Positions 1 to 64,000 of a DNA stretch of 64,000 nt are shown one piece after another. The translations under genes and the position numbers were made by a program. The stretch is from NCBI GenBank assembly GCA_015999985.1, contig JAECRA010000009.1, forward strand, positions 1 to 64,000. Direction: 5' to 3'. This stretch comes from Comamonadaceae bacterium. Lineage in GTDB: Bacteria > Pseudomonadota > Gammaproteobacteria > Burkholderiales > Burkholderiaceae_C. The notes under the pieces are model-generated. The model was not told the DNA's origin. It ran no database searches and worked only from the letters and a program-made list of their open reading frames with translations. Position 1 is the stretch's first letter, and every line of letters begins with the position of its first letter.

Positions 1-1002
1 CGGTCTTGATGGACATCATCGGACCTTCGAAGGTGGACATGCCGTAGAACGACAGCGCCACGATCAGGAACCTCAAGATGGGATCGTCACGCAATTTGTG
101 CCATGCACCAGAGAGCGTCATGACGCCGTTGATCATGCCGCCCCAGCTGGGCGCCAGCAGAATGAGCGAGAACACCATGCCCACGCTTTGCGCCCAATCG
201 GGCAATGCGGTGTAGTGCAGGTGGTGAGGACCCGCCCACATATAGGTAAAGATCAACGCCCAGAAGTGGACGATGGAGAGCCGGTAGCTATAGACCGGCC
301 GCCCAGCCTGCTTGGGAATGAAGTAATACATCATGCCCAGAAAGCCTGCCGTGAGGAAAAAGCCCACTGCGTTATGCCCGTACCACCACTGCACCATGGC
401 GTCCTGGACACCGGCGTAGGCCGAATAGGATTTCATGGGGCCGACGGGCAGCGCCGCGCTATTGACCAGATGCAGCAGCGCGACGGCCAGAATGAAGCCA
501 CCGTAGAACCAGTTGGCCACATAGATGTGCTTGACCTTGCGAGTGCCCACCGTGCCGAAGAAGACCACTGCATACGCCACCCAGACCAGTGTGATGAGGA
601 TGTCGATGGGCCACTCGAGCTCTGCATATTCCTTGCCGCTGGTATGGCCCATGGGCAGAGTGAAGACTGCAGCCACGATGACAAGCTGCCAACCCCAGAA
701 AGTAAATGCCGCCAGTTTGTCCGAAAACAAGCGAACCTGGCATGTACGCTGCACCACATAGTAGGACGTGCCCATGAGACCGCACCCACCAAAGGCGAAG
801 ATCACTGCATTGGTATGCAGCGGCCGCAACCGGCCGTAACTGAGCCATGAAATGCCCAGATTAAGCTCCGGCCAAGTCAGCTGTGCGGCGATGATCACGC
901 CCACCAGCATACCTATCACACCCCACACCACCGTCATGATGGCGAACTGCCTGACCACTTTGTCGTTATAGACGGTAGCCTGCGCATTGGCGAATGTCAT
1001 TT
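1..1002 (-). CDS. ccoN: cbb3-type cytochrome c oxidase subunit I (C-terminus cut by window edge)
   Basis: Reverse-strand translation [34 protein letters not shown]...[25 protein letters not shown]...[67 protein letters not shown] is typical CcoN; adjacent to ccoS and ccoI. Confidence 0.93.
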
Positions 1003-1056
1003 TCACCCCTTCCTATTGAACCTGATTTAGTGTCCTGGAACCCCACATGGTCGAAC

Positions 1057-1070
1057 TTGATCTGCGTCAA
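1057..1070 (-). promoter_or_regulatory. FNR/Anr-type box TTGAT-CTGC-GTCAA upstream of ccoN
   Basis: TTGATCTGCGTCAA matches TTGAT-N4-ATCAA with one mismatch; 55 bp upstream of the ccoN ATG, overlapping the 3' end of ccoS. Confidence 0.75.
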
Positions 1071-1204
1071 TCGTGCTCGAAAATGCGTTCCCCTTCGCGA
1101 TCGATTTCGTCAAATTGCCCACGGTAGATAGCCCACCACAAGGCCCCGAGAATGAAAAAAATCAACACGACCGAGAGCGGTATAAGCAAATAAAGAATGT
1201 CCAT
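1067..1204 (-). CDS. ccoS: cbb3-type cytochrome oxidase assembly protein CcoS
   Basis: 45-aa ORF not in the supplied track: MDILYLLIPLSVVLIFFILGALWWAIYRGQFDEIDREGERIFEHD; between ccoI and ccoN. Confidence 0.93.
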   Translation of the reverse strand: MDILYLLIPLSVVLIFFILGALWWAIYRGQFDEIDREGERIFEHD

Positions 1205-1207
1205 CAG

Positions 1208-3676
1208 CTACGCTCCCAAAGATGGCATGTGCGCAAGCGGTTCATCAAGCGTCCGCTCAGGCGGCTGCTTGGTTGACCGATCAAGTCGAATTTCCAGGCC
1301 TCGCTCCAGCGGCGCCGTGGCTGACAGGCGCAAGGCATTGAGTACCACCAGCAAAGAACTTGCAGCCATGCCCAGCCCAGCCAGCCAGGCAGGCATCCAG
1401 CCCACGACCGCAAGCGGAATACCTACAGCGTTGTAGGCCGCTGCCCAGGCGAGGTTTTGCTTGACGATGCGCATGGTGCGGCGCGCCCTGAGAACGGCGG
1501 CCGGAATGGAAAGCAGCCGCTCTCCAAGCACCACAAAATCTGATTGAGCCTGTGCCAATGGCACTGAGCGTCCAAACGCAAACGAAACATTGGCTCCCGC
1601 GAGAGACGGCCCATCGTTCAGGCCGTCTCCCACCATGGCCACAACGGCGCCGGCCTGCTGAGCCTGCTGCATGGCGTTCAATTTGTCAGATGGCGAACAG
1701 CCTCCCCGCACGTCGTTGATTCCGGCCAGTTGCCCCACTCGCGCCGCCGCTTGCGGGCGGTCTCCTGAAAGCAGGTGCACCCTGATACCTTGCGCCTTCA
1801 ATGCCGCAACGGCCTGGGCGGCATCCTCACGCAGATCCTCGCGCCACTCGAAGCTGGCAAGCCAACCCTCAGAGTCGCTCAAATGCGAATTCAAGCTGTC
1901 GCCTGTGTCTTTGCTCTCCCCAGCGCCTGCGTCCGCTCCTGCAGCAGCGATTGAATTCGCCGTGCCCATGCAGAAAGCCTGAGAACCCAGGCGCACATGG
2001 CGCCAAACGCTATCGGAAGAACCCAACTCGGCCATGACGCCTTGGCCAGATACTTCCCTGGAATCGCGAACCAACCAGGCTTCAGACACCATCCCGGCCT
2101 GATTGGCTTCTGCCACCAAGGCTCGAGAAACCGGGTGCAAACTGTCTTGCGCGAGGGCGGCGCCCATAGAGAGAGCCTCTTCGCGCGTCACTCCCGGGCG
2201 CGTTCGAATCCGCTCCAGAACAAAAGCATCTCGCGTCAAGGTGCCAGTCTTGTCAAACACAACCGTGTCCACAGACGCCAGGACCTCCAGCGCCTGCAGC
2301 CGGCGCACCAGGACGCCGCGCTTGGCAAGGCTGCCTGCACTTGCCAACATAGCTGCTGGGGTCGCAAGAGAAAGCGCGCATGGGCAGGTCACGATAAGAA
2401 TGGCCACGGCAATCATCAAGGCGTGGCCGGGATCACTTGGCCACCACCAGGCGCAGGCCAGCCCTGCTGCCAATAACACCAGAATCAAAAACGGCTTGGC
2501 AAGACGGTCAGCCAACTGAGCAATGCGTGGCTTGCTGGTGGATGCCGCCTCCATAAGGCCCACGATCTGTGCATAGCGCGTCTCCGACCCCACATGGAGC
2601 ACTTGAACTTCCACCACCGATGTCAGGTTGTGGCTGCCTGCGATGACCTTCGAACCGGGCCCCCGCGCCAGCGGCGTCGATTCCCCCGTCAACAGCGCCT
2701 CGTCCGCCGTGGTCTCGCCCTTGCGCACAAGACCGTCTGCCGGGAAAGCTTCGCCTGGAAGCACCCTCACCATGTCGCCCACACGGACACGGCGCGCCGC
2801 CACACGCTCCCACGTGTCATCAGCGCGCTGCCTTTCTACACTTTCTGGCAAGCGGTGCATCAGATTTTCCAGGGCACCCGCCGTGCGATCACGCAGGCGC
2901 AACTCCAGCCAGCGCCCAGTGAGCAGAAAAAACACAAACATGGTCAGCGAGTCGAAAAACACTTCGCGACCGAACACACCCGTTGGCTCGAAAGTGCCCA
3001 GCGTACTGACCACAAATGTGATGAGCATGCCCAGAGACACGGGTAGATCCATGCTGACACGGCGAAGCTTCAGATCGAGCAGCGCGTTCCGAAAGAAGGG
3101 CTGGCAGCAAAAAAGCAGCACCGGAATCGAGAGCACCCAGGAGGCCCAACGAAGCAGGTGGACGATGTCTGGCTCAATCTCACCTGGCGCCGTAAAGTAA
3201 GCCGGTGTGGCATACATCATCACTTGCATCATGCAAAGGCAAGCCACCCCCAGGCGCCACATCATGGTGCGGGTTTCGTGAACCCGGCGCTCGGCGCCGA
3301 ATGCATCGTGCGCGGGCAATGGGCGATAGCCAACTTTAAGCGCTGCCTGCATCCAGGCAGAGGGACGTGTCGCACCCTCTTCCCACACCACGCGCCCACG
3401 GTGGCTTGCAGCGCCCACCTCGACCGAGTGCACACCGGGCGTCGCTCGTAGAGCGTCTTCAATGGTGACCGCGCACGCCGCACAATGCATGCCGTCAAAA
3501 ACGACCGTTGACTCCCAGCACACCCGCGCATCACCTTCTGGCAATTGCACGCGGCGACTGAATTCCATCCACTCATCAGGCTCATCAAGCAGTTCCCACT
3601 GCCTGGCGGCGTGAGGCGGGAATTCAGCTCGCACGGGATCCGCTTGCGGGGAATTGAGGGCAGCGGCACTTTCCAT
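1208..3676 (-). CDS. ccoI: Heavy-metal translocating P-type ATPase CcoI/FixI (copper, cbb3 oxidase maturation)
   Basis: ORF 1208..3718 with GMHCAAC metal-binding domain, TCPCAL, DKTGTLT and GDGLNDGPSL motifs. Start moved to M15 (3676) because an FNR-type box at 3712-3725 overlaps the longer ORF start. Confidence 0.9.
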   Translation of the reverse strand: MESAAALNSPQADPVRAEFPPHAARQWELLDEPDEWMEFSRRVQLPEGDARVCWESTVVFDGMHCAACAVTIEDALRATPGVHSVEVGAASHRGRVVWEEGATRPSAWMQAALKVGYRPLPAHDAFGAERRVHETRTMMWRLGVACLCMMQVMMYATPAYFTAPGEIEPDIVHLLRWASWVLSIPVLLFCCQPFFRNALLDLKLRRVSMDLPVSLGMLITFVVSTLGTFEPTGVFGREVFFDSLTMFVFFLLTGRWLELRLRDRTAGALENLMHRLPESVERQRADDTWERVAARRVRVGDMVRVLPGEAFPADGLVRKGETTADEALLTGESTPLARGPGSKVIAGSHNLTSVVEVQVLHVGSETRYAQIVGLMEAASTSKPRIAQLADRLAKPFLILVLLAAGLACAWWWPSDPGHALMIAVAILIVTCPCALSLATPAAMLASAGSLAKRGVLVRRLQALEVLASVDTVVFDKTGTLTRDAFVLERIRTRPGVTREEALSMGAALAQDSLHPVSRALVAEANQAGMVSEAWLVRDSREVSGQGVMAELGSSDSVWRHVRLGSQAFCMGTANSIAAAGADAGAGESKDTGDSLNSHLSDSEGWLASFEWREDLREDAAQAVAALKAQGIRVHLLSGDRPQAAARVGQLAGINDVRGGCSPSDKLNAMQQAQQAGAVVAMVGDGLNDGPSLAGANVSFAFGRSVPLAQAQSDFVVLGERLLSIPAAVLRARRTMRIVKQNLAWAAAYNAVGIPLAVVGWMPAWLAGLGMAASSLLVVLNALRLSATAPLERGLEIRLDRSTKQPPERTLDEPLAHMPSLGA

Positions 3677-3711
3677 GAAATGGAATGTAGGCCGAATACT
3701 TTCCAACGACC

Positions 3712-3725
3712 TTGACATAGGTCAA
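3712..3725. promoter_or_regulatory. FNR/Anr-type box TTGAC-ATAG-GTCAA between ccoI and usp
   Basis: Perfect 5-bp inverted repeat TTGAC...GTCAA with 4-bp spacer in the divergent intergenic region. Confidence 0.7.
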
Positions 3726-3923
3726 GACAACGGCGAGCAATGCCTTTATGGTTATGGGGTGCTCAGCAGATTCTTCAGTTGCGCCTTTGTGCCACACCGA
3801 ATCTGGAGTCTGAACACCGTTCGAAACTGTCCCAGGACCTTCTGCAAACCCCACAAGGGATCGCACCCGGCATCAGCGACAGGTTTCGAAGAGGTTCGTT
3901 AACCAACCACAAGGAGATTAACC

Positions 3924-4367
3924 ATGTATCAACGCATTCTTGTAGCCAGTGACGGCTCGCCGCTATCGAAGAAAGCTGTCAGCAGCGCCATTTCGCTCGC
4001 GGTCACTTGCGGAGCTGAGCTCATCGCGCTGAAGGTGGTGCCCCGCTATCCGCAAAGCTATTTCGAAGGATCGATCGGCATGTCCGCCGAAGACTCGAAA
4101 CGGGTGGAAGCGGGTTGGATGGAAGAGAGCCAGAAGATCGTCGACAACATCAAGAAATCCGGCGAATCCAAAGGCTTGAAAGTCAAAGCCTTGCTGGTCA
4201 AGTCAGACATGGTGTCTGACGCTTTGATTTCGACTGCCAAAAAGCACAAGGCCGATTTGATCGTCATGGCATCGCACGGACGCAAAGGTGTGAAGCGGCT
4301 GCTGCTGGGAAGCGAGACTCAGCAGGTTCTCACGCATTCTGAGATTCCAGTGCTGGTACTGAGGTAA
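3924..4367 (+). CDS. Universal stress protein (UspA family)
   Basis: 147 aa, MYQRILVASDGSPLSKKAVSSAISLA...DLIVMASHGRKGVKRLLLGSETQQVLTHSEIPVLVLR, with the UspA G-2X-G-9X-G(S/T) type motif. Confidence 0.92.
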   Translation: MYQRILVASDGSPLSKKAVSSAISLAVTCGAELIALKVVPRYPQSYFEGSIGMSAEDSKRVEAGWMEESQKIVDNIKKSGESKGLKVKALLVKSDMVSDALISTAKKHKADLIVMASHGRKGVKRLLLGSETQQVLTHSEIPVLVLR

Positions 4368-4382
4368 GCCACATGCCGAAAG

Positions 4383-4416
4383 AAACTACTGCAGCGCACA
4401 CTTGCAGTAGTTTTTT
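4383..4416 (+). terminator. Rho-independent terminator after usp
   Basis: AAACTACTGCA...TGCAGTAGTTT stem followed by a T run. Confidence 0.8.
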
Positions 4417-4787
4417 ATTGCCGGGTCGCCAAATCAAACTCGCCAAATCCGCTGCCGATTCGGCGCGACCCCAGATCCAGGCCGGCGAACTCCGGGACAC
4501 GCCGGTGCCTGGCTTCCTGTGCAAGGTCATACCAGCAGGCCGCAGGTGTTCATGCTCCAGTAACGGACCAACGCTGAGTTAGCTAGCGCTAGATTAATAA
4601 GCAGTGATAGCACTCATTGTTGTCGCGGGCCGAAATAGCTGTTGGTCCCCAAGGCTCGGATGAAGGTGAAAACAGCATGGGGTTCGTCCTGTAGTGATTG
4701 CTCATGCTCGACCTTATCCTTGACACAAAAGAAACAAAATCATGCAAACGCAGTATTTTTGATATCCTTTGTTGTCACCAGCCCTCT

Positions 4788-5768
4788 ATGCGCACCCCTC
4801 TCGACAGCTACAACGCGCTGCTGCTGCATCTGTACCGCCTGTCGTACGAGCAGCCCATTGATTATTTCCAGAATGCAGCACTGGAACTCCTCAAGCCCGT
4901 CCTGCCCTTCGACTCGGCCTGGTGGGGCTCCGCCACCGTGACCGATACGGGCCTCGACGTCCACACTATCCACCTGTACCGCCAGCCCGCAGAGATGCTG
5001 CAGGCTTATGAGGAAGTCAAGCACCTGGACACGGCAGCGCAAATGGTCACTATGCGGCCTGCCGACACATTGGCCTTCGACGGACATGCCTTGTTCGGCG
5101 GCCGACACCAAAAAGCCGCGCGCGACTATGTTCGGCGTTTCGAGCAATCGCATTTCTTCGTCGGCAGCATCCTGATTCCTAACCGGCGCTTCACCCGATG
5201 GCTAACGCTGTTCCGCGCCGATGAACGCGCCTACTGCACCGAAACAGAGCGCGTGACGCTCGCAGGCCTGATGCCGCATGTGCAGCAGGCGTTGGAACTG
5301 AACCGGCTTACGCACCTGAACCAAGCCGCCGTGGCGGCGGGCCATGTTGCTGGGAGAGGGGCTGCCATTGCCGACCTGCGCGGGGTGCTCTACCACTCGG
5401 ATGCGGCGTTCGAGCAGGCGCTGCGCGCCGAGTGGGACGGTTGGCCCGGCCATGCGCTGCCGGCAGTAGTGATGAAGACGTTTTTGCAAGGGGCCACCCG
5501 CTTTATGGGGCGCGGCCAAGTCATCACACTGCGGGTGGAACACCAATTGTTATTCCTGCAAAACCGCCCGCGCTGCGCAGTGGATGAATTAACGCCCCGG
5601 GAATTCACGGTAGCGCAGTTGACGGCTCGGGGTAACACGCATAAAGAGATTGCAAAACTTCTGCATCGCTCGCCTGCCACGGTACGAAACCAGATCCGCT
5701 CGGTCTATGACAAACTCTCCGTGAGCAACGTGGCGGGGCTCATAGAGGCCTTGCGGCTGGTCGAATAA
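4788..5768 (+). CDS. LuxR-family (helix-turn-helix) transcriptional regulator
   Basis: C-terminal LTPREFTVAQLTARGNTHKEIAKLLHRSPATVRNQIRSVYDKLSVSN is a LuxR/GerE HTH. ATG at 4788 preferred over the longer ORF start 4698. Confidence 0.85.
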   Translation: MRTPLDSYNALLLHLYRLSYEQPIDYFQNAALELLKPVLPFDSAWWGSATVTDTGLDVHTIHLYRQPAEMLQAYEEVKHLDTAAQMVTMRPADTLAFDGHALFGGRHQKAARDYVRRFEQSHFFVGSILIPNRRFTRWLTLFRADERAYCTETERVTLAGLMPHVQQALELNRLTHLNQAAVAAGHVAGRGAAIADLRGVLYHSDAAFEQALRAEWDGWPGHALPAVVMKTFLQGATRFMGRGQVITLRVEHQLLFLQNRPRCAVDELTPREFTVAQLTARGNTHKEIAKLLHRSPATVRNQIRSVYDKLSVSNVAGLIEALRLVE

Positions 5769-5828
5769 GGTGAGGAGACACTGCAAACTGTCAGCCGCGC
5801 CTCCTATCTAAAGACTCCTGAGGATGCC

Positions 5829-5854
5829 AGCGCGCGGTTGCCGGCGCGCTTTAA
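5829..5854. terminator. Probable bidirectional terminator hairpin between convergent genes
   Basis: AGCGCGC...GCGCGCT stem between the luxR-type gene (+) and the 5858 gene (-). Confidence 0.45.
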
Positions 5855-5857
5855 GAC

Positions 5858-6463
5858 TCAGCTCGGCACCACTTTGCCAATATCCTCCTGCGCTGGTGCT
5901 GCCAGGGTCGCAGTCGTGGATGGGAGCACGGAAGAAGGCGCAGGCGTGTAGCCTGCCAAGCCTTCGCGCAGACCCATCTCCAGACGGTCCACTCTAGAAT
6001 GCAGATCACGGTTATGGTTTTCAACCGCCTGCACCAGGCGGGAAATCTCAGCGTCTACCGGACGCTCACGAAGCCCCATTTCTGCCCGATCCACGCGGGA
6101 CAGGGTTTCACGGCTCTGGTTGTTGATCACTTCGGAGAGCCGTGCGACTTCGCGATCAAGGTGAGCCCGCAGATCCGTAAAACGCGATGCTTCTGCCTTG
6201 TCTGCCAAATCTCGCTGCACTGAGAGTTCCTTGGCGTGCCGGCGAGTCTCAAACAGCACCGTTGCTTGCATGTAGGCAATGAGCGCTACGAACACGGCTG
6301 CCAACAATGCCATTAATCCGAGCAGAATCAACCCTAGAGGCGCGCGAATATCTGTATAGATCAAGGACAGATCGGTGGGAGTGGTCATCTGTGTCCAGTT
6401 GACACCTACGAACACAACAATGACTGCCCCGACTAACAGGAGGAACAGGGATCTGAAGGACAT
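5858..6463 (-). CDS. Membrane protein with N-terminal TM segments and C-terminal coiled coil (LapA-domain-like)
   Basis: Start at M63 of the track ORF: MSFRSLFLLLVGAVIVVFVGVNWTQMTTPTDLSLIYTDIRAPLGLILLGLMALLAAVFVALIAY; repeated SRVDRxEMGLRE coiled-coil segments. Confidence 0.65.
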   Translation of the reverse strand: MSFRSLFLLLVGAVIVVFVGVNWTQMTTPTDLSLIYTDIRAPLGLILLGLMALLAAVFVALIAYMQATVLFETRRHAKELSVQRDLADKAEASRFTDLRAHLDREVARLSEVINNQSRETLSRVDRAEMGLRERPVDAEISRLVQAVENHNRDLHSRVDRLEMGLREGLAGYTPAPSSVLPSTTATLAAPAQEDIGKVVPS

Positions 6464-7240
6464 GTCGGATACCTTACGAATGAAATTGGATTTCAGCGGC
6501 ACAAGTTCGCACCGCTCTATCTCCCAAGTGTAACGGCCCCACTGCAGTGCATGTGTCAGACGGCATCCCCCTTGAAAACCTGATGGTCTATTCAGTGCGG
6601 GGACTGTCTGTACGCGAGACGGAGGTGGACCGGAAATGTAACGCGACATGGGGCTGCACCTGCGCGCAACAAGTGCAAAAGCTTCACTCTCAATTTGGGA
6701 AACTGCCTCAAACGCTTGATTTCAAAGCGCTTTACGAGTCATCCAGAATTTCTGTGGATAACTTTGTTGATATTTCTCTGAAAAACCTTCTCGCGCCTTA
6801 CGGGACAAGGCTTTGCCTAGATTGCCCGGAAAAGCGGCAGCCTCGTAAACCTAACTAAATCAACGACTTAGATGAACAGCACTTTCAACTTCAGAACTCT
6901 CTTCAGAAACGGCAGTTGATGCGCCGCAGCATGATTTTTGTGCATAAGCTCGAGTGTCGGGTGACCGCGAAAAAGCAAGCCCTGTCAGCTCGAAATGAAG
7001 CAACAAGCAAATAATGAATTCCTTAGTATTCATAATGACTTGGGCCGCGTTCTAGCTTGGTGGACACCGCACTTGACGTCCGAAATAGCTTTCACTCTCC
7101 ACTTTGTAAACACGGAAAGTAGCCCTGCAGCACCGGGATACACTCTCGAAGTGTCCAAATTGTTGCATTGCCACCACGCCCCCCTGGCGCAAGCAACCCC
7201 GTGGACCAGGCGGGAGGGATGCCTGTTCGGTCTGCCAGCG

Positions 7241-8806
7241 TCAGGATGACGCAAACAAGTTCTTGTGTTGATCCCTAAGAAGGTTTTTCTGCACCTTGCC
7301 CATGGTGTTGCGAGGAAGCTCTTTTTCGATAAAGCAGCGCTTGGGAATCTTGAAGTTGGCAAGGCGAGCTTTCAGTTCTGCCAGCAACGCCTCACCGTCC
7401 AACTGCGCACCTGGTTTGGCAATCACCACCGCAACGCCTACCTCGCCAAAATCCGGATGGGGCACCCCAACCAAGGCGCTCTCTGCCACACCAGGCAGCT
7501 CGTTCAGATAGCCTTCGATCTCCGCCGGATAAACGTTGTAGCCTCCGCTGATGATGAGGTCCTTGCTTCGTCCCACAATGGTCACATAGCCGTTCTTTGC
7601 CTGCTGACCGACATCACCTGTCTTGAAGAACCCATCACTGGAAAATTCCTCAGCGGTTTTTTCGGGCATGCGCCAATAGCCGGCAAAGACACCTTCGCCT
7701 TTGACCTGAATGCCCCCAATTTCACCGACAGGGACTGGTTTTCCATCATCGCCCAGCACCCGCAGTTCGACCCCTGGTAGAGGGAAGCCGACCGTTCCGC
7801 CACGTCGCTCGCTCTGGTTGCTGTGGCGAGGGTCGGCGCGATAGGGGTTGCTGGTGAGCATGGTGGTCTCACTCATGCCATAGCGTTCCAGGATGGTGTG
7901 GCCGGTACGCTCGCGCCAATCGTTGAAGGTCTCCAGAAGCAAAGGCGCAGAGCCGCTGATGAACAAACGCATGTGCGCGGCTTGTTCGCGATTCAGCGAA
8001 GGCTCCGCCAGCATGCGAACATAAAGCGTGGGCACCCCCATGAATACCGTCGCGCGGGCCATGTCAGCTATGGCGCGGCGGGGGTCGAATTTGCCCATCC
8101 ACAGCATCTTGCTACCGTTGAGCAGCGCCCCGTGGATAGCCACAAACAGACCATGCACATGGAAAATGGGCAGGGCATGGATGAGGACATCGTTCTTTTC
8201 CCAGCCCCAGTAGTCCTTGAGCACGCGCGCGTTGGACAACAGGTTACCGTGCGAGAGCATGGCACCCTTGCTACGTCCGGTGGTGCCGCTGGTGTAGAGA
8301 ATGGCAGCCAATTCATCTGCCCGGCGATTCGCCGGCTTTTGCTTGTCGCTGCAGTGCGCTGCGCGCTCAAGAAGGCTGCCCGTACGATTGTCGTCCAAAG
8401 TGAACACGTGGCGTGCGCCCGCTTTGAAGGAAAGCTTGCTCACCCAGTTGAAGTTCTTGCTAGAACATACAACTACCGCCGGCTCGGCATTGCCGATGAA
8501 ATACTCCATCTCGGCACTTTGATAGGCGGTGTTGAGCGGCAGAAATACAAAGCCCGCGCGCAGAGTTGCCAAGTACAACAACATGGCCTCGACCGACTTT
8601 TCCACCTGCACCGCCACCCGCGGAGGAACACCATCTGCCGAGGGCGCAATATCGAGCGATTGCAACAAGTTGGCGATCATGGCTGTAGCCCGGTCCAGAT
8701 CACGCCAGGAGTAGCAAAGCCCGTCATCCGTTTCGATGGCAATACCGTCAAGATCGGCAGGGAAACCGGCGCGAAGCGCCACAAAAAGGTTGTGGTTCGT
8801 CATCAT
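7241..8806 (-). CDS. matB: Malonyl-CoA synthetase-like AMP-dependent synthetase
   Basis: 521 aa; RVAVQVEKSVEAMLLYLATLRAGFVFLPLNTAYQSAEMEYFIGNAEP plus ILYTSGTTGRSKGAMLSHGNL; the VQVEKS / LNTAY / YFIGDAEP pattern is typical of MatB. Confidence 0.82.
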   Translation of the reverse strand: MMTNHNLFVALRAGFPADLDGIAIETDDGLCYSWRDLDRATAMIANLLQSLDIAPSADGVPPRVAVQVEKSVEAMLLYLATLRAGFVFLPLNTAYQSAEMEYFIGNAEPAVVVCSSKNFNWVSKLSFKAGARHVFTLDDNRTGSLLERAAHCSDKQKPANRRADELAAILYTSGTTGRSKGAMLSHGNLLSNARVLKDYWGWEKNDVLIHALPIFHVHGLFVAIHGALLNGSKMLWMGKFDPRRAIADMARATVFMGVPTLYVRMLAEPSLNREQAAHMRLFISGSAPLLLETFNDWRERTGHTILERYGMSETTMLTSNPYRADPRHSNQSERRGGTVGFPLPGVELRVLGDDGKPVPVGEIGGIQVKGEGVFAGYWRMPEKTAEEFSSDGFFKTGDVGQQAKNGYVTIVGRSKDLIISGGYNVYPAEIEGYLNELPGVAESALVGVPHPDFGEVGVAVVIAKPGAQLDGEALLAELKARLANFKIPKRCFIEKELPRNTMGKVQKNLLRDQHKNLFASS

Positions 8807-8821
8807 GCTTAAAGCAAAAAA

Positions 8822-9625
8822 TCAATGAAACTTGGGCGGTCTCTTGTCTATGAAAGCAGAGATGCCTTCACGATGTTCAGCGCTTTCGGCATAGGTATAG
8901 GCCTCTGGCAGCAACACTTCAATCGCCCTCATCGAACTGGCAGCAAGCTCCCGTAAAGCCTGCTTGTTCATTCGCGCAGCTTCAGGTGCGAGGCTGGCGA
9001 TGCGGCGCGCGCGCGAGTCTGCACGCGGCATCAATTGTGCATCTTCCTCCACCGCATGCAGAAAGCCCCGCGCCTTCATTTCCTTGGCATCCAGCACGGC
9101 AGCTTCGAGGAGCATTTCACGGGCAGTCGCTTCACCGGCCACGCGCATCACCAATTGCGCTTCGCGGGGCGCCATCGGAAAGCCCAAGCGCGCAATAGGT
9201 GCGCCAAACCTGGACGAATTGGAGGCCACGCGGATGTCACAGCAGCTTGCAATCTCTACGCCGGCGCCCATGCAATTGCCTTCGATGGCAGCCACGATGG
9301 GCACGTCACAGGCCAGCATGGCACTCAGGCCACCCCAGACCTCGTCCTCATGGAAGCCGCGCAAACGGACTGGATCAAAACGAAAATCGGGGTATTCGGA
9401 GATGTCGCCCCCAGAGCAGAAGTTGGCGTCTTCTCCACGGATCAACACGCAGCGCCACTGGTGGCCAGAGTGCACCCGCGTGAAGACATCACGCAGCTGT
9501 CGCCACATGGAACGCGACATCGCATTGAACTTGCCGGGGTGCGAAAGGGTGACGATGGCCACCCCCTCTTGCTCACTCAAGGAAACCTGACCACCTAGAA
9601 CTGGACTTGACACTCCGAAAACCAC
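8822..9625 (-). CDS. Enoyl-CoA hydratase/isomerase family protein
   Basis: 267 aa crotonase fold: VTLSHPGKFNAMSRSMWRQL, IRGEDANFCSGGDI, AIEGNCMGAGVEIASCCDIRVA. Confidence 0.9.
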   Translation of the reverse strand: MVFGVSSPVLGGQVSLSEQEGVAIVTLSHPGKFNAMSRSMWRQLRDVFTRVHSGHQWRCVLIRGEDANFCSGGDISEYPDFRFDPVRLRGFHEDEVWGGLSAMLACDVPIVAAIEGNCMGAGVEIASCCDIRVASNSSRFGAPIARLGFPMAPREAQLVMRVAGEATAREMLLEAAVLDAKEMKARGFLHAVEEDAQLMPRADSRARRIASLAPEAARMNKQALRELAASSMRAIEVLLPEAYTYAESAEHREGISAFIDKRPPKFH

Positions 9626-9637
9626 CTTATGAACTGA

Positions 9638-10657
9638 TTAATCAAGCTTGGCGCCAGAGGCCTTGACCACCTGCGCCCAACGCTGGATTTCAGAGGATAT
9701 CAACGATGCGAACTGCGGTCCTTCCACATCAGGGAAAAAAGCGCCCTGCCCTGCCCACACGGCCTTCGCCTCGTCCGTCTGGCAAGCTTTTCGAATGCTC
9801 TCGATGGCCGCTTTCTGCATCTCTGCGGGCATTCCTTTTGGAGCCCATACCCCGTACCAGGTGCTCACGTTGTAATCCGGCAAGCCAAGCTCGGCTGCAC
9901 AAGGGACATCAGGAAAGGCCGCATTGCGCTCTTTACCCGCGACCATCAAAGCCTTGATCCTGCCGCCCTTGATGTGCGCGGCAGATGAACCGAGTCCGTC
10001 AAAGTTCATATCGACGTTGCCGGCAATGAGATCTTGCAGCGCCGGGCCAGCGCCGCGATAGGGGATGTGCGTGATGAAGGTCTTGGTCTGGATTTTGAAC
10101 AACTCGCCCGCCAGATGGTGGACCGAGCCGGCCCCGGCCGAAGCATAGTTCATCTTGCCCGGGCTCTTTCTGATCTGAGCCAGAAGCTCCTTGAATGTGG
10201 CGGCAGTGGTGTGCTTTGGGTTCACGACCAGCACCTGCGGCACGCTGGCCACCTGTATCAAGGGAACGAAATCCTTCTCGATGTCATAGTCGAGCTTGGG
10301 ATACATGCTGGGTGCGATCATGTGATGCGCGCCCCCCATGAAAAGCGTGTAGCCATCAGCCGGGGCTTTGGCCGCTATGGAGGCCCCCACGGTGCCACCA
10401 GCGCCACCGCGGTTGTCGATCACCAGCGTTTTGCCGGTCAGCCTCGCAAATTGGGCTGCCATAGGCCGGGCAAACGCGTCTGTACCACCACCTGCGGGAA
10501 AAGGCACCACCAAGGTCACTGGCTTGCTGGGCCAGGATGACTGCGCAGCGGCGCCCAGGGGAAACGCTACAGCTGCTGCACCACCCAAAATCGCCTGCCG
10601 ACGCGTCAAGGCAAGATGAGCCGCCCCCGAGGGGATGCTTTCTGTTGAAAATTTCAT
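9638..10657 (-). CDS. Bug-family tripartite tricarboxylate transporter substrate-binding protein
   Basis: WPSKPVTLVVPFPAGGGTDAFARPMAAQFARLTGKTLVIDNRGGAGGTVGA is the canonical Bug signature. Confidence 0.92.
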   Translation of the reverse strand: MKFSTESIPSGAAHLALTRRQAILGGAAAVAFPLGAAAQSSWPSKPVTLVVPFPAGGGTDAFARPMAAQFARLTGKTLVIDNRGGAGGTVGASIAAKAPADGYTLFMGGAHHMIAPSMYPKLDYDIEKDFVPLIQVASVPQVLVVNPKHTTAATFKELLAQIRKSPGKMNYASAGAGSVHHLAGELFKIQTKTFITHIPYRGAGPALQDLIAGNVDMNFDGLGSSAAHIKGGRIKALMVAGKERNAAFPDVPCAAELGLPDYNVSTWYGVWAPKGMPAEMQKAAIESIRKACQTDEAKAVWAGQGAFFPDVEGPQFASLISSEIQRWAQVVKASGAKLD

Positions 10658-10847
10658 TCGTTTGTCTCCTTCGGTTTATGAGGTTAATGCCCTTATTTTT
10701 TCCCGCTGCAAACGATAACAGGGCGCCGGCGCGTAGTCGCTCACATCAAAAGGCAAAACATCCATGAAAACCCTATCAACCTGGAAAGGGTCGTTGGACG
10801 CGCGCGAGGAGGTTGTCAGCGGGCGCGTAGCGCTCTCACCCTCAAGT

Positions 10848-12194
10848 TCAACGCTGCGGCATGTCCTTGGCTGAGTAACCCAGGCTTACCGTGGCATCCG
10901 CAGGGATCGGCGGCATGGTGGCAGCCCATGCTTCCCATGAATCTCGCATGGAGGCCAGACGTTCAGGTTCCCGCCCCGCGTGATTGGCGCGTTCGCGCTG
11001 GTCTGCGGGGATGTTGAAGAGGTAATCAACGCCGTCGACCCGAAGGTATTTCCAATCGCCGTCGCGCAATGCCCTCTGCCCCCGGTGGTTCATGCGCCAA
11101 TAGAGCGGACGGGCAAATAGGGCTTGGGGATCAACGAGCACGCAAAGCAGTGACACCCCATCCAAGGGGTAATTCTCATGCGGCTTGGCGCCGCCGATGG
11201 CAAGCATGGTGGCTGACCAATCCATGGTCATGCACAACTGCTCACTCACACCGCCCGGGCGGATCATGGCGGGCCAGTGTGCAATCCAGGGGACTCGGAC
11301 GCCACCTTCGGTCAGATCCATCTTGCCGCCCACGAGGGGCCAGTTGTCAGAAAACCGCTCCCCCCCGTTGTCGCTGGTGAAGACGATCAAAGTGTCGTCC
11401 AGCAGGCCTTCACTGCGCAATGTTTCGACGATGCGGCCAATGCCCTCATCCATGTGGTGAATCATGCGCTGATAGGTGTGAATGTTGCCTCCGTGCAAAT
11501 GAAATAGATTGGATTTCACTTCCTGCGCCAACTCGGCATCGTCGCGGGTCTCCCATGGCCAGTGCGGAGCCGTGTAGTGCACACTCAGGAAAAACGGCGT
11601 GCCCTCACGCGCACCGGGCGACATGCGCCGTACGTAGTCCACTGAGCGGTCGGAGATGAGGTCTGTCAAATACCCCTCCTGCGCGTGCTCTTCTTCGCCC
11701 AGGTACAAATCGTGGGAACCATTGCTGCTGCAGTGCGTGAAATAGTCAACTCCACCAGACATGGGGCCAAAAAATTCCTCATAGCCGGACTTGATAGGTC
11801 CGAATGCCGGCGGATAACCCAGATGCCATTTACCCATGAGCGCTGTGCGGTACCCCGCTTCTTTCAGCAGCGAAGGCAAGGTGGGGTGTTCGGCAGGCAG
11901 TCCCAAGGTCGTGCTACCGCGGCTTTTGCTGTTGATGGGCTCCTCAGCCGCACCGCGCAGCCGATACTGCCAGCGCGCGGTCATCAAGCCAAAACGTGTG
12001 GGCGAACAGACGGGCGAATTGCTGTAGCCCTGCGTGAACTTCAAGCCCTGCGTGGCCAGGCTGTCCAAGACAGGCGATACCTGTCCGAAGTGGGCGTCTC
12101 TTCCTCCGTAACACCCCAGGTCAGCAAAGCCCAGGTCATCGGCCACAATGAAGATGATGTTGGGGCGTTTTTCTTTGGTCATTTGCAGTTTCAA
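10848..12194 (-). CDS. Sulfatase (arylsulfatase family, Cys-type)
   Basis: RPNIIFIVADDLGFADLGCYGG and CSPTR (C-x-P-x-R formylglycine site), MGKWHLGY, SDNGGE. Confidence 0.9.
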   Translation of the reverse strand: MKLQMTKEKRPNIIFIVADDLGFADLGCYGGRDAHFGQVSPVLDSLATQGLKFTQGYSNSPVCSPTRFGLMTARWQYRLRGAAEEPINSKSRGSTTLGLPAEHPTLPSLLKEAGYRTALMGKWHLGYPPAFGPIKSGYEEFFGPMSGGVDYFTHCSSNGSHDLYLGEEEHAQEGYLTDLISDRSVDYVRRMSPGAREGTPFFLSVHYTAPHWPWETRDDAELAQEVKSNLFHLHGGNIHTYQRMIHHMDEGIGRIVETLRSEGLLDDTLIVFTSDNGGERFSDNWPLVGGKMDLTEGGVRVPWIAHWPAMIRPGGVSEQLCMTMDWSATMLAIGGAKPHENYPLDGVSLLCVLVDPQALFARPLYWRMNHRGQRALRDGDWKYLRVDGVDYLFNIPADQRERANHAGREPERLASMRDSWEAWAATMPPIPADATVSLGYSAKDMPQR

Positions 12195-12301
12195 GCCTTA
12201 ATCAGTTCCAAGCACCCTGGAGCCTAGTGTCGTGAACACGTTCAAGGTCTACACCATTGGCGAGAATCCAGGTCTAGCCACTTTAGGCCGACAAGCAAGA
12301 A

Positions 12302-12314
12302 TTGACAAAATCAA
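12302..12314. promoter_or_regulatory. Candidate operator TTGACAAAATCAA in the sulfatase/marR intergenic region
   Basis: TTGA-N5-TCAA inverted repeat upstream of the marR-type gene; assignment inferred. Confidence 0.3.
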
Positions 12315-12335
12315 TCATTGTTCGTGAATACCCTG

Positions 12336-12791
12336 ATGCCTTCCCGCCTGACCGATCCAGAAGCGCTGCATGACATGCTGCTGTTCCGCCTCTCACGCCT
12401 GACCGTCAGCGCGGGCAGGCCCGTTGTTCAAATGTGCGAGAGAGAATTTGGCGTCACCAGGCGCGAGTGGCGAATCCTGGCAGAGCTGGCGTTGCAGGAA
12501 GGCATGCTCTCCTCTGAGTTGGCGGAGCAAACCGGACTGGACCGAGCCATCACATCACGCATCGTCACCAGCCTCGTCCAAAAGCGTTTGGTAGTGCGCA
12601 TACCTCGCCCGAGCGACCGAAGGCAAGTCCCGCTTCGCCTGACGCAAGCCGGCCTGGAACTGTATGAACGCTTGCTGCCGCGTGTGGCAGCGATCAACCG
12701 TGAACTGGTGTCAGTACTGTCTCAGAGTGAAGCGGACGTCCTCGATGGCTTGCTGAGTCGCTTACAGATTCAGGCGCGATTGGGTAGATGA
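12336..12791 (+). CDS. MarR-family transcriptional regulator
   Basis: Winged-helix: ITSRIVTSLVQKRLVVRIPRPSDRRQVPLRLTQAGLELYERLLP. ATG at 12336 preferred over the TTG start at 12318. Confidence 0.85.
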   Translation: MPSRLTDPEALHDMLLFRLSRLTVSAGRPVVQMCEREFGVTRREWRILAELALQEGMLSSELAEQTGLDRAITSRIVTSLVQKRLVVRIPRPSDRRQVPLRLTQAGLELYERLLPRVAAINRELVSVLSQSEADVLDGLLSRLQIQARLGR

Positions 12792-12845
12792 ATAGACCTA
12801 AGGCGCACTCTCCTGGGCGAGGATTGAGCCGGACGCCTGGTATTT

Positions 12846-12928
12846 CCTGGGAGCGCCAAGCTCCAGCTTGGCAATTCGGGGTGCTCTACGGAAGCTGCGG
12901 TGCCAAGCGGGAGCTTGGCGCTCCCAGG
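12846..12928. repeat. REPIN-like element: two inverted palindromic units
   Basis: CCTGGGAGCGCCAAGCTCCAGCTTGGCA (12846-12873) and the inverted copy TGCCAAGCGGGAGCTTGGCGCTCCCAGG (12901-12928), 27/28 identical; each unit has a GGAG head and an internal GCCAAGC/GCTTGGC palindrome. Confidence 0.75.
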
Positions 12929-13043
12929 GGGACAGCAGGGTCGAAGATGGGGTTTGTTCGGATTGGAACTTCAGCGCCGTCGGTGCACGTGCCGAAGACA
13001 TCTGGCCCCCAATAGATACTTACCGTCTCGGAAACGGCAGCAC

Positions 13044-13075
13044 AAAAAAAAGAGACGGCATGCGTCTCTTTTTCT
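13044..13075 (-). terminator. Rho-independent terminator for the small secreted protein gene
   Basis: AAAAAGAGACG-CATGC-CGTCTCTTTTT hairpin with T tract. Confidence 0.75.
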
Positions 13076-13129
13076 TGAATCGGGGCAGGGCTCTGGATGC
13101 AGAGCCTCTCCTGCACACCAGGAAATGGC

Positions 13130-13432
13130 TTAGGCCATTTCACCGCTTTTCACGCGGAAACCATGGGCAATGGCGTCACGGGTAGCTTCGCGCACGGCCG
13201 AACGGGTCACTTGGCTGGGCATGGCCACGCCTGCAGTGGCGTCATCGTAGCCATTGACAGCAGGTGGATTGGCGATGGCTTCCCGAGTAACTGCTTCACG
13301 GGTCAGGGTGCTCACAGCTTGAGCTTCATTCAGAAACAGCGGGCCTTCTCCGGATTCTGGCTGAGCAGCAAACGCATTACCAGCGAAAACGGCAGCGAGT
13401 ACAGAAGCGATGGCGATGGATTTAACTTTCAT
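13130..13432 (-). CDS. Small secreted protein, tandem paralog 1 (DUF4148-like size and architecture)
   Basis: Signal peptide MKVKSIAIASVLAAVFAGNAFA; aligns without gaps to the neighbouring 100-aa ORF. Confidence 0.7.
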   Translation of the reverse strand: MKVKSIAIASVLAAVFAGNAFAAQPESGEGPLFLNEAQAVSTLTREAVTREAIANPPAVNGYDDATAGVAMPSQVTRSAVREATRDAIAHGFRVKSGEMA

Positions 13433-13475
13433 GATCTTTTCCTTTAATTTGAGTGTTTGTTAAGTATTTGTTCAA

Positions 13476-13778
13476 TCAGGCTGTTTCGCCGCTTTTCACT
13501 GTGAAGCCATGAGCGATGGCATCCAGAGTTGCTTCACGAACAGCGGCGCGAGAGACTTCGCTTTTCACGGCAGTGCTGGCACTTGCAGCGTCGTAGCCAT
13601 TGACAGCAGGTGGATTGGCGATGGCGGCCTGGCGGACTGCGTCACGGGTCACTGTGCTTACAGCTTGGGCTTCGTTCAGGAACAGTGGGCCTTCACCAGA
13701 CACGGGTTGTGCGGCAAAAGCGTTGCCGGCAAAAACGGCTGCGAGTACAGAAGCGATGGCGATGTTTTTAACTTGCAT
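13476..13778 (-). CDS. Small secreted protein, tandem paralog 2
   Basis: MQVKNIAIASVLAAVFAGNAFAAQPVSGEGPLFLNEAQAVSTVTRD; about 80/100 residues identical to the 13130..13432 product. Confidence 0.7.
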   Translation of the reverse strand: MQVKNIAIASVLAAVFAGNAFAAQPVSGEGPLFLNEAQAVSTVTRDAVRQAAIANPPAVNGYDAASASTAVKSEVSRAAVREATLDAIAHGFTVKSGETA

Positions 13779-14033
13779 GATCTTTTCCTTTAAATTGAAT
13801 CTTTGGCTTGCGAGACCACCTATATGGAGGCCTCCTCTTCAGTGAATCCGCCCTTTGTCGTCGAACTCACCGCGGAGGAGGCTTTTTGCTTGAAGGCTAG
13901 TGGCCGGCTCCGTAAGACGTAGTTTGCGCCAGGAGGTGGGTGTTTAAAACCAGCAAACGGGAACAACACTTTCTCCGTTTTGGAAACAATCTTTTCGAGA
14001 AACCAGGATCGAGCAGGACAAGCCACCCAAAAC

Positions 14034-14075
14034 CTTGAGACTTAAGATTTAAAAATTGAGGAGCTAAGTCTCAAG
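14034..14075. repeat. Perfect 11-bp inverted repeat CTTGAGACTTA...TAAGTCTCAAG
   Basis: Arms 14034-14044 and 14065-14075 with a 20-bp AT-rich spacer. Confidence 0.7.
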
Positions 14076-14271
14076 CACCACGCTTACCCCGCCGCCTTTG
14101 CGGCAGTCATACGCGAGGCCGAGAGCCCGCTTCAATGCGACTCACCACACCGCGGGTCATCTTCCGGATAGCCCAGCAAGCCGCAGACACTCAAAAGCTT
14201 TGAAGGCGTCAACTGCTACGCTAGGAGGCCGTCGGACTTGGGGCGCCACAGGCAGCCGCAGCCCGCCCGAA

Positions 14272-15675
14272 TCAGTCCATCAAACCCTTGACCTGACCAG
14301 AAACCGGCACCTTCCCCTGCGTGAGAAGGGCCTTGTGCTTGTCCAGCCGATTCAGGTCATAGAGGTAGTTCACCATCAGCCCAAACGACTGCTTGAGCCC
14401 TTTGGCGGAAGGATCAGCCAGCCAATTGAGCCGCTCCACTCGGGCCCCATTGCCCAGATGAAAGCGCGCTACCGGGTCGAGCGGCTTGGAGCCTTCGATA
14501 CCAAGGGCCAGGTATTGGGCGGAAGAGGCCAACAGCCAGCGGCGTACCGCGGAAGACTCTTTCAGTGCGGAGACACCATCCAGAGCTGTGAGAAGGTTTT
14601 TGGCAGTGGGCGCCTCCCCCAGCTCACGGGTGAGCGCCTGCTGGGTGCGGGAAGGCGTGGCCTCTACCAGCCGTGCCGCATTTTTCCCCATCCATGCACG
14701 CAGACCGGGAATCGGCGACAACGTGGCGAATACCTTCAGACGTGGGAATTCGGTCTTGAGGGTGTCCACCACATGCTTGATCAGTGAATCTCCGAAACTC
14801 ACTCCACGCAGTCCAGCCTGCGTGTTGCTGATCGAATAGAAAATAGCAGTTGTGGCCTTGGCCAGATCGGCCGGGGCAGCAGACTCGTCCAGCAGCGGCG
14901 TAATGCTGCCAGCCATGTCACCAAGCAACGCCACTTCCACGAAGATCAGAGGCTCATCTGGCAGCCGGGGGTGGAAGAACCCGTAACAGCGGCGGTCGCT
15001 ATCCAGCCTGTTCTTGAGATCCGCCCAACTGCGGATGTCGTGCACCGCCTCGTACTTGATCAGCTTTTCAAGCAGCGAAGCCGGGGAATTCCAGTTCATG
15101 CTGCGCAGCTCAAGAAAGCCGACATCAAACCAGGTCGAGAACATATATTCCATCTCGACGTCCAGCGCTGCCAGGCTGGGGTAGGCACGCAGCTGCGACA
15201 AGAGCTGCTCTCGCATGCTCACCAGAAAGCGCACGCCTTCAGGCAATACCGAGATGCGCTGCAGAATGCGCCTGCGCGGCGAGACCGTGGCGCGCCGGAG
15301 CCGGACTTCCGCCACCGCTTCATCGGAGGTGCCTATCGCGGCGGCATATTGGGCCTGCGCCGCCTTGGACTTGGCTTGGTCGGCCACGAATTGCTCGCTC
15401 ATCAGCAGCCAGGCGTCCAGCCTTTCCCCAGGAGCGGCCGTGTCGTACCAGGTAATGAATGCCTGCGCGCGGCGCCCACCCTCAACTTCGCCTATACGAG
15501 GGTCGATGATGGCCTGAAGTTGTTCCAGCAACTTGCGTAGCGCCCTAGGAGACAAGGCCTCGCCACGGCGGCTCAGGAGCGAATCCAGACGGTCATGCGT
15601 TCCACGCGGAGCGCGTGCAGTGTCTTCCGTGGACTTTGAATTGACTTCAGTGTTCATAACCAATCCTATCTCCAC
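14272..15675 (-). CDS. Malonyl-CoA decarboxylase
   Basis: 467 aa; EPLIFVEVALL, AIFYSISNTQAGLRGVSFGDSLIKHVV, FATLSPIPGLRAWM are MCD family motifs. Confidence 0.92.
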   Translation of the reverse strand: MEIGLVMNTEVNSKSTEDTARAPRGTHDRLDSLLSRRGEALSPRALRKLLEQLQAIIDPRIGEVEGGRRAQAFITWYDTAAPGERLDAWLLMSEQFVADQAKSKAAQAQYAAAIGTSDEAVAEVRLRRATVSPRRRILQRISVLPEGVRFLVSMREQLLSQLRAYPSLAALDVEMEYMFSTWFDVGFLELRSMNWNSPASLLEKLIKYEAVHDIRSWADLKNRLDSDRRCYGFFHPRLPDEPLIFVEVALLGDMAGSITPLLDESAAPADLAKATTAIFYSISNTQAGLRGVSFGDSLIKHVVDTLKTEFPRLKVFATLSPIPGLRAWMGKNAARLVEATPSRTQQALTRELGEAPTAKNLLTALDGVSALKESSAVRRWLLASSAQYLALGIEGSKPLDPVARFHLGNGARVERLNWLADPSAKGLKQSFGLMVNYLYDLNRLDKHKALLTQGKVPVSGQVKGLMD

Positions 15676-15686
15676 GCAATATAACG

Positions 15687-16502
15687 CTAACTTGTCTTTT
15701 CGCGCCGCTTACTGGCCCATACCCACATCAAAATACCCGCCAGGATCATAGGCACACAAAGCCACTGCCCGCGAGACAGCCCCAAGGCCTGCAGACCGAG
15801 GAATGCGTCAGGTTCACGGAAGTATTCGGCAATGAATCTGAATGCCCCGTATCCGGTCAGGAAAGCACCACTGACCTGCCCCATCTTGCGTGGCTTGCGC
15901 GCATACAACCAAAGCAAAATGAACAACAAAACGCCTTCCAGCAGAAATTGGTACACCTGAGAAGGATGGCGTGGTTCTGGCCCAGCAGCAGGAAACACCA
16001 TGGCCCAAGGCAGGGTCGGGTCAGCCAGGCGCCCCCATAACTCGCCATTGATGAAGTTGCCTACCCGACCCGAGGCCAAGCCCAGCGGAACGCAGGGTGC
16101 GATCAGATCGGTGACCTGCATCCAGGGGCGGCGCCGCGAATGCGCCCACCAGATCATCGCCAGAATGACCCCCAGCATGCCCCCGTGGAAAGCCATGCCC
16201 CCTTGCCAGATGGCAAAGATCTCCAGGGGATGAGCCAGGTAATACGCTGGCTTGTAGAACAGGCAGTAGCCAATTCGCCCTCCCACAATGACACCCACGA
16301 CACCAAAGAACAGCATGTCCTCGATGTCACGCCGCGTCCAGGGCGCGGGCTGGGTGATGCTGGCGTAAGGCTCATGTGTAAGCCGGCGAGTCGCGAGCCA
16401 GAAGAACAGCGCGAAGGCCACCAGATAGGTAATTCCATACCAATGGATCGCCAGCGGTCCCAGGCTCAACGCAATAGGGTCAATTTCAGGATGAATCAGC
16501 AT
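15687..16502 (-). CDS. lgt: Prolipoprotein diacylglyceryl transferase
   Basis: [30 protein letters not shown]...HGGMLGVI...[14 protein letters not shown]...[13 protein letters not shown]. Confidence 0.97.
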
Positions 16503-16629
16503 GTGGGCATTGTGCATGCTTGCACGACACCTTCATGGCCACGTGCAAGCGTCTGAGGGTCAAATCGAATTGAAGAAGACGCCGCGCGAAAAATCGGCTA
16601 CCTGCGAACCAAAGGACCAAAGAGCCTGT

Positions 16630-16881
16630 TCAACGTCTCCGCGGAGGCGGGGTCGTGGGGCGGCCAATGGCCTTGCGATGCCGGTTGATCCGATCGTGCT
16701 TGCGCAATTCCTGGCGCTCCATCGATTTGCGCATGGTGTAGCCTGACCAATCGGCCCAGGCCCACCAGACGGCAGCCGCCGCAAAGGGTGAAAGCACGAT
16801 CAACCAGCCCCACTGGGCAACCGGTCCGATTTCGAAATATTTCAATAGCAACAGAACAATTCCCAGCCCGAGCAGGTACAT
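16630..16881 (-). CDS. Small Trp-rich membrane protein (TIGR04438-like)
   Basis: MYLLGLGIVLLLLKYFEIGPVAQWGWLIVLSPFAAAAVWWAWADWSGYTMRKSMERQELRKHDRINRHRKAIG. Confidence 0.75.
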   Translation of the reverse strand: MYLLGLGIVLLLLKYFEIGPVAQWGWLIVLSPFAAAAVWWAWADWSGYTMRKSMERQELRKHDRINRHRKAIGRPTTPPPRRR

Positions 16882-16980
16882 GAAAATTCCTTGGAGGAGA
16901 TCAGGTTTGGGGGTCAACCTGCATCTATACAATGGCGTTTAGAGAATGTAGCTCAATCACCCACGAAAAAAAGGAAAGAC

Positions 16981-17295
16981 ATGAAACGCGTTTTGTTCGT
17001 CCTGGCTGCCCTGGCAGGCTTTACCGCAGTCTCGACTCCGGTCATTGCTAACGAGGCTCTTGCCAAGTCGAAGAACTGCATGGCTTGCCACACAGTTGAT
17101 AAAAAGCTGGTGGGCCCTTCTTACAAGGACGTGGCCGCCAAGTTCAGCAAAGACGCTGGTGCAGCGGATATGCTGGCAGGCAAGATCATGAAAGGCAGCT
17201 CAGGCACCTGGGGTGCTGTGCCTATGCCTCCAAACGCCAATGTGAGCGAAGCGGAAGCCAAAACCCTGGCAACATGGATTCTGTCGCTTAAGTAA
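16981..17295 (+). CDS. Class I c-type cytochrome (c551/c552-like)
   Basis: Signal peptide, SKNCMACHTVDKKLVGPSYKDVAAKF and MPPNANVSEAEAKTLATWILSLK (CxxCH and distal Met). Confidence 0.93.
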   Translation: MKRVLFVLAALAGFTAVSTPVIANEALAKSKNCMACHTVDKKLVGPSYKDVAAKFSKDAGAADMLAGKIMKGSSGTWGAVPMPPNANVSEAEAKTLATWILSLK

Positions 17296-17360
17296 GCCAT
17301 GTGGCTGTGGAGGCGAAACGGGGGTGCACCCCCTCGTGGCGCCTTCAGTCACTTTGACAG

Positions 17361-17390
17361 AAACGCCGCCCTTTGAGGCGGCGTTTGCTT
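17361..17390 (+). terminator. Terminator-like hairpin downstream of the cytochrome c gene
   Basis: AAACGCCGCC-CTTT-GAGGCGGCGTTT stem. Confidence 0.65.
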
Positions 17391-17438
17391 TTGGCTTCGC
17401 CCCATTGCACAAACTGGAACGGGCCATGGGAGAAACCT

Positions 17439-17512
17439 TGCAGAGTCGATCCGGGGTCGGACCGGACTGGACGGATTTGCAATCCGTCACAGAACCGCAT
17501 GGCTACGGCGCG
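17439..17512 (-). pseudogene. Decayed tRNA-Cys(GCA) copy
   Basis: Aligns without gaps over 74 nt to the intact tRNA-Cys at 38237-38310 (59/74 identical by manual count); anticodon arm ACGGATTGCAAATCCGT identical, acceptor and D stems broken; flanks CAGCAT and AAGGTTTC also shared. Confidence 0.85.
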
Positions 17513-17557
17513 ATGCTGACCGCCTGACCCCCATGTCTTGGGGGAGTGCTCACCAGT

Positions 17558-19540
17558 TCAATAGGTCTGATCGAGTTGAGTCAGGATCTGTGGATTTTCA
17601 AGCGTGCTGGTGTCCTGGGTGATGGCTTCGCCCTTGGCCAGACTGCGCAGCAAACGGCGCATGATCTTGCCGGACCGTGTCTTGGGCAGGTTTTCGCCAA
17701 AACGAATGTCTTTCGGCTTGGCAATTGGGCCAATTTCCTTGGCCACCCAATCACGCAACTGCTTGGCGATTTCCCTGGCTTCGTCACCTTGCGGCAATGA
17801 GCGTTTGAGAACCACAAAAGCGCAAATGGCCTCGCCCGTGGTGTCGTCGGGGCGCCCCACTACGGCCGCCTCTGCCACCAAGTCCGTCTTGGCTACCAGC
17901 GCGGATTCGATCTCCATCGTACCCATACGGTGGCCCGAGACATTCAGAACGTCGTCAATCCGGCCGGTAATGCGGAAGTAGCCCCGCTCAGCATCTCGGA
18001 CAGCGCCGTCACCCGCAAGGTAGTAGCCTTTGAGCTCTTCAGGGAAATAGCTCTTCTTGAAGCGCTCTGGATCGCCCCAAATGGTGCGAATCATGGACGG
18101 CCAAGGCTTCTTGATGACCAGAATGCCCCCGGAACCATTGGGCACGTCATTGGCCGCCTCATCCACGATGGCAGCAGCGATGCCTGGCAACGGAAGCGTG
18201 CATGAGCCCGGCACCAGTGGCGTTGCCCCAGGCAGTGGCGTGATGACATGGCCACCGGTTTCCGTTTGCCAGAAAGTGTCGACCACAGGGCAGCGCTCGC
18301 CACCCACATGCTTGTGATACCAGATCCAGGCTTCCGGGTTGATAGGTTCACCCACACTCCCCAGGATTCGAAGGCTTGTGAGGTCCCAGTTCTTGGGATG
18401 CACTTTTTCGTTGGTGTCCGAAGCCTTGATGAGAGAGCGGATAGCTGTTGGGGCCGTGTAGAAGATGGTGCACTTGTGGCGCTCGATCATCTGCCAGAAA
18501 CGACCGGCGTCAGGATAGGTAGGAACACCCTCGAACACGATCTGGGTCGCACCCGCAGCCAACGGCCCATAGGCGACATAAGTATGGCCAGTGATCCAGC
18601 CGATATCGGCCGTGCACCAGAAGATGTCGCTGTCTTTCAGATCGAAAGTCCAGTCCATGGTCATCTTGGCCCAAAGCAGGTAGCCACCGGTGGCGTGCTG
18701 CACGCCCTTGGGCTTGCCGGTAGAGCCGCTGGTGTAGAGCACAAACAGCGGATGCTCTGCGTCTACCGGTACGGGCGCGCATTCATCTGACTGCCCCTGC
18801 AGAAGTTCAGTGAAAGTCTTGTCGCGACCAGCAGCCAAGGTGCAGGCCGTAGACGTGCGCTCGTACACAAACACGCTCTTGACGGACTCACAGCCCGGCA
18901 TGCTCAGCGCTTCATCCACGACCGCCTTGAGTGGCAATTCCTTGCCTCCACGCATCTGGTAGTTGGCCGTGACTACAGCCACAGCGCCGACATCAATGAT
19001 GCGCTCTTGAAGCGCTTTGGCGGAAAACCCACCGAACACCACGCTGTGCGTCGCGCCGATGCGAGCGCAAGCCTGCATGGCGATCACGCCCTCAACGGTC
19101 ATCGGCATGTAGATCAGGACACGGTCACCCTTTTGGATGCCGTGTGCCTTCAAACCGTTTGCAAAGCGGCTGACACGCGCCAGCAACTCTTTGTACGTGA
19201 CCTTGGTGACCGCTCCGTCGTCCGCTTCAAAAATGATGGCGGTCTTGTTTTCGACCGGCGTGCCCACGTGCCTGTCGAGACAGTTAGCGCTGGCATTGAG
19301 CTGGCCATCGTCAAACCATTTGTAGAACGGCTTGTTGGATTCGTCGAGCACACGGGTAAAAGGCTTGCTCCAGACAAGATTTTCCCGAGCTTGGCGTCCC
19401 CAGAACTCATCTGGATGACTGTCCGCCTCGGCGCACAAGGCTTCATACGCAGGCATGCCGGAGATGCGCGCTGCCTTTTTCAAGGCGTCGCTAGGAGGGA
19501 ATACGCGGTTTTCGACCAAGGTCGATTCAATGGCACTCAT
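17558..19540 (-). CDS. acs: Acetyl-CoA synthetase
   Basis: [65 protein letters not shown], and [15 protein letters not shown] acetylation motif. Confidence 0.96.
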
Positions 19541-19840
19541 CAGGAAGTCTCCTTCGTTGTTGCACACAGTGGACGCCCAGGCGCCCCCCTAAACCCGCTC
19601 ATCATCCGACCGGGCTCTTACAAAGTTCTGACTGAGAAGCTCAGTACGTTCTCTGGAATGATCTGCGCTCACGATTTTGACCCCGACCGCCGGAGCGCCG
19701 GGCCACGGGAAAGCGCGCAGAACATCCTCAACCGCTGACGATATCACCCCTGGCGGCAATGGCCTCGTCACGGATACTTTCTACAATCGCTGTTTTTATC
19801 AGGTTATTGGGGGCTCTTTGCCTTCATCCCTTCATTTTCC

Positions 19841-20446
19841 ATGGCCGATCCAGCTCAACATCCCGTCAATCGCCCCTTGCGCCCCCTTCCTGCGCTGGTT
19901 TTTGCCAGCCGGTGGCTGCAGGTCCCGCTTTACCTGGGGCTGATTGCAGCACAAGGCGTGTATGTGGTGCACTTCCTGGTGGAGCTCTGGCACCTGATCC
20001 AGGCAGCTTTTGGCGACCAACATGCCCTGGAAGCGCTGGTCAATGCCATCGGCTACAAAAGCACCGTGCCCGTCACCTCTCTCAATGAAACGGTGATCAT
20101 GCTGGTGGTATTGGCGTTGATCGATGTGGTCATGATTTCCAACCTGCTGATCATGGTGATTGTGGGTGGCTATGAAACGTTCGTCAGCCGTTTGAACCTC
20201 GAAGGCCATCGCGACCAGCCAGAATGGCTGAGCCACGTGAACGCGTCCGTGCTGAAGGTCAAGCTGGCCTTGTCCATCATCGGAATCAGCTCCATCCACT
20301 TGCTCAAGACCTTCATCAACGCAGACAACTACTCCGAGAAGGTCCTGATCGCTCAAACTGTGATCCATGCGGTGTTCCTGCTGTCTGCCATGGCTATCGC
20401 GTATACGGACAAGTTGATGTCCTCGACGGCCCACGACAAGCACTGA
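19841..20446 (+). CDS. YqhA/UPF0114-family membrane protein
   Basis: 201 aa: [30 protein letters not shown]...[37 protein letters not shown]. Confidence 0.85.
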
Positions 20447-20504
20447 GCGGAGAAGCATCGTGCCTGCATGGCGGTGCAGGTGGCAGTGTGACTTCTGATT
20501 GATC

Positions 20505-20520
20505 GGGCACGCCGCTTGCC
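20505..20520 (+). promoter_or_regulatory. Sigma-54 promoter GGGCACGCCGCTTGCC
   Basis: Matches TGGCACG-N4-TTGCW apart from the first and last base; -24 GG and -12 GC spaced by 10 nt; upstream of the 20624 ORF. Confidence 0.75.
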
Positions 20521-20623
20521 TTCATAGTGACGACACCGATCCTCTGCGATGGGCGCCCTGAGTCTTGTTCAGGGATGTCCAAAGTTGGGGACGGTCGGTC
20601 ATATACAGGAAGGTAGCCCGCAA

Positions 20624-20944
20624 ATGAACAAGCCCACTATCAAGAAGACATCTCCCAGCCCCCCCCCTGCCGAGCGCATCATCAGGGCCGCCGACCAAGC
20701 GCAAGCGTCCGGACGAACCGGCACTGCGGACAAGGAACTGCGCCTACCCCATGAAAGAGATCAAAGTGCCGACTCGACGAGTCCCCGCATTGATCCGCGT
20801 ATCAAGCAAGCCAAGGAAGATATCGATGCAGGGCAAGTCGATACGGACTTGAGGCAAGCGCCGGGCCTGGATGCTGCCGCGCGCAAGAAAATCATGGACA
20901 AACCAGGCACAAGCCATCAGGCTGGCCGCAAAGACCAGAAATAG
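20624..20944 (+). CDS. Hypothetical hydrophilic charged protein (106 aa)
   Basis: MNKPTIKKTSPSPPPAERIIRAADQAQASGRTGTADKELRLPHERDQ... with RBS AGGAAGG and an upstream sigma-54 promoter. Confidence 0.6.
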   Translation: MNKPTIKKTSPSPPPAERIIRAADQAQASGRTGTADKELRLPHERDQSADSTSPRIDPRIKQAKEDIDAGQVDTDLRQAPGLDAAARKKIMDKPGTSHQAGRKDQK

Positions 20945-21002
20945 TTAGCCCTTTATTGCCATGCGCCATAGCGATCATCGGGAGTCATGGCCCGACGATC
21001 TC

Positions 21003-22421
21003 TCAGCTGAGGCGTTTTCTTTTGTCTCCCGCCTCCAAGCCGAGTAACTGCCGGTATTTGGTTACCGTACGCCTGGCCACTTTGAGACCTTGCGATTCCA
21101 ACTGGCGGGCGATGTCGCCGTCAGACAGAGGATTGGCCGGTGATTCAGCGGCGATCATGTCGTGAATGACTTCCCTGATCGCTGTGGGTGAACAAGCCTC
21201 CCCACTGGCACTGGTCAAGGACCTCGAGAAGAAATGCTTGAGCTCAAAAACACCCAGAGGGGTCGACATGTACTTATTGCTTGTCACTCTTGAAACGGTG
21301 GATTCATGCACGCCGACTTCATCAGCGATTTCTCGCAGGATCATTGGTTTCATTGCCATCGCACCGTACTCAAGAAAGTAGCGCTGCTTTCGAACGATGG
21401 CTTGGGCGACACCCAGAATCGTGGCAAAACGCTGCTCCATATTTCGCACGGTCCAGTGCGCGTCTTGCAAATGATCTATCAACTGCGCATGCTCTTTGGT
21501 CTTGTGGCGTTGAAAGAGCTTTTCATACACTTTGTTGAGACGGACATGAGGAACCACGGCGGGGTTCAATTGCACGTCCCACCCCTTACGGTCGCGCCGC
21601 ACAATGACATCAGGAACAATGTAGTCAACTCTTGCCGAGCCATACGACCAACCAGGCCGAGGATTCATCCGCTTGATTCGGTCTATGGTTTTTTCCACGA
21701 CCAAAGGAGCTTCTCCAAGGCGCTTGCTGAGCCCCGTAATGTCCCGCTTCGCCACGGCAGGCAGATGTTCGCTCACCATTGATCTGGCCAGCTCGGCCAT
21801 GCGCGCGTCGTCAATACCGGAACATTGAAGCAACAAGCATTCGCCCACGCTGCGCGCAGCGATGCCTGCTGGGTCAAGCGATTGCACGAGTCGAAGCGCA
21901 AAGGCAAGCTCTTCGACGTCCGGTGCGTGCGCCACGGGAAGAATCTCGACCAGCTCGTGCAGATCGGTTCGCAGATAGCCATCATCGTCCAGGGATTCAA
22001 CGATGGCCTGGCACATGGCGAGATCGCGGGCGGGGAGCGGCATGACGTTCAGTTGCCCATGTAGATGCATGGCCAAGGTCGTGGGCGAAGCGGTCAGATC
22101 CATGGCAGACACATCGGGGCTTTGTGCGCCAGAGGCCGTGCCTTGGTACGCGTCTGCTACCCAGACTTCTCGATCTGGAGAAAGCTCCGCATCCATTGCG
22201 TGGTCTTGCGTTGAGTCAGCAATTTCGTCTGCCGTCGTGGTGCCATGCTCACCACCTTCAATATCTGCTTCGTCTTCCAGAAAAGGGTTCTCTTCCATCT
22301 TCCCTCGCACCATGGCCGCGAAATCGAGCGAAGACATCTGAAGCATTTGAACCGCACGTTGCAGCTGTGGAGACAGGCTGTGAGTCTGCCGAGCGCCAAC
22401 ATTGATTTGCAGAGAATTCAT
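21003..22421 (-). CDS. rpoN: RNA polymerase sigma-54 factor
   Basis: Region I QTHSLSPQLQRAVQMLQMSSLDF; ADEVGVHESTVSRVTSNKYMSTPLGVFELKHFFS; RpoN box ARRTVTKYRQLLGL. ATG at 22421. Confidence 0.96.
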   Translation of the reverse strand: MNSLQINVGARQTHSLSPQLQRAVQMLQMSSLDFAAMVRGKMEENPFLEDEADIEGGEHGTTTADEIADSTQDHAMDAELSPDREVWVADAYQGTASGAQSPDVSAMDLTASPTTLAMHLHGQLNVMPLPARDLAMCQAIVESLDDDGYLRTDLHELVEILPVAHAPDVEELAFALRLVQSLDPAGIAARSVGECLLLQCSGIDDARMAELARSMVSEHLPAVAKRDITGLSKRLGEAPLVVEKTIDRIKRMNPRPGWSYGSARVDYIVPDVIVRRDRKGWDVQLNPAVVPHVRLNKVYEKLFQRHKTKEHAQLIDHLQDAHWTVRNMEQRFATILGVAQAIVRKQRYFLEYGAMAMKPMILREIADEVGVHESTVSRVTSNKYMSTPLGVFELKHFFSRSLTSASGEACSPTAIREVIHDMIAAESPANPLSDGDIARQLESQGLKVARRTVTKYRQLLGLEAGDKRKRLS

Positions 22422-22451
22422 TATTTCCAAATTTTCAAATAATTAGTAGAA

Positions 22452-22467
22452 CGCAACGACCATGCCA
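22452..22467 (-). promoter_or_regulatory. Sigma-54 promoter TGGCATGGTCGTTGCG upstream of rpoN
   Basis: Reverse-strand TGGCATG-GTCG-TTGC; GG and GC spaced by 10 nt; predicted start site about 20 nt before the rpoN ATG. Confidence 0.65.
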
Positions 22468-22598
22468 GTTATTGAGACATGGAAAAAACCTGACAGCATT
22501 TGAGGTGTTATCCTGCATTTCTCGAAATTCAACGACACCCAACGTGGGGGCATTCTTCGTTTCTACATTTGACTTCCACTGTTAAACCGATTTTTTAT

Positions 22599-22645
22599 AT
22601 TTACAGAAATTAGATAACACCCAAAGTTTCTATATTTCTGTAAAT
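22599..22645. repeat. 12-bp inverted repeat ATTTACAGAAAT...ATTTCTGTAAAT in AT-rich intergenic DNA
   Basis: Arms 22599-22610 and 22634-22645, spacer 23 bp. Confidence 0.7.
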
Positions 22646-22789
22646 TTTTCCGTACGTATTACCATCGCCACATCCATTAATATGGCACTGACTTTCTCTA
22701 GCGAATCTGTCCTACTCGCACGCGGGAAAGATTTACCTATACCAAATTAGAAACACTCCGCTTTTTGCATTTAATCAGGCTGATGTTGC

Positions 22790-22805
22790 GGGCACGCTAA
22801 ATGCC
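22790..22805 (+). promoter_or_regulatory. Sigma-54 promoter GGGCACGCTAAATGCC
   Basis: -24 GG / -12 GC with correct 10-nt spacing upstream of the PA2169-like gene. Confidence 0.7.
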
Positions 22806-22851
22806 TGACAAGGGTCCATGCCCCGCGGGGCAAGTTACTTGGAGTTAAACC

Positions 22852-23310
22852 ATGGACCAAAGCGATCTCATAGACACCTTGAATGACCTTGTGGAAAACT
22901 GCAAAGACGGAGAGTTCGGCTTTCGCAGCACGGCAGAGCACACGAAAACTCAAAGCTTGCAACAGTTACTTCAGGCCCGCGCTGATGAATGCCAATCCGC
23001 AGCCAAGGAACTTCAGACGCTCATCTTGCAGCTAGGCGGCAAACCGGCCGACAGCGGCACGATTGCAGGTGCATTACATCGCGGTTGGGTAGCCACCAAA
23101 GGCACCCTTGCTGGTTACAGCGACCTCAATATGCTGGAAGAAGCAGAGCGCGGTGAAGACACCGCCCTGGCCCGCTACCGCGCAGCCCTTAAAGAAGAAC
23201 TGCCGGCAGAAGTTCGCGCCATTCTCCAGCGGCAATACGAAGGCGCCAGCCGCAACCACGTGCAGGTTCGCAGCCTTCGTGACCAAGAGCGAGCCCGAAC
23301 GGCAGCCTGA
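22852..23310 (+). CDS. PA2169-family four-helix-bundle protein (DUF2383-like)
   Basis: MDQSDLIDTLNDLVENCKDGEFGFRSTAEHTKTQSLQQLLQARADECQSAAKELQTLILQLGGKPADSGTIAGALHRGWVATKG. Confidence 0.87.
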   Translation: MDQSDLIDTLNDLVENCKDGEFGFRSTAEHTKTQSLQQLLQARADECQSAAKELQTLILQLGGKPADSGTIAGALHRGWVATKGTLAGYSDLNMLEEAERGEDTALARYRAALKEELPAEVRAILQRQYEGASRNHVQVRSLRDQERARTAA

Positions 23311-23314
23311 TACC

Positions 23315-23330
23315 GGGCACGCCGATTGCC
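23315..23330 (+). promoter_or_regulatory. Sigma-54 promoter GGGCACGCCGATTGCC
   Basis: Near-consensus GGCACG-N4-TTGC, just after the PA2169-like stop and upstream of the repeat-rich ORF. Confidence 0.75.
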
Positions 23331-23422
23331 AGCCTAGGTTGCAGCTTTCATCTTTCCGCCAATTGTGTGAATTCACTGGACGGATGATGCAGCAACTTCA
23401 ATCAACGAACAGGAACTTGACT

Positions 23423-23902
23423 ATGACCAAAACACTGAAAACTCTCGTCGCCGCAGCCGCACTGGCCGCTATGGGTCTAGCACATGCGCAAACCACCCCT
23501 CCGGGACCGGCCAGTGGCGAGCAACCCAATGCCAACACAATGCGCACCCAACCTGGTAGCAGTTCCACAATGCCCTCCAGCGGTGGTGCCAGCACCACGC
23601 AAGGGGTGATGTCCGGCGAACAGCCAAATGCCAATACGATGCGCAACCCTTCCCAGACAGGTTCCACCGCACCGGCAACTGGCGCGAGAACAACGCAAGG
23701 TGTGATGTCAGGTGAGCAGCCCAATGCAACGACTGCGCCAAACTCTGGAACCGGGGCGGCTGGCACTGGAATGCGCTCAAATAGCGGCGCCGCAGGATCC
23801 GGTATGGGTGCTGGATCGGGCTCTTCGAACATGGGGACAGGAACCGGCTCTATGACCGACGGTAGTCGCGCTCCCCGTGCCCCTCGCGCTGACCGCCAAT
23901 AA
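23423..23902 (+). CDS. Secreted low-complexity repeat protein
   Basis: Signal peptide MTKTLKTLVAAAALAAMGLAHA, then repeated SGEQPNANTMR / TTQGVMSGEQPNA units and a Gly/Ser/Thr-rich tail. Start 23423 rather than track start 23108. Confidence 0.65.
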   Translation: MTKTLKTLVAAAALAAMGLAHAQTTPPGPASGEQPNANTMRTQPGSSSTMPSSGGASTTQGVMSGEQPNANTMRNPSQTGSTAPATGARTTQGVMSGEQPNATTAPNSGTGAAGTGMRSNSGAAGSGMGAGSGSSNMGTGTGSMTDGSRAPRAPRADRQ

Positions 23903-24133
23903 GCAGGATCTTGATTCTTAAATGAACTTGGCTTTAATGAGGATGGAGACAGGACTCAAACACCTTCCCATCCTCTGGAGAGGTAGGCTGGTGATCCAGC
24001 CCACCCATCTTTCATGGCTTATACGGAAACTTACGGATTGCTTTGTGAAGCAATCATCCGGACTGACCGGAAGGCAACCAATTAGGGGTAAAGAAAGATC
24101 TTTTTCGCTCAGATCTAGCTTGCTAAAAGCCTG

Positions 24134-25564
24134 TTAGAGCTTTTCGACGCCTTCGTTGTTCGCTCGATAGGATTTAAGACGGTTATATAGAGTTTTAAGA
24201 CTAATGCCGAGAACTGCAGCAGTACGTTCTTTCTGATACAGGCATTGCTTTAGGGTTGCTTGTATAAGCATTTTCTCAGCTTGATCCATGGTGAATCCGA
24301 TCGGCACATGCACCTCAGTGACATTTTCAGTGTTGCCTGCAGATTGAGCCGACAATACACCCAAGGCCTCCGGCCCTTGACGCCTCTCCAGTGGCCTCTG
24401 TGATTCCCCAGCTTTTAAAGACGTTAAATCATCCGCCACAGGCAGCCATTCCGGCCCTATAAGCTGACCAGGTGCCATGACATATGCGCGCTGCACTGCG
24501 TTACGAAGTTCACGAACGTTCCCAGGCCAGGGGTATAAAGACAGCTGGTTCAGGGCAGCTTCGCTGAATTCCTTGGCACGCCCTTCCTGCTCGCAAACAT
24601 CGCGCAGGAAGTGGGTAGCGAGCAAAGGCAAATCCGAGAGCCGATCGCGCAAAGGAGGCAGCTCGATAGGAAATACGTTCAACCGGTAAAAAACGTCTTC
24701 GCGAAGTTTTCCTTCAGCGACTGCTTGCTCGGGCACCCTGTTGGTCGCAGCAACCACACGTACATCTGCTTGCCTGCTCTGCGTAGAGCCAACACGCATG
24801 AAGCGCCCAGTTTCCAGGACGCGCAAGAGCTTGACCTGCAGATCCAGCGGCATCTCCGTGACTTCATCCAAGAATAGCGTGCCCCCCGCCGCGCGCTCAA
24901 AAAAACCTTGATGCTGACGCTCCGCGCCAGTGAAGCTGCCCTTTTCGTGCCCAAATATCTCACTCTCAATCAAGTTCGGTGAAATGGCGCCACAGTTGAC
25001 GGCCAGAAAGGGCATGTCTTTGCGTGAACTGAGTTCATGCACCGTTTGAGCCACTAACTCCTTGCCCGTTCCGCTTTCACCCGTCACCAAAACGGTGATC
25101 GACGTAGTGGCCACACGCTCGATCTGCTCGTAGACTTTTTTCATGGGAGCAGATGTGCCCCACATTTTTCCGAAACGCCCGGGTTTCTCAGGTTCTTCGT
25201 GCGGCTTTTTGTCACCGTGAAGACCAGAAAGAAAGAACTCAACTCGGGAGGGCGATATGGGCTTGACCAGATAGTCCATAGCCCCCATACGCAAGGCCTC
25301 GACAGCCGAATCCAGGCTGGCGTTGGAAGTCATGAGCACAAGCTTGGGAGGCAGGCGCGCCTCATTCTCCGATAGCAAATCAAACCCGTTGCCGTCCGGC
25401 AGCATCGAATCCAAAAAAATCAGCTGAGGAGTTTGCAAAATAATCTGTCTGCGCGCGTCCCTCAACGAATGAGCCACCGCAACGGAGAATTGTTGGGATG
25501 CGACAAGCCCTCGCAGCATGGTAGCCGAATCTATATCGGCGTCTACGATGAGCACGTGATCCAT
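24134..25564 (-). CDS. NtrC-type sigma-54-dependent response regulator (REC-AAA+-Fis)
   Basis: REC domain IFLDSMLPDGNG, Walker A GESGTGKE, GSFTGA loop, DEVTEMPLDLQ, C-terminal Fis-type HTH. Confidence 0.95.
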   Translation of the reverse strand: MDHVLIVDADIDSATMLRGLVASQQFSVAVAHSLRDARRQIILQTPQLIFLDSMLPDGNGFDLLSENEARLPPKLVLMTSNASLDSAVEALRMGAMDYLVKPISPSRVEFFLSGLHGDKKPHEEPEKPGRFGKMWGTSAPMKKVYEQIERVATTSITVLVTGESGTGKELVAQTVHELSSRKDMPFLAVNCGAISPNLIESEIFGHEKGSFTGAERQHQGFFERAAGGTLFLDEVTEMPLDLQVKLLRVLETGRFMRVGSTQSRQADVRVVAATNRVPEQAVAEGKLREDVFYRLNVFPIELPPLRDRLSDLPLLATHFLRDVCEQEGRAKEFSEAALNQLSLYPWPGNVRELRNAVQRAYVMAPGQLIGPEWLPVADDLTSLKAGESQRPLERRQGPEALGVLSAQSAGNTENVTEVHVPIGFTMDQAEKMLIQATLKQCLYQKERTAAVLGISLKTLYNRLKSYRANNEGVEKL

Positions 25565-25648
25565 CCGTTAACTCCTGAACCCGTAAGAGTGAGAAAGCAT
25601 CATCATCCACGCCAGGAGAACGTCAACCTGTAGGAATAAGTGCCTTCC

Positions 25649-25664
25649 TGGCACAAACTTTGCC
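25649..25664 (+). promoter_or_regulatory. Sigma-54 promoter TGGCACAAACTTTGCC
   Basis: TGGCAC-N5-TTGC with correct spacing, upstream of the 25693 ORF. Confidence 0.7.
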
Positions 25665-25692
25665 CGACAAATTGTTTACGCAAGGAGCCACG

Positions 25693-25947
25693 ATGAGATG
25701 TTCAAAATGTTCAGATGATTCACCAGGTCGCTCAGGCCGCGAGTCGATGCCCCAAGGCCGACATACCGGAAGATCGGCCGGGGGGTCATTTTTGCGATCG
25801 GCCGCAGTCGTCGCAGTTGCCTTCATGCTGACGAGAGGTTTAGCGCAGTTAATCCGCGATGCGCCTGTCACTCATAGGGGACCCAACCCAGCAGAGCCTG
25901 TCGGCACAGGCAACGAGCCGCCCGTGGGAGGCGCCATATTTGATTAG
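25693..25947 (+). CDS. Hypothetical small membrane protein (84 aa)
   Basis: MRCSKCSDDSPGRSGRESMPQGRHTGRSAGGSFLRSAAVVAVAFMLTRGLAQLIRDAP...; CxxC near the N-terminus and one hydrophobic segment. Confidence 0.55.
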   Translation: MRCSKCSDDSPGRSGRESMPQGRHTGRSAGGSFLRSAAVVAVAFMLTRGLAQLIRDAPVTHRGPNPAEPVGTGNEPPVGGAIFD

Positions 25948-25969
25948 GCAGGGGCCTGCTGAAGCGAAA

Positions 25970-26977
25970 TCATTTGCGCTTTAAAAGGCCAATAAATGCA
26001 CGCTCTTCAAAGGTAAGGCCCGCTTTTTTACCAACGGATTGGGAAAGGCGCGGCCGGGGCAATTCCTCACACATCGCCAATATCTCAGGATGAATGTAGA
26101 ACTTTCGGCAAACCGTGGCTGTGTTGCCCAGTCTTTGCGCTACCCCTTCCACCACTAAGCCAGGATCCATGGCCACAACATCGGCAGAAGTGGCGTTGTT
26201 CAGTGCGCTCAGCACCAGCTTCATGCCATAGGTACTTGCGTGCCACGTACGGAAGTCCTTGGCAGTGAAATTCTCCTGACAACAGCTGCTGATGTAAGCA
26301 TTCACATGATCAGAGCGCACTTGATGCGCACGACCTTGCTCGTCCATAAACTGAAACAGCCCCTGGCCCGGTAGTTCATGGCATTGAAGGATCTTGCGCA
26401 CCACCCTTTTGTCTGAGATTTCTACATGCTGCTTGACGCCGGACTTACCCTTGAAATCCAGCGTCAACCTATGGCCCTCAATTCGCGCATGCCGGCTCTT
26501 GAGAGTGCTCAGGCCATAGGAGTTGCCTTCTGCGACATACTCTTCATTGCCGATGCGCAGGCCCGTCCGGTCCAGCAACCTCAAAACCGCGGCCACGACG
26601 GATGCAAGGCTGACATCGGCACGAGCCAGATCCTTCTGGATCCTGCGCCGTATCGCGGGAAGTGCAGTGCCAAATTGCAGCATGCGATCAAACTTGGCCT
26701 CCTTGCGCTGTTCTTGCCACAAGGCGTGATAGCGGTATTGCTTGCGCCCCTTCGCATCTCTGCCCGTTGCTTGGATGTGCCCACGTGGATCAGGGCAGAT
26801 CCACACATCCTCATAAGCTGGGGGTATGGCCAACTTACGCACCCGCTCCAAGTGATGAGGCGCGGAGATGACCCGCCCCTTGGAGGTAACGTACGAGAAC
26901 CCACCGCGGCGGCGCAGTCGCCGCCAGCCGGCCATCTGATCATTGACATAGAGCAGTCCCGCCCCTGCCTTGGCCAT
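25970..26977 (-). CDS. DNA topoisomerase IB
   Basis: 335 aa: GRVISAPHHLERVRKLAIPPAYEDVWICPDPRGHIQATGRDAKGRKQYRYH, RIGNEEYVAEGNSYGLSTLKSRH; typical bacterial TopIB. Confidence 0.93.
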   Translation of the reverse strand: MAKAGAGLLYVNDQMAGWRRLRRRGGFSYVTSKGRVISAPHHLERVRKLAIPPAYEDVWICPDPRGHIQATGRDAKGRKQYRYHALWQEQRKEAKFDRMLQFGTALPAIRRRIQKDLARADVSLASVVAAVLRLLDRTGLRIGNEEYVAEGNSYGLSTLKSRHARIEGHRLTLDFKGKSGVKQHVEISDKRVVRKILQCHELPGQGLFQFMDEQGRAHQVRSDHVNAYISSCCQENFTAKDFRTWHASTYGMKLVLSALNNATSADVVAMDPGLVVEGVAQRLGNTATVCRKFYIHPEILAMCEELPRPRLSQSVGKKAGLTFEERAFIGLLKRK

Positions 26978-26994
26978 GCTTATCCCCTACAGCA

Positions 26995-27117
26995 TCAAGG
27001 CGCAGCCTTTGGATCAGAGACTGGCGGCGCCGTAGGCGGTGGGTCCCCTACCGGCGGTGGAGACGGGGCATTGGGTGGTGGCGGAGCGACCGGAGGAGTA
27101 TCGGTTGGTGTGTGCAT
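26995..27117 (-). CDS. Candidate 40-aa proline-rich peptide upstream of topoisomerase IB
   Basis: Translation MHTPTDTPPVAPPPPNAPSPPPVGDPPPTAPPVSDPKAAP*; ends 17 bp before the topoisomerase start. Too short for the supplied ORF track. Confidence 0.4.
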   Translation of the reverse strand: MHTPTDTPPVAPPPPNAPSPPPVGDPPPTAPPVSDPKAAP

Positions 27118-27134
27118 AAAGAACTCTTTATAGC

Positions 27135-27150
27135 GGCATCGCCCATGCCC
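27135..27150 (-). promoter_or_regulatory. Weaker sigma-54 promoter candidate GGGCATGGGCGATGCC
   Basis: Reverse strand GG-N10-GC arrangement; predicted start site only about 7 nt before the 40-aa ORF. Confidence 0.4.
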
Positions 27151-27202
27151 CGAGCGTAGGAATTCATGCACACTTTATGCGCTCACCGGTATCGCCGTGC
27201 GC

Positions 27203-28594
27203 TCACACCATATCGCCCGGCTTCACCCACGCATCAAACTGCTCAGCAGTGACGAAGCCCGTGGCCAGCGCGGATTCGCGCAGACTCGTGCCCTCCTTGT
27301 GAGCCTTCTTCGCGATCTGGGCCGCCTTGTCGTAGCCGATATGCGGATTGAGTGCCGTGACCAACATCAGAGATCGGCTGACCAGTTCTTCAATGCGGTC
27401 GCGATTGGGTTCAATACCCACAGCACAATGATCGTTGAAGCTCACCATTCCGTCGGCCAGCAGCCGCACGCTCTGGAGGAAGTTGTGCGCAATCATGGGC
27501 CTGAACACATTCAGCTCGAAATTTCCGCTGGCACCACCGATATTGATGGCCACATCATTGCCCATGACCTGGGCACACAGCATGGTGAGTGCTTCGCTTT
27601 GCGTGGGGTTGACTTTGCCCGGCATGATGGAAGAGCCAGGCTCGTTTTCAGGAATGCTGAGTTCGCCGATGCCACTGCGCGGGCCGCTGGAGAGCCAACG
27701 AACATCGTTGGCAATCTTATTCAGGCTGGCTGCCAGGCCCTTGAGAGTGCCATGGGCATATACCAGCGCATCGCAGCTGGCCAGAGCTTCAAATTTGTTG
27801 GGTGACGTGACGAAAGGCAAATTTGAAAGCTTCGCCAGTTCCGCAGCAGCTCCTTCAGCATAGCCTTTAGGGGCGTTCAAGCCGGTGCCCACGGCAGTTC
27901 CGCCGAGCGCCAGTTCGCACAAATGAGGCAGGGCTCCACGCACATGCGCCTCAGCGTGCCCAAGCTGAGCGACGTAAGCCGAGAACTCCTGGCCCAGCGT
28001 GAGAGGCGTGGCATCTTGCAGGTGGGTTCGGCCGATCTTGACGATATCTGCGAATTCGCGCGACTTCGCTTCAAGCGTCGTGCGCAGCTTGACAATGGCG
28101 GGCAGCAATTTGCCCGTGAGCGCCTGCACCGCAGCCACATGCATGGCGGTGGGAAATACGTCGTTGCTGGACTGACTCTTGTTGACGTCATCGTTCGGGT
28201 GGATCAGACGCGCCTCGCCCCGCTCGCCGCCCATGATTTCACTGGCCCGGTTGGCCAGAACCTCATTGAGGTTCATATTGGTCTGCGTGCCTGAGCCGGT
28301 CTGCCAGACGACGAGCGGAAATTCGCTCGGGTGCTGGCCCGCCAGCACCTCATCTGCAGCTGCAATGATGGCCTTGGCTTTTTCTTCCTTGAGCAGGCCC
28401 AGGCGCTGATTGACCGCAGCAGAAGCCCGTTTCACGAGCGCTAGTGCGTAAATGATCTCTTGAGGTTGCCGCTCGCCGGAGATATCGAAGTTCTGAAGGG
28501 AGCGCTGCGTCTGGGCACCCCAGAGTTGCTCGGCCGGAACGTCAATAGGACCGAAAGTATCAAGCTCGGTTCGGGTTTGCTTAGATTTTGTCAT
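27203..28594 (-). CDS. fumC: Class II fumarate hydratase
   Basis: [41 protein letters not shown] signature. Confidence 0.97.
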
Positions 28595-28861
28595 CAGAAA
28601 TTACCAGTTACCAATCAACCACAGGCTCGCGCACGCCTTCCCTTTCACTGCGAAAGAACAGCGGGTCAAGCCCCTGCCAAGGTCATCGTGGGGCGGGCTT
28701 TTCCAGGCCTCTGGCGGCACCTTCTCCTGATGGAGGGTACTTAAGTGGCTCAGGGGGACAATCCAGCCTGTCAAAATAGCGAGTTGGCCGTAACGTTAGC
28801 AGATGAGTGATGCCCCTACGTTCGTCCTTCTTATCTCACGAAAAAACAAGGAACCCACGTC

Positions 28862-30412
28862 ATGACCGCCATCAAGCAGGAAGACCTGATTGAATCCGTC
28901 GCCGCCGCACTGCAATTTATCAGCTACTACCACCCGGCTGACTACATTGCCCATCTTGCCCGCGCTTACGAACGCGAGCAGAGTCCTGCCGCCAAGGACG
29001 CCATGGCGCAAATTCTCACCAACAGCAAGATGAGCGCCATTGGCCACCGGCCCATCTGCCAGGACACTGGCATCGTCAACGTGTTCCTGAAAGTGGGCAT
29101 GAATGTGCGCTGGGAAGGCTTCACTGGCTCTCTGGAAGATGCCATCAATGAAGGCGTGCGCCGCGGCTACAACCACCCCGACAACAGCTTACGCGCCAGC
29201 GTCGTGGCCGACCCTCACTTTGCGCGCAAGAACACCAAGGACAACACGCCTGCGGTCATCTACACCGAGATCGTGCCTGGCAATACGGTAGATGTCACGG
29301 TCGCAGCCAAAGGCGGCGGCTCCGAGAACAAGAGCAAGATGATCATGCTCAACCCCAGCGACAGCATTGTTGACTGGGTTTTGAAAACCGTTCCTACCAT
29401 GGGCGCTGGCTGGTGCCCTCCAGGCATGTTGGGCATTGGCATTGGCGGCACGGCCGAAAAAGCCGTTCTGCTGGCCAAGCAAAGCTTGATGGACGACCTG
29501 GACATGTACGAGCTGCAGGCCAAGGCCTCCAAGCGAGAGAAACTCACGCAGGTCGAAGAGCTGCGCCTGGAGCTGTTCGAAAAAGTCAATGCCTTAGGCA
29601 TCGGCGCCCAGGGCCTGGGTGGCCTGACCACCGTGCTGGATGTCAAGATCGCCATGTACCCCACCCATGCGGCCAGCAAGCCTGTGGCCATGATTCCTAA
29701 CTGCGCCGCCACGCGCCACGCCCATTTCGTGATGGACGGCAGCGGACCAACCTACCTGGAAGCGCCGTCATTGGACCTCTGGCCCAAGGTGGACTGGGTC
29801 CCTGATACCCAGAAGAGCAAGCGTGTGGACCTGAACCAGTTGACCAAGGAAGAAGTCGCCAGCTGGAAGCCAGGTGACACCTTGCTGCTGAACGGCAAAA
29901 TGCTCACGGGTCGCGATGCCGCTCACAAGCGCATTCAAGACATGCTGGCCAAGGGAGAAAAACTGCCCGTGGACTTTGCCAACCGAGTCATCTACTACGT
30001 GGGCCCAGTCGACCCGGTCGGCGACGAAGCTGTGGGTCCGGCGGGCCCGACCACTGCAACACGCATGGACAAGTTCACCGACATGATGTTGGCCGAAACC
30101 GGCCTGATTGCCATGATTGGCAAGTCCGAGCGTGGGCCAACCGCCATCGAAGCCATCAAAAAGCACAAGAGCGCTTACTTGATGGCCGTGGGAGGCGCGG
30201 CTTACCTGGTGAGCAAGGCCATCAAGAAAGCCAAGGTCGTGGGCTTCGAAGACCTCGGCATGGAAGCCATCTACGAATTCGACGTAGTCGATATGCCGGT
30301 CACCGTCGCGGTGGACTCAGCAGGCATCAGCGTGCATAACACCGGCCCCGCCGAATGGGAAAAGCGAATCGCTTCCGGCGAATTCAAAGGCATCGAACTG
30401 GCTACGGCCTGA
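28862..30412 (+). CDS. Class I (Fe-S) fumarate hydratase
   Basis: 516 aa: CQDTGIVNVFLKVGMNVRWEG, GGSENKSKMIMLNPSDSIVDWVLKTVPTMGAGWCPPGMLGIGIGGTAEKA, PTTATRMDKFTDMMLAETGLIAMIGKSERGP. Confidence 0.95.
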   Translation: MTAIKQEDLIESVAAALQFISYYHPADYIAHLARAYEREQSPAAKDAMAQILTNSKMSAIGHRPICQDTGIVNVFLKVGMNVRWEGFTGSLEDAINEGVRRGYNHPDNSLRASVVADPHFARKNTKDNTPAVIYTEIVPGNTVDVTVAAKGGGSENKSKMIMLNPSDSIVDWVLKTVPTMGAGWCPPGMLGIGIGGTAEKAVLLAKQSLMDDLDMYELQAKASKREKLTQVEELRLELFEKVNALGIGAQGLGGLTTVLDVKIAMYPTHAASKPVAMIPNCAATRHAHFVMDGSGPTYLEAPSLDLWPKVDWVPDTQKSKRVDLNQLTKEEVASWKPGDTLLLNGKMLTGRDAAHKRIQDMLAKGEKLPVDFANRVIYYVGPVDPVGDEAVGPAGPTTATRMDKFTDMMLAETGLIAMIGKSERGPTAIEAIKKHKSAYLMAVGGAAYLVSKAIKKAKVVGFEDLGMEAIYEFDVVDMPVTVAVDSAGISVHNTGPAEWEKRIASGEFKGIELATA

Positions 30413-30466
30413 CCTAAGGCCGACTCGGGTCTGACTAAAGCCTCACCGCAGCCTGATAATCCTGTC

Positions 30467-31300
30467 ATGAACTCCGCGCCCATAGGTGTGTTTGATAGTG
30501 GCATCGGCGGCATCTCAGTGCTTAGTGCGCTGCTTGCTGCCTTGCCGAAAGAGCGCTTCGTCTATGCCGGCGACAGCGCGCACGCACCTTACGGAGAGCG
30601 GGGTGACCCCTACGTGATCGCACGATCACAGGCTGTTCTGGAAGGCATGCGCCGTACACATGGCATCAAGGCCTATGTGATCGCCTGCAATACGGCCACA
30701 GCAGCTGCGGGACGCATCTTGCGAGAGCAGCATGCAGGCTTTCCCATAGTGGGCATTGAGCCCGCCTTGAAACCCGGCGCATTGGCCACACGCACTGGCC
30801 GCGTCGGGGTATTGGCAACGCATGGCACGCTCTCCAGCGAGAAATTCCGCCTGCTGCGTGAGCGCTTGTCGGGACCGGTGGAGTTTGTACCGCACGCCTG
30901 CACAGGCCTTGCCGCAGCGATTGAAAAAGAAGCCCACAGCGGAATCGAAGCTCCGACAGACGCCCTGCTTGACGAGCACATAGCAGCCTTGGGTACATTG
31001 GGCACTGGCCCAGGCCAGATCGACACCGTGGTGCTGGGGTGCACCCACTACCCCTTGATCGCTGCCCGCTTTCAGCAGCGAACCGGCCCTGCAGTTCAGT
31101 TGATTGACCCCGGTGAGGCCGTGGCTCGGCACACAAAGGACCTGCTGACTTCCCAGGGGCTGCTGGCTTCAGACGAATCGTCCTCGCTGTCTCTTGAATT
31201 GCTCGACAGCGGTGACGGCCAGGCACTGAGTGCGGCCGCCTCACGCTGGCTGACCGGCGCCGCAGGACTCACCAAAGTCCAGCCTTTCGCGACTGCCTGA
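30467..31300 (+). CDS. murI: Glutamate racemase
   Basis: IGVFDSGIGGISVLSALLAALPKERFVYAGDSAHAPYGER, ACNTATAA, VLGCTHYPLI. Confidence 0.96.
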   Translation: MNSAPIGVFDSGIGGISVLSALLAALPKERFVYAGDSAHAPYGERGDPYVIARSQAVLEGMRRTHGIKAYVIACNTATAAAGRILREQHAGFPIVGIEPALKPGALATRTGRVGVLATHGTLSSEKFRLLRERLSGPVEFVPHACTGLAAAIEKEAHSGIEAPTDALLDEHIAALGTLGTGPGQIDTVVLGCTHYPLIAARFQQRTGPAVQLIDPGEAVARHTKDLLTSQGLLASDESSSLSLELLDSGDGQALSAAASRWLTGAAGLTKVQPFATA

Positions 31301-31353
31301 ATCCCGCGCCAAGCGAGAGCGTCGTCAGGCCCTCATCAATCCGGGTGGGGACA

Positions 31354-32016
31354 CTAGCTCCGTGCGAAAAGCGGCTGCTCGAAATGTCCGACCCGAGTGG
31401 TGCGCCCTCTGAGGCAAGCTTCAACGAACTGATAAATGATGGCCCCCGTGGGTGCAGCGATCCAGCCGTCTCCCACCGGCATACGAAGCACCGGGTGGGT
31501 GCTGTCTTCTATGGAGTCAAGAAGAGGAGCATCCGGGCGCAGGAACTCCGTGAGCGGGATTCGATGAGCGCTGGCCACCTCTGACGGGTTGAGCGTAAAG
31601 CCTTCGGTGATTCCAGCCCAGACCACGACGGGCGTTATGCAGAAGCCGGAGTGGGTGACGAAATCGTCGAGCTTTCCCACAATTTGGTCTGGAGTTATAA
31701 CCAGGCCGACCTCTTCGCCAAGCTCCCTGAGCGCCGCCTCTTCGGCCGATTCGCCCGGATCGATGGCACCACCCGGTAAAGCCCATTGCCCGGCGTGCTT
31801 GCGAAGCCCCGCAGCGCGCCGCGTCAGCAGCATGGCAGGGCTCTGGCTTTGTCGGGACGGGTTCGTGATGCCAGCCAAGTCAGCACCCCATCCTTCATCC
31901 AGGATGGTCAGCGCCACTGCCGCCCGCTTGCCGGAGCGAGCGTCTTCAGCAACGCTTCGCTCCCATTGCATCAGGGCCGAGCTGATCTGCGCTTTGAAGG
32001 CGGCGTCGATTCTCAT
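31354..32016 (-). CDS. NUDIX hydrolase (CoA pyrophosphatase-like)
   Basis: GGAIDPGESAEEAALRELGEEVGL Nudix box. Start at 32016, overlapping the upstream MFS stop codon; the track extension to 32427 is read-through. Confidence 0.9.
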   Translation of the reverse strand: MRIDAAFKAQISSALMQWERSVAEDARSGKRAAVALTILDEGWGADLAGITNPSRQSQSPAMLLTRRAAGLRKHAGQWALPGGAIDPGESAEEAALRELGEEVGLVITPDQIVGKLDDFVTHSGFCITPVVVWAGITEGFTLNPSEVASAHRIPLTEFLRPDAPLLDSIEDSTHPVLRMPVGDGWIAAPTGAIIYQFVEACLRGRTTRVGHFEQPLFARS

Positions 32017-33323
32017 GCGGCTTGCGCCTTCAGGGCGGACTCCCGGCCGCGCTGCATGTTGATAGGCAGCAGTGCCAGCAATCCCAGCGCAAACAAGACC
32101 GTGGTTGATGCGATGGCCACACGTTGGTTGCCGCCTGTCATCCAGGTGATCAGCCCATAGCTCAATGGCCCGATGATGCTGGCCAGCCGCGTCGCGACGG
32201 TCCAGAGGCCAAAGAACTCCGCCAGTTGCCGCTCTGGGGCGAACAGGCCCACCATGGCACGGCCCGCAGATTGGCTGGAACCCATGCAGAGTCCGGCCAG
32301 TGCCGCGGCCCACCAGAACTGGCCCTTGGTTTGAGCCCACGCCGCAATGATGCAGACCGCCACCCAACCCAGCAAAGTCAGTCCAAGCGCCAGTTTGTGG
32401 CCAATACGATCTTGTAGATACCCGCAACCAAAAGCCCCAACAGCCGCTGCGAGGTTAAGCACAAAGATGAGCACCATGGTTTCCTGGGCTTGGAAACCAA
32501 TCACTTGCTCGGCATAGATGGCGGCCAAAGTGATCGCCACGGCCACACCGCCTTGGTAGGCGACCGTACATGCCAGCAACCATACGAAATCACGATAGCG
32601 CCTGGCTTCCTGCCAGGTTTGGCGCAACTGCAGCACCGCGGCTTTCAAGCCTCCGCTCTGCCCCGGCTTGCTCACCATAGGCTTGGCGCGCTCGCGCAGC
32701 AAGGTAAAGGTCACCAGGGCTGCCAGCCCGTACAAACCCGCCGTGATGAGCATGGTGATGGGAACGAACTGCGCTGCAGTTTCCCCCCGCGCCTGGGCAG
32801 AAAGGACGTAGGCCAGACAAATGCCCAGGGCGGACATGCCGCCCACATAGCCCAAGGCCCAGCCCCAACCACTGACCTTGCCCATGCCTTCTGGCCGCGC
32901 CAGTTCCGGCAAAAAGGCGGCCGTGAGCGATTCGCCGTAGGAGAAAAAAGTGTTGGACACAATGATCAACAACATGGCCATGGCCACATCGCCCGGCCGC
33001 GCAAAAGCCAATGCCGCAGTGCTCACCACGCAGCAGACCGTAAAGAAAGCCAGCATGCGCTTCTTGGCTCCGCGCAGATCGGCCCAAGCTCCAAGACTCG
33101 GCATGGTCAGCATGACGATGGCGTAGGACGTGCTAAGTGCCGCTGTCCACGCCAAGGGGCCCCAAGGCGCACCCTCAGTGACCGCGCCTGCAAAGTAGGC
33201 CGCAAACACCGCGGTAATGACCACCGTGGTGTAGCCAGAGTTGGCGAAGTCGTACATCGCCCAGCCAAATACCTCGCGCTTCTTGACGCCAGGATTCAGC
33301 ACCTCGGAGGAAAAAATGCTCAT
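32013..33323 (-). CDS. MFS transporter (UMF1 family)
   Basis: MSIFSSEVLNPGVKKREVFGWAMYDFANSGYTTVVITAVFAAYF; multiple TM segments. Start at 33323. Confidence 0.87.
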   Translation of the reverse strand: MSIFSSEVLNPGVKKREVFGWAMYDFANSGYTTVVITAVFAAYFAGAVTEGAPWGPLAWTAALSTSYAIVMLTMPSLGAWADLRGAKKRMLAFFTVCCVVSTAALAFARPGDVAMAMLLIIVSNTFFSYGESLTAAFLPELARPEGMGKVSGWGWALGYVGGMSALGICLAYVLSAQARGETAAQFVPITMLITAGLYGLAALVTFTLLRERAKPMVSKPGQSGGLKAAVLQLRQTWQEARRYRDFVWLLACTVAYQGGVAVAITLAAIYAEQVIGFQAQETMVLIFVLNLAAAVGAFGCGYLQDRIGHKLALGLTLLGWVAVCIIAAWAQTKGQFWWAAALAGLCMGSSQSAGRAMVGLFAPERQLAEFFGLWTVATRLASIIGPLSYGLITWMTGGNQRVAIASTTVLFALGLLALLPINMQRGRESALKAQAA

Positions 33324-33453
33324 GCGATTGGTTTTCAGGCTGAACGGACCGCCAACCATCTGCACAGCATAGCGGCAGCAAATGACTCCCCGGGTTCGAA
33401 GACCTTCGAAGCCACCACGGCTACCAAGGCCTCATTCTCCAGGAGTTACTGGG

Positions 33454-34080
33454 TCAATGAAGGTGCCGAGGACGACGGCCACCGCCGTGACCCGCGCCAC
33501 CGGCGCCCGGACTACGCGGCGGCTTGCCAAGATTCAGCGAACTGGTGAGGGCTGTGAAACGGTCAGAAAAGAGCTTGTCGATCTCTTGCACCACGCCGCC
33601 GAGCTCAGCCCCATCAAAATGGCGCTCCATCAGGTGCACGACATCTTCCACCAGAAGATCGCGCTGCGCCTGCATGATGGCCTCTGGCGTAGGGCCCACG
33701 AAGAGCAGCACGAAATCGTCCCGCGACTCTCTGCCGGCGCTTTCGTCTTCCTCGTCGAACTGAGCGTCGTAGAAGGTGATTTCAATCTGCGCGCCTGCTT
33801 CGGAAAGCTCGTTCAAGTTCATACAGAGCTCGTCCAGTTGGTGGCGAAAATCCTCTTCGCCCTGCAGAGTCCAGCACATTTGCAGCAAATGTTCACGCGG
33901 ATTGAAGCGGATTCCTGGCTCATCTTCATACAGACTGGTCGCCCCGTCGGCAAGCGATCTTGCGCCAGCGTACTTCCACAGGGGCTTGAGCGCCTCCTGC
34001 AGGGTGTCGAAGTCGACATCGGAGCGCAGTTTCACGTCGCCATGCACGTGGATTTCGAAAGGTGCGTCTTGATGATTCAT
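33454..34080 (-). CDS. Conserved hypothetical protein (DUF6806-like)
   Basis: 208 aa ORF in genomic context: MNHQDAPFEIHVHGDVKLRSDVDFDTLQEALKPLWKYAGARSL... Confidence 0.65.
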   Translation of the reverse strand: MNHQDAPFEIHVHGDVKLRSDVDFDTLQEALKPLWKYAGARSLADGATSLYEDEPGIRFNPREHLLQMCWTLQGEEDFRHQLDELCMNLNELSEAGAQIEITFYDAQFDEEDESAGRESRDDFVLLFVGPTPEAIMQAQRDLLVEDVVHLMERHFDGAELGGVVQEIDKLFSDRFTALTSSLNLGKPPRSPGAGGAGHGGGRRPRHLH

Positions 34081-34566
34081 GGCCTATTACTCTCTTGGTG
34101 CGCCTGACCGGGGTTAACCGGCACGCTCCTTCGCAGGAAAGCGGCGGACTTCAGGTCCGAGGCAGAATTCATTGATATCGATAGCTAATGACCCTATTGT
34201 CCTGCATTGGCGCTGGCTTGACTTTTTCCTGGTCGTGCCTGCTTCGTCGCCACCTCCGCCCGCAAGACGGTTGGACTGCAATCCCCCACGGCTGGGCTTC
34301 CAGTTTCGTCCTCACAGGGCGATGTCTCAATCAGCCCTATCGCCATCCCCGCGTCGCTGAGCAACGCCGCTTGGAACGAATTCATAGGTTCCCAAAGGCT
34401 CAAAATGACGGTGGGGTCAAGCAGCAGTTAGTCTATTTTTAAGGGTAGATTACCGCTTCGGCCCAAGAGTACGGAAATATTGCTTTGTGCCCCATTGCAC
34501 GGCTTTTTCCGTCTCCTGAACGTTTTCACTGCCCGCCCCGAAAAACTGCGTCCAGCCAGCATCAAG

Positions 34567-35316
34567 ATGCACACAGTCCACTCACCATCCGTGTTTTCCT
34601 TGCGCCACTCCCTTCTTGCGTTCGCCATGCTTGTCGGCGCAGCTTTAGGGGTCAATAGTGTGTTCGCCCAGGCACCCGCCGTGCAGCTTGCCAACCCGGC
34701 ATCACAACACTGCGTCAGCCAAGGTGGCAAGTCGCAGATAGAAAAGAACCCCGGTGGAGGCCAGTACGGCATCTGCGTCTTTGGCGGCAACCGCATGTGC
34801 GAGGAATGGGCCATGCTGCGCGGCCAATGCCCCGTGGGTGGTCTCCGGGTCGCGGGTTATGTCACGCCTGCATCCAGGTTCTGTGCCATCACAGGCGGAA
34901 CCTATAAGGTCACCAGCGGAACGAACACGCCGGCCGAGATGGGCACCTGCACACTTATCAGTGGCAAGACCTGCTCTGCGAGCGCCTATTTCAAAGGCAC
35001 CTGCACGGCAGGCCAAAATCAGAGGGCCGCAGATGCGGGCGCGCAGCGCGCCAAGCAAGCTCAGCCCATTGCGGTGAAATATTCCTGCGCAGGGTCTAAA
35101 ACGATTGCGGCAGAATTTTTCAATGACAGCAAACCCGCACAAGTGCGGCTGGCCCTCTCCGACGGGCGTACGTTCACCCTTCCACAGGTCGTATCGGCCG
35201 ATGGCGGGCGTTACGCGAGTGCATCGGAAACTCTGGTGTTCTGGACCAAAGGCCGAACCGCTTTCATGCAAGAGGGCGGGACCGCAAGCTACGCGGACTG
35301 CCTGGAAAAACGTTAA
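34567..35316 (+). CDS. Secreted protein combining DUF333-type repeats with a C-terminal MliC-like domain
   Basis: ANPASQHCVSQGGKSQIEKNPGGGQYGICVFGGNRMCEEWAMLRGQCPVGG (DUF333-like), second divergent copy, then VKYSCAGSKTIAAEFFNDSKPAQVRLALSDGRTFTLPQVVSADGGRYAS (MliC-like). Confidence 0.75.
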   Translation: MHTVHSPSVFSLRHSLLAFAMLVGAALGVNSVFAQAPAVQLANPASQHCVSQGGKSQIEKNPGGGQYGICVFGGNRMCEEWAMLRGQCPVGGLRVAGYVTPASRFCAITGGTYKVTSGTNTPAEMGTCTLISGKTCSASAYFKGTCTAGQNQRAADAGAQRAKQAQPIAVKYSCAGSKTIAAEFFNDSKPAQVRLALSDGRTFTLPQVVSADGGRYASASETLVFWTKGRTAFMQEGGTASYADCLEKR

Positions 35317-35386
35317 GCATTCCCTCACGATACGAGCCCCTGTATCGCGCCGTCCCTGACCAATTTTTTTAACGGTCAAGGCCCAC

Positions 35387-35423
35387 AAAAAAGCCGCACC
35401 TGCGTGAGCCGGTGCGGCTTTTA
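35387..35423. terminator. Bidirectional terminator
   Basis: AAAAGCCGCACC...GGTGCGGCTTTT hairpin. Confidence 0.8.
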
Positions 35424-35426
35424 AAT

Positions 35427-35513
35427 TGGTGCCCGAGGCCGGAATCGAACCGGCACGACCGTGAAGTCGAGGGATTTTAAGTCCCTTGTGTCTACCGATT
35501 TCACCACTCGGGC
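35427..35513 (-). tRNA. tRNA-Leu (anticodon UAA), CCA encoded
   Basis: Reverse strand GCCCGAGTGGTGAAATCGGTAGACACAAGGGACTTAAAATCCCTCGACTTCACGGTCGTGCCGGTTCGATTCCGGCCTCGGGCACCA; complete cloverleaf with long variable arm. Confidence 0.97.
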
Positions 35514-35779
35514 TTAACGCGCAATGCGTCAACACTACCTCTGTCTGGTTCAGTCCCTTAGGGAAGAAGCAGAAAAGAATCAGCAGGCCGGGATTTTATG
35601 TCAGATGTGCCCGCCAATTCGTCACGCGAACGAAAGAAGAGGAACGGCAAACTGAAATGCCTGTTCCGGGGAGCGGGCCATAAAGCCAGACCAGACTGCG
35701 GAATAAGCATATGAAGCGGAGGCAGTTGCGCTCTGATAAGCTGAACAATCCCTTGTTAAAACCACTCACTGGTGCCCAC

Positions 35780-36745
35780 ATGCAACGTCGAGACATTCTT
35801 AACTCCGCAGCGCTAGGCGCTCTGGCTCTCACGAGCGGCCTTGTATCAGCCCAGTCACCTGCCCGAAATCTGCGGGTGCTGGTTCCCACCGGACCTGGCG
35901 GCATCACGGACATCATGCAACGCGCCGCGCTGCCTGTCGTGGAAAAGGAATTAGGCCAGACTGTGGTACTGGATTACAAGCCTGGAGCGGCCGGTATTGC
36001 GGCCATCCAGACTGGCCTGGGTAGCCCCGCAGATGGCAGCACCGTCATCGGTGTCTACACCTCGCTGGCCTTCAACCCATGGACTTATTCGAAGCTGTCC
36101 TACGACACCTTCAAGGATCTGGAAATGGTCTCGCTCCTCGTCAACATTCCGTTGGTGCTGGCGGTGGGGCCGGCTGTGCCCGTGAAGACCATGAGCGAAT
36201 TGGTCGCCTGGGGCCGTGCGAACCCAGGAAAGCTCACCATCGCAGCCTCCGGGTTAGGCGGTGGATCGCATTTGGGTGGGCTCTTGCTCTCCATGTCAGG
36301 TGGCTTCGACGTCACCGTGGTGCCCTACAAAGGTGGCGCCGCCGCCCTGCCCGACTTGCTGGCCGGAAGGGTCGCCTTGATGCTCGATGCTTATCAGACA
36401 CTGCGTCCGCATGCTGAGTCTGGCCGTCTCACCCTGCTCGGGGTTTCCAGCCCGCGGAGACAAGAATTCGCACCAGATCTTCCACCCATCTCGGATACGC
36501 TTCCCGGCTACGCAACGGCCTCGTGGCAGGGCGTGGCGGTACGGGCGGGCACGCCCGCCGCTGAAAAGGAACGCATTTCCAAAGCCTACGCACGCGCCAT
36601 GCGTGACCCCACCATCCGAGCCAACCTCATCGCCCAAGGCCTGGAGCCTGCCGGCAGCACGCCCAAAGAGTTCACGGACGTCTTGCAGGCCGACTACGAG
36701 AAGTGGGGTCCGGTCATACGCAAGGCTGGACTGAAGAACGATTGA
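35780..36745 (+). CDS. Bug-family substrate-binding protein
   Basis: MQRRDILNSAALGALALTSGLVSAQSPARNLRVLVPTGPGGITDIMQRAALPVVEKELGQTVVLDYKPGAAG; start at 35780. Confidence 0.88.
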   Translation: MQRRDILNSAALGALALTSGLVSAQSPARNLRVLVPTGPGGITDIMQRAALPVVEKELGQTVVLDYKPGAAGIAAIQTGLGSPADGSTVIGVYTSLAFNPWTYSKLSYDTFKDLEMVSLLVNIPLVLAVGPAVPVKTMSELVAWGRANPGKLTIAASGLGGGSHLGGLLLSMSGGFDVTVVPYKGGAAALPDLLAGRVALMLDAYQTLRPHAESGRLTLLGVSSPRRQEFAPDLPPISDTLPGYATASWQGVAVRAGTPAAEKERISKAYARAMRDPTIRANLIAQGLEPAGSTPKEFTDVLQADYEKWGPVIRKAGLKND

Positions 36746-36749
36746 CGCC

Positions 36750-37376
36750 ATGGACCGCCCAGAGGAGCCAGCGCCGATCGGCTACTACTACTCCGTACGA
36801 TCCGTCTATGCGTACCTGGGCGCCGCACGCATCACAGAGCTTGCTCGCCAAAGTGGCCGCAAACTGCGGCATCTGCCCATAGACTTGTCGCAGGTCGTTC
36901 CCGCTTTCGGTAGTACGCCGTTTGCAGAGCGCAGTGCTCGTCGGCGCGCGCATCAGTTTGAAGTTGAGGTCAAGAGGTGGAGTGATTGGCTGCAGATTCC
37001 TGTGGTCCTGCATCCAGTGCATCACCACGGCGACAGGTTGCTGCCATCGTCGTGCGTACTGGCGGCCCAAGCTTTAGGCCTGGACGTCGATGGGTTTTCC
37101 CTCGCCCTGCTCACCGCTCTCTGGCGGGATGACAGAGATATCGGCCATGAAGATGTGCTGGCCTGCATTGCGAAAGATTGCGGCATATCGCCCGGCGCCA
37201 TGTTGGATTTGGCGCATTCGGAACAGATACAAAAACAATTTCAGCAGTGCACTGAAAAGGCCATCTCAGAAGGTGTGCCAGGCTCGCCCACCTATATCGT
37301 CGACGATGAACTGTATTTCGGGCAGGACAGGCTGATGTTTGTGGAACGCCACTTGACGCTGGAGGCTGGCGTTTAG
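36750..37376 (+). CDS. 2-hydroxychromene-2-carboxylate isomerase / DsbA-like family protein
   Basis: IGYYYSVRSVYAYLGAARI, SEGVPGSPTYIVDDELYFGQDRLMFVERHL. Confidence 0.83.
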   Translation: MDRPEEPAPIGYYYSVRSVYAYLGAARITELARQSGRKLRHLPIDLSQVVPAFGSTPFAERSARRRAHQFEVEVKRWSDWLQIPVVLHPVHHHGDRLLPSSCVLAAQALGLDVDGFSLALLTALWRDDRDIGHEDVLACIAKDCGISPGAMLDLAHSEQIQKQFQQCTEKAISEGVPGSPTYIVDDELYFGQDRLMFVERHLTLEAGV

Positions 37377-37446
37377 TGCCGTGAAAAACCAGATCACGGG
37401 AAGGCCCCTATTGGCGAAGCTTGCTGGCCCACCCTAGACTTTGCGC

Positions 37447-38139
37447 ATGTGCACCCGATACGTCGCACCAGAAGAGCGGGAGATTGAAGCCGTTTGGCAC
37501 ATCGGTGGGCGCAACCTGCCCCACTGGGATCGCAATGTGTTCCCACGTTCAAAAGGCGTTTACATCCGGCGAGCGCGCGACGATGCGGAATACAGCAAGG
37601 AACTAGTCGTCGGCCAATGGGGTTTGATCCCCTGGTTTGCCAAGGAAGCCAAGCTCAAATACTCCACCAGCAATGCCAGATCCGAAGAGCTCAGCGAGAA
37701 AGCGAGCTACAAGGAGCCTTGGGCACGCGGACAGCGCTGCATCATCCCCGCCTCTACGTTCGATGAGCCCAATTGGGAGACGGGCAAGAATATCTGGTGG
37801 AAGTTCGCACGCAAAGACGGACTGCCATGGGGCTTGGCTGGCTTGTGGAGCATCTGGACGGATAAATCTACGGGAGAGATTTACGATAGCTACACCATGC
37901 TCACGTTGAATGCGGATGCCCATCCCATCATGAGCCGCATGCATAAACCTGATCCCAAGTTAGCTGCGGACAAGCAAGACAAACGAAGTGTCATCTCGAT
38001 AGAACCCGAGCATGTGGACCTATGGCTCACGGGGACTATTGATGAGGTCGAGCCACTATTGCGAGCGCCTGCCATGGAGATTTTGGATGCCTACCCAGAA
38101 GGCTATTCCCGCGGATCTGACGAACTGCTTCTGCCCTAG
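37447..38139 (+). CDS. SRAP domain protein (YedK/HMCES-like abasic-site processing)
   Basis: MCTRYVAPEEREIE with Cys2 at the N-terminus, RRARDDAEYSKELVVGQWGLIPWFAKE, NARSEELSEKASYKEPW, RCIIPASTFDEP. Confidence 0.92.
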   Translation: MCTRYVAPEEREIEAVWHIGGRNLPHWDRNVFPRSKGVYIRRARDDAEYSKELVVGQWGLIPWFAKEAKLKYSTSNARSEELSEKASYKEPWARGQRCIIPASTFDEPNWETGKNIWWKFARKDGLPWGLAGLWSIWTDKSTGEIYDSYTMLTLNADAHPIMSRMHKPDPKLAADKQDKRSVISIEPEHVDLWLTGTIDEVEPLLRAPAMEILDAYPEGYSRGSDELLLP

Positions 38140-38236
38140 CCGGGCAAGTGGGGAAACAAGGCTATAATTTAAAGCTCAGCTATGACTGGCGCTTGGGGGA
38201 TTTTTTAAAAACTCCTTGATGCCCGTTATTCAGCAT

Positions 38237-38310
38237 GGCGCGATAGCAAAGCGGTTATGCAACGGATTGCAAATCCGTCTAGTCCGGTTCGACTCCGGAT
38301 CGCGCCTCCA
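38237..38310 (+). tRNA. tRNA-Cys (anticodon GCA), CCA encoded
   Basis: GGCGCGATAGCAAAGCGGTTATGCAACGGATTGCAAATCCGTCTAGTCCGGTTCGACTCCGGATCGCGCCTCCA; all stems pair. Confidence 0.97.
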
Positions 38311-38320
38311 AGGTTTCATA

Positions 38321-38354
38321 CGCCTCAGCACCCTTTTGGGTTCTGAGGCGTTTT
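38321..38354 (+). terminator. Terminator after tRNA-Cys
   Basis: CGCCTCAG...CTGAGGCG stem followed by TTTT. Confidence 0.8.
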
Positions 38355-38372
38355 GACGTTTGGGCGTTAATG

Positions 38373-38397
38373 CTCACTACCAACGGTTGGTAGTGAG
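38373..38397. repeat. 11-bp perfect palindrome CTCACTACCAA-CGG-TTGGTAGTGAG
   Basis: Two 11-bp arms with a 3-nt loop, separate from the tRNA terminator. Confidence 0.7.
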
Positions 38398-38429
38398 TCT
38401 GGCTTCATAAGAACAAGCCACCACAGCGT

Positions 38430-39524
38430 TCAACCTTTGCTGTCGGGACGCGGGACATCTCCTACGTCTGCGCCTTCTTCCGCCAGAAATTCGGCCGTTT
38501 CTACCTTGTCCTTGGACTCGACTTCCAAGCCCTCCTGCAAATCTGCGTTGGCGGGGTGGTATTGCACTTCCAACAAAACAGGAAAATGGTCTGAGTCAAT
38601 CGACGGCAGGCGCGCTACCTCGACGACCTGAAAGTGGTCGCTATGAAAGAAGTGATCAAGCGGCCAGCGGGCAAAGAAATAATTCGCATGGAAGCTGTTG
38701 TACATCCCTCGGCCCACGCGTGGGTCAAGCAGTCGACTGATCTTGCGGAACATGCGTGTGGTGGGCGACCAGGCGACGTCGTTCAAGTCGCCCGTGACAA
38801 TCACAGGCCCTTTTTCTTCTTGCAGGCTCTTGGCAATCAGGAGCAGCTCTACGTCGCGCTCGGTGGATTCTTCGTTTTCAGTGGGGCTGGGCGGAGCAGG
38901 ATGCAGAAAATGCATTCGCACCACCAATGAATCAGTGACATGCACACTCGCGTGAATGCTGGGCACGTCGGGCTCCACCAGGTAGGTGATTTCCTCATCG
39001 CTCAATTTGAGGCGCGAGTAGACGTGCATACCGTACAGGTTGTCCAGCGGACAAGTTATGCGGTAGGGATAGTCTTGCTCCAGCGGTTGCAACTGCTGCT
39101 GCCACCAGGCGTCCGTTTCCAAAGTGACCAGGACGTCAGGGCGGTGTTGCTGGACCAGATCAATCAGAGCGCGCGCATTGCGATTAGGCGTGAGGACATT
39201 GCAGGCCATGACACGCAGGTGTGGGTCGTCAGTTCCAGGAGACGCACTCATGACTTCGCGCTTGAATAACGGCGTGTAGGGCAAGATCCACCACGCTTGA
39301 TAAAGCAAGGTGAGAAAAAACACCAGTTGGAGCCCCCATTCCCAGTGCCCAGTCACCGCCGAAACAGCAGTGCCTACACTCCCCAATAAAGACAGCAGCG
39401 CCAGTTGCAAGCGGGGAAAGTCCCATATGCGTACCCACCATGCCGGGCTTTTCAGCCACGGCAATAAGGTGGCAATGATCAGGAAACCAGCCAGCGCCGA
39501 GAGGGTCCAGAGCAAAAAACTCAT
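38430..39524 (-). CDS. Endonuclease/exonuclease/phosphatase family protein with N-terminal TM segments
   Basis: LRVMACNVLTPNRNARALIDLVQQHRPDVLVTLETD, VIVTGDLNDVAWSPTTR, DSDHFPVLLEV. Confidence 0.88.
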   Translation of the reverse strand: MSFLLWTLSALAGFLIIATLLPWLKSPAWWVRIWDFPRLQLALLSLLGSVGTAVSAVTGHWEWGLQLVFFLTLLYQAWWILPYTPLFKREVMSASPGTDDPHLRVMACNVLTPNRNARALIDLVQQHRPDVLVTLETDAWWQQQLQPLEQDYPYRITCPLDNLYGMHVYSRLKLSDEEITYLVEPDVPSIHASVHVTDSLVVRMHFLHPAPPSPTENEESTERDVELLLIAKSLQEEKGPVIVTGDLNDVAWSPTTRMFRKISRLLDPRVGRGMYNSFHANYFFARWPLDHFFHSDHFQVVEVARLPSIDSDHFPVLLEVQYHPANADLQEGLEVESKDKVETAEFLAEEGADVGDVPRPDSKG

Positions 39525-39571
39525 GGGAGAAGCTTCATCGCAAAAAATCCCGGAACAACCCTCTCCGCTGC

Positions 39572-40144
39572 CTACTTGGCACGCAGAGTCTGAAGGGCAT
39601 TCGTCCAGCGCAGCAATTCGTCGAGCATGGCTGTTGCGGACTGCTGGTTGATCGGGTTAGCGGCCAGCCCACCCTCTACCTCAAGCTGCTGCGCGACGTT
39701 CACCACCGAGACGCCTTCGAACATGGGCACCATCTTGAATGTGTTCACCAGGCCCTTGGCGACCTGCACGGACCTCATGCCGCCGGAGATGCCGGCGTAG
39801 CCGACAAAGCCCACAGGCTTGTAATTCCACTCACGCGCCAGGTAGGTCAATGCATTCAACAGGGAGGCCGGTGGTGCATAGTTGTATTCAGGCACCACGA
39901 AGACGAAAGCATCAGCCTCAGAGACGCTGGCGCTCCAGGCGCGCGTATGTTCATGCACGTAGCGGCCAAAGCGGGGATGCTCTGGCTCGTCGAAAACCGG
40001 AAGATTGAAAGATGCAAGGTCGACAAGTTTCGCGTCGAACCCGCCATGGCTCTGCGCCACCCCATGTGCCCACTCGGCAACTGCGGGTCCCACACGAACA
40101 GGACGTGTGCTGCAGATTAGGGTATGAAGGACAGGACGTGTCAT
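39572..40144 (-). CDS. NADPH-dependent FMN reductase family protein
   Basis: LICSTRPVRVGPAVAEW, DAFVFVVPEYNYAPPASLLNALTYLAREWNYKPVGFVGYAG. Confidence 0.9.
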   Translation of the reverse strand: MTRPVLHTLICSTRPVRVGPAVAEWAHGVAQSHGGFDAKLVDLASFNLPVFDEPEHPRFGRYVHEHTRAWSASVSEADAFVFVVPEYNYAPPASLLNALTYLAREWNYKPVGFVGYAGISGGMRSVQVAKGLVNTFKMVPMFEGVSVVNVAQQLEVEGGLAANPINQQSATAMLDELLRWTNALQTLRAK

Positions 40145-40331
40145 GAATGTGCTTGATGAAGAATGAAAAATCGAGGAGGCTTGTGCTCCCGCGCTTCAGA
40201 TAGTAGCCACCTTTTGGAATCCTTGGCTGGCGAGAGCTTATGCAAATGGCTGGCGCTTCTGCCAGGAACGGTGTTGAGAGATCCCCCCTGCCTGCTTGCC
40301 GACTAATACCAAAAAATACGAAAGAGACAAC

Positions 40332-41531
40332 ATGAGCTTGCCATTCAGCCAAATCAAGATACTGGACTTCATGCGTTATATAGCCGGGCCGTTTGCAAGC
40401 TTTCAGTTCGCGGTCTTGGGAGCAGAAGTCATCAAGGTGGAGCCCTTGGAAGGCGACCCTACCCGCGAGGTAACGGCAGACAAATCATTGGCTGACGCCA
40501 AGATGTCGCCCATGTTCCTGGCCATGAACCTCAACAAGCGCAGCTTGGCGCTGGATTTGCGGTCGCCCCAGAGCATCTCCATCCTTCGTACCCTGGTCAA
40601 GGACATCGATGTCGTTTGCGAGAACTTCCGCCCTGGCGTTATGAAAGACATGGGCCTTGATTACGACACCTTGAAGGAGCTCAACCCGCGTCTGATCTAT
40701 TGCTCTATTTCAGGGTTCGGCCAGAACGGACCCGAACAGTACACCGCCGCCTTCGACGGCAAGATTCAGGCGATGTCTGGCGTGATGTCCATGAACGGCG
40801 ACCCCGCAGGAGGGCCCATGCGCATCGGGTTTGCAGCTTGTGATCTGATGGCGGGGTCGACCGGCGCCTTCGCCATCGCCAGCGCGCTATTCGAGCGCGA
40901 GCGCACAGGAAAAGGTGCTTTCCTCGACGTCGCCATGCTGGATTCAGCCCTGGCGTTCCTGTCATCGCAGGTGAGCGAAGCCACGATGACCGGCGTCAAG
41001 CACGCACAGATAGGAAATCAATCGGTCAGCCGCAAGCCCACAGGCAACAGGTTCAAAACTGGCGGCGGGGACATCGTGCTGGCAGTCATGAAGGAAAAGC
41101 AGTTCATCAATCTCATGCGAACGCTGGGACTTGGCGAAGCACTGCAAGACCCGCGATTTGCCAACTGGTCCACACGGATCGAGCATGAGCCGGCACTAAG
41201 GGAACTGATAGAAACCGCCATGTCGACCCAGAGCGCCGAGTACTGGGAAGAGACGCTCACCGCAGCTGACGTTCCTTGTGGGGCGATTCGCCGGGTCGAT
41301 CAGATCATTCAGCACCCCCAACTCAAGCACCGTGCAGTGCTCCAGAAGGTCCAGACGCCGAAAGGTGAAGTTTCGATGGCTGTCGCTGGCTTTCAATGGC
41401 CAGACAAGGCTCCGACTATCGAAAACTGCGCGCCCTACCTCGGCCAGCACACTGATGAGATTCTTCGCGACGCCGGTTACAGCGCCGAGCAAATCCAACA
41501 ACTTCGCGACCAGGGAACGCTTCAGGGCTAA
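40332..41531 (+). CDS. CaiB/BaiF family (class III) CoA-transferase
   Basis: ILDFMRYIAGPFASFQFAVLGAEVIKVEPLEGDPTR, NLNKRSLALDLRSPQSISILRTLVKDIDVVCENFRPGVMKDMGLDYDTLKELNPRLIYCSISGFGQNGP. Confidence 0.93.
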   Translation: MSLPFSQIKILDFMRYIAGPFASFQFAVLGAEVIKVEPLEGDPTREVTADKSLADAKMSPMFLAMNLNKRSLALDLRSPQSISILRTLVKDIDVVCENFRPGVMKDMGLDYDTLKELNPRLIYCSISGFGQNGPEQYTAAFDGKIQAMSGVMSMNGDPAGGPMRIGFAACDLMAGSTGAFAIASALFERERTGKGAFLDVAMLDSALAFLSSQVSEATMTGVKHAQIGNQSVSRKPTGNRFKTGGGDIVLAVMKEKQFINLMRTLGLGEALQDPRFANWSTRIEHEPALRELIETAMSTQSAEYWEETLTAADVPCGAIRRVDQIIQHPQLKHRAVLQKVQTPKGEVSMAVAGFQWPDKAPTIENCAPYLGQHTDEILRDAGYSAEQIQQLRDQGTLQG

Positions 41532-41652
41532 AGCGTCCACAGGCCTTCCATAGGCCTGAAGCAACGGTGCGTCTGCCTAGTGTGCTGCTAGCAAGTTCGA
41601 CAGTAGTGGCGGCCTTGAACGAGAGAGGTCGCCAGGGCAGCCTTGTGGGAGC

Positions 41653-43341
41653 CTAGGGTTTGTAGACTTCAACCGTTTGCATCATGCCCATTTCCTCATG
41701 GTTCATCATGTGGCAATGCAACATGAAGATGCCGGTAAAGTCCAGAAAGCGAGAACGGAACACCACTTCACCGCCTTTGCGCTCGACGATCACGGTGTCT
41801 CGCCATTGTGTTACAGCCAGTGGTTTTCCGTTGACGGAGACAACTTCGAAGGGGTTGGTATGGATGTGAAAGACGTGGTCGTCATGTTCGTGCGTGTTGA
41901 TGATCTTCCACTCTTCCACAGCGCCCAGCTTGACGCGATGGTCAATGCGGCGCGGGTCAAATTTCTTGCCGTCAATGAAGAACCCGAACTCTTGCCAATG
42001 GCCCGCGGCGTCTGCCTCTGGCGCTGTCGCAGAGAACACCACGGTACGGGTGTTGGTGATTTCCGAAGCCTTGATGGACTCCAAGGGGGGCCGCGGCAAC
42101 GCCCTGGGCAAGTTCATATTCATGGGTGCACCAGACACCACCACCCGAGCCAGAGTGCCGGTGGGAGACGGATGCCCCTGATCGTAAGGTGCAGCATTTA
42201 ACTCATAGGTGCCTGCCGCCCCTGCACGAACCAAGACGTCGACTCGTTGGCCAGGCGCAATCAGGATCTGCCTGTGCGGCTCGACGGCCCCAAGCTGGAT
42301 GCCGTCATAGGCCACTGCATGCAGGTCATGCTTGTCCAGTACGAGCAGCAGGTCGTCCTGATAGCCCGCATTGAGTATGCGCCAGCGTTGCACCTCGCCA
42401 GGGCGCATGGAAATCATGGGTCTTCTTTGCCCGTTCACAGCCAGGAAACGCGTCGCAGTTTCCGGGAACAAGGTTTCGAAGTTCTCGATCATGCCGTGGG
42501 CGTCATGCACCACTTGGGTCAGCACCAAAAGACGCTCTTTGGCAGCGGCAATCTCCGGGACATCTGCAAAATCCCCTTCCACCACAATGGCGCCCAGCAT
42601 GCCACTCGACATCTGCACATCAGCACTTCCGTGGTGATGGGGGTGGTACCAATAGGTGCCTCTGGTGTGGTCCTGGGGAATCTTGATTTCGACGTTGTAG
42701 GTGTTGCCAGGTGCCATGGAGCGCATGACGTTGTCCGCAATGCCACTGGGGCTGACATGCGCACCGTGAAAGTGGAAATTGGTATTGTTGAATTGATGCG
42801 GCCGGCTCATGTCGGCGGGCATGGCGTCGCGGTTGGGCGGCAGATCATTGATCAGCTTGAGACGCAAGGTGTCGCCCGGCTTCACTCGCAGGGTAGGCCC
42901 AGGACTCGCGCCTTCATAAGAGCGTACATAAAGCCTGACGCCGCCCACATATCGGTAGGCATAGGCCATACGCAAGGTGGTATCGAGCACACCATTGACC
43001 GAGCGCCGGACTTCCGGCTCAAGCAGCGGCTGGTCCATGGCGGGTGCTCGTTTGTCTTGCACCATGCCGAGCGTAGGGGACATGTCCATATGACCATGGC
43101 CCATATGGCCCTGGGGGGCCTGTGGGGCGGGCTGCCCATGCATGGAATGATGCGAGTGGTCCGCGCCAGCAACCCTCCCGCTCAGCAAAAGCGCGCCAAG
43201 CCCGACGCCTCCATCAAACAACTGGCGCCGCGACAGCTTTTTCTTATTTTCGGCGGTGAGGATGCTATGGCTATCTTCCGGACCTTGCTGCACAGAGCTT
43301 CCCCTTAGTCGATCTATTTTTGGATGCATCCGTTGATGCAA
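41653..43341 (-). CDS. Multicopper oxidase (Tat-exported, His/Met-rich N-terminus)
   Basis: SRRQLFDGGVGLGALLL Tat-like signal; NFHFHGAHVSP, YWYHPHHHGSADVQ, HEHDDHVFHIHTNPF, MLHCHMMNHEEMGMM copper sites. Confidence 0.94.
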   Translation of the reverse strand: MHQRMHPKIDRLRGSSVQQGPEDSHSILTAENKKKLSRRQLFDGGVGLGALLLSGRVAGADHSHHSMHGQPAPQAPQGHMGHGHMDMSPTLGMVQDKRAPAMDQPLLEPEVRRSVNGVLDTTLRMAYAYRYVGGVRLYVRSYEGASPGPTLRVKPGDTLRLKLINDLPPNRDAMPADMSRPHQFNNTNFHFHGAHVSPSGIADNVMRSMAPGNTYNVEIKIPQDHTRGTYWYHPHHHGSADVQMSSGMLGAIVVEGDFADVPEIAAAKERLLVLTQVVHDAHGMIENFETLFPETATRFLAVNGQRRPMISMRPGEVQRWRILNAGYQDDLLLVLDKHDLHAVAYDGIQLGAVEPHRQILIAPGQRVDVLVRAGAAGTYELNAAPYDQGHPSPTGTLARVVVSGAPMNMNLPRALPRPPLESIKASEITNTRTVVFSATAPEADAAGHWQEFGFFIDGKKFDPRRIDHRVKLGAVEEWKIINTHEHDDHVFHIHTNPFEVVSVNGKPLAVTQWRDTVIVERKGGEVVFRSRFLDFTGIFMLHCHMMNHEEMGMMQTVEVYKP

Positions 43342-43392
43342 TAGATCAATTCTAAGTAAAAGTAACTACTGATTCAAATCTTATCAACGGGG

Positions 43393-44367
43393 TCATGGAG
43401 AGCCAAAAACCCCCTTCCACTTTTCAATTTCCTTGCGCATACGATCTTGAAAGGGTTCGGAACCCACTGGCATGGACTGACTACCCTGCGCGAACAGGCT
43501 CTTCATGCCTTCGCTCTTGAGTACCTTGGCAAGTGCATCCTCCAGCCGCTTGACGACTGAGGCCGGAGTGCCGCGAGGGACCACTACGCCAGAGATCGAT
43601 CCCACGTCAAACTCCACGCCAAGCTGCTCGGCCACGGTGGGTATTTTCGGCAGTCTCGGCACTCGTTGACTTGAAGTCACGCCAAGTGGGCGCATCTTGC
43701 CCGACTCGATGAATGGTCCAACCACCACTGTCTCGACAGCGGTGCTCTCAACGCCGCCCGACAACAAACCATTGACGGCTTCTGCACCGCTCTTATAGGG
43801 CACATGCAGGAAAGTCGAGTCCGTGGCCTTCGCAAGCGAACTCATGACCTGGTGTATTGAAGTGCCCAGTCCGGAACTCGCAAAGGCAACACCTTCTTTT
43901 TGCTGTTTGGCCTTTGCCACCAGAGAACGCAGATCCTGAATAGGTGATTTCTCCGAAACCACCAATACAAGCGGAGTGTTGGCAATCATCGAGATATAGG
44001 TGAAGTCCTTGACAGCGTCGTAGCTGAGCGACTTGTTGATCAAAGGGTTCACCGCCACCATCCCGTTGGTGATGACCATCAACGTGTATCCATCGGCTTT
44101 CGCGCGCGCCACTGCGCTTGCGGCGATGTTTCCACCAGCACCGGGCTTGTTATCCACCACCACTGGCTGACCGAGCTCCTCTTGAAGAAGCTTTGCAACC
44201 GTACGGGCGGTGACATCTGTAATGCCCCCCGCGCCGAAAGGGACGACCAAAGTCAGAGGCCGCGAAGGCCACCCCTCTGACGCGTAGGACGTACCCAGAA
44301 AGCTGATTGCCAGAAAGAGGCCGGCGAGCACCTTTTGGTACAAGACTCTGATCATGATTTTCCCCAT
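43393..44367 (-). CDS. Bug-family substrate-binding protein
   Basis: GWPSRPLTLVVPFGAGGITDVTARTVAKLLQEELGQPVVVDNKPGAGGNIAASAVA. Confidence 0.92.
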   Translation of the reverse strand: MGKIMIRVLYQKVLAGLFLAISFLGTSYASEGWPSRPLTLVVPFGAGGITDVTARTVAKLLQEELGQPVVVDNKPGAGGNIAASAVARAKADGYTLMVITNGMVAVNPLINKSLSYDAVKDFTYISMIANTPLVLVVSEKSPIQDLRSLVAKAKQQKEGVAFASSGLGTSIHQVMSSLAKATDSTFLHVPYKSGAEAVNGLLSGGVESTAVETVVVGPFIESGKMRPLGVTSSQRVPRLPKIPTVAEQLGVEFDVGSISGVVVPRGTPASVVKRLEDALAKVLKSEGMKSLFAQGSQSMPVGSEPFQDRMRKEIEKWKGVFGSP

Positions 44368-44623
44368 CTAGATTGGAATAATTTTTTGCCGTTCTTGCTG
44401 CACATGAAGTGGCACTGCTTTTCTTACGACCGGCATCACGGCCAATACCCCGGAACACAGTCAATGAACAGGGTTAGGTACCGGACTGCATCTGGACGTG
44501 AAGATGCCGGGGCGAAGCGCTTGTACAAGGCCTTGCACAAGCGCTTGCGCACAACCACCCTCTCTTGTGTGCCCGTCTCCATTGAATTGGCTCACAACGT
44601 CCAGAGCGCGGTCTATACACCCA

Positions 44624-45067
44624 TCAGTGCTCGAGGTCCGCAGCGGTTACGTCCTTGACTTCGCCCTTGATATTCATCCGGCCCTCGTACACCGGACGCC
44701 CACCAGTACTTGGGCCCTGATATTGAACGAAGAACAAGGTGCCCCCAGTCTCCGTGGTCATGGCGTCCTCGTAGTGCGGATCGGCGTGATATACGACGGT
44801 GCCAGGACCATAGACCGTGCCGCCCATGTTGAACTCTCCATCAATCACGTACCAGACTTGCGAAAAGTCGTGCTTGTGGAGCCGAAAGCCGGCACCAGGC
44901 TCATAGTGCAGGAAACCCGCATTCGGTTCTGTCGGTCTCGCCGGATTGGTGTGAAACAGGAACTTCGTCTTGTTCTTGAAACGACCCATTTCCCACTCCA
45001 TGGAATCGGGAGTGCGGTACTCGGGGGGGTTGTGCTTGCTGAGGTCAAGCTGAGCGTCATTGGACAT
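44624..45067 (-). CDS. Cupin-domain protein
   Basis: FLHYEPGAGFRLHKHDFSQVWYVIDGEFNMGGTVYGPGTVVYHADPHYEDAMTTETGGTLFFVQYQGP; start 45067 preceded by AAGGAG. Confidence 0.8.
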   Translation of the reverse strand: MSNDAQLDLSKHNPPEYRTPDSMEWEMGRFKNKTKFLFHTNPARPTEPNAGFLHYEPGAGFRLHKHDFSQVWYVIDGEFNMGGTVYGPGTVVYHADPHYEDAMTTETGGTLFFVQYQGPSTGGRPVYEGRMNIKGEVKDVTAADLEH

Positions 45068-45101
45068 TGCCATCTCCTTGGGAAAAGCGCCATCAGGCGA
45101 G

Positions 45102-46289
45102 TTACAAAACTTGGGGAATACGTGTAGCGGGCGGCGTGTTACGCGAGCGCCCACACCGGACTTGGCCATCGATCACCACCATGCCCACACCCGGCAAGTC
45201 GCCGGCGGCGATGCTTTCAAGCAAATTGGACTTGGAGGAATGCTGCGCGGTATCGAGAAACACAAAGTCGGCAGCCCGACCGGTTTCGATGAGGCCGCAG
45301 TTGAGATTTCGGATTCGAGCGGTGTTGCCGGTGGCAAAACAGATGGCCTGCTCCGCGGGTACTTCGCCAACACTGGAAAGCAGGGCCATCAACCGCAGAA
45401 TCCCTGTGGGCTGCACGCCGGACCCCGCCGGAGAATCCGTGCCGAGGATGACTCGGTCCAGTTGCTGCAGTTCCTTGGCCGTTCGCAGTGCAAACAGCGC
45501 AGCGAACTCGTTGCCGTTGTGAACAATCTCGATGGCCCTGCCACACCCCTCGCACAGACATCGAATCTGCCTGGTCGACAAGGCGGTGTGACCTCCGTTG
45601 ATGTGCCCGATGATGTCCGCATCCGCTTCCAGCACCATCTCGGCATCAACATATCCCGAGCCGGGTACGGAAGGGCCGCCGGTGTGGATGGTGGACTGAA
45701 TCCCATACTTGCGCGACCACTCGACCATCTTTCGCGCTGTTGGCCCGTCTTTGACAGACCCCAAGCCGATCTCGCCGAGCAGGGTGACACCCGCCGCCGC
45801 CAATTCTTTGAAGTCTTCCTCGACCATGCCCTGCTCAATGACAGGAGCACCTGCGAGCAACTTCACGCCGCCCGGGCGACTGTTTGCGTAGGCGCGTTGG
45901 GCCGTGATGGCCAGTGCCTTGATACCCACGATATCGCGCGGCCTGCCCGGCAGATGTACCTCGCCAGCCGAGATCATCGAAGTGACGCCACCGTTCATGA
46001 ACGACTCGATCCATCCAATCTGGTTCTGACGAGGCGTCCAATCGCCAAAAACCGGATGCACGTGGCTGTCGATCAATCCGGGAGCCAACGCGCAGCCATG
46101 GGCATCGATGACCATATCGGCCTGTTCCGCGTCGAGGTCGATTAACTTGCCAATTCCGGTAATCAATCCGTCTTGGCACAGGACGGCATCCGCATCCTTG
46201 ATTGGGCTTTTCAAGTCACCCGTCAGCATGAGCCCGACGTTCTTGATGAGGAGGCTTCCCGTGGAAGTAAGTGAAGTTTGGTCGTGCAT
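45102..46289 (-). CDS. Enamidase-like amidohydrolase
   Basis: LIDSHVHPVFGDWTPRQNQIGWIESFMNGGVTSMISAGEVHLPGRPRDIVGIKALAIT, LLGEIGLGSVKDG, STIHTGGPSVPGSG, IIGHINGGHTALS, VILGTDSPAGSGVQPTGILR, SRNTPPATR; resembles Eubacterium barkeri enamidase as I recall it. Confidence 0.72.
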   Translation of the reverse strand: MHDQTSLTSTGSLLIKNVGLMLTGDLKSPIKDADAVLCQDGLITGIGKLIDLDAEQADMVIDAHGCALAPGLIDSHVHPVFGDWTPRQNQIGWIESFMNGGVTSMISAGEVHLPGRPRDIVGIKALAITAQRAYANSRPGGVKLLAGAPVIEQGMVEEDFKELAAAGVTLLGEIGLGSVKDGPTARKMVEWSRKYGIQSTIHTGGPSVPGSGYVDAEMVLEADADIIGHINGGHTALSTRQIRCLCEGCGRAIEIVHNGNEFAALFALRTAKELQQLDRVILGTDSPAGSGVQPTGILRLMALLSSVGEVPAEQAICFATGNTARIRNLNCGLIETGRAADFVFLDTAQHSSKSNLLESIAAGDLPGVGMVVIDGQVRCGRSRNTPPATRIPQVL

Positions 46290-46294
46290 ATTCT

Positions 46295-47011
46295 TCAGAG
46301 AGAGAGGTACTGGCTTCGGATGTGCTTGTCAGCGATCAGCTCACGCATGTCACCGGAGAAACGAACCTGGCCACGCTCCAGTACATACGCACGGTCAGCG
46401 ACCAGGCTGGCGAAATGAATGTTCTGCTCCGAAAGAAGCACGCAAAGGCCTTGACTCTTGAGCTGGTGGATCATGTGCGCCATCTGCTCGACGATGACCG
46501 GGGCCACACCCTCGGAAGGTTCATCGAGCATGACCAGATAAGGGTTGCCCATCAAGGTTCTCGCCACGGTGAGCATTTGCTGCTCACCGCCGCTCATCTG
46601 CCCCCCGGGGCGCTGTTGCATTCGTCCCAGGTTCGGAAACATGCGAAAGAGCTCTTCCGTGGTCCAGGTGCGCATCCCCTCACGAGCCGGTTGAACACCC
46701 ACGGCCAGGTTTTCCATCACGGTCAGATCACTGAAGATGCGTCGCTCCTCTGGTACAAATCCCAGCCCGAGACGCGAGATTTGATGCGACTGCAGCTTGG
46801 AGACCTCTTGCCCCCGGAATACAACGGAGCCACTGCGCCTGCGCACCATGGCCATGATGCTTTTCATGGTGGTCGATTTGCCGGCTCCGTTGCGCCCCAT
46901 GAGGGCCACCACCTCGCCTGCGTGGACCTGCAAGTCGATGTCGAAAAGAATCTGCGCCCGACCGTAGTAGGCATTCAGTGCTTTGACCTCCAAAAGGGTT
47001 TTCATCGTCAT
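46295..47011 (-). CDS. livF: Branched-chain amino acid type ABC transporter ATP-binding protein (LivF)
   Basis: LLEVKALNAYYGRAQILFDIDLQVHAGEVVALMGRNGAGKSTTMKSIMAMV, MSGGEQQMLTVARTLM. Confidence 0.9.
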   Translation of the reverse strand: MTMKTLLEVKALNAYYGRAQILFDIDLQVHAGEVVALMGRNGAGKSTTMKSIMAMVRRRSGSVVFRGQEVSKLQSHQISRLGLGFVPEERRIFSDLTVMENLAVGVQPAREGMRTWTTEELFRMFPNLGRMQQRPGGQMSGGEQQMLTVARTLMGNPYLVMLDEPSEGVAPVIVEQMAHMIHQLKSQGLCVLLSEQNIHFASLVADRAYVLERGQVRFSGDMRELIADKHIRSQYLSL

Positions 47012-47787
47012 GCCGTGGCTCCCTCCAACTGTTCGTTGGTAAATGTCTTTCCGGTGCCGAAGTAAGCTTCTTGCACTCTCGGGTCAGCTCTGACAGCGTT
47101 GGGCTCCCCTTCTGCAATGAGCTTGCCGCGTGCGAGGACAATCATCCGGTCCGCGTATCCGAACACGACGTCCATGCTGTGCTCTGTAAACAGCGCGCCG
47201 ATCCGCCGTTCAATCACCAGGCGCTTGGTCAACGCGATCAGTTCGCTGCGCTCCTTGGGTGCCATCCCGGCCGTTGGCTCGTCCATCAACAGCAGCTTGG
47301 GCTGATTGGAAAGAGCCACAGCCAACTCCACCCTTTTGACATCTCCATAGGCCAACACGCTGCAAGGCCTGTCCGCATGCTCATGCATACCTACCTGCTG
47401 CAACAGCGAAAGAGCGTCCTGCTGATGAGAATGCGACATCGCTTGCCACGCAGCAAACACGCCAGAGCGGTATGAGTGAAGGGCCAGCTGCACGTTTTCC
47501 AGCACAGTCATTGAACCGAACGTCGCTGCGATCTGAAAGGTGCGCCCAACGCCGTGTTTCCAGACCTGTCTGGGAGATTTACCCACGACATCCACACCAT
47601 CCAATATGACCTGGCCACTGTCAGGCTTGAGCTGACCGTTGAGCATGTTGAAGCAGGTGGACTTTCCTGCTCCGTTGGGACCGATCAAGGCAAGCAGTTC
47701 ACCTGCCTGCACATCAAAGGACACATCGCTCACCGCAGCCACCCCGGCAAAGCGCTTACTTATATGGCGTACTGAGAGCAAGCTCAT
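47008..47787 (-). CDS. livG: Branched-chain amino acid type ABC transporter ATP-binding protein (LivG)
   Basis: MSLLSVRHISKRFAGVAAVSDVSFDVQAGELLALIGPNGAGKSTCFNMLNGQLKPDSG. Start at 47787; the upstream part of track ORF 47008..48951 is out-of-frame read-through of the permease gene. Confidence 0.9.
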   Translation of the reverse strand: MSLLSVRHISKRFAGVAAVSDVSFDVQAGELLALIGPNGAGKSTCFNMLNGQLKPDSGQVILDGVDVVGKSPRQVWKHGVGRTFQIAATFGSMTVLENVQLALHSYRSGVFAAWQAMSHSHQQDALSLLQQVGMHEHADRPCSVLAYGDVKRVELAVALSNQPKLLLMDEPTAGMAPKERSELIALTKRLVIERRIGALFTEHSMDVVFGYADRMIVLARGKLIAEGEPNAVRADPRVQEAYFGTGKTFTNEQLEGATA

Positions 47788-49727
47788 ACCTTGGCCTCCA
47801 TGGCGGGGACCGCATTCGCGACACTCATTTGCCGCGATCGGCGAGACGATTTCAACGAAGCGACCATGGCCTGAAGTGAGCCGACAATCCCGGCCGGGAA
47901 CACAATGACCAAGGTCAAAATAATCAACCCGAGCAGCGCACGCCAATAGTCCGTACTGCGAGCCACAGTGTCTTGCAGCCAGACAAACACGGTCGCACCC
48001 ACGATGGGCCCAGCGATGGTTTGAACGCCGCCGAGCAGCACCATGACCAAGCCGTCGATGGACTTCGCCACGTGAATGGCCTCGGGTGAGATGCTGCCTT
48101 TGGCAAAGGCAAATAGTGAACCAGCCAAACCACCGAATGCACCTGCAAGCACAAAGGCGGCCCACTGCACGCGCTTGCAATCGATGCCGATCGCTCCCGC
48201 CCGCAGCTCCGAGTCCCGCACCGCTCGCATGGCAAAGCCAAACGGAGAGAACAAGGCCCGGCGCATGTACCAAAGTCCAACCAGGACAAGCACGAGCGAG
48301 AAGTAGTAATACGCCGTGGTCGATCGCAGCCACTCCGGTGGCCGAAGACCAATCAAGCCATTGCTTCCGCCCGTCACGGCATCCCATTGGTAGACGATGG
48401 CCCATACCAGTTGCCCGAACGCCAGTGTCAGCATGGCCAGATAGACGCCAGATAGGCGAACACTGAACCAACCGAAAACAGCGGCCCCGACCGCCGCACC
48501 CAGGACACCCAAAGGTAGTGCGGTCATCATGTCCAGGCCTGCCGACTTCACGACTACCGCTGAGACGTAGGCGCTGAGTCCGAAATACGCTGCATGACCG
48601 AAAGAGTGCATGCCGCCCGGCCCCATGATGAAGTGCAGACTGGCCGCAAACAGTACGGCGATCAGCACGTCGACGCCCAAGACCATCAGGTACGGAAAAC
48701 TGCGTTCCAACACAGGCAGCGCCAGCAAGACCACCGCTGCAAGAATGGCCACATGACGCGTGCGATCCGAGGCGGGACGCAAGACCGGTTCCTGAGCGAC
48801 GGCCGCTGAGTTGGTACTGCTCGGACGTCCCAGCAATCCAAAGGGGCGGAACACCAAAACAACCGCCATCACGACGAACTCCACAACCAGAGTGAACTTG
48901 AACACTGGCAGTGCGATACCGAACACAGTGATCGTGCCAAGCGCAATGCACAGTGCCTTCAGCTCGCAGATGATCAGCGCCGCAATGAATGCACCAGGAA
49001 TGGACCCCATGCCACCAACGACCACCACAGCAAACGCCGTACCGATGGAGTCCATATCAAGCGCCAGGTTGGCGGGCATGCGCGGACCTTGCAAAGCGCC
49101 GCCAAGGCCAGCCAACAAGCACCCCAGCGCGAACACTGCGGTGAACAGGCGCCCCTGGTTAACGCCGAGTGCGCCCACCATCTCGCGATCCTGCGTGGCG
49201 GCTCGCACGAGCACGCCCCAACGAGTGCGTTTGAACAGGAGCCATAGCGCACCCAATAGCAACGGACCCAGTACGATCATGACGATGTCGTAGGACGGAA
49301 AGAGCGTCCCGAGAATGGAGACGGATCCTTCCAGACCTGCAGCTCGCGGAGCGAACAGCTCGTCCGCCCCCCAAAGCCACAGCGTGGCGTCCTTCATGAT
49401 GAGCACGATAGCGAACGTGGCCAGCAGCTGGAACAGTTCCGGAGCGCTGTAGATTCGGCGCAGTACGGTCAACTCGACCGCCGCACCCAGAAGACCCACC
49501 AGTAGTGCTGCCAGGAGGGTACTCACCCAGAAGCCCAACGCACCACCTCCTATGGCGGTCACCAGGCTATAAGCCAGATAGATACCCACCATGAAGAACG
49601 AGCCATGTGCGAAGTTCACGATACGGGTGACACCAAAGATCAGTGACAGTCCCGACGCGATGAGAAACACCACTGATGCATCCGCCAGCCCATTGATCAG
49701 CTGGGGAATTAGGCTTTGCAAAGTCAT
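47784..49727 (-). CDS. Fused LivH-LivM type ABC transporter permease
   Basis: 647 aa: LivH-like half (LIFGVTRIVNFAHGSFFMVGIYLAY, PGAFIAALIICELKALC) followed by LivM-like half (GPGGMHSFGHAAYFGLSAYVSA, RDSELRAGAIGID). Confidence 0.9.
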   Translation of the reverse strand: MTLQSLIPQLINGLADASVVFLIASGLSLIFGVTRIVNFAHGSFFMVGIYLAYSLVTAIGGGALGFWVSTLLAALLVGLLGAAVELTVLRRIYSAPELFQLLATFAIVLIMKDATLWLWGADELFAPRAAGLEGSVSILGTLFPSYDIVMIVLGPLLLGALWLLFKRTRWGVLVRAATQDREMVGALGVNQGRLFTAVFALGCLLAGLGGALQGPRMPANLALDMDSIGTAFAVVVVGGMGSIPGAFIAALIICELKALCIALGTITVFGIALPVFKFTLVVEFVVMAVVLVFRPFGLLGRPSSTNSAAVAQEPVLRPASDRTRHVAILAAVVLLALPVLERSFPYLMVLGVDVLIAVLFAASLHFIMGPGGMHSFGHAAYFGLSAYVSAVVVKSAGLDMMTALPLGVLGAAVGAAVFGWFSVRLSGVYLAMLTLAFGQLVWAIVYQWDAVTGGSNGLIGLRPPEWLRSTTAYYYFSLVLVLVGLWYMRRALFSPFGFAMRAVRDSELRAGAIGIDCKRVQWAAFVLAGAFGGLAGSLFAFAKGSISPEAIHVAKSIDGLVMVLLGGVQTIAGPIVGATVFVWLQDTVARSTDYWRALLGLIILTLVIVFPAGIVGSLQAMVASLKSSRRSRQMSVANAVPAMEAKV

Positions 49728-49735
49728 GGTTCAGC

Positions 49736-50935
49736 CTATTTCAGTGGTCGCAGCTTTGAAACTTCGCCGTCAGACGGCACGACCGTCGCGCCGTCCACAT
49801 AGCGGTAGTCCACCATGTAGCCTTTACCGTCCTTGACTGCCACTTTTCCGAGATAAGCACCCATGGTCGACTGGTTGTCCTGAGGACGAAAAACGACCGA
49901 CCCCATAGGCGTTGGGACCTGCAGTCCCTTGAAGGCGCCGACGAGCGCTTCCGGTTCAGGCGAGCCGGCTTTGCGGAGACCTTGCGCGAGCGAGTGCAGC
50001 GTCGAGTAACCGACTAGCGAGCCCAACCTCGGATGGTCGTTGAACTTCTTCCTGTACGCCTCAACGAACTTCTTATTCTCTGGTGTGTCGATGGAATACC
50101 ACGGGTAGCCTGTCACGATCCATCCTTTAGGCGCCTCCGCGCCGAGCGGATCCAGATACTCCGGGCGTCCGGTCAACATGGAATAGACCTGGACCGACTC
50201 GAACAGCTTCCGACTGTTGCCCTCTCGAACAAAGCGCCCCAAGTCAGCACCAAAGAGAACGTTGAAGATGGCGTCTGGCTTGGCATCAAGCAGCGCCTGG
50301 GCAATAGCCCCCGCATCAACCTTGCCGAGCGGTGGGGCCTGCTCTGCAACGAATTCCACGTCCGGCTGCTTACTCTTCAAAAGCTTTTTGAAGGTCGCCG
50401 CAGCCGACTGTCCGAGTTCGTAATTGGGGTAGACGAGCGCCCAGCGCTTCTTGTTGTGCTTGGCGGCTTCATCAGCCAGCATGGCTACCGACATGTAGGT
50501 GGACGGGCCCAGTCTGTGAACGTAGCGATTGCCTTCGGACCAGATAACCCGGTCAGTGCCAGGTTCTCCGAAAAGGTAGAACACCTGGCGGTTCTTGGCG
50601 AAGTCCGCCAGCGCAACAGCCACATTGGAAAGAAAGCCTCCAAAGTACAGGCGAACTCCTTCACGCGAGTACAACTCCTCTGCCACACGCACAGCGTCTC
50701 CGGGGTTTCCGTTGTCGTCGCGCGAGATGACTTCCAGCTTGCGACCAAGGACCCCACCGCTTGCATTGATCTCGTCCTGAGCCATTTGCCAACCACGCTT
50801 GTAGTGGTCGAGATAGGACGGGGTCACCTTGTAGCTATTGACCTCGCCGATCTTGATAACGCCCTGCGCATGGCATGTTCCAGCCACCGCCACCACAAGT
50901 GCGGGCAACCAGCGCCGCAAGAACATTTGGCTCAT
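49736..50935 (-). CDS. Liv-type ABC transporter substrate-binding protein
   Basis: IKIGEVNSYKVTPSYLDHYKRGWQMAQDEINASGGVLGRKLEVISRDDNGNPGDAVRVAEELYSREGV; start 50935. Confidence 0.9.
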   Translation of the reverse strand: MSQMFLRRWLPALVVAVAGTCHAQGVIKIGEVNSYKVTPSYLDHYKRGWQMAQDEINASGGVLGRKLEVISRDDNGNPGDAVRVAEELYSREGVRLYFGGFLSNVAVALADFAKNRQVFYLFGEPGTDRVIWSEGNRYVHRLGPSTYMSVAMLADEAAKHNKKRWALVYPNYELGQSAAATFKKLLKSKQPDVEFVAEQAPPLGKVDAGAIAQALLDAKPDAIFNVLFGADLGRFVREGNSRKLFESVQVYSMLTGRPEYLDPLGAEAPKGWIVTGYPWYSIDTPENKKFVEAYRKKFNDHPRLGSLVGYSTLHSLAQGLRKAGSPEPEALVGAFKGLQVPTPMGSVVFRPQDNQSTMGAYLGKVAVKDGKGYMVDYRYVDGATVVPSDGEVSKLRPLK

Positions 50936-50974
50936 TTCAAGTCTCCTGATAGGCTTGTACACAAAACATCTTTT

Positions 50975-50982
50975 TGGATCCA
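50975..50982. promoter_or_regulatory. Candidate GntR operator core TGGATCCA (site 1)
   Basis: Palindrome between the substrate-binding gene start and site 2. Confidence 0.5.
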
Positions 50983-51078
50983 TAAACTGGATTTTTGCGT
51001 ATTCTATGTACGAGTTCAGGTACAAAATATCGGGTTTTCCCTAGAAAAAGGCCATTATTTCAATTTTTTTCGCCTTTA

Positions 51079-51107
51079 ATCTATTTCCTGGATCCAGAAA
51101 AATAGAT
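51079..51107. promoter_or_regulatory. Candidate GntR operator (site 2), extended palindrome
   Basis: ATCTATTTCCTGGATCCAGAAAAATAGAT, near-perfect 29-bp palindrome centred on TGGATCCA. Confidence 0.6.
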
Positions 51108-51692
51108 TCCGCTGCGCCTGCTGCATGGCGTAGCGCGCGCCTTGGGAGGCCCTACTGGATCGCGTAGTCACATCACCAGCCAAGCGACGTGTAAGCGCTT
51201 TGGAGCTCACCCCAGGCTTCGTTTGCAGGATGTTTGCGCACGCCTCAACAAGCCTTTAGTTGTGGGCGGGAAGATCGCTGGGGTTGCGGGTATGGAGATC
51301 TGTGAGCGCGTCTTCGAACTGGAGAGCGTGCAGCCGTATTTCCCAGACGCGTGTTCACGCTAGCTTGAACGCAACGGAATGGCGATCTAGCAGACACCCC
51401 TGTTCGGCTCGGGAGTTGGATCCCGCCGCTTGCCAGGGCGGTGAATCTGAATATTCACGGCACCGCGTGCCGCAAGCCCGGAGGAAACTTGAAAAGGCTT
51501 CTCCCTGATCAATCCGCCAGGCCTGCGGTAAGCGCTTCTCTGGAAGTCATCGCACGGATCGAAGCACCCGATCAAAAGCTGATCAAGTGCCGATCAAGTT
51601 CCGCGCGTCTTTCGGTGCGCAACGAGATGCTCAGTGCAGCGGCACGCCTGGATCGTTACTGGCGTTCGCCACAGATGGCATTGAAAACCTTG

Positions 51693-52421
51693 TTATGGAA
51701 TCTGTGATTGGTTCTCCATCCAAGTGGCCACGAACTCCCCAGACTCATCCACGTGGGCCGCCATAGCCCTCCGTGCAGCTATTTCGTCATGCGCTTCCAG
51801 CGCCGAGAGGATGGTCTCATGATGTGCAATGTTCCGCTCCATTCGGTGCTTGTACATGCCCAATGCGGATGATGCGATCGTGCCGCGCGAGGAACCCAGC
51901 TGAAGGTCCGCGATGATCTTTCCCAGAAACGCGTTGCACGAAGCTTGGAAAATAATCGCATGGAACTCGCTGTTTGAAGACACCCACTCCTGCCTCGCAG
52001 CTTGATAGCCAGCGCTTTCAGTATGGCCAGTGGGGTTCTCCGCTCGCAAGCGGCTCAACTCGGTGACCGCTTGCACGAACCTCGTGTGGATCTTGCGAAG
52101 CTCAACGAGCTGTTGATCTGTAATCCACTGAGCGGCCAGTTGAGCTGCCAGTCCCTCAACCTCAGAGCGAACCCGATAGATGTCCCTGACATCTTTGGAA
52201 CTCTGAGATTTGACGACTGCACCCGTCTGGCTCTGATCCACGATTCCGCGGGCGGCTAGCTGAGATAGCGCTTGCCGTATCGGCGTACGGCTTACCTGGA
52301 AAGTATTGGCAAGGGCAACCTGCTTCAGCTTCTCGCCAGGACGATACTCACCCGTCACGATTTTTTGTTGAATTTGGTCCACAAGTTGATTGACCAGCTT
52401 CTCGTCGGTTGAAAGTGCCAT
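51693..52421 (-). CDS. GntR-family (FCD-type) transcriptional regulator
   Basis: TGEYRPGEKLKQVALANTFQVSRTPIRQALSQLAARGIV N-terminal HTH and helical FCD-like C-terminus. Confidence 0.92.
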   Translation of the reverse strand: MALSTDEKLVNQLVDQIQQKIVTGEYRPGEKLKQVALANTFQVSRTPIRQALSQLAARGIVDQSQTGAVVKSQSSKDVRDIYRVRSEVEGLAAQLAAQWITDQQLVELRKIHTRFVQAVTELSRLRAENPTGHTESAGYQAARQEWVSSNSEFHAIIFQASCNAFLGKIIADLQLGSSRGTIASSALGMYKHRMERNIAHHETILSALEAHDEIAARRAMAAHVDESGEFVATWMENQSQIP

Positions 52422-52468
52422 TTGGGTTCTGGATTGGTTTGAGTTATTCCCCCCATTCTATTCAGACG

Positions 52469-52476
52469 TGGATCCA
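52469..52476. promoter_or_regulatory. Candidate GntR operator core TGGATCCA (site 3, autoregulation)
   Basis: Same 8-bp palindrome 48 bp upstream of the gntR start codon. Confidence 0.5.
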
Positions 52477-52712
52477 GGATCGTCCATTTGGTCTCCCGCT
52501 AAAAAGAAAATGTATTGAAATTAAACCCTGTCACTGTGAAGAGATCACAAACTTCCTCATCCCGCATAGCGCCCGCCCCCACGCCGCGGCGGAAAACCGG
52601 ACGTCGGATTTGAAGCGCTAGCGAGCCTTCTCTTCCGAATCCAGAAGCCAGGAAGAAGCAACGAATATTGGCTAAAGTTTTCATTTCAGCCCATCCTCCT
52701 GCACCACGTCGC

Positions 52713-53459
52713 TTAAGCCAAGGCGCGCCATGCCAGCCGCAGACCAGGCGTCAAGAGCGCCAATCCAGAAAGCAGCAGGAATCCAAAAATGATCTTTTGA
52801 AAGTGGACGTCCGCCACCTTCAGGCTGGCACGAAATCCAGCCCAGGACGACAGCATGATGACCGGAGCAAGCCACAGAAAAAGTTTCATCATCTCAGCGT
52901 CTATCAATCCCTGCCAGATGTAGAAAATGAGTACCTGAACCTGCACAAACATGAAGAAGGGCTGGTAGGTTGCACGCTGGGTCAGGATGTCCCAGCCCCG
53001 CATGGAGCACCACAGAATCATGGGTGGACCGGCCAGCCCGCAAGCGCCGCCCAACACACCAGCCACCGCACCCACACCACCATCCGCAGCACGGGAGGCG
53101 TCATGAGCCTTCGGCAAGCGCAGTGAGCAGAGCATCACTGAGCAATAGATGACCAGCCCCATTCCGATGAGAAGGCGAAAAACGGTCATATCCAGCGCCT
53201 GCAGCAGAAGTGTCCCAAGCGGAACGCCGACGAGACTGCCCAGGGCAAATGGGCGCACGCGTGACACATTGATATGCCTGCGCACACCCAGGATGGAGAT
53301 GCACTGACCGATGAGCGACCCCATGACCACCAGGGGCACGACCTTTTGCGGAGCCAGTATCCAGGCCCACATGGAGGTCGCGATCAAGCCAAATGCGAAG
53401 CCGGAAAGCCCCTGAATAAACCCCGAGACCGCACCGATCAAGAGGATTTGCATCAACAC
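52713..53459 (-). CDS. TauE/SafE-family sulfite exporter-like membrane protein
   Basis: GAVSGFIQGLSGFAFGLIATSMWAW, PLVVMGSLIGQ, GACGLAGPPMILWCSMRGWD. Confidence 0.87.
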   Translation of the reverse strand: MLMQILLIGAVSGFIQGLSGFAFGLIATSMWAWILAPQKVVPLVVMGSLIGQCISILGVRRHINVSRVRPFALGSLVGVPLGTLLLQALDMTVFRLLIGMGLVIYCSVMLCSLRLPKAHDASRAADGGVGAVAGVLGGACGLAGPPMILWCSMRGWDILTQRATYQPFFMFVQVQVLIFYIWQGLIDAEMMKLFLWLAPVIMLSSWAGFRASLKVADVHFQKIIFGFLLLSGLALLTPGLRLAWRALA

Positions 53460-53477
53460 GGCAGGCGGCCCTCGGGG

Positions 53478-55025
53478 TCAGTAAGTGGAAGGCCAGGTCT
53501 GCATCAAATGCTTGCCCACACCACCGGTCAGTCGAAGCCGGTGCACTTGCAAGGTTCTGATCAGATAGTCACGCGTCTGATGCGGAAGGATCACGTTCTG
53601 AACCGCATAGATGGAGGCGATGTCGTAAACATTATTGCCCTTTTCCATTTCGGCCAGCCTTTCTTCATAGCCTTCGTCGCCGGGACTCAAGCCATGAACA
53701 ATGTTGACGGCAAAGCTGGGCGTCATGAAACTCACCTCGGCCGTAGGCCATGCCGCGACCTCATCGGAATTGCGTCCGCCGCCCATGTTCAGATAGGCTT
53801 GGCCATAGCTTTTTCGCAAGATGATGGAAATCTTGGGGACGGTGACCAACTGCAGCGCAGTCATGAAGTTCATGATCTTTCCAGGCGCGCGCTTTCTTTC
53901 TGCGTCCACACCGATCATGAAACCGGGCGTGTCGACCAGCATCACCAGCGGTATGTTGAAAGAGTCGCACATCACAATGAAGCTCGTGATTTTTTCGCAG
54001 GCATCTGTATCCAGCGCGCCGCCCTTGTGCAGAGGGTTGTTGGCTATGACCCCCACCGTGTGCCCGTCCAGGCGAGCAAGTGCGGTCACAGCCACTTTGC
54101 CAAAACGCGGCTTCATCTCGAAGACACTGTCCTTGTCAAAAATGGTCTTCACTACTTTGCGCACGTCATAGACCTGCGTGCGGCTGATGGGCACGAGATC
54201 GAGAATCTTGCTCATGTCGCCGCCCGCACCCTCGCGCACGGCAGCCACCGGGGGGGCCTCATTGTGGTGGCCTGGCATGTAGGCCAGATAGCGCTTGATA
54301 GCTTCAAGGGCTTCGTCATCTGTATCGACCACCATGTCGACCAGGCCGGTCACATCGGAGTGCAGCTTCCAGCCTCCGATTTCCTCTGGGTCGATCTGCT
54401 CCTTGACGGCCATGGAAACCAGCCGCGGGCTCGAGACCGCCATGATGGCGCCCTTGCGCATGACGCTGAAATCGCAAAAGCCCGTGTACCAGGTCGAAGA
54501 CCCATAGCAGAAACCGAGCACGGCACCCGCCCATGGGGTCTCGCGCATCCGCATGTACTGCGTGGGGTCGTTACCCAGCATGGTGCCCATTCCCCTGGCA
54601 CCCATGGTGTCGGGCATGCGTGCACCTGAGGACTCTCCCAGAAATATCAAGGGAATGCCACGCGAGGTGGCGGTGCGTTTCATCTGGCTGATCTTCTTGG
54701 AATTGGTGGAGCTGCTGGAGGCTCCCATCACCGTGAAGTCATTTGAAACCACAGCCACGTCCCGCTCCGCGATACGTGCGTAGCCCACCACCTTTCCATC
54801 TCCAGCGGATCGGTCTCGCATGCTTTCGACGACGGAGGTCGCAAACAGACCCGATTCCATGAAGCTTCCGGGGTCCACGAGCTTTTCGATACGCTCTCGG
54901 GCGTTCAAGACGCCTGAAGCTTTGCGAGCGGCCAGTTTGTCCTCACCCCCCATGCCGAGCGCCTGGACCTCGCGCCGTTCAAATTCTGCTTGCAGCTCCT
55001 CTGCCGTACTTGTCTTCTGGTTCAA
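53478..55025 (-). CDS. Biotin-dependent acyl-CoA carboxylase carboxyltransferase subunit (copy 1)
   Basis: 515 aa: ARERIEKLVDPGSFMESGLFA, LGESSGARMPDTMGARGMGTML, VDTPGFMIGVDAE, KISIILRKSYGQAYLNMGGG. Confidence 0.92.
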   Translation of the reverse strand: MNQKTSTAEELQAEFERREVQALGMGGEDKLAARKASGVLNARERIEKLVDPGSFMESGLFATSVVESMRDRSAGDGKVVGYARIAERDVAVVSNDFTVMGASSSSTNSKKISQMKRTATSRGIPLIFLGESSGARMPDTMGARGMGTMLGNDPTQYMRMRETPWAGAVLGFCYGSSTWYTGFCDFSVMRKGAIMAVSSPRLVSMAVKEQIDPEEIGGWKLHSDVTGLVDMVVDTDDEALEAIKRYLAYMPGHHNEAPPVAAVREGAGGDMSKILDLVPISRTQVYDVRKVVKTIFDKDSVFEMKPRFGKVAVTALARLDGHTVGVIANNPLHKGGALDTDACEKITSFIVMCDSFNIPLVMLVDTPGFMIGVDAERKRAPGKIMNFMTALQLVTVPKISIILRKSYGQAYLNMGGGRNSDEVAAWPTAEVSFMTPSFAVNIVHGLSPGDEGYEERLAEMEKGNNVYDIASIYAVQNVILPHQTRDYLIRTLQVHRLRLTGGVGKHLMQTWPSTY

Positions 55026-55122
55026 CTTCTCTCTCCTTATTTTTACTTGGGTCCGTCACTGCCGTGATTGGCAAGCCGTCTTCAGCGAACGGCGATGACG
55101 CTCTAAGGCTGGCAGTGGCGGC

Positions 55123-56571
55123 TTATGCAGGCATGGCTGGCACGTCCGGCAACGCAGCTTTCGCCGCCTCTGCTTGCGCACGCAACCTGGCTTTTCGATC
55201 AGGAATGAAGCTCTGCTCCACCCAACGGGTGGTGACAGCCCCCTCAATGAATGCCTTGTCTTGCATCACCTCTTGATGAAAGGCAATGGTGCTGGGAATG
55301 CCCTCAATGAGGAATGCGCCCAACGCCTCCCTCATGCGTTGAATGGCTTGACCGCGACTCTCGGCATGGACGATCAGCTTGCCCAGAAGCGAGTCGTAGT
55401 TTGAAGGCACCTCATAGCCGCTGTAGCAGTGCGAATCAAGACGAACGCCAACCCCTTCGGGTGGAACCCAACGAACAATCTGCCCAGGCTTTGGCAAGAA
55501 GTTCTTGTTGAAGTCTTCCGCGTTGATGCGGCATTCGATGGCATGGCCTTGCAAGCTCACGCTGTCTTGAGTGAAAGAGAGGGGACGCCCCTGCGCAATC
55601 TGGATTTGCTCGGCCACCAGATCAATGCCAGTCACCATCTCAGTGACTGGGTGCTCCACCTGGATACGCGTGTTCATCTCCAGAAAGTAGAAACGGCCGT
55701 CGGTCTCATCGAGGACAAATTCAACGGTTCCTGCGCCCGCGTATTGAACATTGCGCGCCAATTGCACGGCACATTGCCCCATCTCCTCTCGCATCGCCGC
55801 AGTGATCACGGGAGACGGAGACTCCTCTATCAGCTTCTGATGCCGGCGCTGGGTCGAGCATTCGCGCTCGCCCAGATGGACAACACGGCCGAACTGATCG
55901 CCCATGACCTGTATTTCGATGTGTCTGGCGAATTCGATGAATTTTTCGAGGTACAGCGTTCCATCACCGAAGGCCGCCTTGGCTTCATTGGCCGCAGACT
56001 CCATGGCCCCAGGAAGCTCGGACTCATCTCTGACAACGCGCATTCCGCGTCCACCGCCGCCCGCCGTTGCCTTCATCAGTACCGGATAGCCGATGCCGCG
56101 CGCCAGCTCCAGAGCCTGCTCCAGGTTTTCCAATGCACCGGAGCCGGGAACGCGCGGCACGCCCGCCGCTTCAGCCAGTTTGACGGCAGTGATCTTGTCG
56201 CCCATTTGCTCAATGGCCTCTGCCGAGGGACCGACAAAAATGATGCCAGCCTCTTTGCAGGCGCGGGCGAGCGCCGGGCGTTCCGACAGGAATCCATAGC
56301 CTGGATGAAGCGCATCACAGCCGCTTCTCTTGGCGGCATCGATGACGCGGTCAATACGCAGATAGCTCTCTGCCGAAGGCGCCGGTCCAATGACTTCAAC
56401 CGAGTCAGCCAACTTGGCTGCGAGCGAATCTCGATCAGCCTCGGAAACCCCTGCGACCGATTCGATCTGAAGTGCCTTGCAGGCGCGAATGATGCGAACC
56501 GCTATTTCGCCACGGTTGGCCACGAAGAGGCGTCCAATAACACGCTCGGAAGGTATCTGAGAAGGCAGCAT
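55123..56571 (-). CDS. Biotin carboxylase subunit
   Basis: LFVANRGEIAVRIIRACKALQIESVAGVSEADRDSLAAKLADSVEVIG, MKATAGGGGRGMRVV, FYFLEMNTRIQVEHPVTEMVTGIDLV. Start 56571. Confidence 0.95.
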   Translation of the reverse strand: MLPSQIPSERVIGRLFVANRGEIAVRIIRACKALQIESVAGVSEADRDSLAAKLADSVEVIGPAPSAESYLRIDRVIDAAKRSGCDALHPGYGFLSERPALARACKEAGIIFVGPSAEAIEQMGDKITAVKLAEAAGVPRVPGSGALENLEQALELARGIGYPVLMKATAGGGGRGMRVVRDESELPGAMESAANEAKAAFGDGTLYLEKFIEFARHIEIQVMGDQFGRVVHLGERECSTQRRHQKLIEESPSPVITAAMREEMGQCAVQLARNVQYAGAGTVEFVLDETDGRFYFLEMNTRIQVEHPVTEMVTGIDLVAEQIQIAQGRPLSFTQDSVSLQGHAIECRINAEDFNKNFLPKPGQIVRWVPPEGVGVRLDSHCYSGYEVPSNYDSLLGKLIVHAESRGQAIQRMREALGAFLIEGIPSTIAFHQEVMQDKAFIEGAVTTRWVEQSFIPDRKARLRAQAEAAKAALPDVPAMPA

Positions 56572-56579
56572 CGCGGGTT

Positions 56580-57548
56580 TCACTTTTGCATGAGTTTTGG
56601 AATGGCCTTCGCAACGCCCTGCCAGCTCGCGAGCTCCTTGGTCAATTGAGAGCGCATGTCGGCAGGTGCACTGAACCTCGGATTGGCTCCGGCGGTACGG
56701 ATGGCTTCCACCATGTCCTTGCTGGTCATGACCTGCTGCGTCACTCGAGCCAATTTGTCCACCACGGGCTTGGGCGTACCGGTGGGCAGAAACAGGCCAT
56801 ACCACATGGTCATATCGAAGTCGGCGCCACTCTCGACAAAAGTGGGTACGTTGGGCAAACCTTCAAAGCGGGTGCCGGATGTGACCGCAAGCGGTTTGAG
56901 CTTGCCAGCCTGAATGTGAGGCAGAAGAACCGGAACCAGTGCGTAGACCATGTTGACCTGACCTGCCATGGCATCTGTGGTGGCAGGACCGCCGCCTTTG
57001 TAGGGAACCAGCAGCAGCTCCATACCGGCCTTGTTGTTCAGCAATTCCAGCGATATGTCCAGTTGGGCATGCGAGACTGAAAGCTTCTTGGGCTCTGCCT
57101 TCGCCGCTGCGATGAGTTCGCGGCCATTCTGATAAGGCGTGCGGGGGTTGGCAGCCAGGACAAAAGGCATTTCCGCCACCAGGCTTACCGGTTCAAGCGC
57201 CTTGAACATGTCAAAGCCCGGCTCGGGGCCGAACACGTGGTTCAACACCTGAAACACGCTCCCAAAAAGAATCGTATTGCCATCTGGTTTGGCTTGCGCC
57301 ACAAATTGAGCGCCAATGTTGGTCGCCGCACCGGGCTTGTTCTCCACCACGAAGGTCTGCCCCAGCTCGCGCGTCAGACGCTCACTTAACTTCCTCGCAA
57401 TGAGATCTGTGGTTCCCCCTGCCGCATAAGGCACTACCAATCTGACCGGTTGGGTCGGCCAATCCTGCGCGACTGTGGCAAGGGTCGTCAGACCCAGGGT
57501 GGCGGCTGCCAGGCACTGAGCCAAAAGCCGACGTGAGAATTTGCTCAT
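56580..57548 (-). CDS. Bug-family substrate-binding protein
   Basis: DWPTQPVRLVVPYAAGGTTDLIARKLSERLTRELGQTFVVENKPGAATNIGAQFVAQ. Confidence 0.92.
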   Translation of the reverse strand: MSKFSRRLLAQCLAAATLGLTTLATVAQDWPTQPVRLVVPYAAGGTTDLIARKLSERLTRELGQTFVVENKPGAATNIGAQFVAQAKPDGNTILFGSVFQVLNHVFGPEPGFDMFKALEPVSLVAEMPFVLAANPRTPYQNGRELIAAAKAEPKKLSVSHAQLDISLELLNNKAGMELLLVPYKGGGPATTDAMAGQVNMVYALVPVLLPHIQAGKLKPLAVTSGTRFEGLPNVPTFVESGADFDMTMWYGLFLPTGTPKPVVDKLARVTQQVMTSKDMVEAIRTAGANPRFSAPADMRSQLTKELASWQGVAKAIPKLMQK

Positions 57549-57582
57549 CTGATGTCTCCTTGAATTTCGTTATACATTAAGA

Positions 57583-57592
57583 TTGTTGACAA
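57583..57592. promoter_or_regulatory. Candidate FCD-GntR operator TTGTTGACAA
   Basis: TTGT-N2-ACAA palindrome between divergent Bug and BCCP genes; same 10-mer at 61670. Confidence 0.5.
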
Positions 57593-57641
57593 CCTGAATG
57601 TCCACTATACTCAACTTAGTTCAATTCAACAAGGAAAAGTC

Positions 57642-57863
57642 ATGGCCACCGAAACAATTTGCTCTGAAGTGACCGGAAGCGTTTGGAAGATTGGCGCGGC
57701 AGTAGGCGCGTCCGTGGAGGCAGAAGACACCATCATGGTGCTGGAGTCCATGAAAATGGAAATTCCGGTGCTTGCACCTGAGAGCGGCAAGATCATCCAG
57801 ATACTGGTCGCAGAGGGCCAAGCCATCAAGGAAGGCCAGGAGCTGGCCATCATCGAGATCTGA
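57642..57863 (+). CDS. Stand-alone biotin carboxyl carrier protein
   Basis: 73 aa: MATETICSEVTGSVWKIGAAVGASVEAEDTIMVLESMKMEIPVLAPESGKIIQILVAEGQAIKEGQELAIIEI with ESMKMEIP biotinylation site. Confidence 0.95.
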   Translation: MATETICSEVTGSVWKIGAAVGASVEAEDTIMVLESMKMEIPVLAPESGKIIQILVAEGQAIKEGQELAIIEI

Positions 57864-57909
57864 TACGCACCCACCCGCCCAGCGCCAAACGGCCAACGCC
57901 AGAGCGCAT

Positions 57910-58686
57910 ATGAACCCGATCTCCGACCGCATCGAGCATCCGCAAGAGGCCCTTGGTCACACCGCAGGCATGCTCAATGGCGTTGCAGCGTTGCGCACCA
58001 TGCCGGAGCAGATCGCTGAGCGCATCTACTCGGCGATCGTGGCGGGGCAGTACCAGCCTGGTGAACGCATTCGTGAGGACGCTGTGGCGGAGGCTTTTGG
58101 TATAAGCCGTGGTCCGGTACGGGAAGCACTGCGGATTCTGGAGCGCGACTCTGTTGTCAGGGTGCTCGCCAACAAAGGCGCGCACGTGACCAAGCTCACC
58201 GCCAAGGAAGTCAACGACATATTCGAAGTTCGAAAAGTACTGGGCGGCACCATGGCGCGCAGGCTCGCGGCCATGCCTCGGGCAGCGCTTGTTCCATTTG
58301 TGGCCGGGGTAGAGCATCTGGAGCAACTTGCCGCCACGCAGGATGACGCAAGCGCCTACCTGGCTGCCAGCGTCGAGCTGACCTTGGCCATGGCCAGTGC
58401 ATCTGGCAACGCACGCCTGGCCGAGATCATGAATTCCCTCGCACGCCAGAGCTGGCGATATACCAAACTCGGCCTCAGCAGCAGCCTCCGGCGTCAGGAG
58501 TCCGTAAGAACCTGGCGCGTGCTTGTGGAAGCGCTGCTGATAGGCGATGGTCAGAGCGCCGGAGACGCCATGGAAAAGCTGGTGGACGATTCGCGTCGGG
58601 AAGCAACACGTCTTCTGCAAGGCGATGCCGCACATGACGCTTCAAACGCTTCATCTGTCATTGCCCAGCCCTGTGCTCCGCACTGA
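57910..58686 (+). CDS. GntR-family (FCD-type) transcriptional regulator
   Basis: MPEQIAERIYSAIVAGQYQPGERIREDAVAEAFGISRGPVREALRILERDSVVRVLANKGAHV; ATG at 57910. Confidence 0.92.
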   Translation: MNPISDRIEHPQEALGHTAGMLNGVAALRTMPEQIAERIYSAIVAGQYQPGERIREDAVAEAFGISRGPVREALRILERDSVVRVLANKGAHVTKLTAKEVNDIFEVRKVLGGTMARRLAAMPRAALVPFVAGVEHLEQLAATQDDASAYLAASVELTLAMASASGNARLAEIMNSLARQSWRYTKLGLSSSLRRQESVRTWRVLVEALLIGDGQSAGDAMEKLVDDSRREATRLLQGDAAHDASNASSVIAQPCAPH

Positions 58687-58749
58687 ATTCGGGAAACTAC
58701 GGGCACGCCCCCTTGAGGCGGCGCGCCTGCCTCAGGCAGCCTCCCTACC

Positions 58750-60354
58750 TCACGGCAGAACACCCGACCTTAACTTGGGACCAAGCGTTGACTTGAGCCG
58801 TCCCTGAGCGGCATCGATGAAGCGGCAAAGATAACGTCGGGTCTCGCTGGGGTCGATGATGTCTTCCACACCAAAGGCTTCAGCGGTGCGAAAAGGCGAA
58901 GTCAGCTCTCGCAGCTCTGCCTCCAGTTCGCGTTCGCGCTGTTTGGGGTCAGCCGCCGCTGCTATCTCTCTCTTGTAGGCTGCGGCCACACCACCTTCGA
59001 CCGGCAACGACCCCCATTCCGCCGAAGGCCAGGCCAACTTCAGGCCAATACCATTTTTGTCCGTCGCCGCCATGCCGGCCATGCCATAGCACTTGCGAAC
59101 GACCACCGTGAGGATAGGCACAGTCGCTTGCATCGCCACATACACACTACGCATGCCTTCGCGCAAGGTTCCGGCCAGTTCAGCGTCTTTCCCGACCATG
59201 AACCCAGGCACATCTACGAGGAAGATGAGAGGGATATGGAAGGTGTCGCAAAGCTGAATGAAGTGGGTCTGCTTGCGCGATGATTTGACGTCCAGTGCGC
59301 CGCCATAGACCATTGGATTGTTGGCGACTACACCCACTACTTTGCCATTCATTCGCGCCAGGCTGGTGATGACAGCTTTGCCATAGGTGGGTTGAATTTC
59401 GAATATCGATTCCTTGTCCACTACCAGGCTGATCAGCTTGCGCATGTTGTAGGGCTTGCGCCTGTCCTTGGGGACGATGGTCCGCAAAGCCTCTTCCGCG
59501 CGCTCGGGCGGATCCTGCATGTCCACCGTTGGGGGCAGTTCCCACACGTTATTGGGCATGTAGGAAAGATAGCGCCTGATCATTTCAAAGCACTCTGCCT
59601 CATCCGCCGCGACGTTGTGCACCAGGCCCGCCATGTCGGACGCGGCCTTGTGCCCACCCAACTCCTCCTTGCTGATCTTTTGCCCGAGAGAGCGTTCCAC
59701 AACGGGCGGGCCTGCCGCAAAGATCTGGCTGGTGTCACGCGTCATCACCGACCAGTGCGAAAGGATGGCCCGTCCGGCAGGCCCCCCGGCTGCTGTGCCC
59801 AGTACCGCACTGACCACAGGGGCCACACTCATCAGCTCGACCGAAGTCTCAAACCCATGTACGCCTGGGAAAACCGCGTGGCCGCGGCGCTTGTGAGAAG
59901 TGACGCTGCCACCTGCGCCATCTATCAGATTGACCAGGGGAATGCGGTAGTCGAGTGCCAGGTCTTCGACGAAACCGCCTTGCCCGCCCTTCTTTCGGTC
60001 ACCACTCCAACTGGAGCCACCGCGGATGGTGAAGTCCTCACCGCCGATGGCCACCGGCCGACCGTCAATGGTGGCCAGTCCCATGACGTAAGGTGCAGGT
60101 GTGACGCTTTGCAGTTTTCCATCCACATAGTGACCCTGCCCGGTCAGCTTTCCGACTTCCTGGAAGCTGGCTTGATCAGCGAGCTGTGTGATGCGTTCAC
60201 GAACCGTGAGGCGATTGGCTCCGTGCTGTTTGGCGACAGCCTCTTGGCCGCCCATTTTTTCTGCAAACTCATGGCGCTTTTGCAGCTCCTGCAGCTCTTC
60301 CTGCCAGTTGTCCAGCGCCTCCGGCTGAGTGGCTCCTGTTGTCAAAGTTTCCAT
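58750..60354 (-). CDS. Biotin-dependent acyl-CoA carboxylase carboxyltransferase subunit (copy 2)
   Basis: 534 aa: RITQLADQASFQEVGKLTG, LIDGAGGSVTSHKRRGHAVFPGVHGF, LVDVPGFMVGKDAELAGTLREGMRSVYVAMQATVPILTVVVRKCYGMAGMA. Confidence 0.92.
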   Translation of the reverse strand: METLTTGATQPEALDNWQEELQELQKRHEFAEKMGGQEAVAKQHGANRLTVRERITQLADQASFQEVGKLTGQGHYVDGKLQSVTPAPYVMGLATIDGRPVAIGGEDFTIRGGSSWSGDRKKGGQGGFVEDLALDYRIPLVNLIDGAGGSVTSHKRRGHAVFPGVHGFETSVELMSVAPVVSAVLGTAAGGPAGRAILSHWSVMTRDTSQIFAAGPPVVERSLGQKISKEELGGHKAASDMAGLVHNVAADEAECFEMIRRYLSYMPNNVWELPPTVDMQDPPERAEEALRTIVPKDRRKPYNMRKLISLVVDKESIFEIQPTYGKAVITSLARMNGKVVGVVANNPMVYGGALDVKSSRKQTHFIQLCDTFHIPLIFLVDVPGFMVGKDAELAGTLREGMRSVYVAMQATVPILTVVVRKCYGMAGMAATDKNGIGLKLAWPSAEWGSLPVEGGVAAAYKREIAAAADPKQRERELEAELRELTSPFRTAEAFGVEDIIDPSETRRYLCRFIDAAQGRLKSTLGPKLRSGVLP

Positions 60355-60427
60355 CGCTGTGCGTACTCCTCAGTCTGCATGATTTGCGTGATGTGCGTGA
60401 TGGGGTGCAGGCCTTTTGGCCCTGGAA

Positions 60428-61408
60428 TCATTCCGCGCGAATGTCCATCTGGGCCGCAAGCTTCTTCCATTTGGAAATTTCATCCGAGATGAATTTGGCG
60501 TACTGCTCCTGCGAATTGGCTGCCAATTGAAGCCCGCCAGTTTTGCCCAGCTGATCCTGCACAGCCGGATCGTTCAGGACCTCCGCGACTTCCTTGTTGA
60601 TTCGCTCGACAACCGCTTGCGGCAGTTTCCTGGGGCCCATGATTCCGAACATCACAGATGCATCAAAATTCTTGACGCCCGCTTCTGCAAAAGTTGGAAC
60701 GTCGGGCAAGGCCTGTGAGCGCGCATTACCCGTCACAGCAAGTGCACGAACCCGGCCAGTGCGAACAGATTGCGCAGCCAGCACAGTGGTGTCTACCAGC
60801 ATTTGAATTTCGCCGGCCATCAAGGCCTGCCCTGCCGGTCCGTTTCCACGGTAGGGCACGTGGGTCATCCGCAGACCCAGGGTCTGGGCCAGAAGCGCGG
60901 CTGCCAAATGCGTGGACCCACCCGTGCCTGACGAACCGTAGTTCAGTTTGTCAGGGTGGGCTTTGGCGTAGTCCACAAACTCTGCCAAGGTCTTCACAGG
61001 CAGCGAATCAGCCACCATGAGCACGGTAGGAATGAAGCCTATGTTGGCGATGGCGACCAGGTCCTTCTCGACGTCGAACTTCAGGTTCTTGTAGACCGCA
61101 GGCACGATGGTGATGGCGCTGGATACCGTCATCAAGGTGTAGCCGTCAGGGGCAGATCGGACCACGGAGTCTGCAGCGATGGTGGAAGCGGCCCCAGTCA
61201 CGTTGGATACCACCACCGACTGCCCCATGCGCTGGCCGAGCTTTTGCGATATGACCCGTGCCACGACGTCGGTGGCGCTGCCCGCGGCAAAGCCACACAC
61301 CATGTTGATGGGTTTGGTGGGGTAGCCACCTTGTGCGAGCACGGTGCCTGATGCACCTGCCAACGAGACGGCAGCTATCTGTTTCATGACTTCTCTGCGC
61401 TTGATCAT
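60428..61408 (-). CDS. Bug-family substrate-binding protein
   Basis: MIKRREVMKQIAAVSLAGASGTVLAQGGYPTKPINMVCGFAAGSATDVVARVISQKLGQRMGQSVVVSNVTGA; start 61408. Confidence 0.9.
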   Translation of the reverse strand: MIKRREVMKQIAAVSLAGASGTVLAQGGYPTKPINMVCGFAAGSATDVVARVISQKLGQRMGQSVVVSNVTGAASTIAADSVVRSAPDGYTLMTVSSAITIVPAVYKNLKFDVEKDLVAIANIGFIPTVLMVADSLPVKTLAEFVDYAKAHPDKLNYGSSGTGGSTHLAAALLAQTLGLRMTHVPYRGNGPAGQALMAGEIQMLVDTTVLAAQSVRTGRVRALAVTGNARSQALPDVPTFAEAGVKNFDASVMFGIMGPRKLPQAVVERINKEVAEVLNDPAVQDQLGKTGGLQLAANSQEQYAKFISDEISKWKKLAAQMDIRAE

Positions 61409-61669
61409 GTCTTTGTCTCCATTCGTTATGTTTTTCACGCAATAACCCAGACACAACACAGCCGTGTGGCGGATGTTGCCTGGATGGAGTGGCGACCTCA
61501 GGCCACTCGAATGACCGACTTCACGCCTACAGGCCACACGCTCACTTGGCCTTCAGATCAATCCCGCACCTGGCGACGTGATAGCCGCTTGAGGCAGATT
61601 CCGCAGGCAACAGTTGCAAATTGCACCAGTGACAAATGCCCGCCGAAGAAATTGTAGTAGACATTCAAC

Positions 61670-61679
61670 TTGTTGACAA
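61670..61679. promoter_or_regulatory. Candidate FCD-GntR operator TTGTTGACAA
   Basis: Identical 10-mer to 57583-57592, upstream of the CoA-transferase gene. Confidence 0.5.
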
Positions 61680-61746
61680 TAATAATATCAGCATAGATTT
61701 CAAGCCGACTGCCTGCGGCGCTTTCTCAGATGTCTGGACTATTGCC

Positions 61747-62997
61747 ATGAACCACGCCACCTCACACGCTTCCGGCCCGCTTTCCGGTTATCGAGTTCTT
61801 GAACTGGGGTCTACCGTTGCCGGTCCGTTCTGCGGCCGGTTATTTGCAGACTTCGGAGCTGAAGTCATCAAGGTTGAGCCGGCAGAGGGTGACGCAGTCC
61901 GCATGATGGGCAAGAGCTACGAAGGTCAGTCCCTCTACGCGGCCAGCATCCTGCGAAACAAATCACTGGTGTCGTTGAATCTTCGCTCAGAGGAAGGGCG
62001 AGAAATCGTTCGCCGACTGGTCAAAGAGTGCGATGTGGTGATTGAGAACTTTCGCCCCGGTGCCTTGGAAAAATGGGGCTTGGGTTACGACGCTCTATCG
62101 GAAATCAACCCCTCGCTGATCATGGTGCGCATCAGCGGTTTCGGTCAGGACGGGCCGTACAGCGAACGCGCAGGTTACGGCGTTATCGGTGAAGCCGTGA
62201 GTGGCCTTCGGCACGTCACGGGTGATCCTGACCGCCCCCCTTCGCGCGCAGCAGTTTCGCTGACAGATTGCGTGACCGGTCTATACGCGGCGTTTGGCGC
62301 CGTCATGGCGCTTTTGCACCAGAAAGAATCTGGCAAAGGGCAGTTGATTGATGCCAGCTTGTATGAATCAGCCTTCAGCTTCATGGAACCCCATGTTCCC
62401 GCCTACGACAAGCTCGGATTCATTGCCAACCGTGCAGGATCCAAGCTCCCAGACAGCACACCGAACAATCTGTACTCTTCCGGTGACGGCTCACCCATTC
62501 ACATCACCGCAATGGGCAACGCCGTATTCCAGCGCTTGGCAGAAGCCATGGGCCAGGCGCATCTGGCTACCCACCCCGACTACGCCGAAGCAAGAGCGCG
62601 GTCTCTAAACAGCGACGCCCTGGACAAGCTGATTTCTGACTGGACACAATCTCTGCCCCTGACGGAGTTGGAGCGACGCCTGGAGGCGGCAAACGTACCG
62701 GCTACCCGCATTTTCACGATGGAAGATATCTTCCATGACGCTCACTTCAAGGCGCGTGACATGCTTCTCAAAGTACCCCATGACACACTGGGCACAGTGA
62801 CGGTGGCGGGCGTCGTTCCCAAACTGTCTGCGACCCCAGGACGAGTCTACTCAAGCGGCGGCGCAGTAGGAAGAGACACCACGCGCGTTCTCAGCGAGCT
62901 TGCAGGGCTGTCGACGGACGAGATAAATCGCCTGACGAGCGAGGGCATCATTTTTCAGTCCGCGCACAGCGACACGGAGCAAGCGCAGGCTTCTTGA
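61747..62997 (+). CDS. CaiB/BaiF family (class III) CoA-transferase
   Basis: YRVLELGSTVAGPFCGRLFADFGAEVIKVEPAEGDAVR, CDVVIENFRPGALEKWGLGYDALSEINPSLIMVRISGFGQDGPYSERAGYGVIGEA; ATG at 61747. Confidence 0.93.
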   Translation: MNHATSHASGPLSGYRVLELGSTVAGPFCGRLFADFGAEVIKVEPAEGDAVRMMGKSYEGQSLYAASILRNKSLVSLNLRSEEGREIVRRLVKECDVVIENFRPGALEKWGLGYDALSEINPSLIMVRISGFGQDGPYSERAGYGVIGEAVSGLRHVTGDPDRPPSRAAVSLTDCVTGLYAAFGAVMALLHQKESGKGQLIDASLYESAFSFMEPHVPAYDKLGFIANRAGSKLPDSTPNNLYSSGDGSPIHITAMGNAVFQRLAEAMGQAHLATHPDYAEARARSLNSDALDKLISDWTQSLPLTELERRLEAANVPATRIFTMEDIFHDAHFKARDMLLKVPHDTLGTVTVAGVVPKLSATPGRVYSSGGAVGRDTTRVLSELAGLSTDEINRLTSEGIIFQSAHSDTEQAQAS

Positions 62998-63052
62998 CTC
63001 AAGGTCTTGCGCCCACGTATACACCGGCCAGGGCGTGTTAACACGCCCTAGT

Positions 63053-63751
63053 TCAGGAAGACTCCATTTCAGACAGGTAGTTGACCGCATCGACGCGAGT
63101 CGCGTTGACCAGCTTCTCCATGATGTCGCCAGCTTCTTCAAACTTGCCCTTCATGACAAAGCTGTAGATTTTTCGCCAGTTCTGCGCTGAAGACTGGCGG
63201 CGCTCTATGGTCCGCAGGCTGAGTTTCGTATAACGCCAGCTACGCCGCGCCAACGAGCCCATGAATTGCGCCAGCACCGGGTTGCCGCAGGACTCGGCCA
63301 AGCTCAACGACAGATCAACGCTGCACGCGGCGTAGGTGCTGGCTTGCTCTCCTGGTTCCCCCGCGAGTGCCTCGAGTTTCTGGACCCGTTTTTCAAAGTC
63401 CGCCAGTACGGCAGCGTCAGCATTCACCAAGCCCCGGATCATGGCGCCAGCCAGCAATATGCGGACTTCAAATACGCTGTTGACCTCGGCCACGGAAAGC
63501 TTGCTGACATAGGCACCGCGGTTAGGCAACATCTGGATCACACCGTCGTTTTCGAGAATACGAAGTGCTTCACGTATGGGGCCGCGGCTGACGTTGAAAG
63601 ACGTAGCCAGGGCGTCTTCTCTCAGACGCTCTCCGGGTTGAACACGCTCGGAGACAATAGATTCATATAGACGCTCTGCTATTTGCTCGGGCAATGTCCG
63701 TAGACGACTTTCGCGGCGAAGTATGTCGCCTTGCTGCTCAGATAGACTCAC
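63053..63751 (-). CDS. GntR-family (FCD-type) transcriptional regulator
   Basis: LPEQIAERLYESIVSERVQPGERLREDALATSFNVSRGPIREALRILENDGVIQMLPNRGAYVSKLS. Confidence 0.92.
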   Translation of the reverse strand: MSLSEQQGDILRRESRLRTLPEQIAERLYESIVSERVQPGERLREDALATSFNVSRGPIREALRILENDGVIQMLPNRGAYVSKLSVAEVNSVFEVRILLAGAMIRGLVNADAAVLADFEKRVQKLEALAGEPGEQASTYAACSVDLSLSLAESCGNPVLAQFMGSLARRSWRYTKLSLRTIERRQSSAQNWRKIYSFVMKGKFEEAGDIMEKLVNATRVDAVNYLSEMESS

Positions 63752-63889
63752 AGAACGATCCTTTTACGATGGGGTTAATTATCACCCGTGTGGGCCTGTA
63801 CAACGCTGATCTGCGGCCTGAGCACCAGTGGCAGGCTTGGCTGCCAGGAGAATCGGCAGGCCATCTCTGCGGACGCATGAGCTCAAAAG

Positions 63890-64000
63890 TCAACGCTCCC
63901 GGCGGGCTAGGGCTGTCTCGCGGACCAACTCCCATACGCGCAGGGCCACCGGCGATGGCGAACGGTTGCGACGGTGCACCAGCACGATGTCTCGCTGAAC
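63890..64000 (-). CDS. C-terminal fragment of a probable LysR-family regulator, cut by window edge
   Basis: Reverse translation ...VQRDIVLVHRRNRSPSPVALRVWELVRETALARRER*, typical of a LysR effector-domain C-terminus; only 36 residues visible. Confidence 0.5.
   Translation of the reverse strand, partial: VQRDIVLVHRRNRSPSPVALRVWELVRETALARRER

Follow-up and report, generated by a model that had tools for sequence, protein, structure and literature searches.

A conserved sigma-54 promoter precedes rpoN2, a second sigma-54 gene, in a Comamonadaceae bacterium and points to a probable two-step sigma-54 cascade

When a sigma-54 gene lies behind what looks like a sigma-54 promoter, which sigma-54 reads that promoter? 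The question is raised by the gene at 21003-22421 (minus strand) in a 64,000-nt stretch from a Comamonadaceae bacterium (contig JAECRA010000009.1, positions 1 to 64,000; hereafter the window). A first-pass annotation had taken this gene for rpoN and proposed that sigma-54 transcribes its own gene in a positive feedback loop needing activator input.

The identity of the gene bears on the answer. Its 472-residue product, classified with Pfam and NCBIfam (best NCBIfam fit NF009118), has the activator-interacting, core-binding and DNA-binding domains of an RpoN factor, the last with an RpoN box. The assembly (G000; 4.34 Mb, 79% complete) contains two sigma-54 genes, the one in the window, rpoN2, and a canonical rpoN1 on contig C35. 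In the tree, a 100/100 branch divides RpoN2 from RpoN1, with several long end branches, that of the window's RpoN2 among them. This branch and the separate rpoN1 on C35 led me to reject the window gene as the canonical rpoN (rpoN1). The accompanying remark of the first-pass annotation, that rpoN expression is often constitutive or under negative autoregulation, fits rpoN1-type genes; rpoN2 is a gene of another kind. The two factors also differ at conserved residues within the helix-turn-helix (SRVTNNKYM in RpoN2 versus SRVTTAKYM in RpoN1) and within the RpoN box (ARRTVTKYRQ versus ARRTVAKYRE), the parts of sigma-54 that read the -12 and -24 regions of a promoter.

Elsewhere in the genus, 27 of 28 genomes yielded only rpoN1-like matches and the remaining one no match, and across the family an RpoN2 like the window's was found in 25 of 151 genomes (the window's counted), at about 43-61% identity. 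A genome scan gave one weak Acidobacteria match, and plasmid matches were all below 43% identity. Two other families of the class also have RpoN2-like proteins, at 42-43% identity (L167 and L168, from G191 and G266), and some genomes carry two RpoN2-like genes each (G106, G147 and G081; L085, L086 and L087). The region upstream of the window's rpoN2 (22422-22851) is AT-rich, with 37% GC in 300 nt versus 55-60% around it; this, together with the absence of rpoN2 from the other genomes sampled in the genus, would fit either a recent gain or repeated loss.

The ATG of rpoN2 is at 22421, and on the same strand, at 22467-22452, lies the -24/-12 element TGGCATGGTCGTTGCG (TGGCATG-GTCG-TTGC-G), which is close to TGGCACG-N4-TTGC and has its GG and GC 10 nt apart. 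Transcription from a sigma-54 promoter starts 12 nt after the GC and depends on sigma-54 and an activator. The element stops 30 nt short of the ATG, and sigma-54 geometry (about 12 nt past the -12 C) places the predicted start at 22441 (minus strand), with a leader of about 20 nt; the first-pass annotation had given the element, its GG-N10-GC spacing and the gap of about 30 nt correctly, and had predicted the same leader. The motif by itself, however, is weak proof, since matches to the consensus with up to three mismatches occur in the window at the chance level (146 found, 146 expected). A scan with an approximate sigma-54 matrix, entered by hand after the generally known consensus, ranks the rpoN2 element second in the 64-kb window, at 15.2 of 21.6 bits. 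In the 4.34-Mb assembly there is a single copy of its exact 15-mer, and the pattern TGGCAYRN4TTGC is found 20 times versus 6 for the reversed pattern. The base at -11 is G, versus A or T in the usual consensus, so it is not certain which sigma-54 reads the window's promoter.

Conservation decides whether the element is real. Scoring the best sense match within 300 nt upstream, I found an element in all 25 rpoN2 orthologues (loci oriented by tblastn), with scores of 8.8-19.6 bits and a mean of 14.0, versus 3.4 in shuffles; the roughly 33 rpoN1-type genes compared have a mean of 2.4 bits, and just one exceeds 10. Element and start, the latter derived from alignment, are 14-112 nt apart in 23 loci; in the other two the distance is 149 and 229 nt. 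Sigma-54 elements are most frequent in the kilobase before rpoN2, which has 27 versus about 2 per other kilobase. These statistics ignore kinship, but because the RpoN2 proteins are only about half identical, a simple carry-over of DNA identity is unlikely. That the element is a chance match and an unseen sigma-70 promoter transcribes rpoN2, as the frequency of loose matches might invite one to believe, is thus extremely improbable given its retention in every orthologue, and the 490-nt region searched revealed no sigma-70-like promoter. Judged by this conservation of sequence, the rpoN2 element is not a chance match, and the sigma-54-dependent promoter first proposed for the gene is strongly supported.

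Sites for sigma-54 activators typically lie 70-200 nt upstream. Exact-dyad and k-mer searches gave mere hints of a shared motif above the rpoN2 element; EM motif discovery then recovered one, TTGCGGCAAr, with a log-likelihood of 142 versus 43-49 in shuffles. Of the 24 usable loci (L044 is truncated), about 22, the window's among them, have it 70-230 nt above the element. These same loci, that of the window too, supplied the motif, and its score is therefore not independent; its position and the perfect repeat are. In the window, two copies of TTTCTGTAAA, the putative activator-type site, at 22599-22610 (minus strand, about 140 nt above the element) and 22634-22645 (plus strand, about 177 nt above it), make a perfect 12-nt inverted repeat. 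Strong copies stand upstream of only one of the 20 TGGCAYRN4TTGC sites of the genome, the rpoN2 promoter itself; the next-nearest case is TTGCTGTAAC, 62 nt above a site before a clpS-like gene. The rpoN2 promoter and its predicted activator-type site are conserved in relatives from about 25 genera. In eight loci (L035, L065, L066, L072, L079, L083, L084 and L088) the activator-type motif upstream of rpoN2 has on its far side a second sigma-54 element, which is divergent, and the two promoters could share that one motif. Among the genome's 20 canonical sigma-54 matches that were examined, the strongest is at G000:C21:46667-46681 (L150; TGGCACGGCTCTTGCA), 145 nt before a clpS-like ORF and with TTGCTGTAAC 62 nt upstream.

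A candidate activator is encoded nearby. The gene at 24134-25564 (minus strand) specifies an NtrC-type sigma-54 activator with a receiver, an AAA+ domain (GSFTGA) and a Fis-type helix-turn-helix. With a cut-off of E <= 1e-130 across the 151 family genomes, its family was found in 23 of the 25 rpoN2 genomes versus 0 of the 126 others (p = 3e-25). Of the two rpoN2 genomes without it, one is an 80%-complete assembly and the other has a weaker match beside rpoN2; in most loci the activator gene is within about 10 kb of rpoN2. I therefore presume, from this co-occurrence in sequenced genomes, that it is the partner of rpoN2. That the promoter needs activator input, as claimed earlier, is strongly supported by the conserved motif above it and by this co-occurrence. 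Some genomes have two copies of the activator family (G171, G062, G124 and G147).

A second class of element, with the consensus VGGCAYR-N4-TTGCC (V = G/C/A), precedes stress-type genes around rpoN2. In the rpoN2 loci (27 loci, 460 kb), GGCAYR-Nx-TTGC occurs 89 times at a spacing of 4 and 2-8 times at each of the spacings 2, 3, 5, 6 and 7. Of the 67 elements other than rpoN2 promoters, 60 have C at -11, immediately after TTGC, but none of the 25 rpoN2 promoters does (p = 1.5e-16), the -11 and spacing comparisons both being post hoc, made with the pattern already seen. In the window's genome, 4 of the 68 GGCAYRN4TTGC sites fall in 5.2 kb at rpoN2 (Poisson 1.7e-6). Three TTGCC-class elements, all on the plus strand, lie in 5.2 kb of the window, each preceding an ORF: GGGCACGCCGCTTGCC (20505-20520) is followed after 103 nt by a small ORF of 106 residues (20624-20944, plus strand), GGGCACGCCGATTGCC (23315-23330) after 92 nt by an ORF of 159 residues with a signal-peptide-like start and no Pfam match (23423-23902, plus strand), and TGGCACAAACTTTGCC (25649-25664) after 28 nt by a small ORF of 84 residues with an AAGGAG ribosome site (25693-25947, plus strand). 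Two further genes lie nearby, a PA2169-family four-helix-bundle protein (DUF2383; 22852-23310, plus strand), which is divergent from rpoN2 and also found near it in relatives, and DNA topoisomerase IB (25970-26977, minus strand), a recurrent neighbour of rpoN2. In relatives the genes behind TTGCC-class elements, with start codons picked by a simple rule, include those for hemerythrin, CsbD, BON, PRC-barrel and DUF6496 proteins, PAS histidine kinases and, by sequence resemblance, topoisomerase IB. A stretch RLPHERDxS is common to small unannotated ORFs behind such elements, that at 20624-20944 in the window and those in L068 and L074. PAS-domain histidine kinases stand right behind TTGCC-class elements near rpoN2 at L084:1499-3070 and L071:15101-16261, and these two are candidate sensors for the partner activator.

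With C at -11 the element becomes an inverted repeat, so it might be the palindromic site, GGCA-N7-TGCC, of some other regulator and no promoter at all. This too is very improbable: 59 of 100 GGCA-N7-TGCC sites fit the asymmetric sigma-54 pattern, the remaining 41 being near the 21-34 seen at other spacings, and many TTGCC-class elements lie 30-60 nt ahead of start codons that have a ribosome site. The asymmetry and the spacing controls led me to reject the palindromic reading, and I take the elements as putative sigma-54 promoters. How far the class extends beyond the rpoN2 loci is another matter. GGGCAYRN4TTGCC is only mildly commoner genome-wide in rpoN2 genomes (2.16 versus 1.48 per Mb, p = 0.004). 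Outside the island, the TTGCC elements of the window's genome sit almost all inside long open frames; thus I claim no wide regulon.

The TTGCC-class elements bear on what binds above rpoN2. Motif search found no upstream motif that they share, and the TTGCGGCAA motif is mostly absent from them. TTGCGGCAAr is almost limited to the rpoN2 promoter, and a different regulator may bind it, the 24134-25564 activator serving the TTGCC promoters only. I consider this a real possibility, if one somewhat short of even, because it has against it the near-perfect co-occurrence of the 24134-25564 family, the sole regulator family compared, with rpoN2.

Which sigma-54, then, reads the rpoN2 promoter? Were it RpoN2, acting with the co-occurring activator, the gene would sit in a feedback loop of positive autoregulation. 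The promoter is of the sigma-54 type, the activator family co-occurs with rpoN2, and the rpoN2 of Mesorhizobium loti also lies behind a sigma-54, NifA-regulated promoter (PMC3538637). However, C at -11, which marks most other rpoN2-linked elements, is found in no rpoN2 promoter. Ray et al. describe, in Ralstonia solanacearum, a sigma-54 element, TGGCACAGCCTTTGCA, 63 nt upstream of rpoN2 (RSp1671), and in the same account expression of an rpoN2-lacZ fusion is abolished in an rpoN1 mutant (PMC4371752). The absence of C at -11 and this requirement for rpoN1 make RpoN1 the likelier reader, and autoregulation unlikely. The self-transcribing loop first suggested for this gene accordingly keeps its sigma-54 promoter, but the self-transcription as stated finds no support, given the separate rpoN1, the split at -11 and the R. 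solanacearum result.

The favoured circuit is thus one of two steps. The housekeeping RpoN1 holoenzyme would most likely read the rpoN2 promoter (22452-22467), which would be opened by an activator sitting on the inverted TTTCTGTAAA pair some 140-180 nt above it. RpoN2 would then join core polymerase and read (G/C/A)GGCAYR-N4-TTGCC promoters with C at -11, and those of the surrounding stress-type genes would presumably be opened by the 24134-25564 response-regulator activator. Such a sigma-54 cascade, from RpoN1 to rpoN2 to the TTGCC promoters, with a promoter specificity of its own, is to my mind, on evidence drawn entirely from sequence, the probable arrangement. It looks like a small, separately switched circuit for genes with a putative role in stress rather than a simple self-amplifying loop. 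In a broader form, which I hold to be evenly balanced between right and wrong, the Burkholderiales RpoN2 clade and its dedicated activator would be an orthogonal system at general-stress-type promoters with C at -11 (those of CsbD, BON, hemerythrin, PRC-barrel, topoisomerase IB and other genes), and its own non-C promoter would be under RpoN1, so that the cascade is protected from self-amplification.

Neither step of the cascade is new in kind, and the sigma-54 type of the rpoN2 promoter is already known. A close parallel, by its published description, is R. solanacearum RSp1671, likewise a second rpoN in Burkholderiales with a sigma-54 element upstream; the available portion of that description is without an upstream activator site, a partner activator or a -11 promoter class (PMC4371752). 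The M. loti rpoN2 is also a second sigma-54 gene behind an activator-dependent sigma-54 promoter, but it is alphaproteobacterial, lies in an operon prxS-rpoN2 and belongs with NifA and a nitrogen-fixation regulon (PMC3538637). Rhodobacter (Cereibacter) sphaeroides offers paralogous sigma-54 factors, RpoN1 and RpoN2, which are stated to differ in their activators and in recognition at -11, where their specificity partly lies (PMC4676750). Unlike the window's system, however, that pair serves flagellar and nitrogen-fixation genes. For the window's system I infer from sequence that C at -11 is linked to RpoN2. In the open-access papers searched I found neither the combination of features nor the conserved motif above rpoN2 nor its co-occurring activator, and the conserved activator site, the partner activator and the split at -11 appear to be new.

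Sigma-54 is usually seen as one shared factor that takes its specificity from activators. Here, a sigma-54 paralogue, its presumed partner activator and promoters set apart by a single base appear to occur together in about 25 genera, beside stress-type genes. Elsewhere the role in stress-gene expression is played by RpoS, SigB or EcfG. The system therefore offers tests of how sigma-54 paralogues discriminate between promoters, and of what keeps a sigma-54 cascade from amplifying itself.
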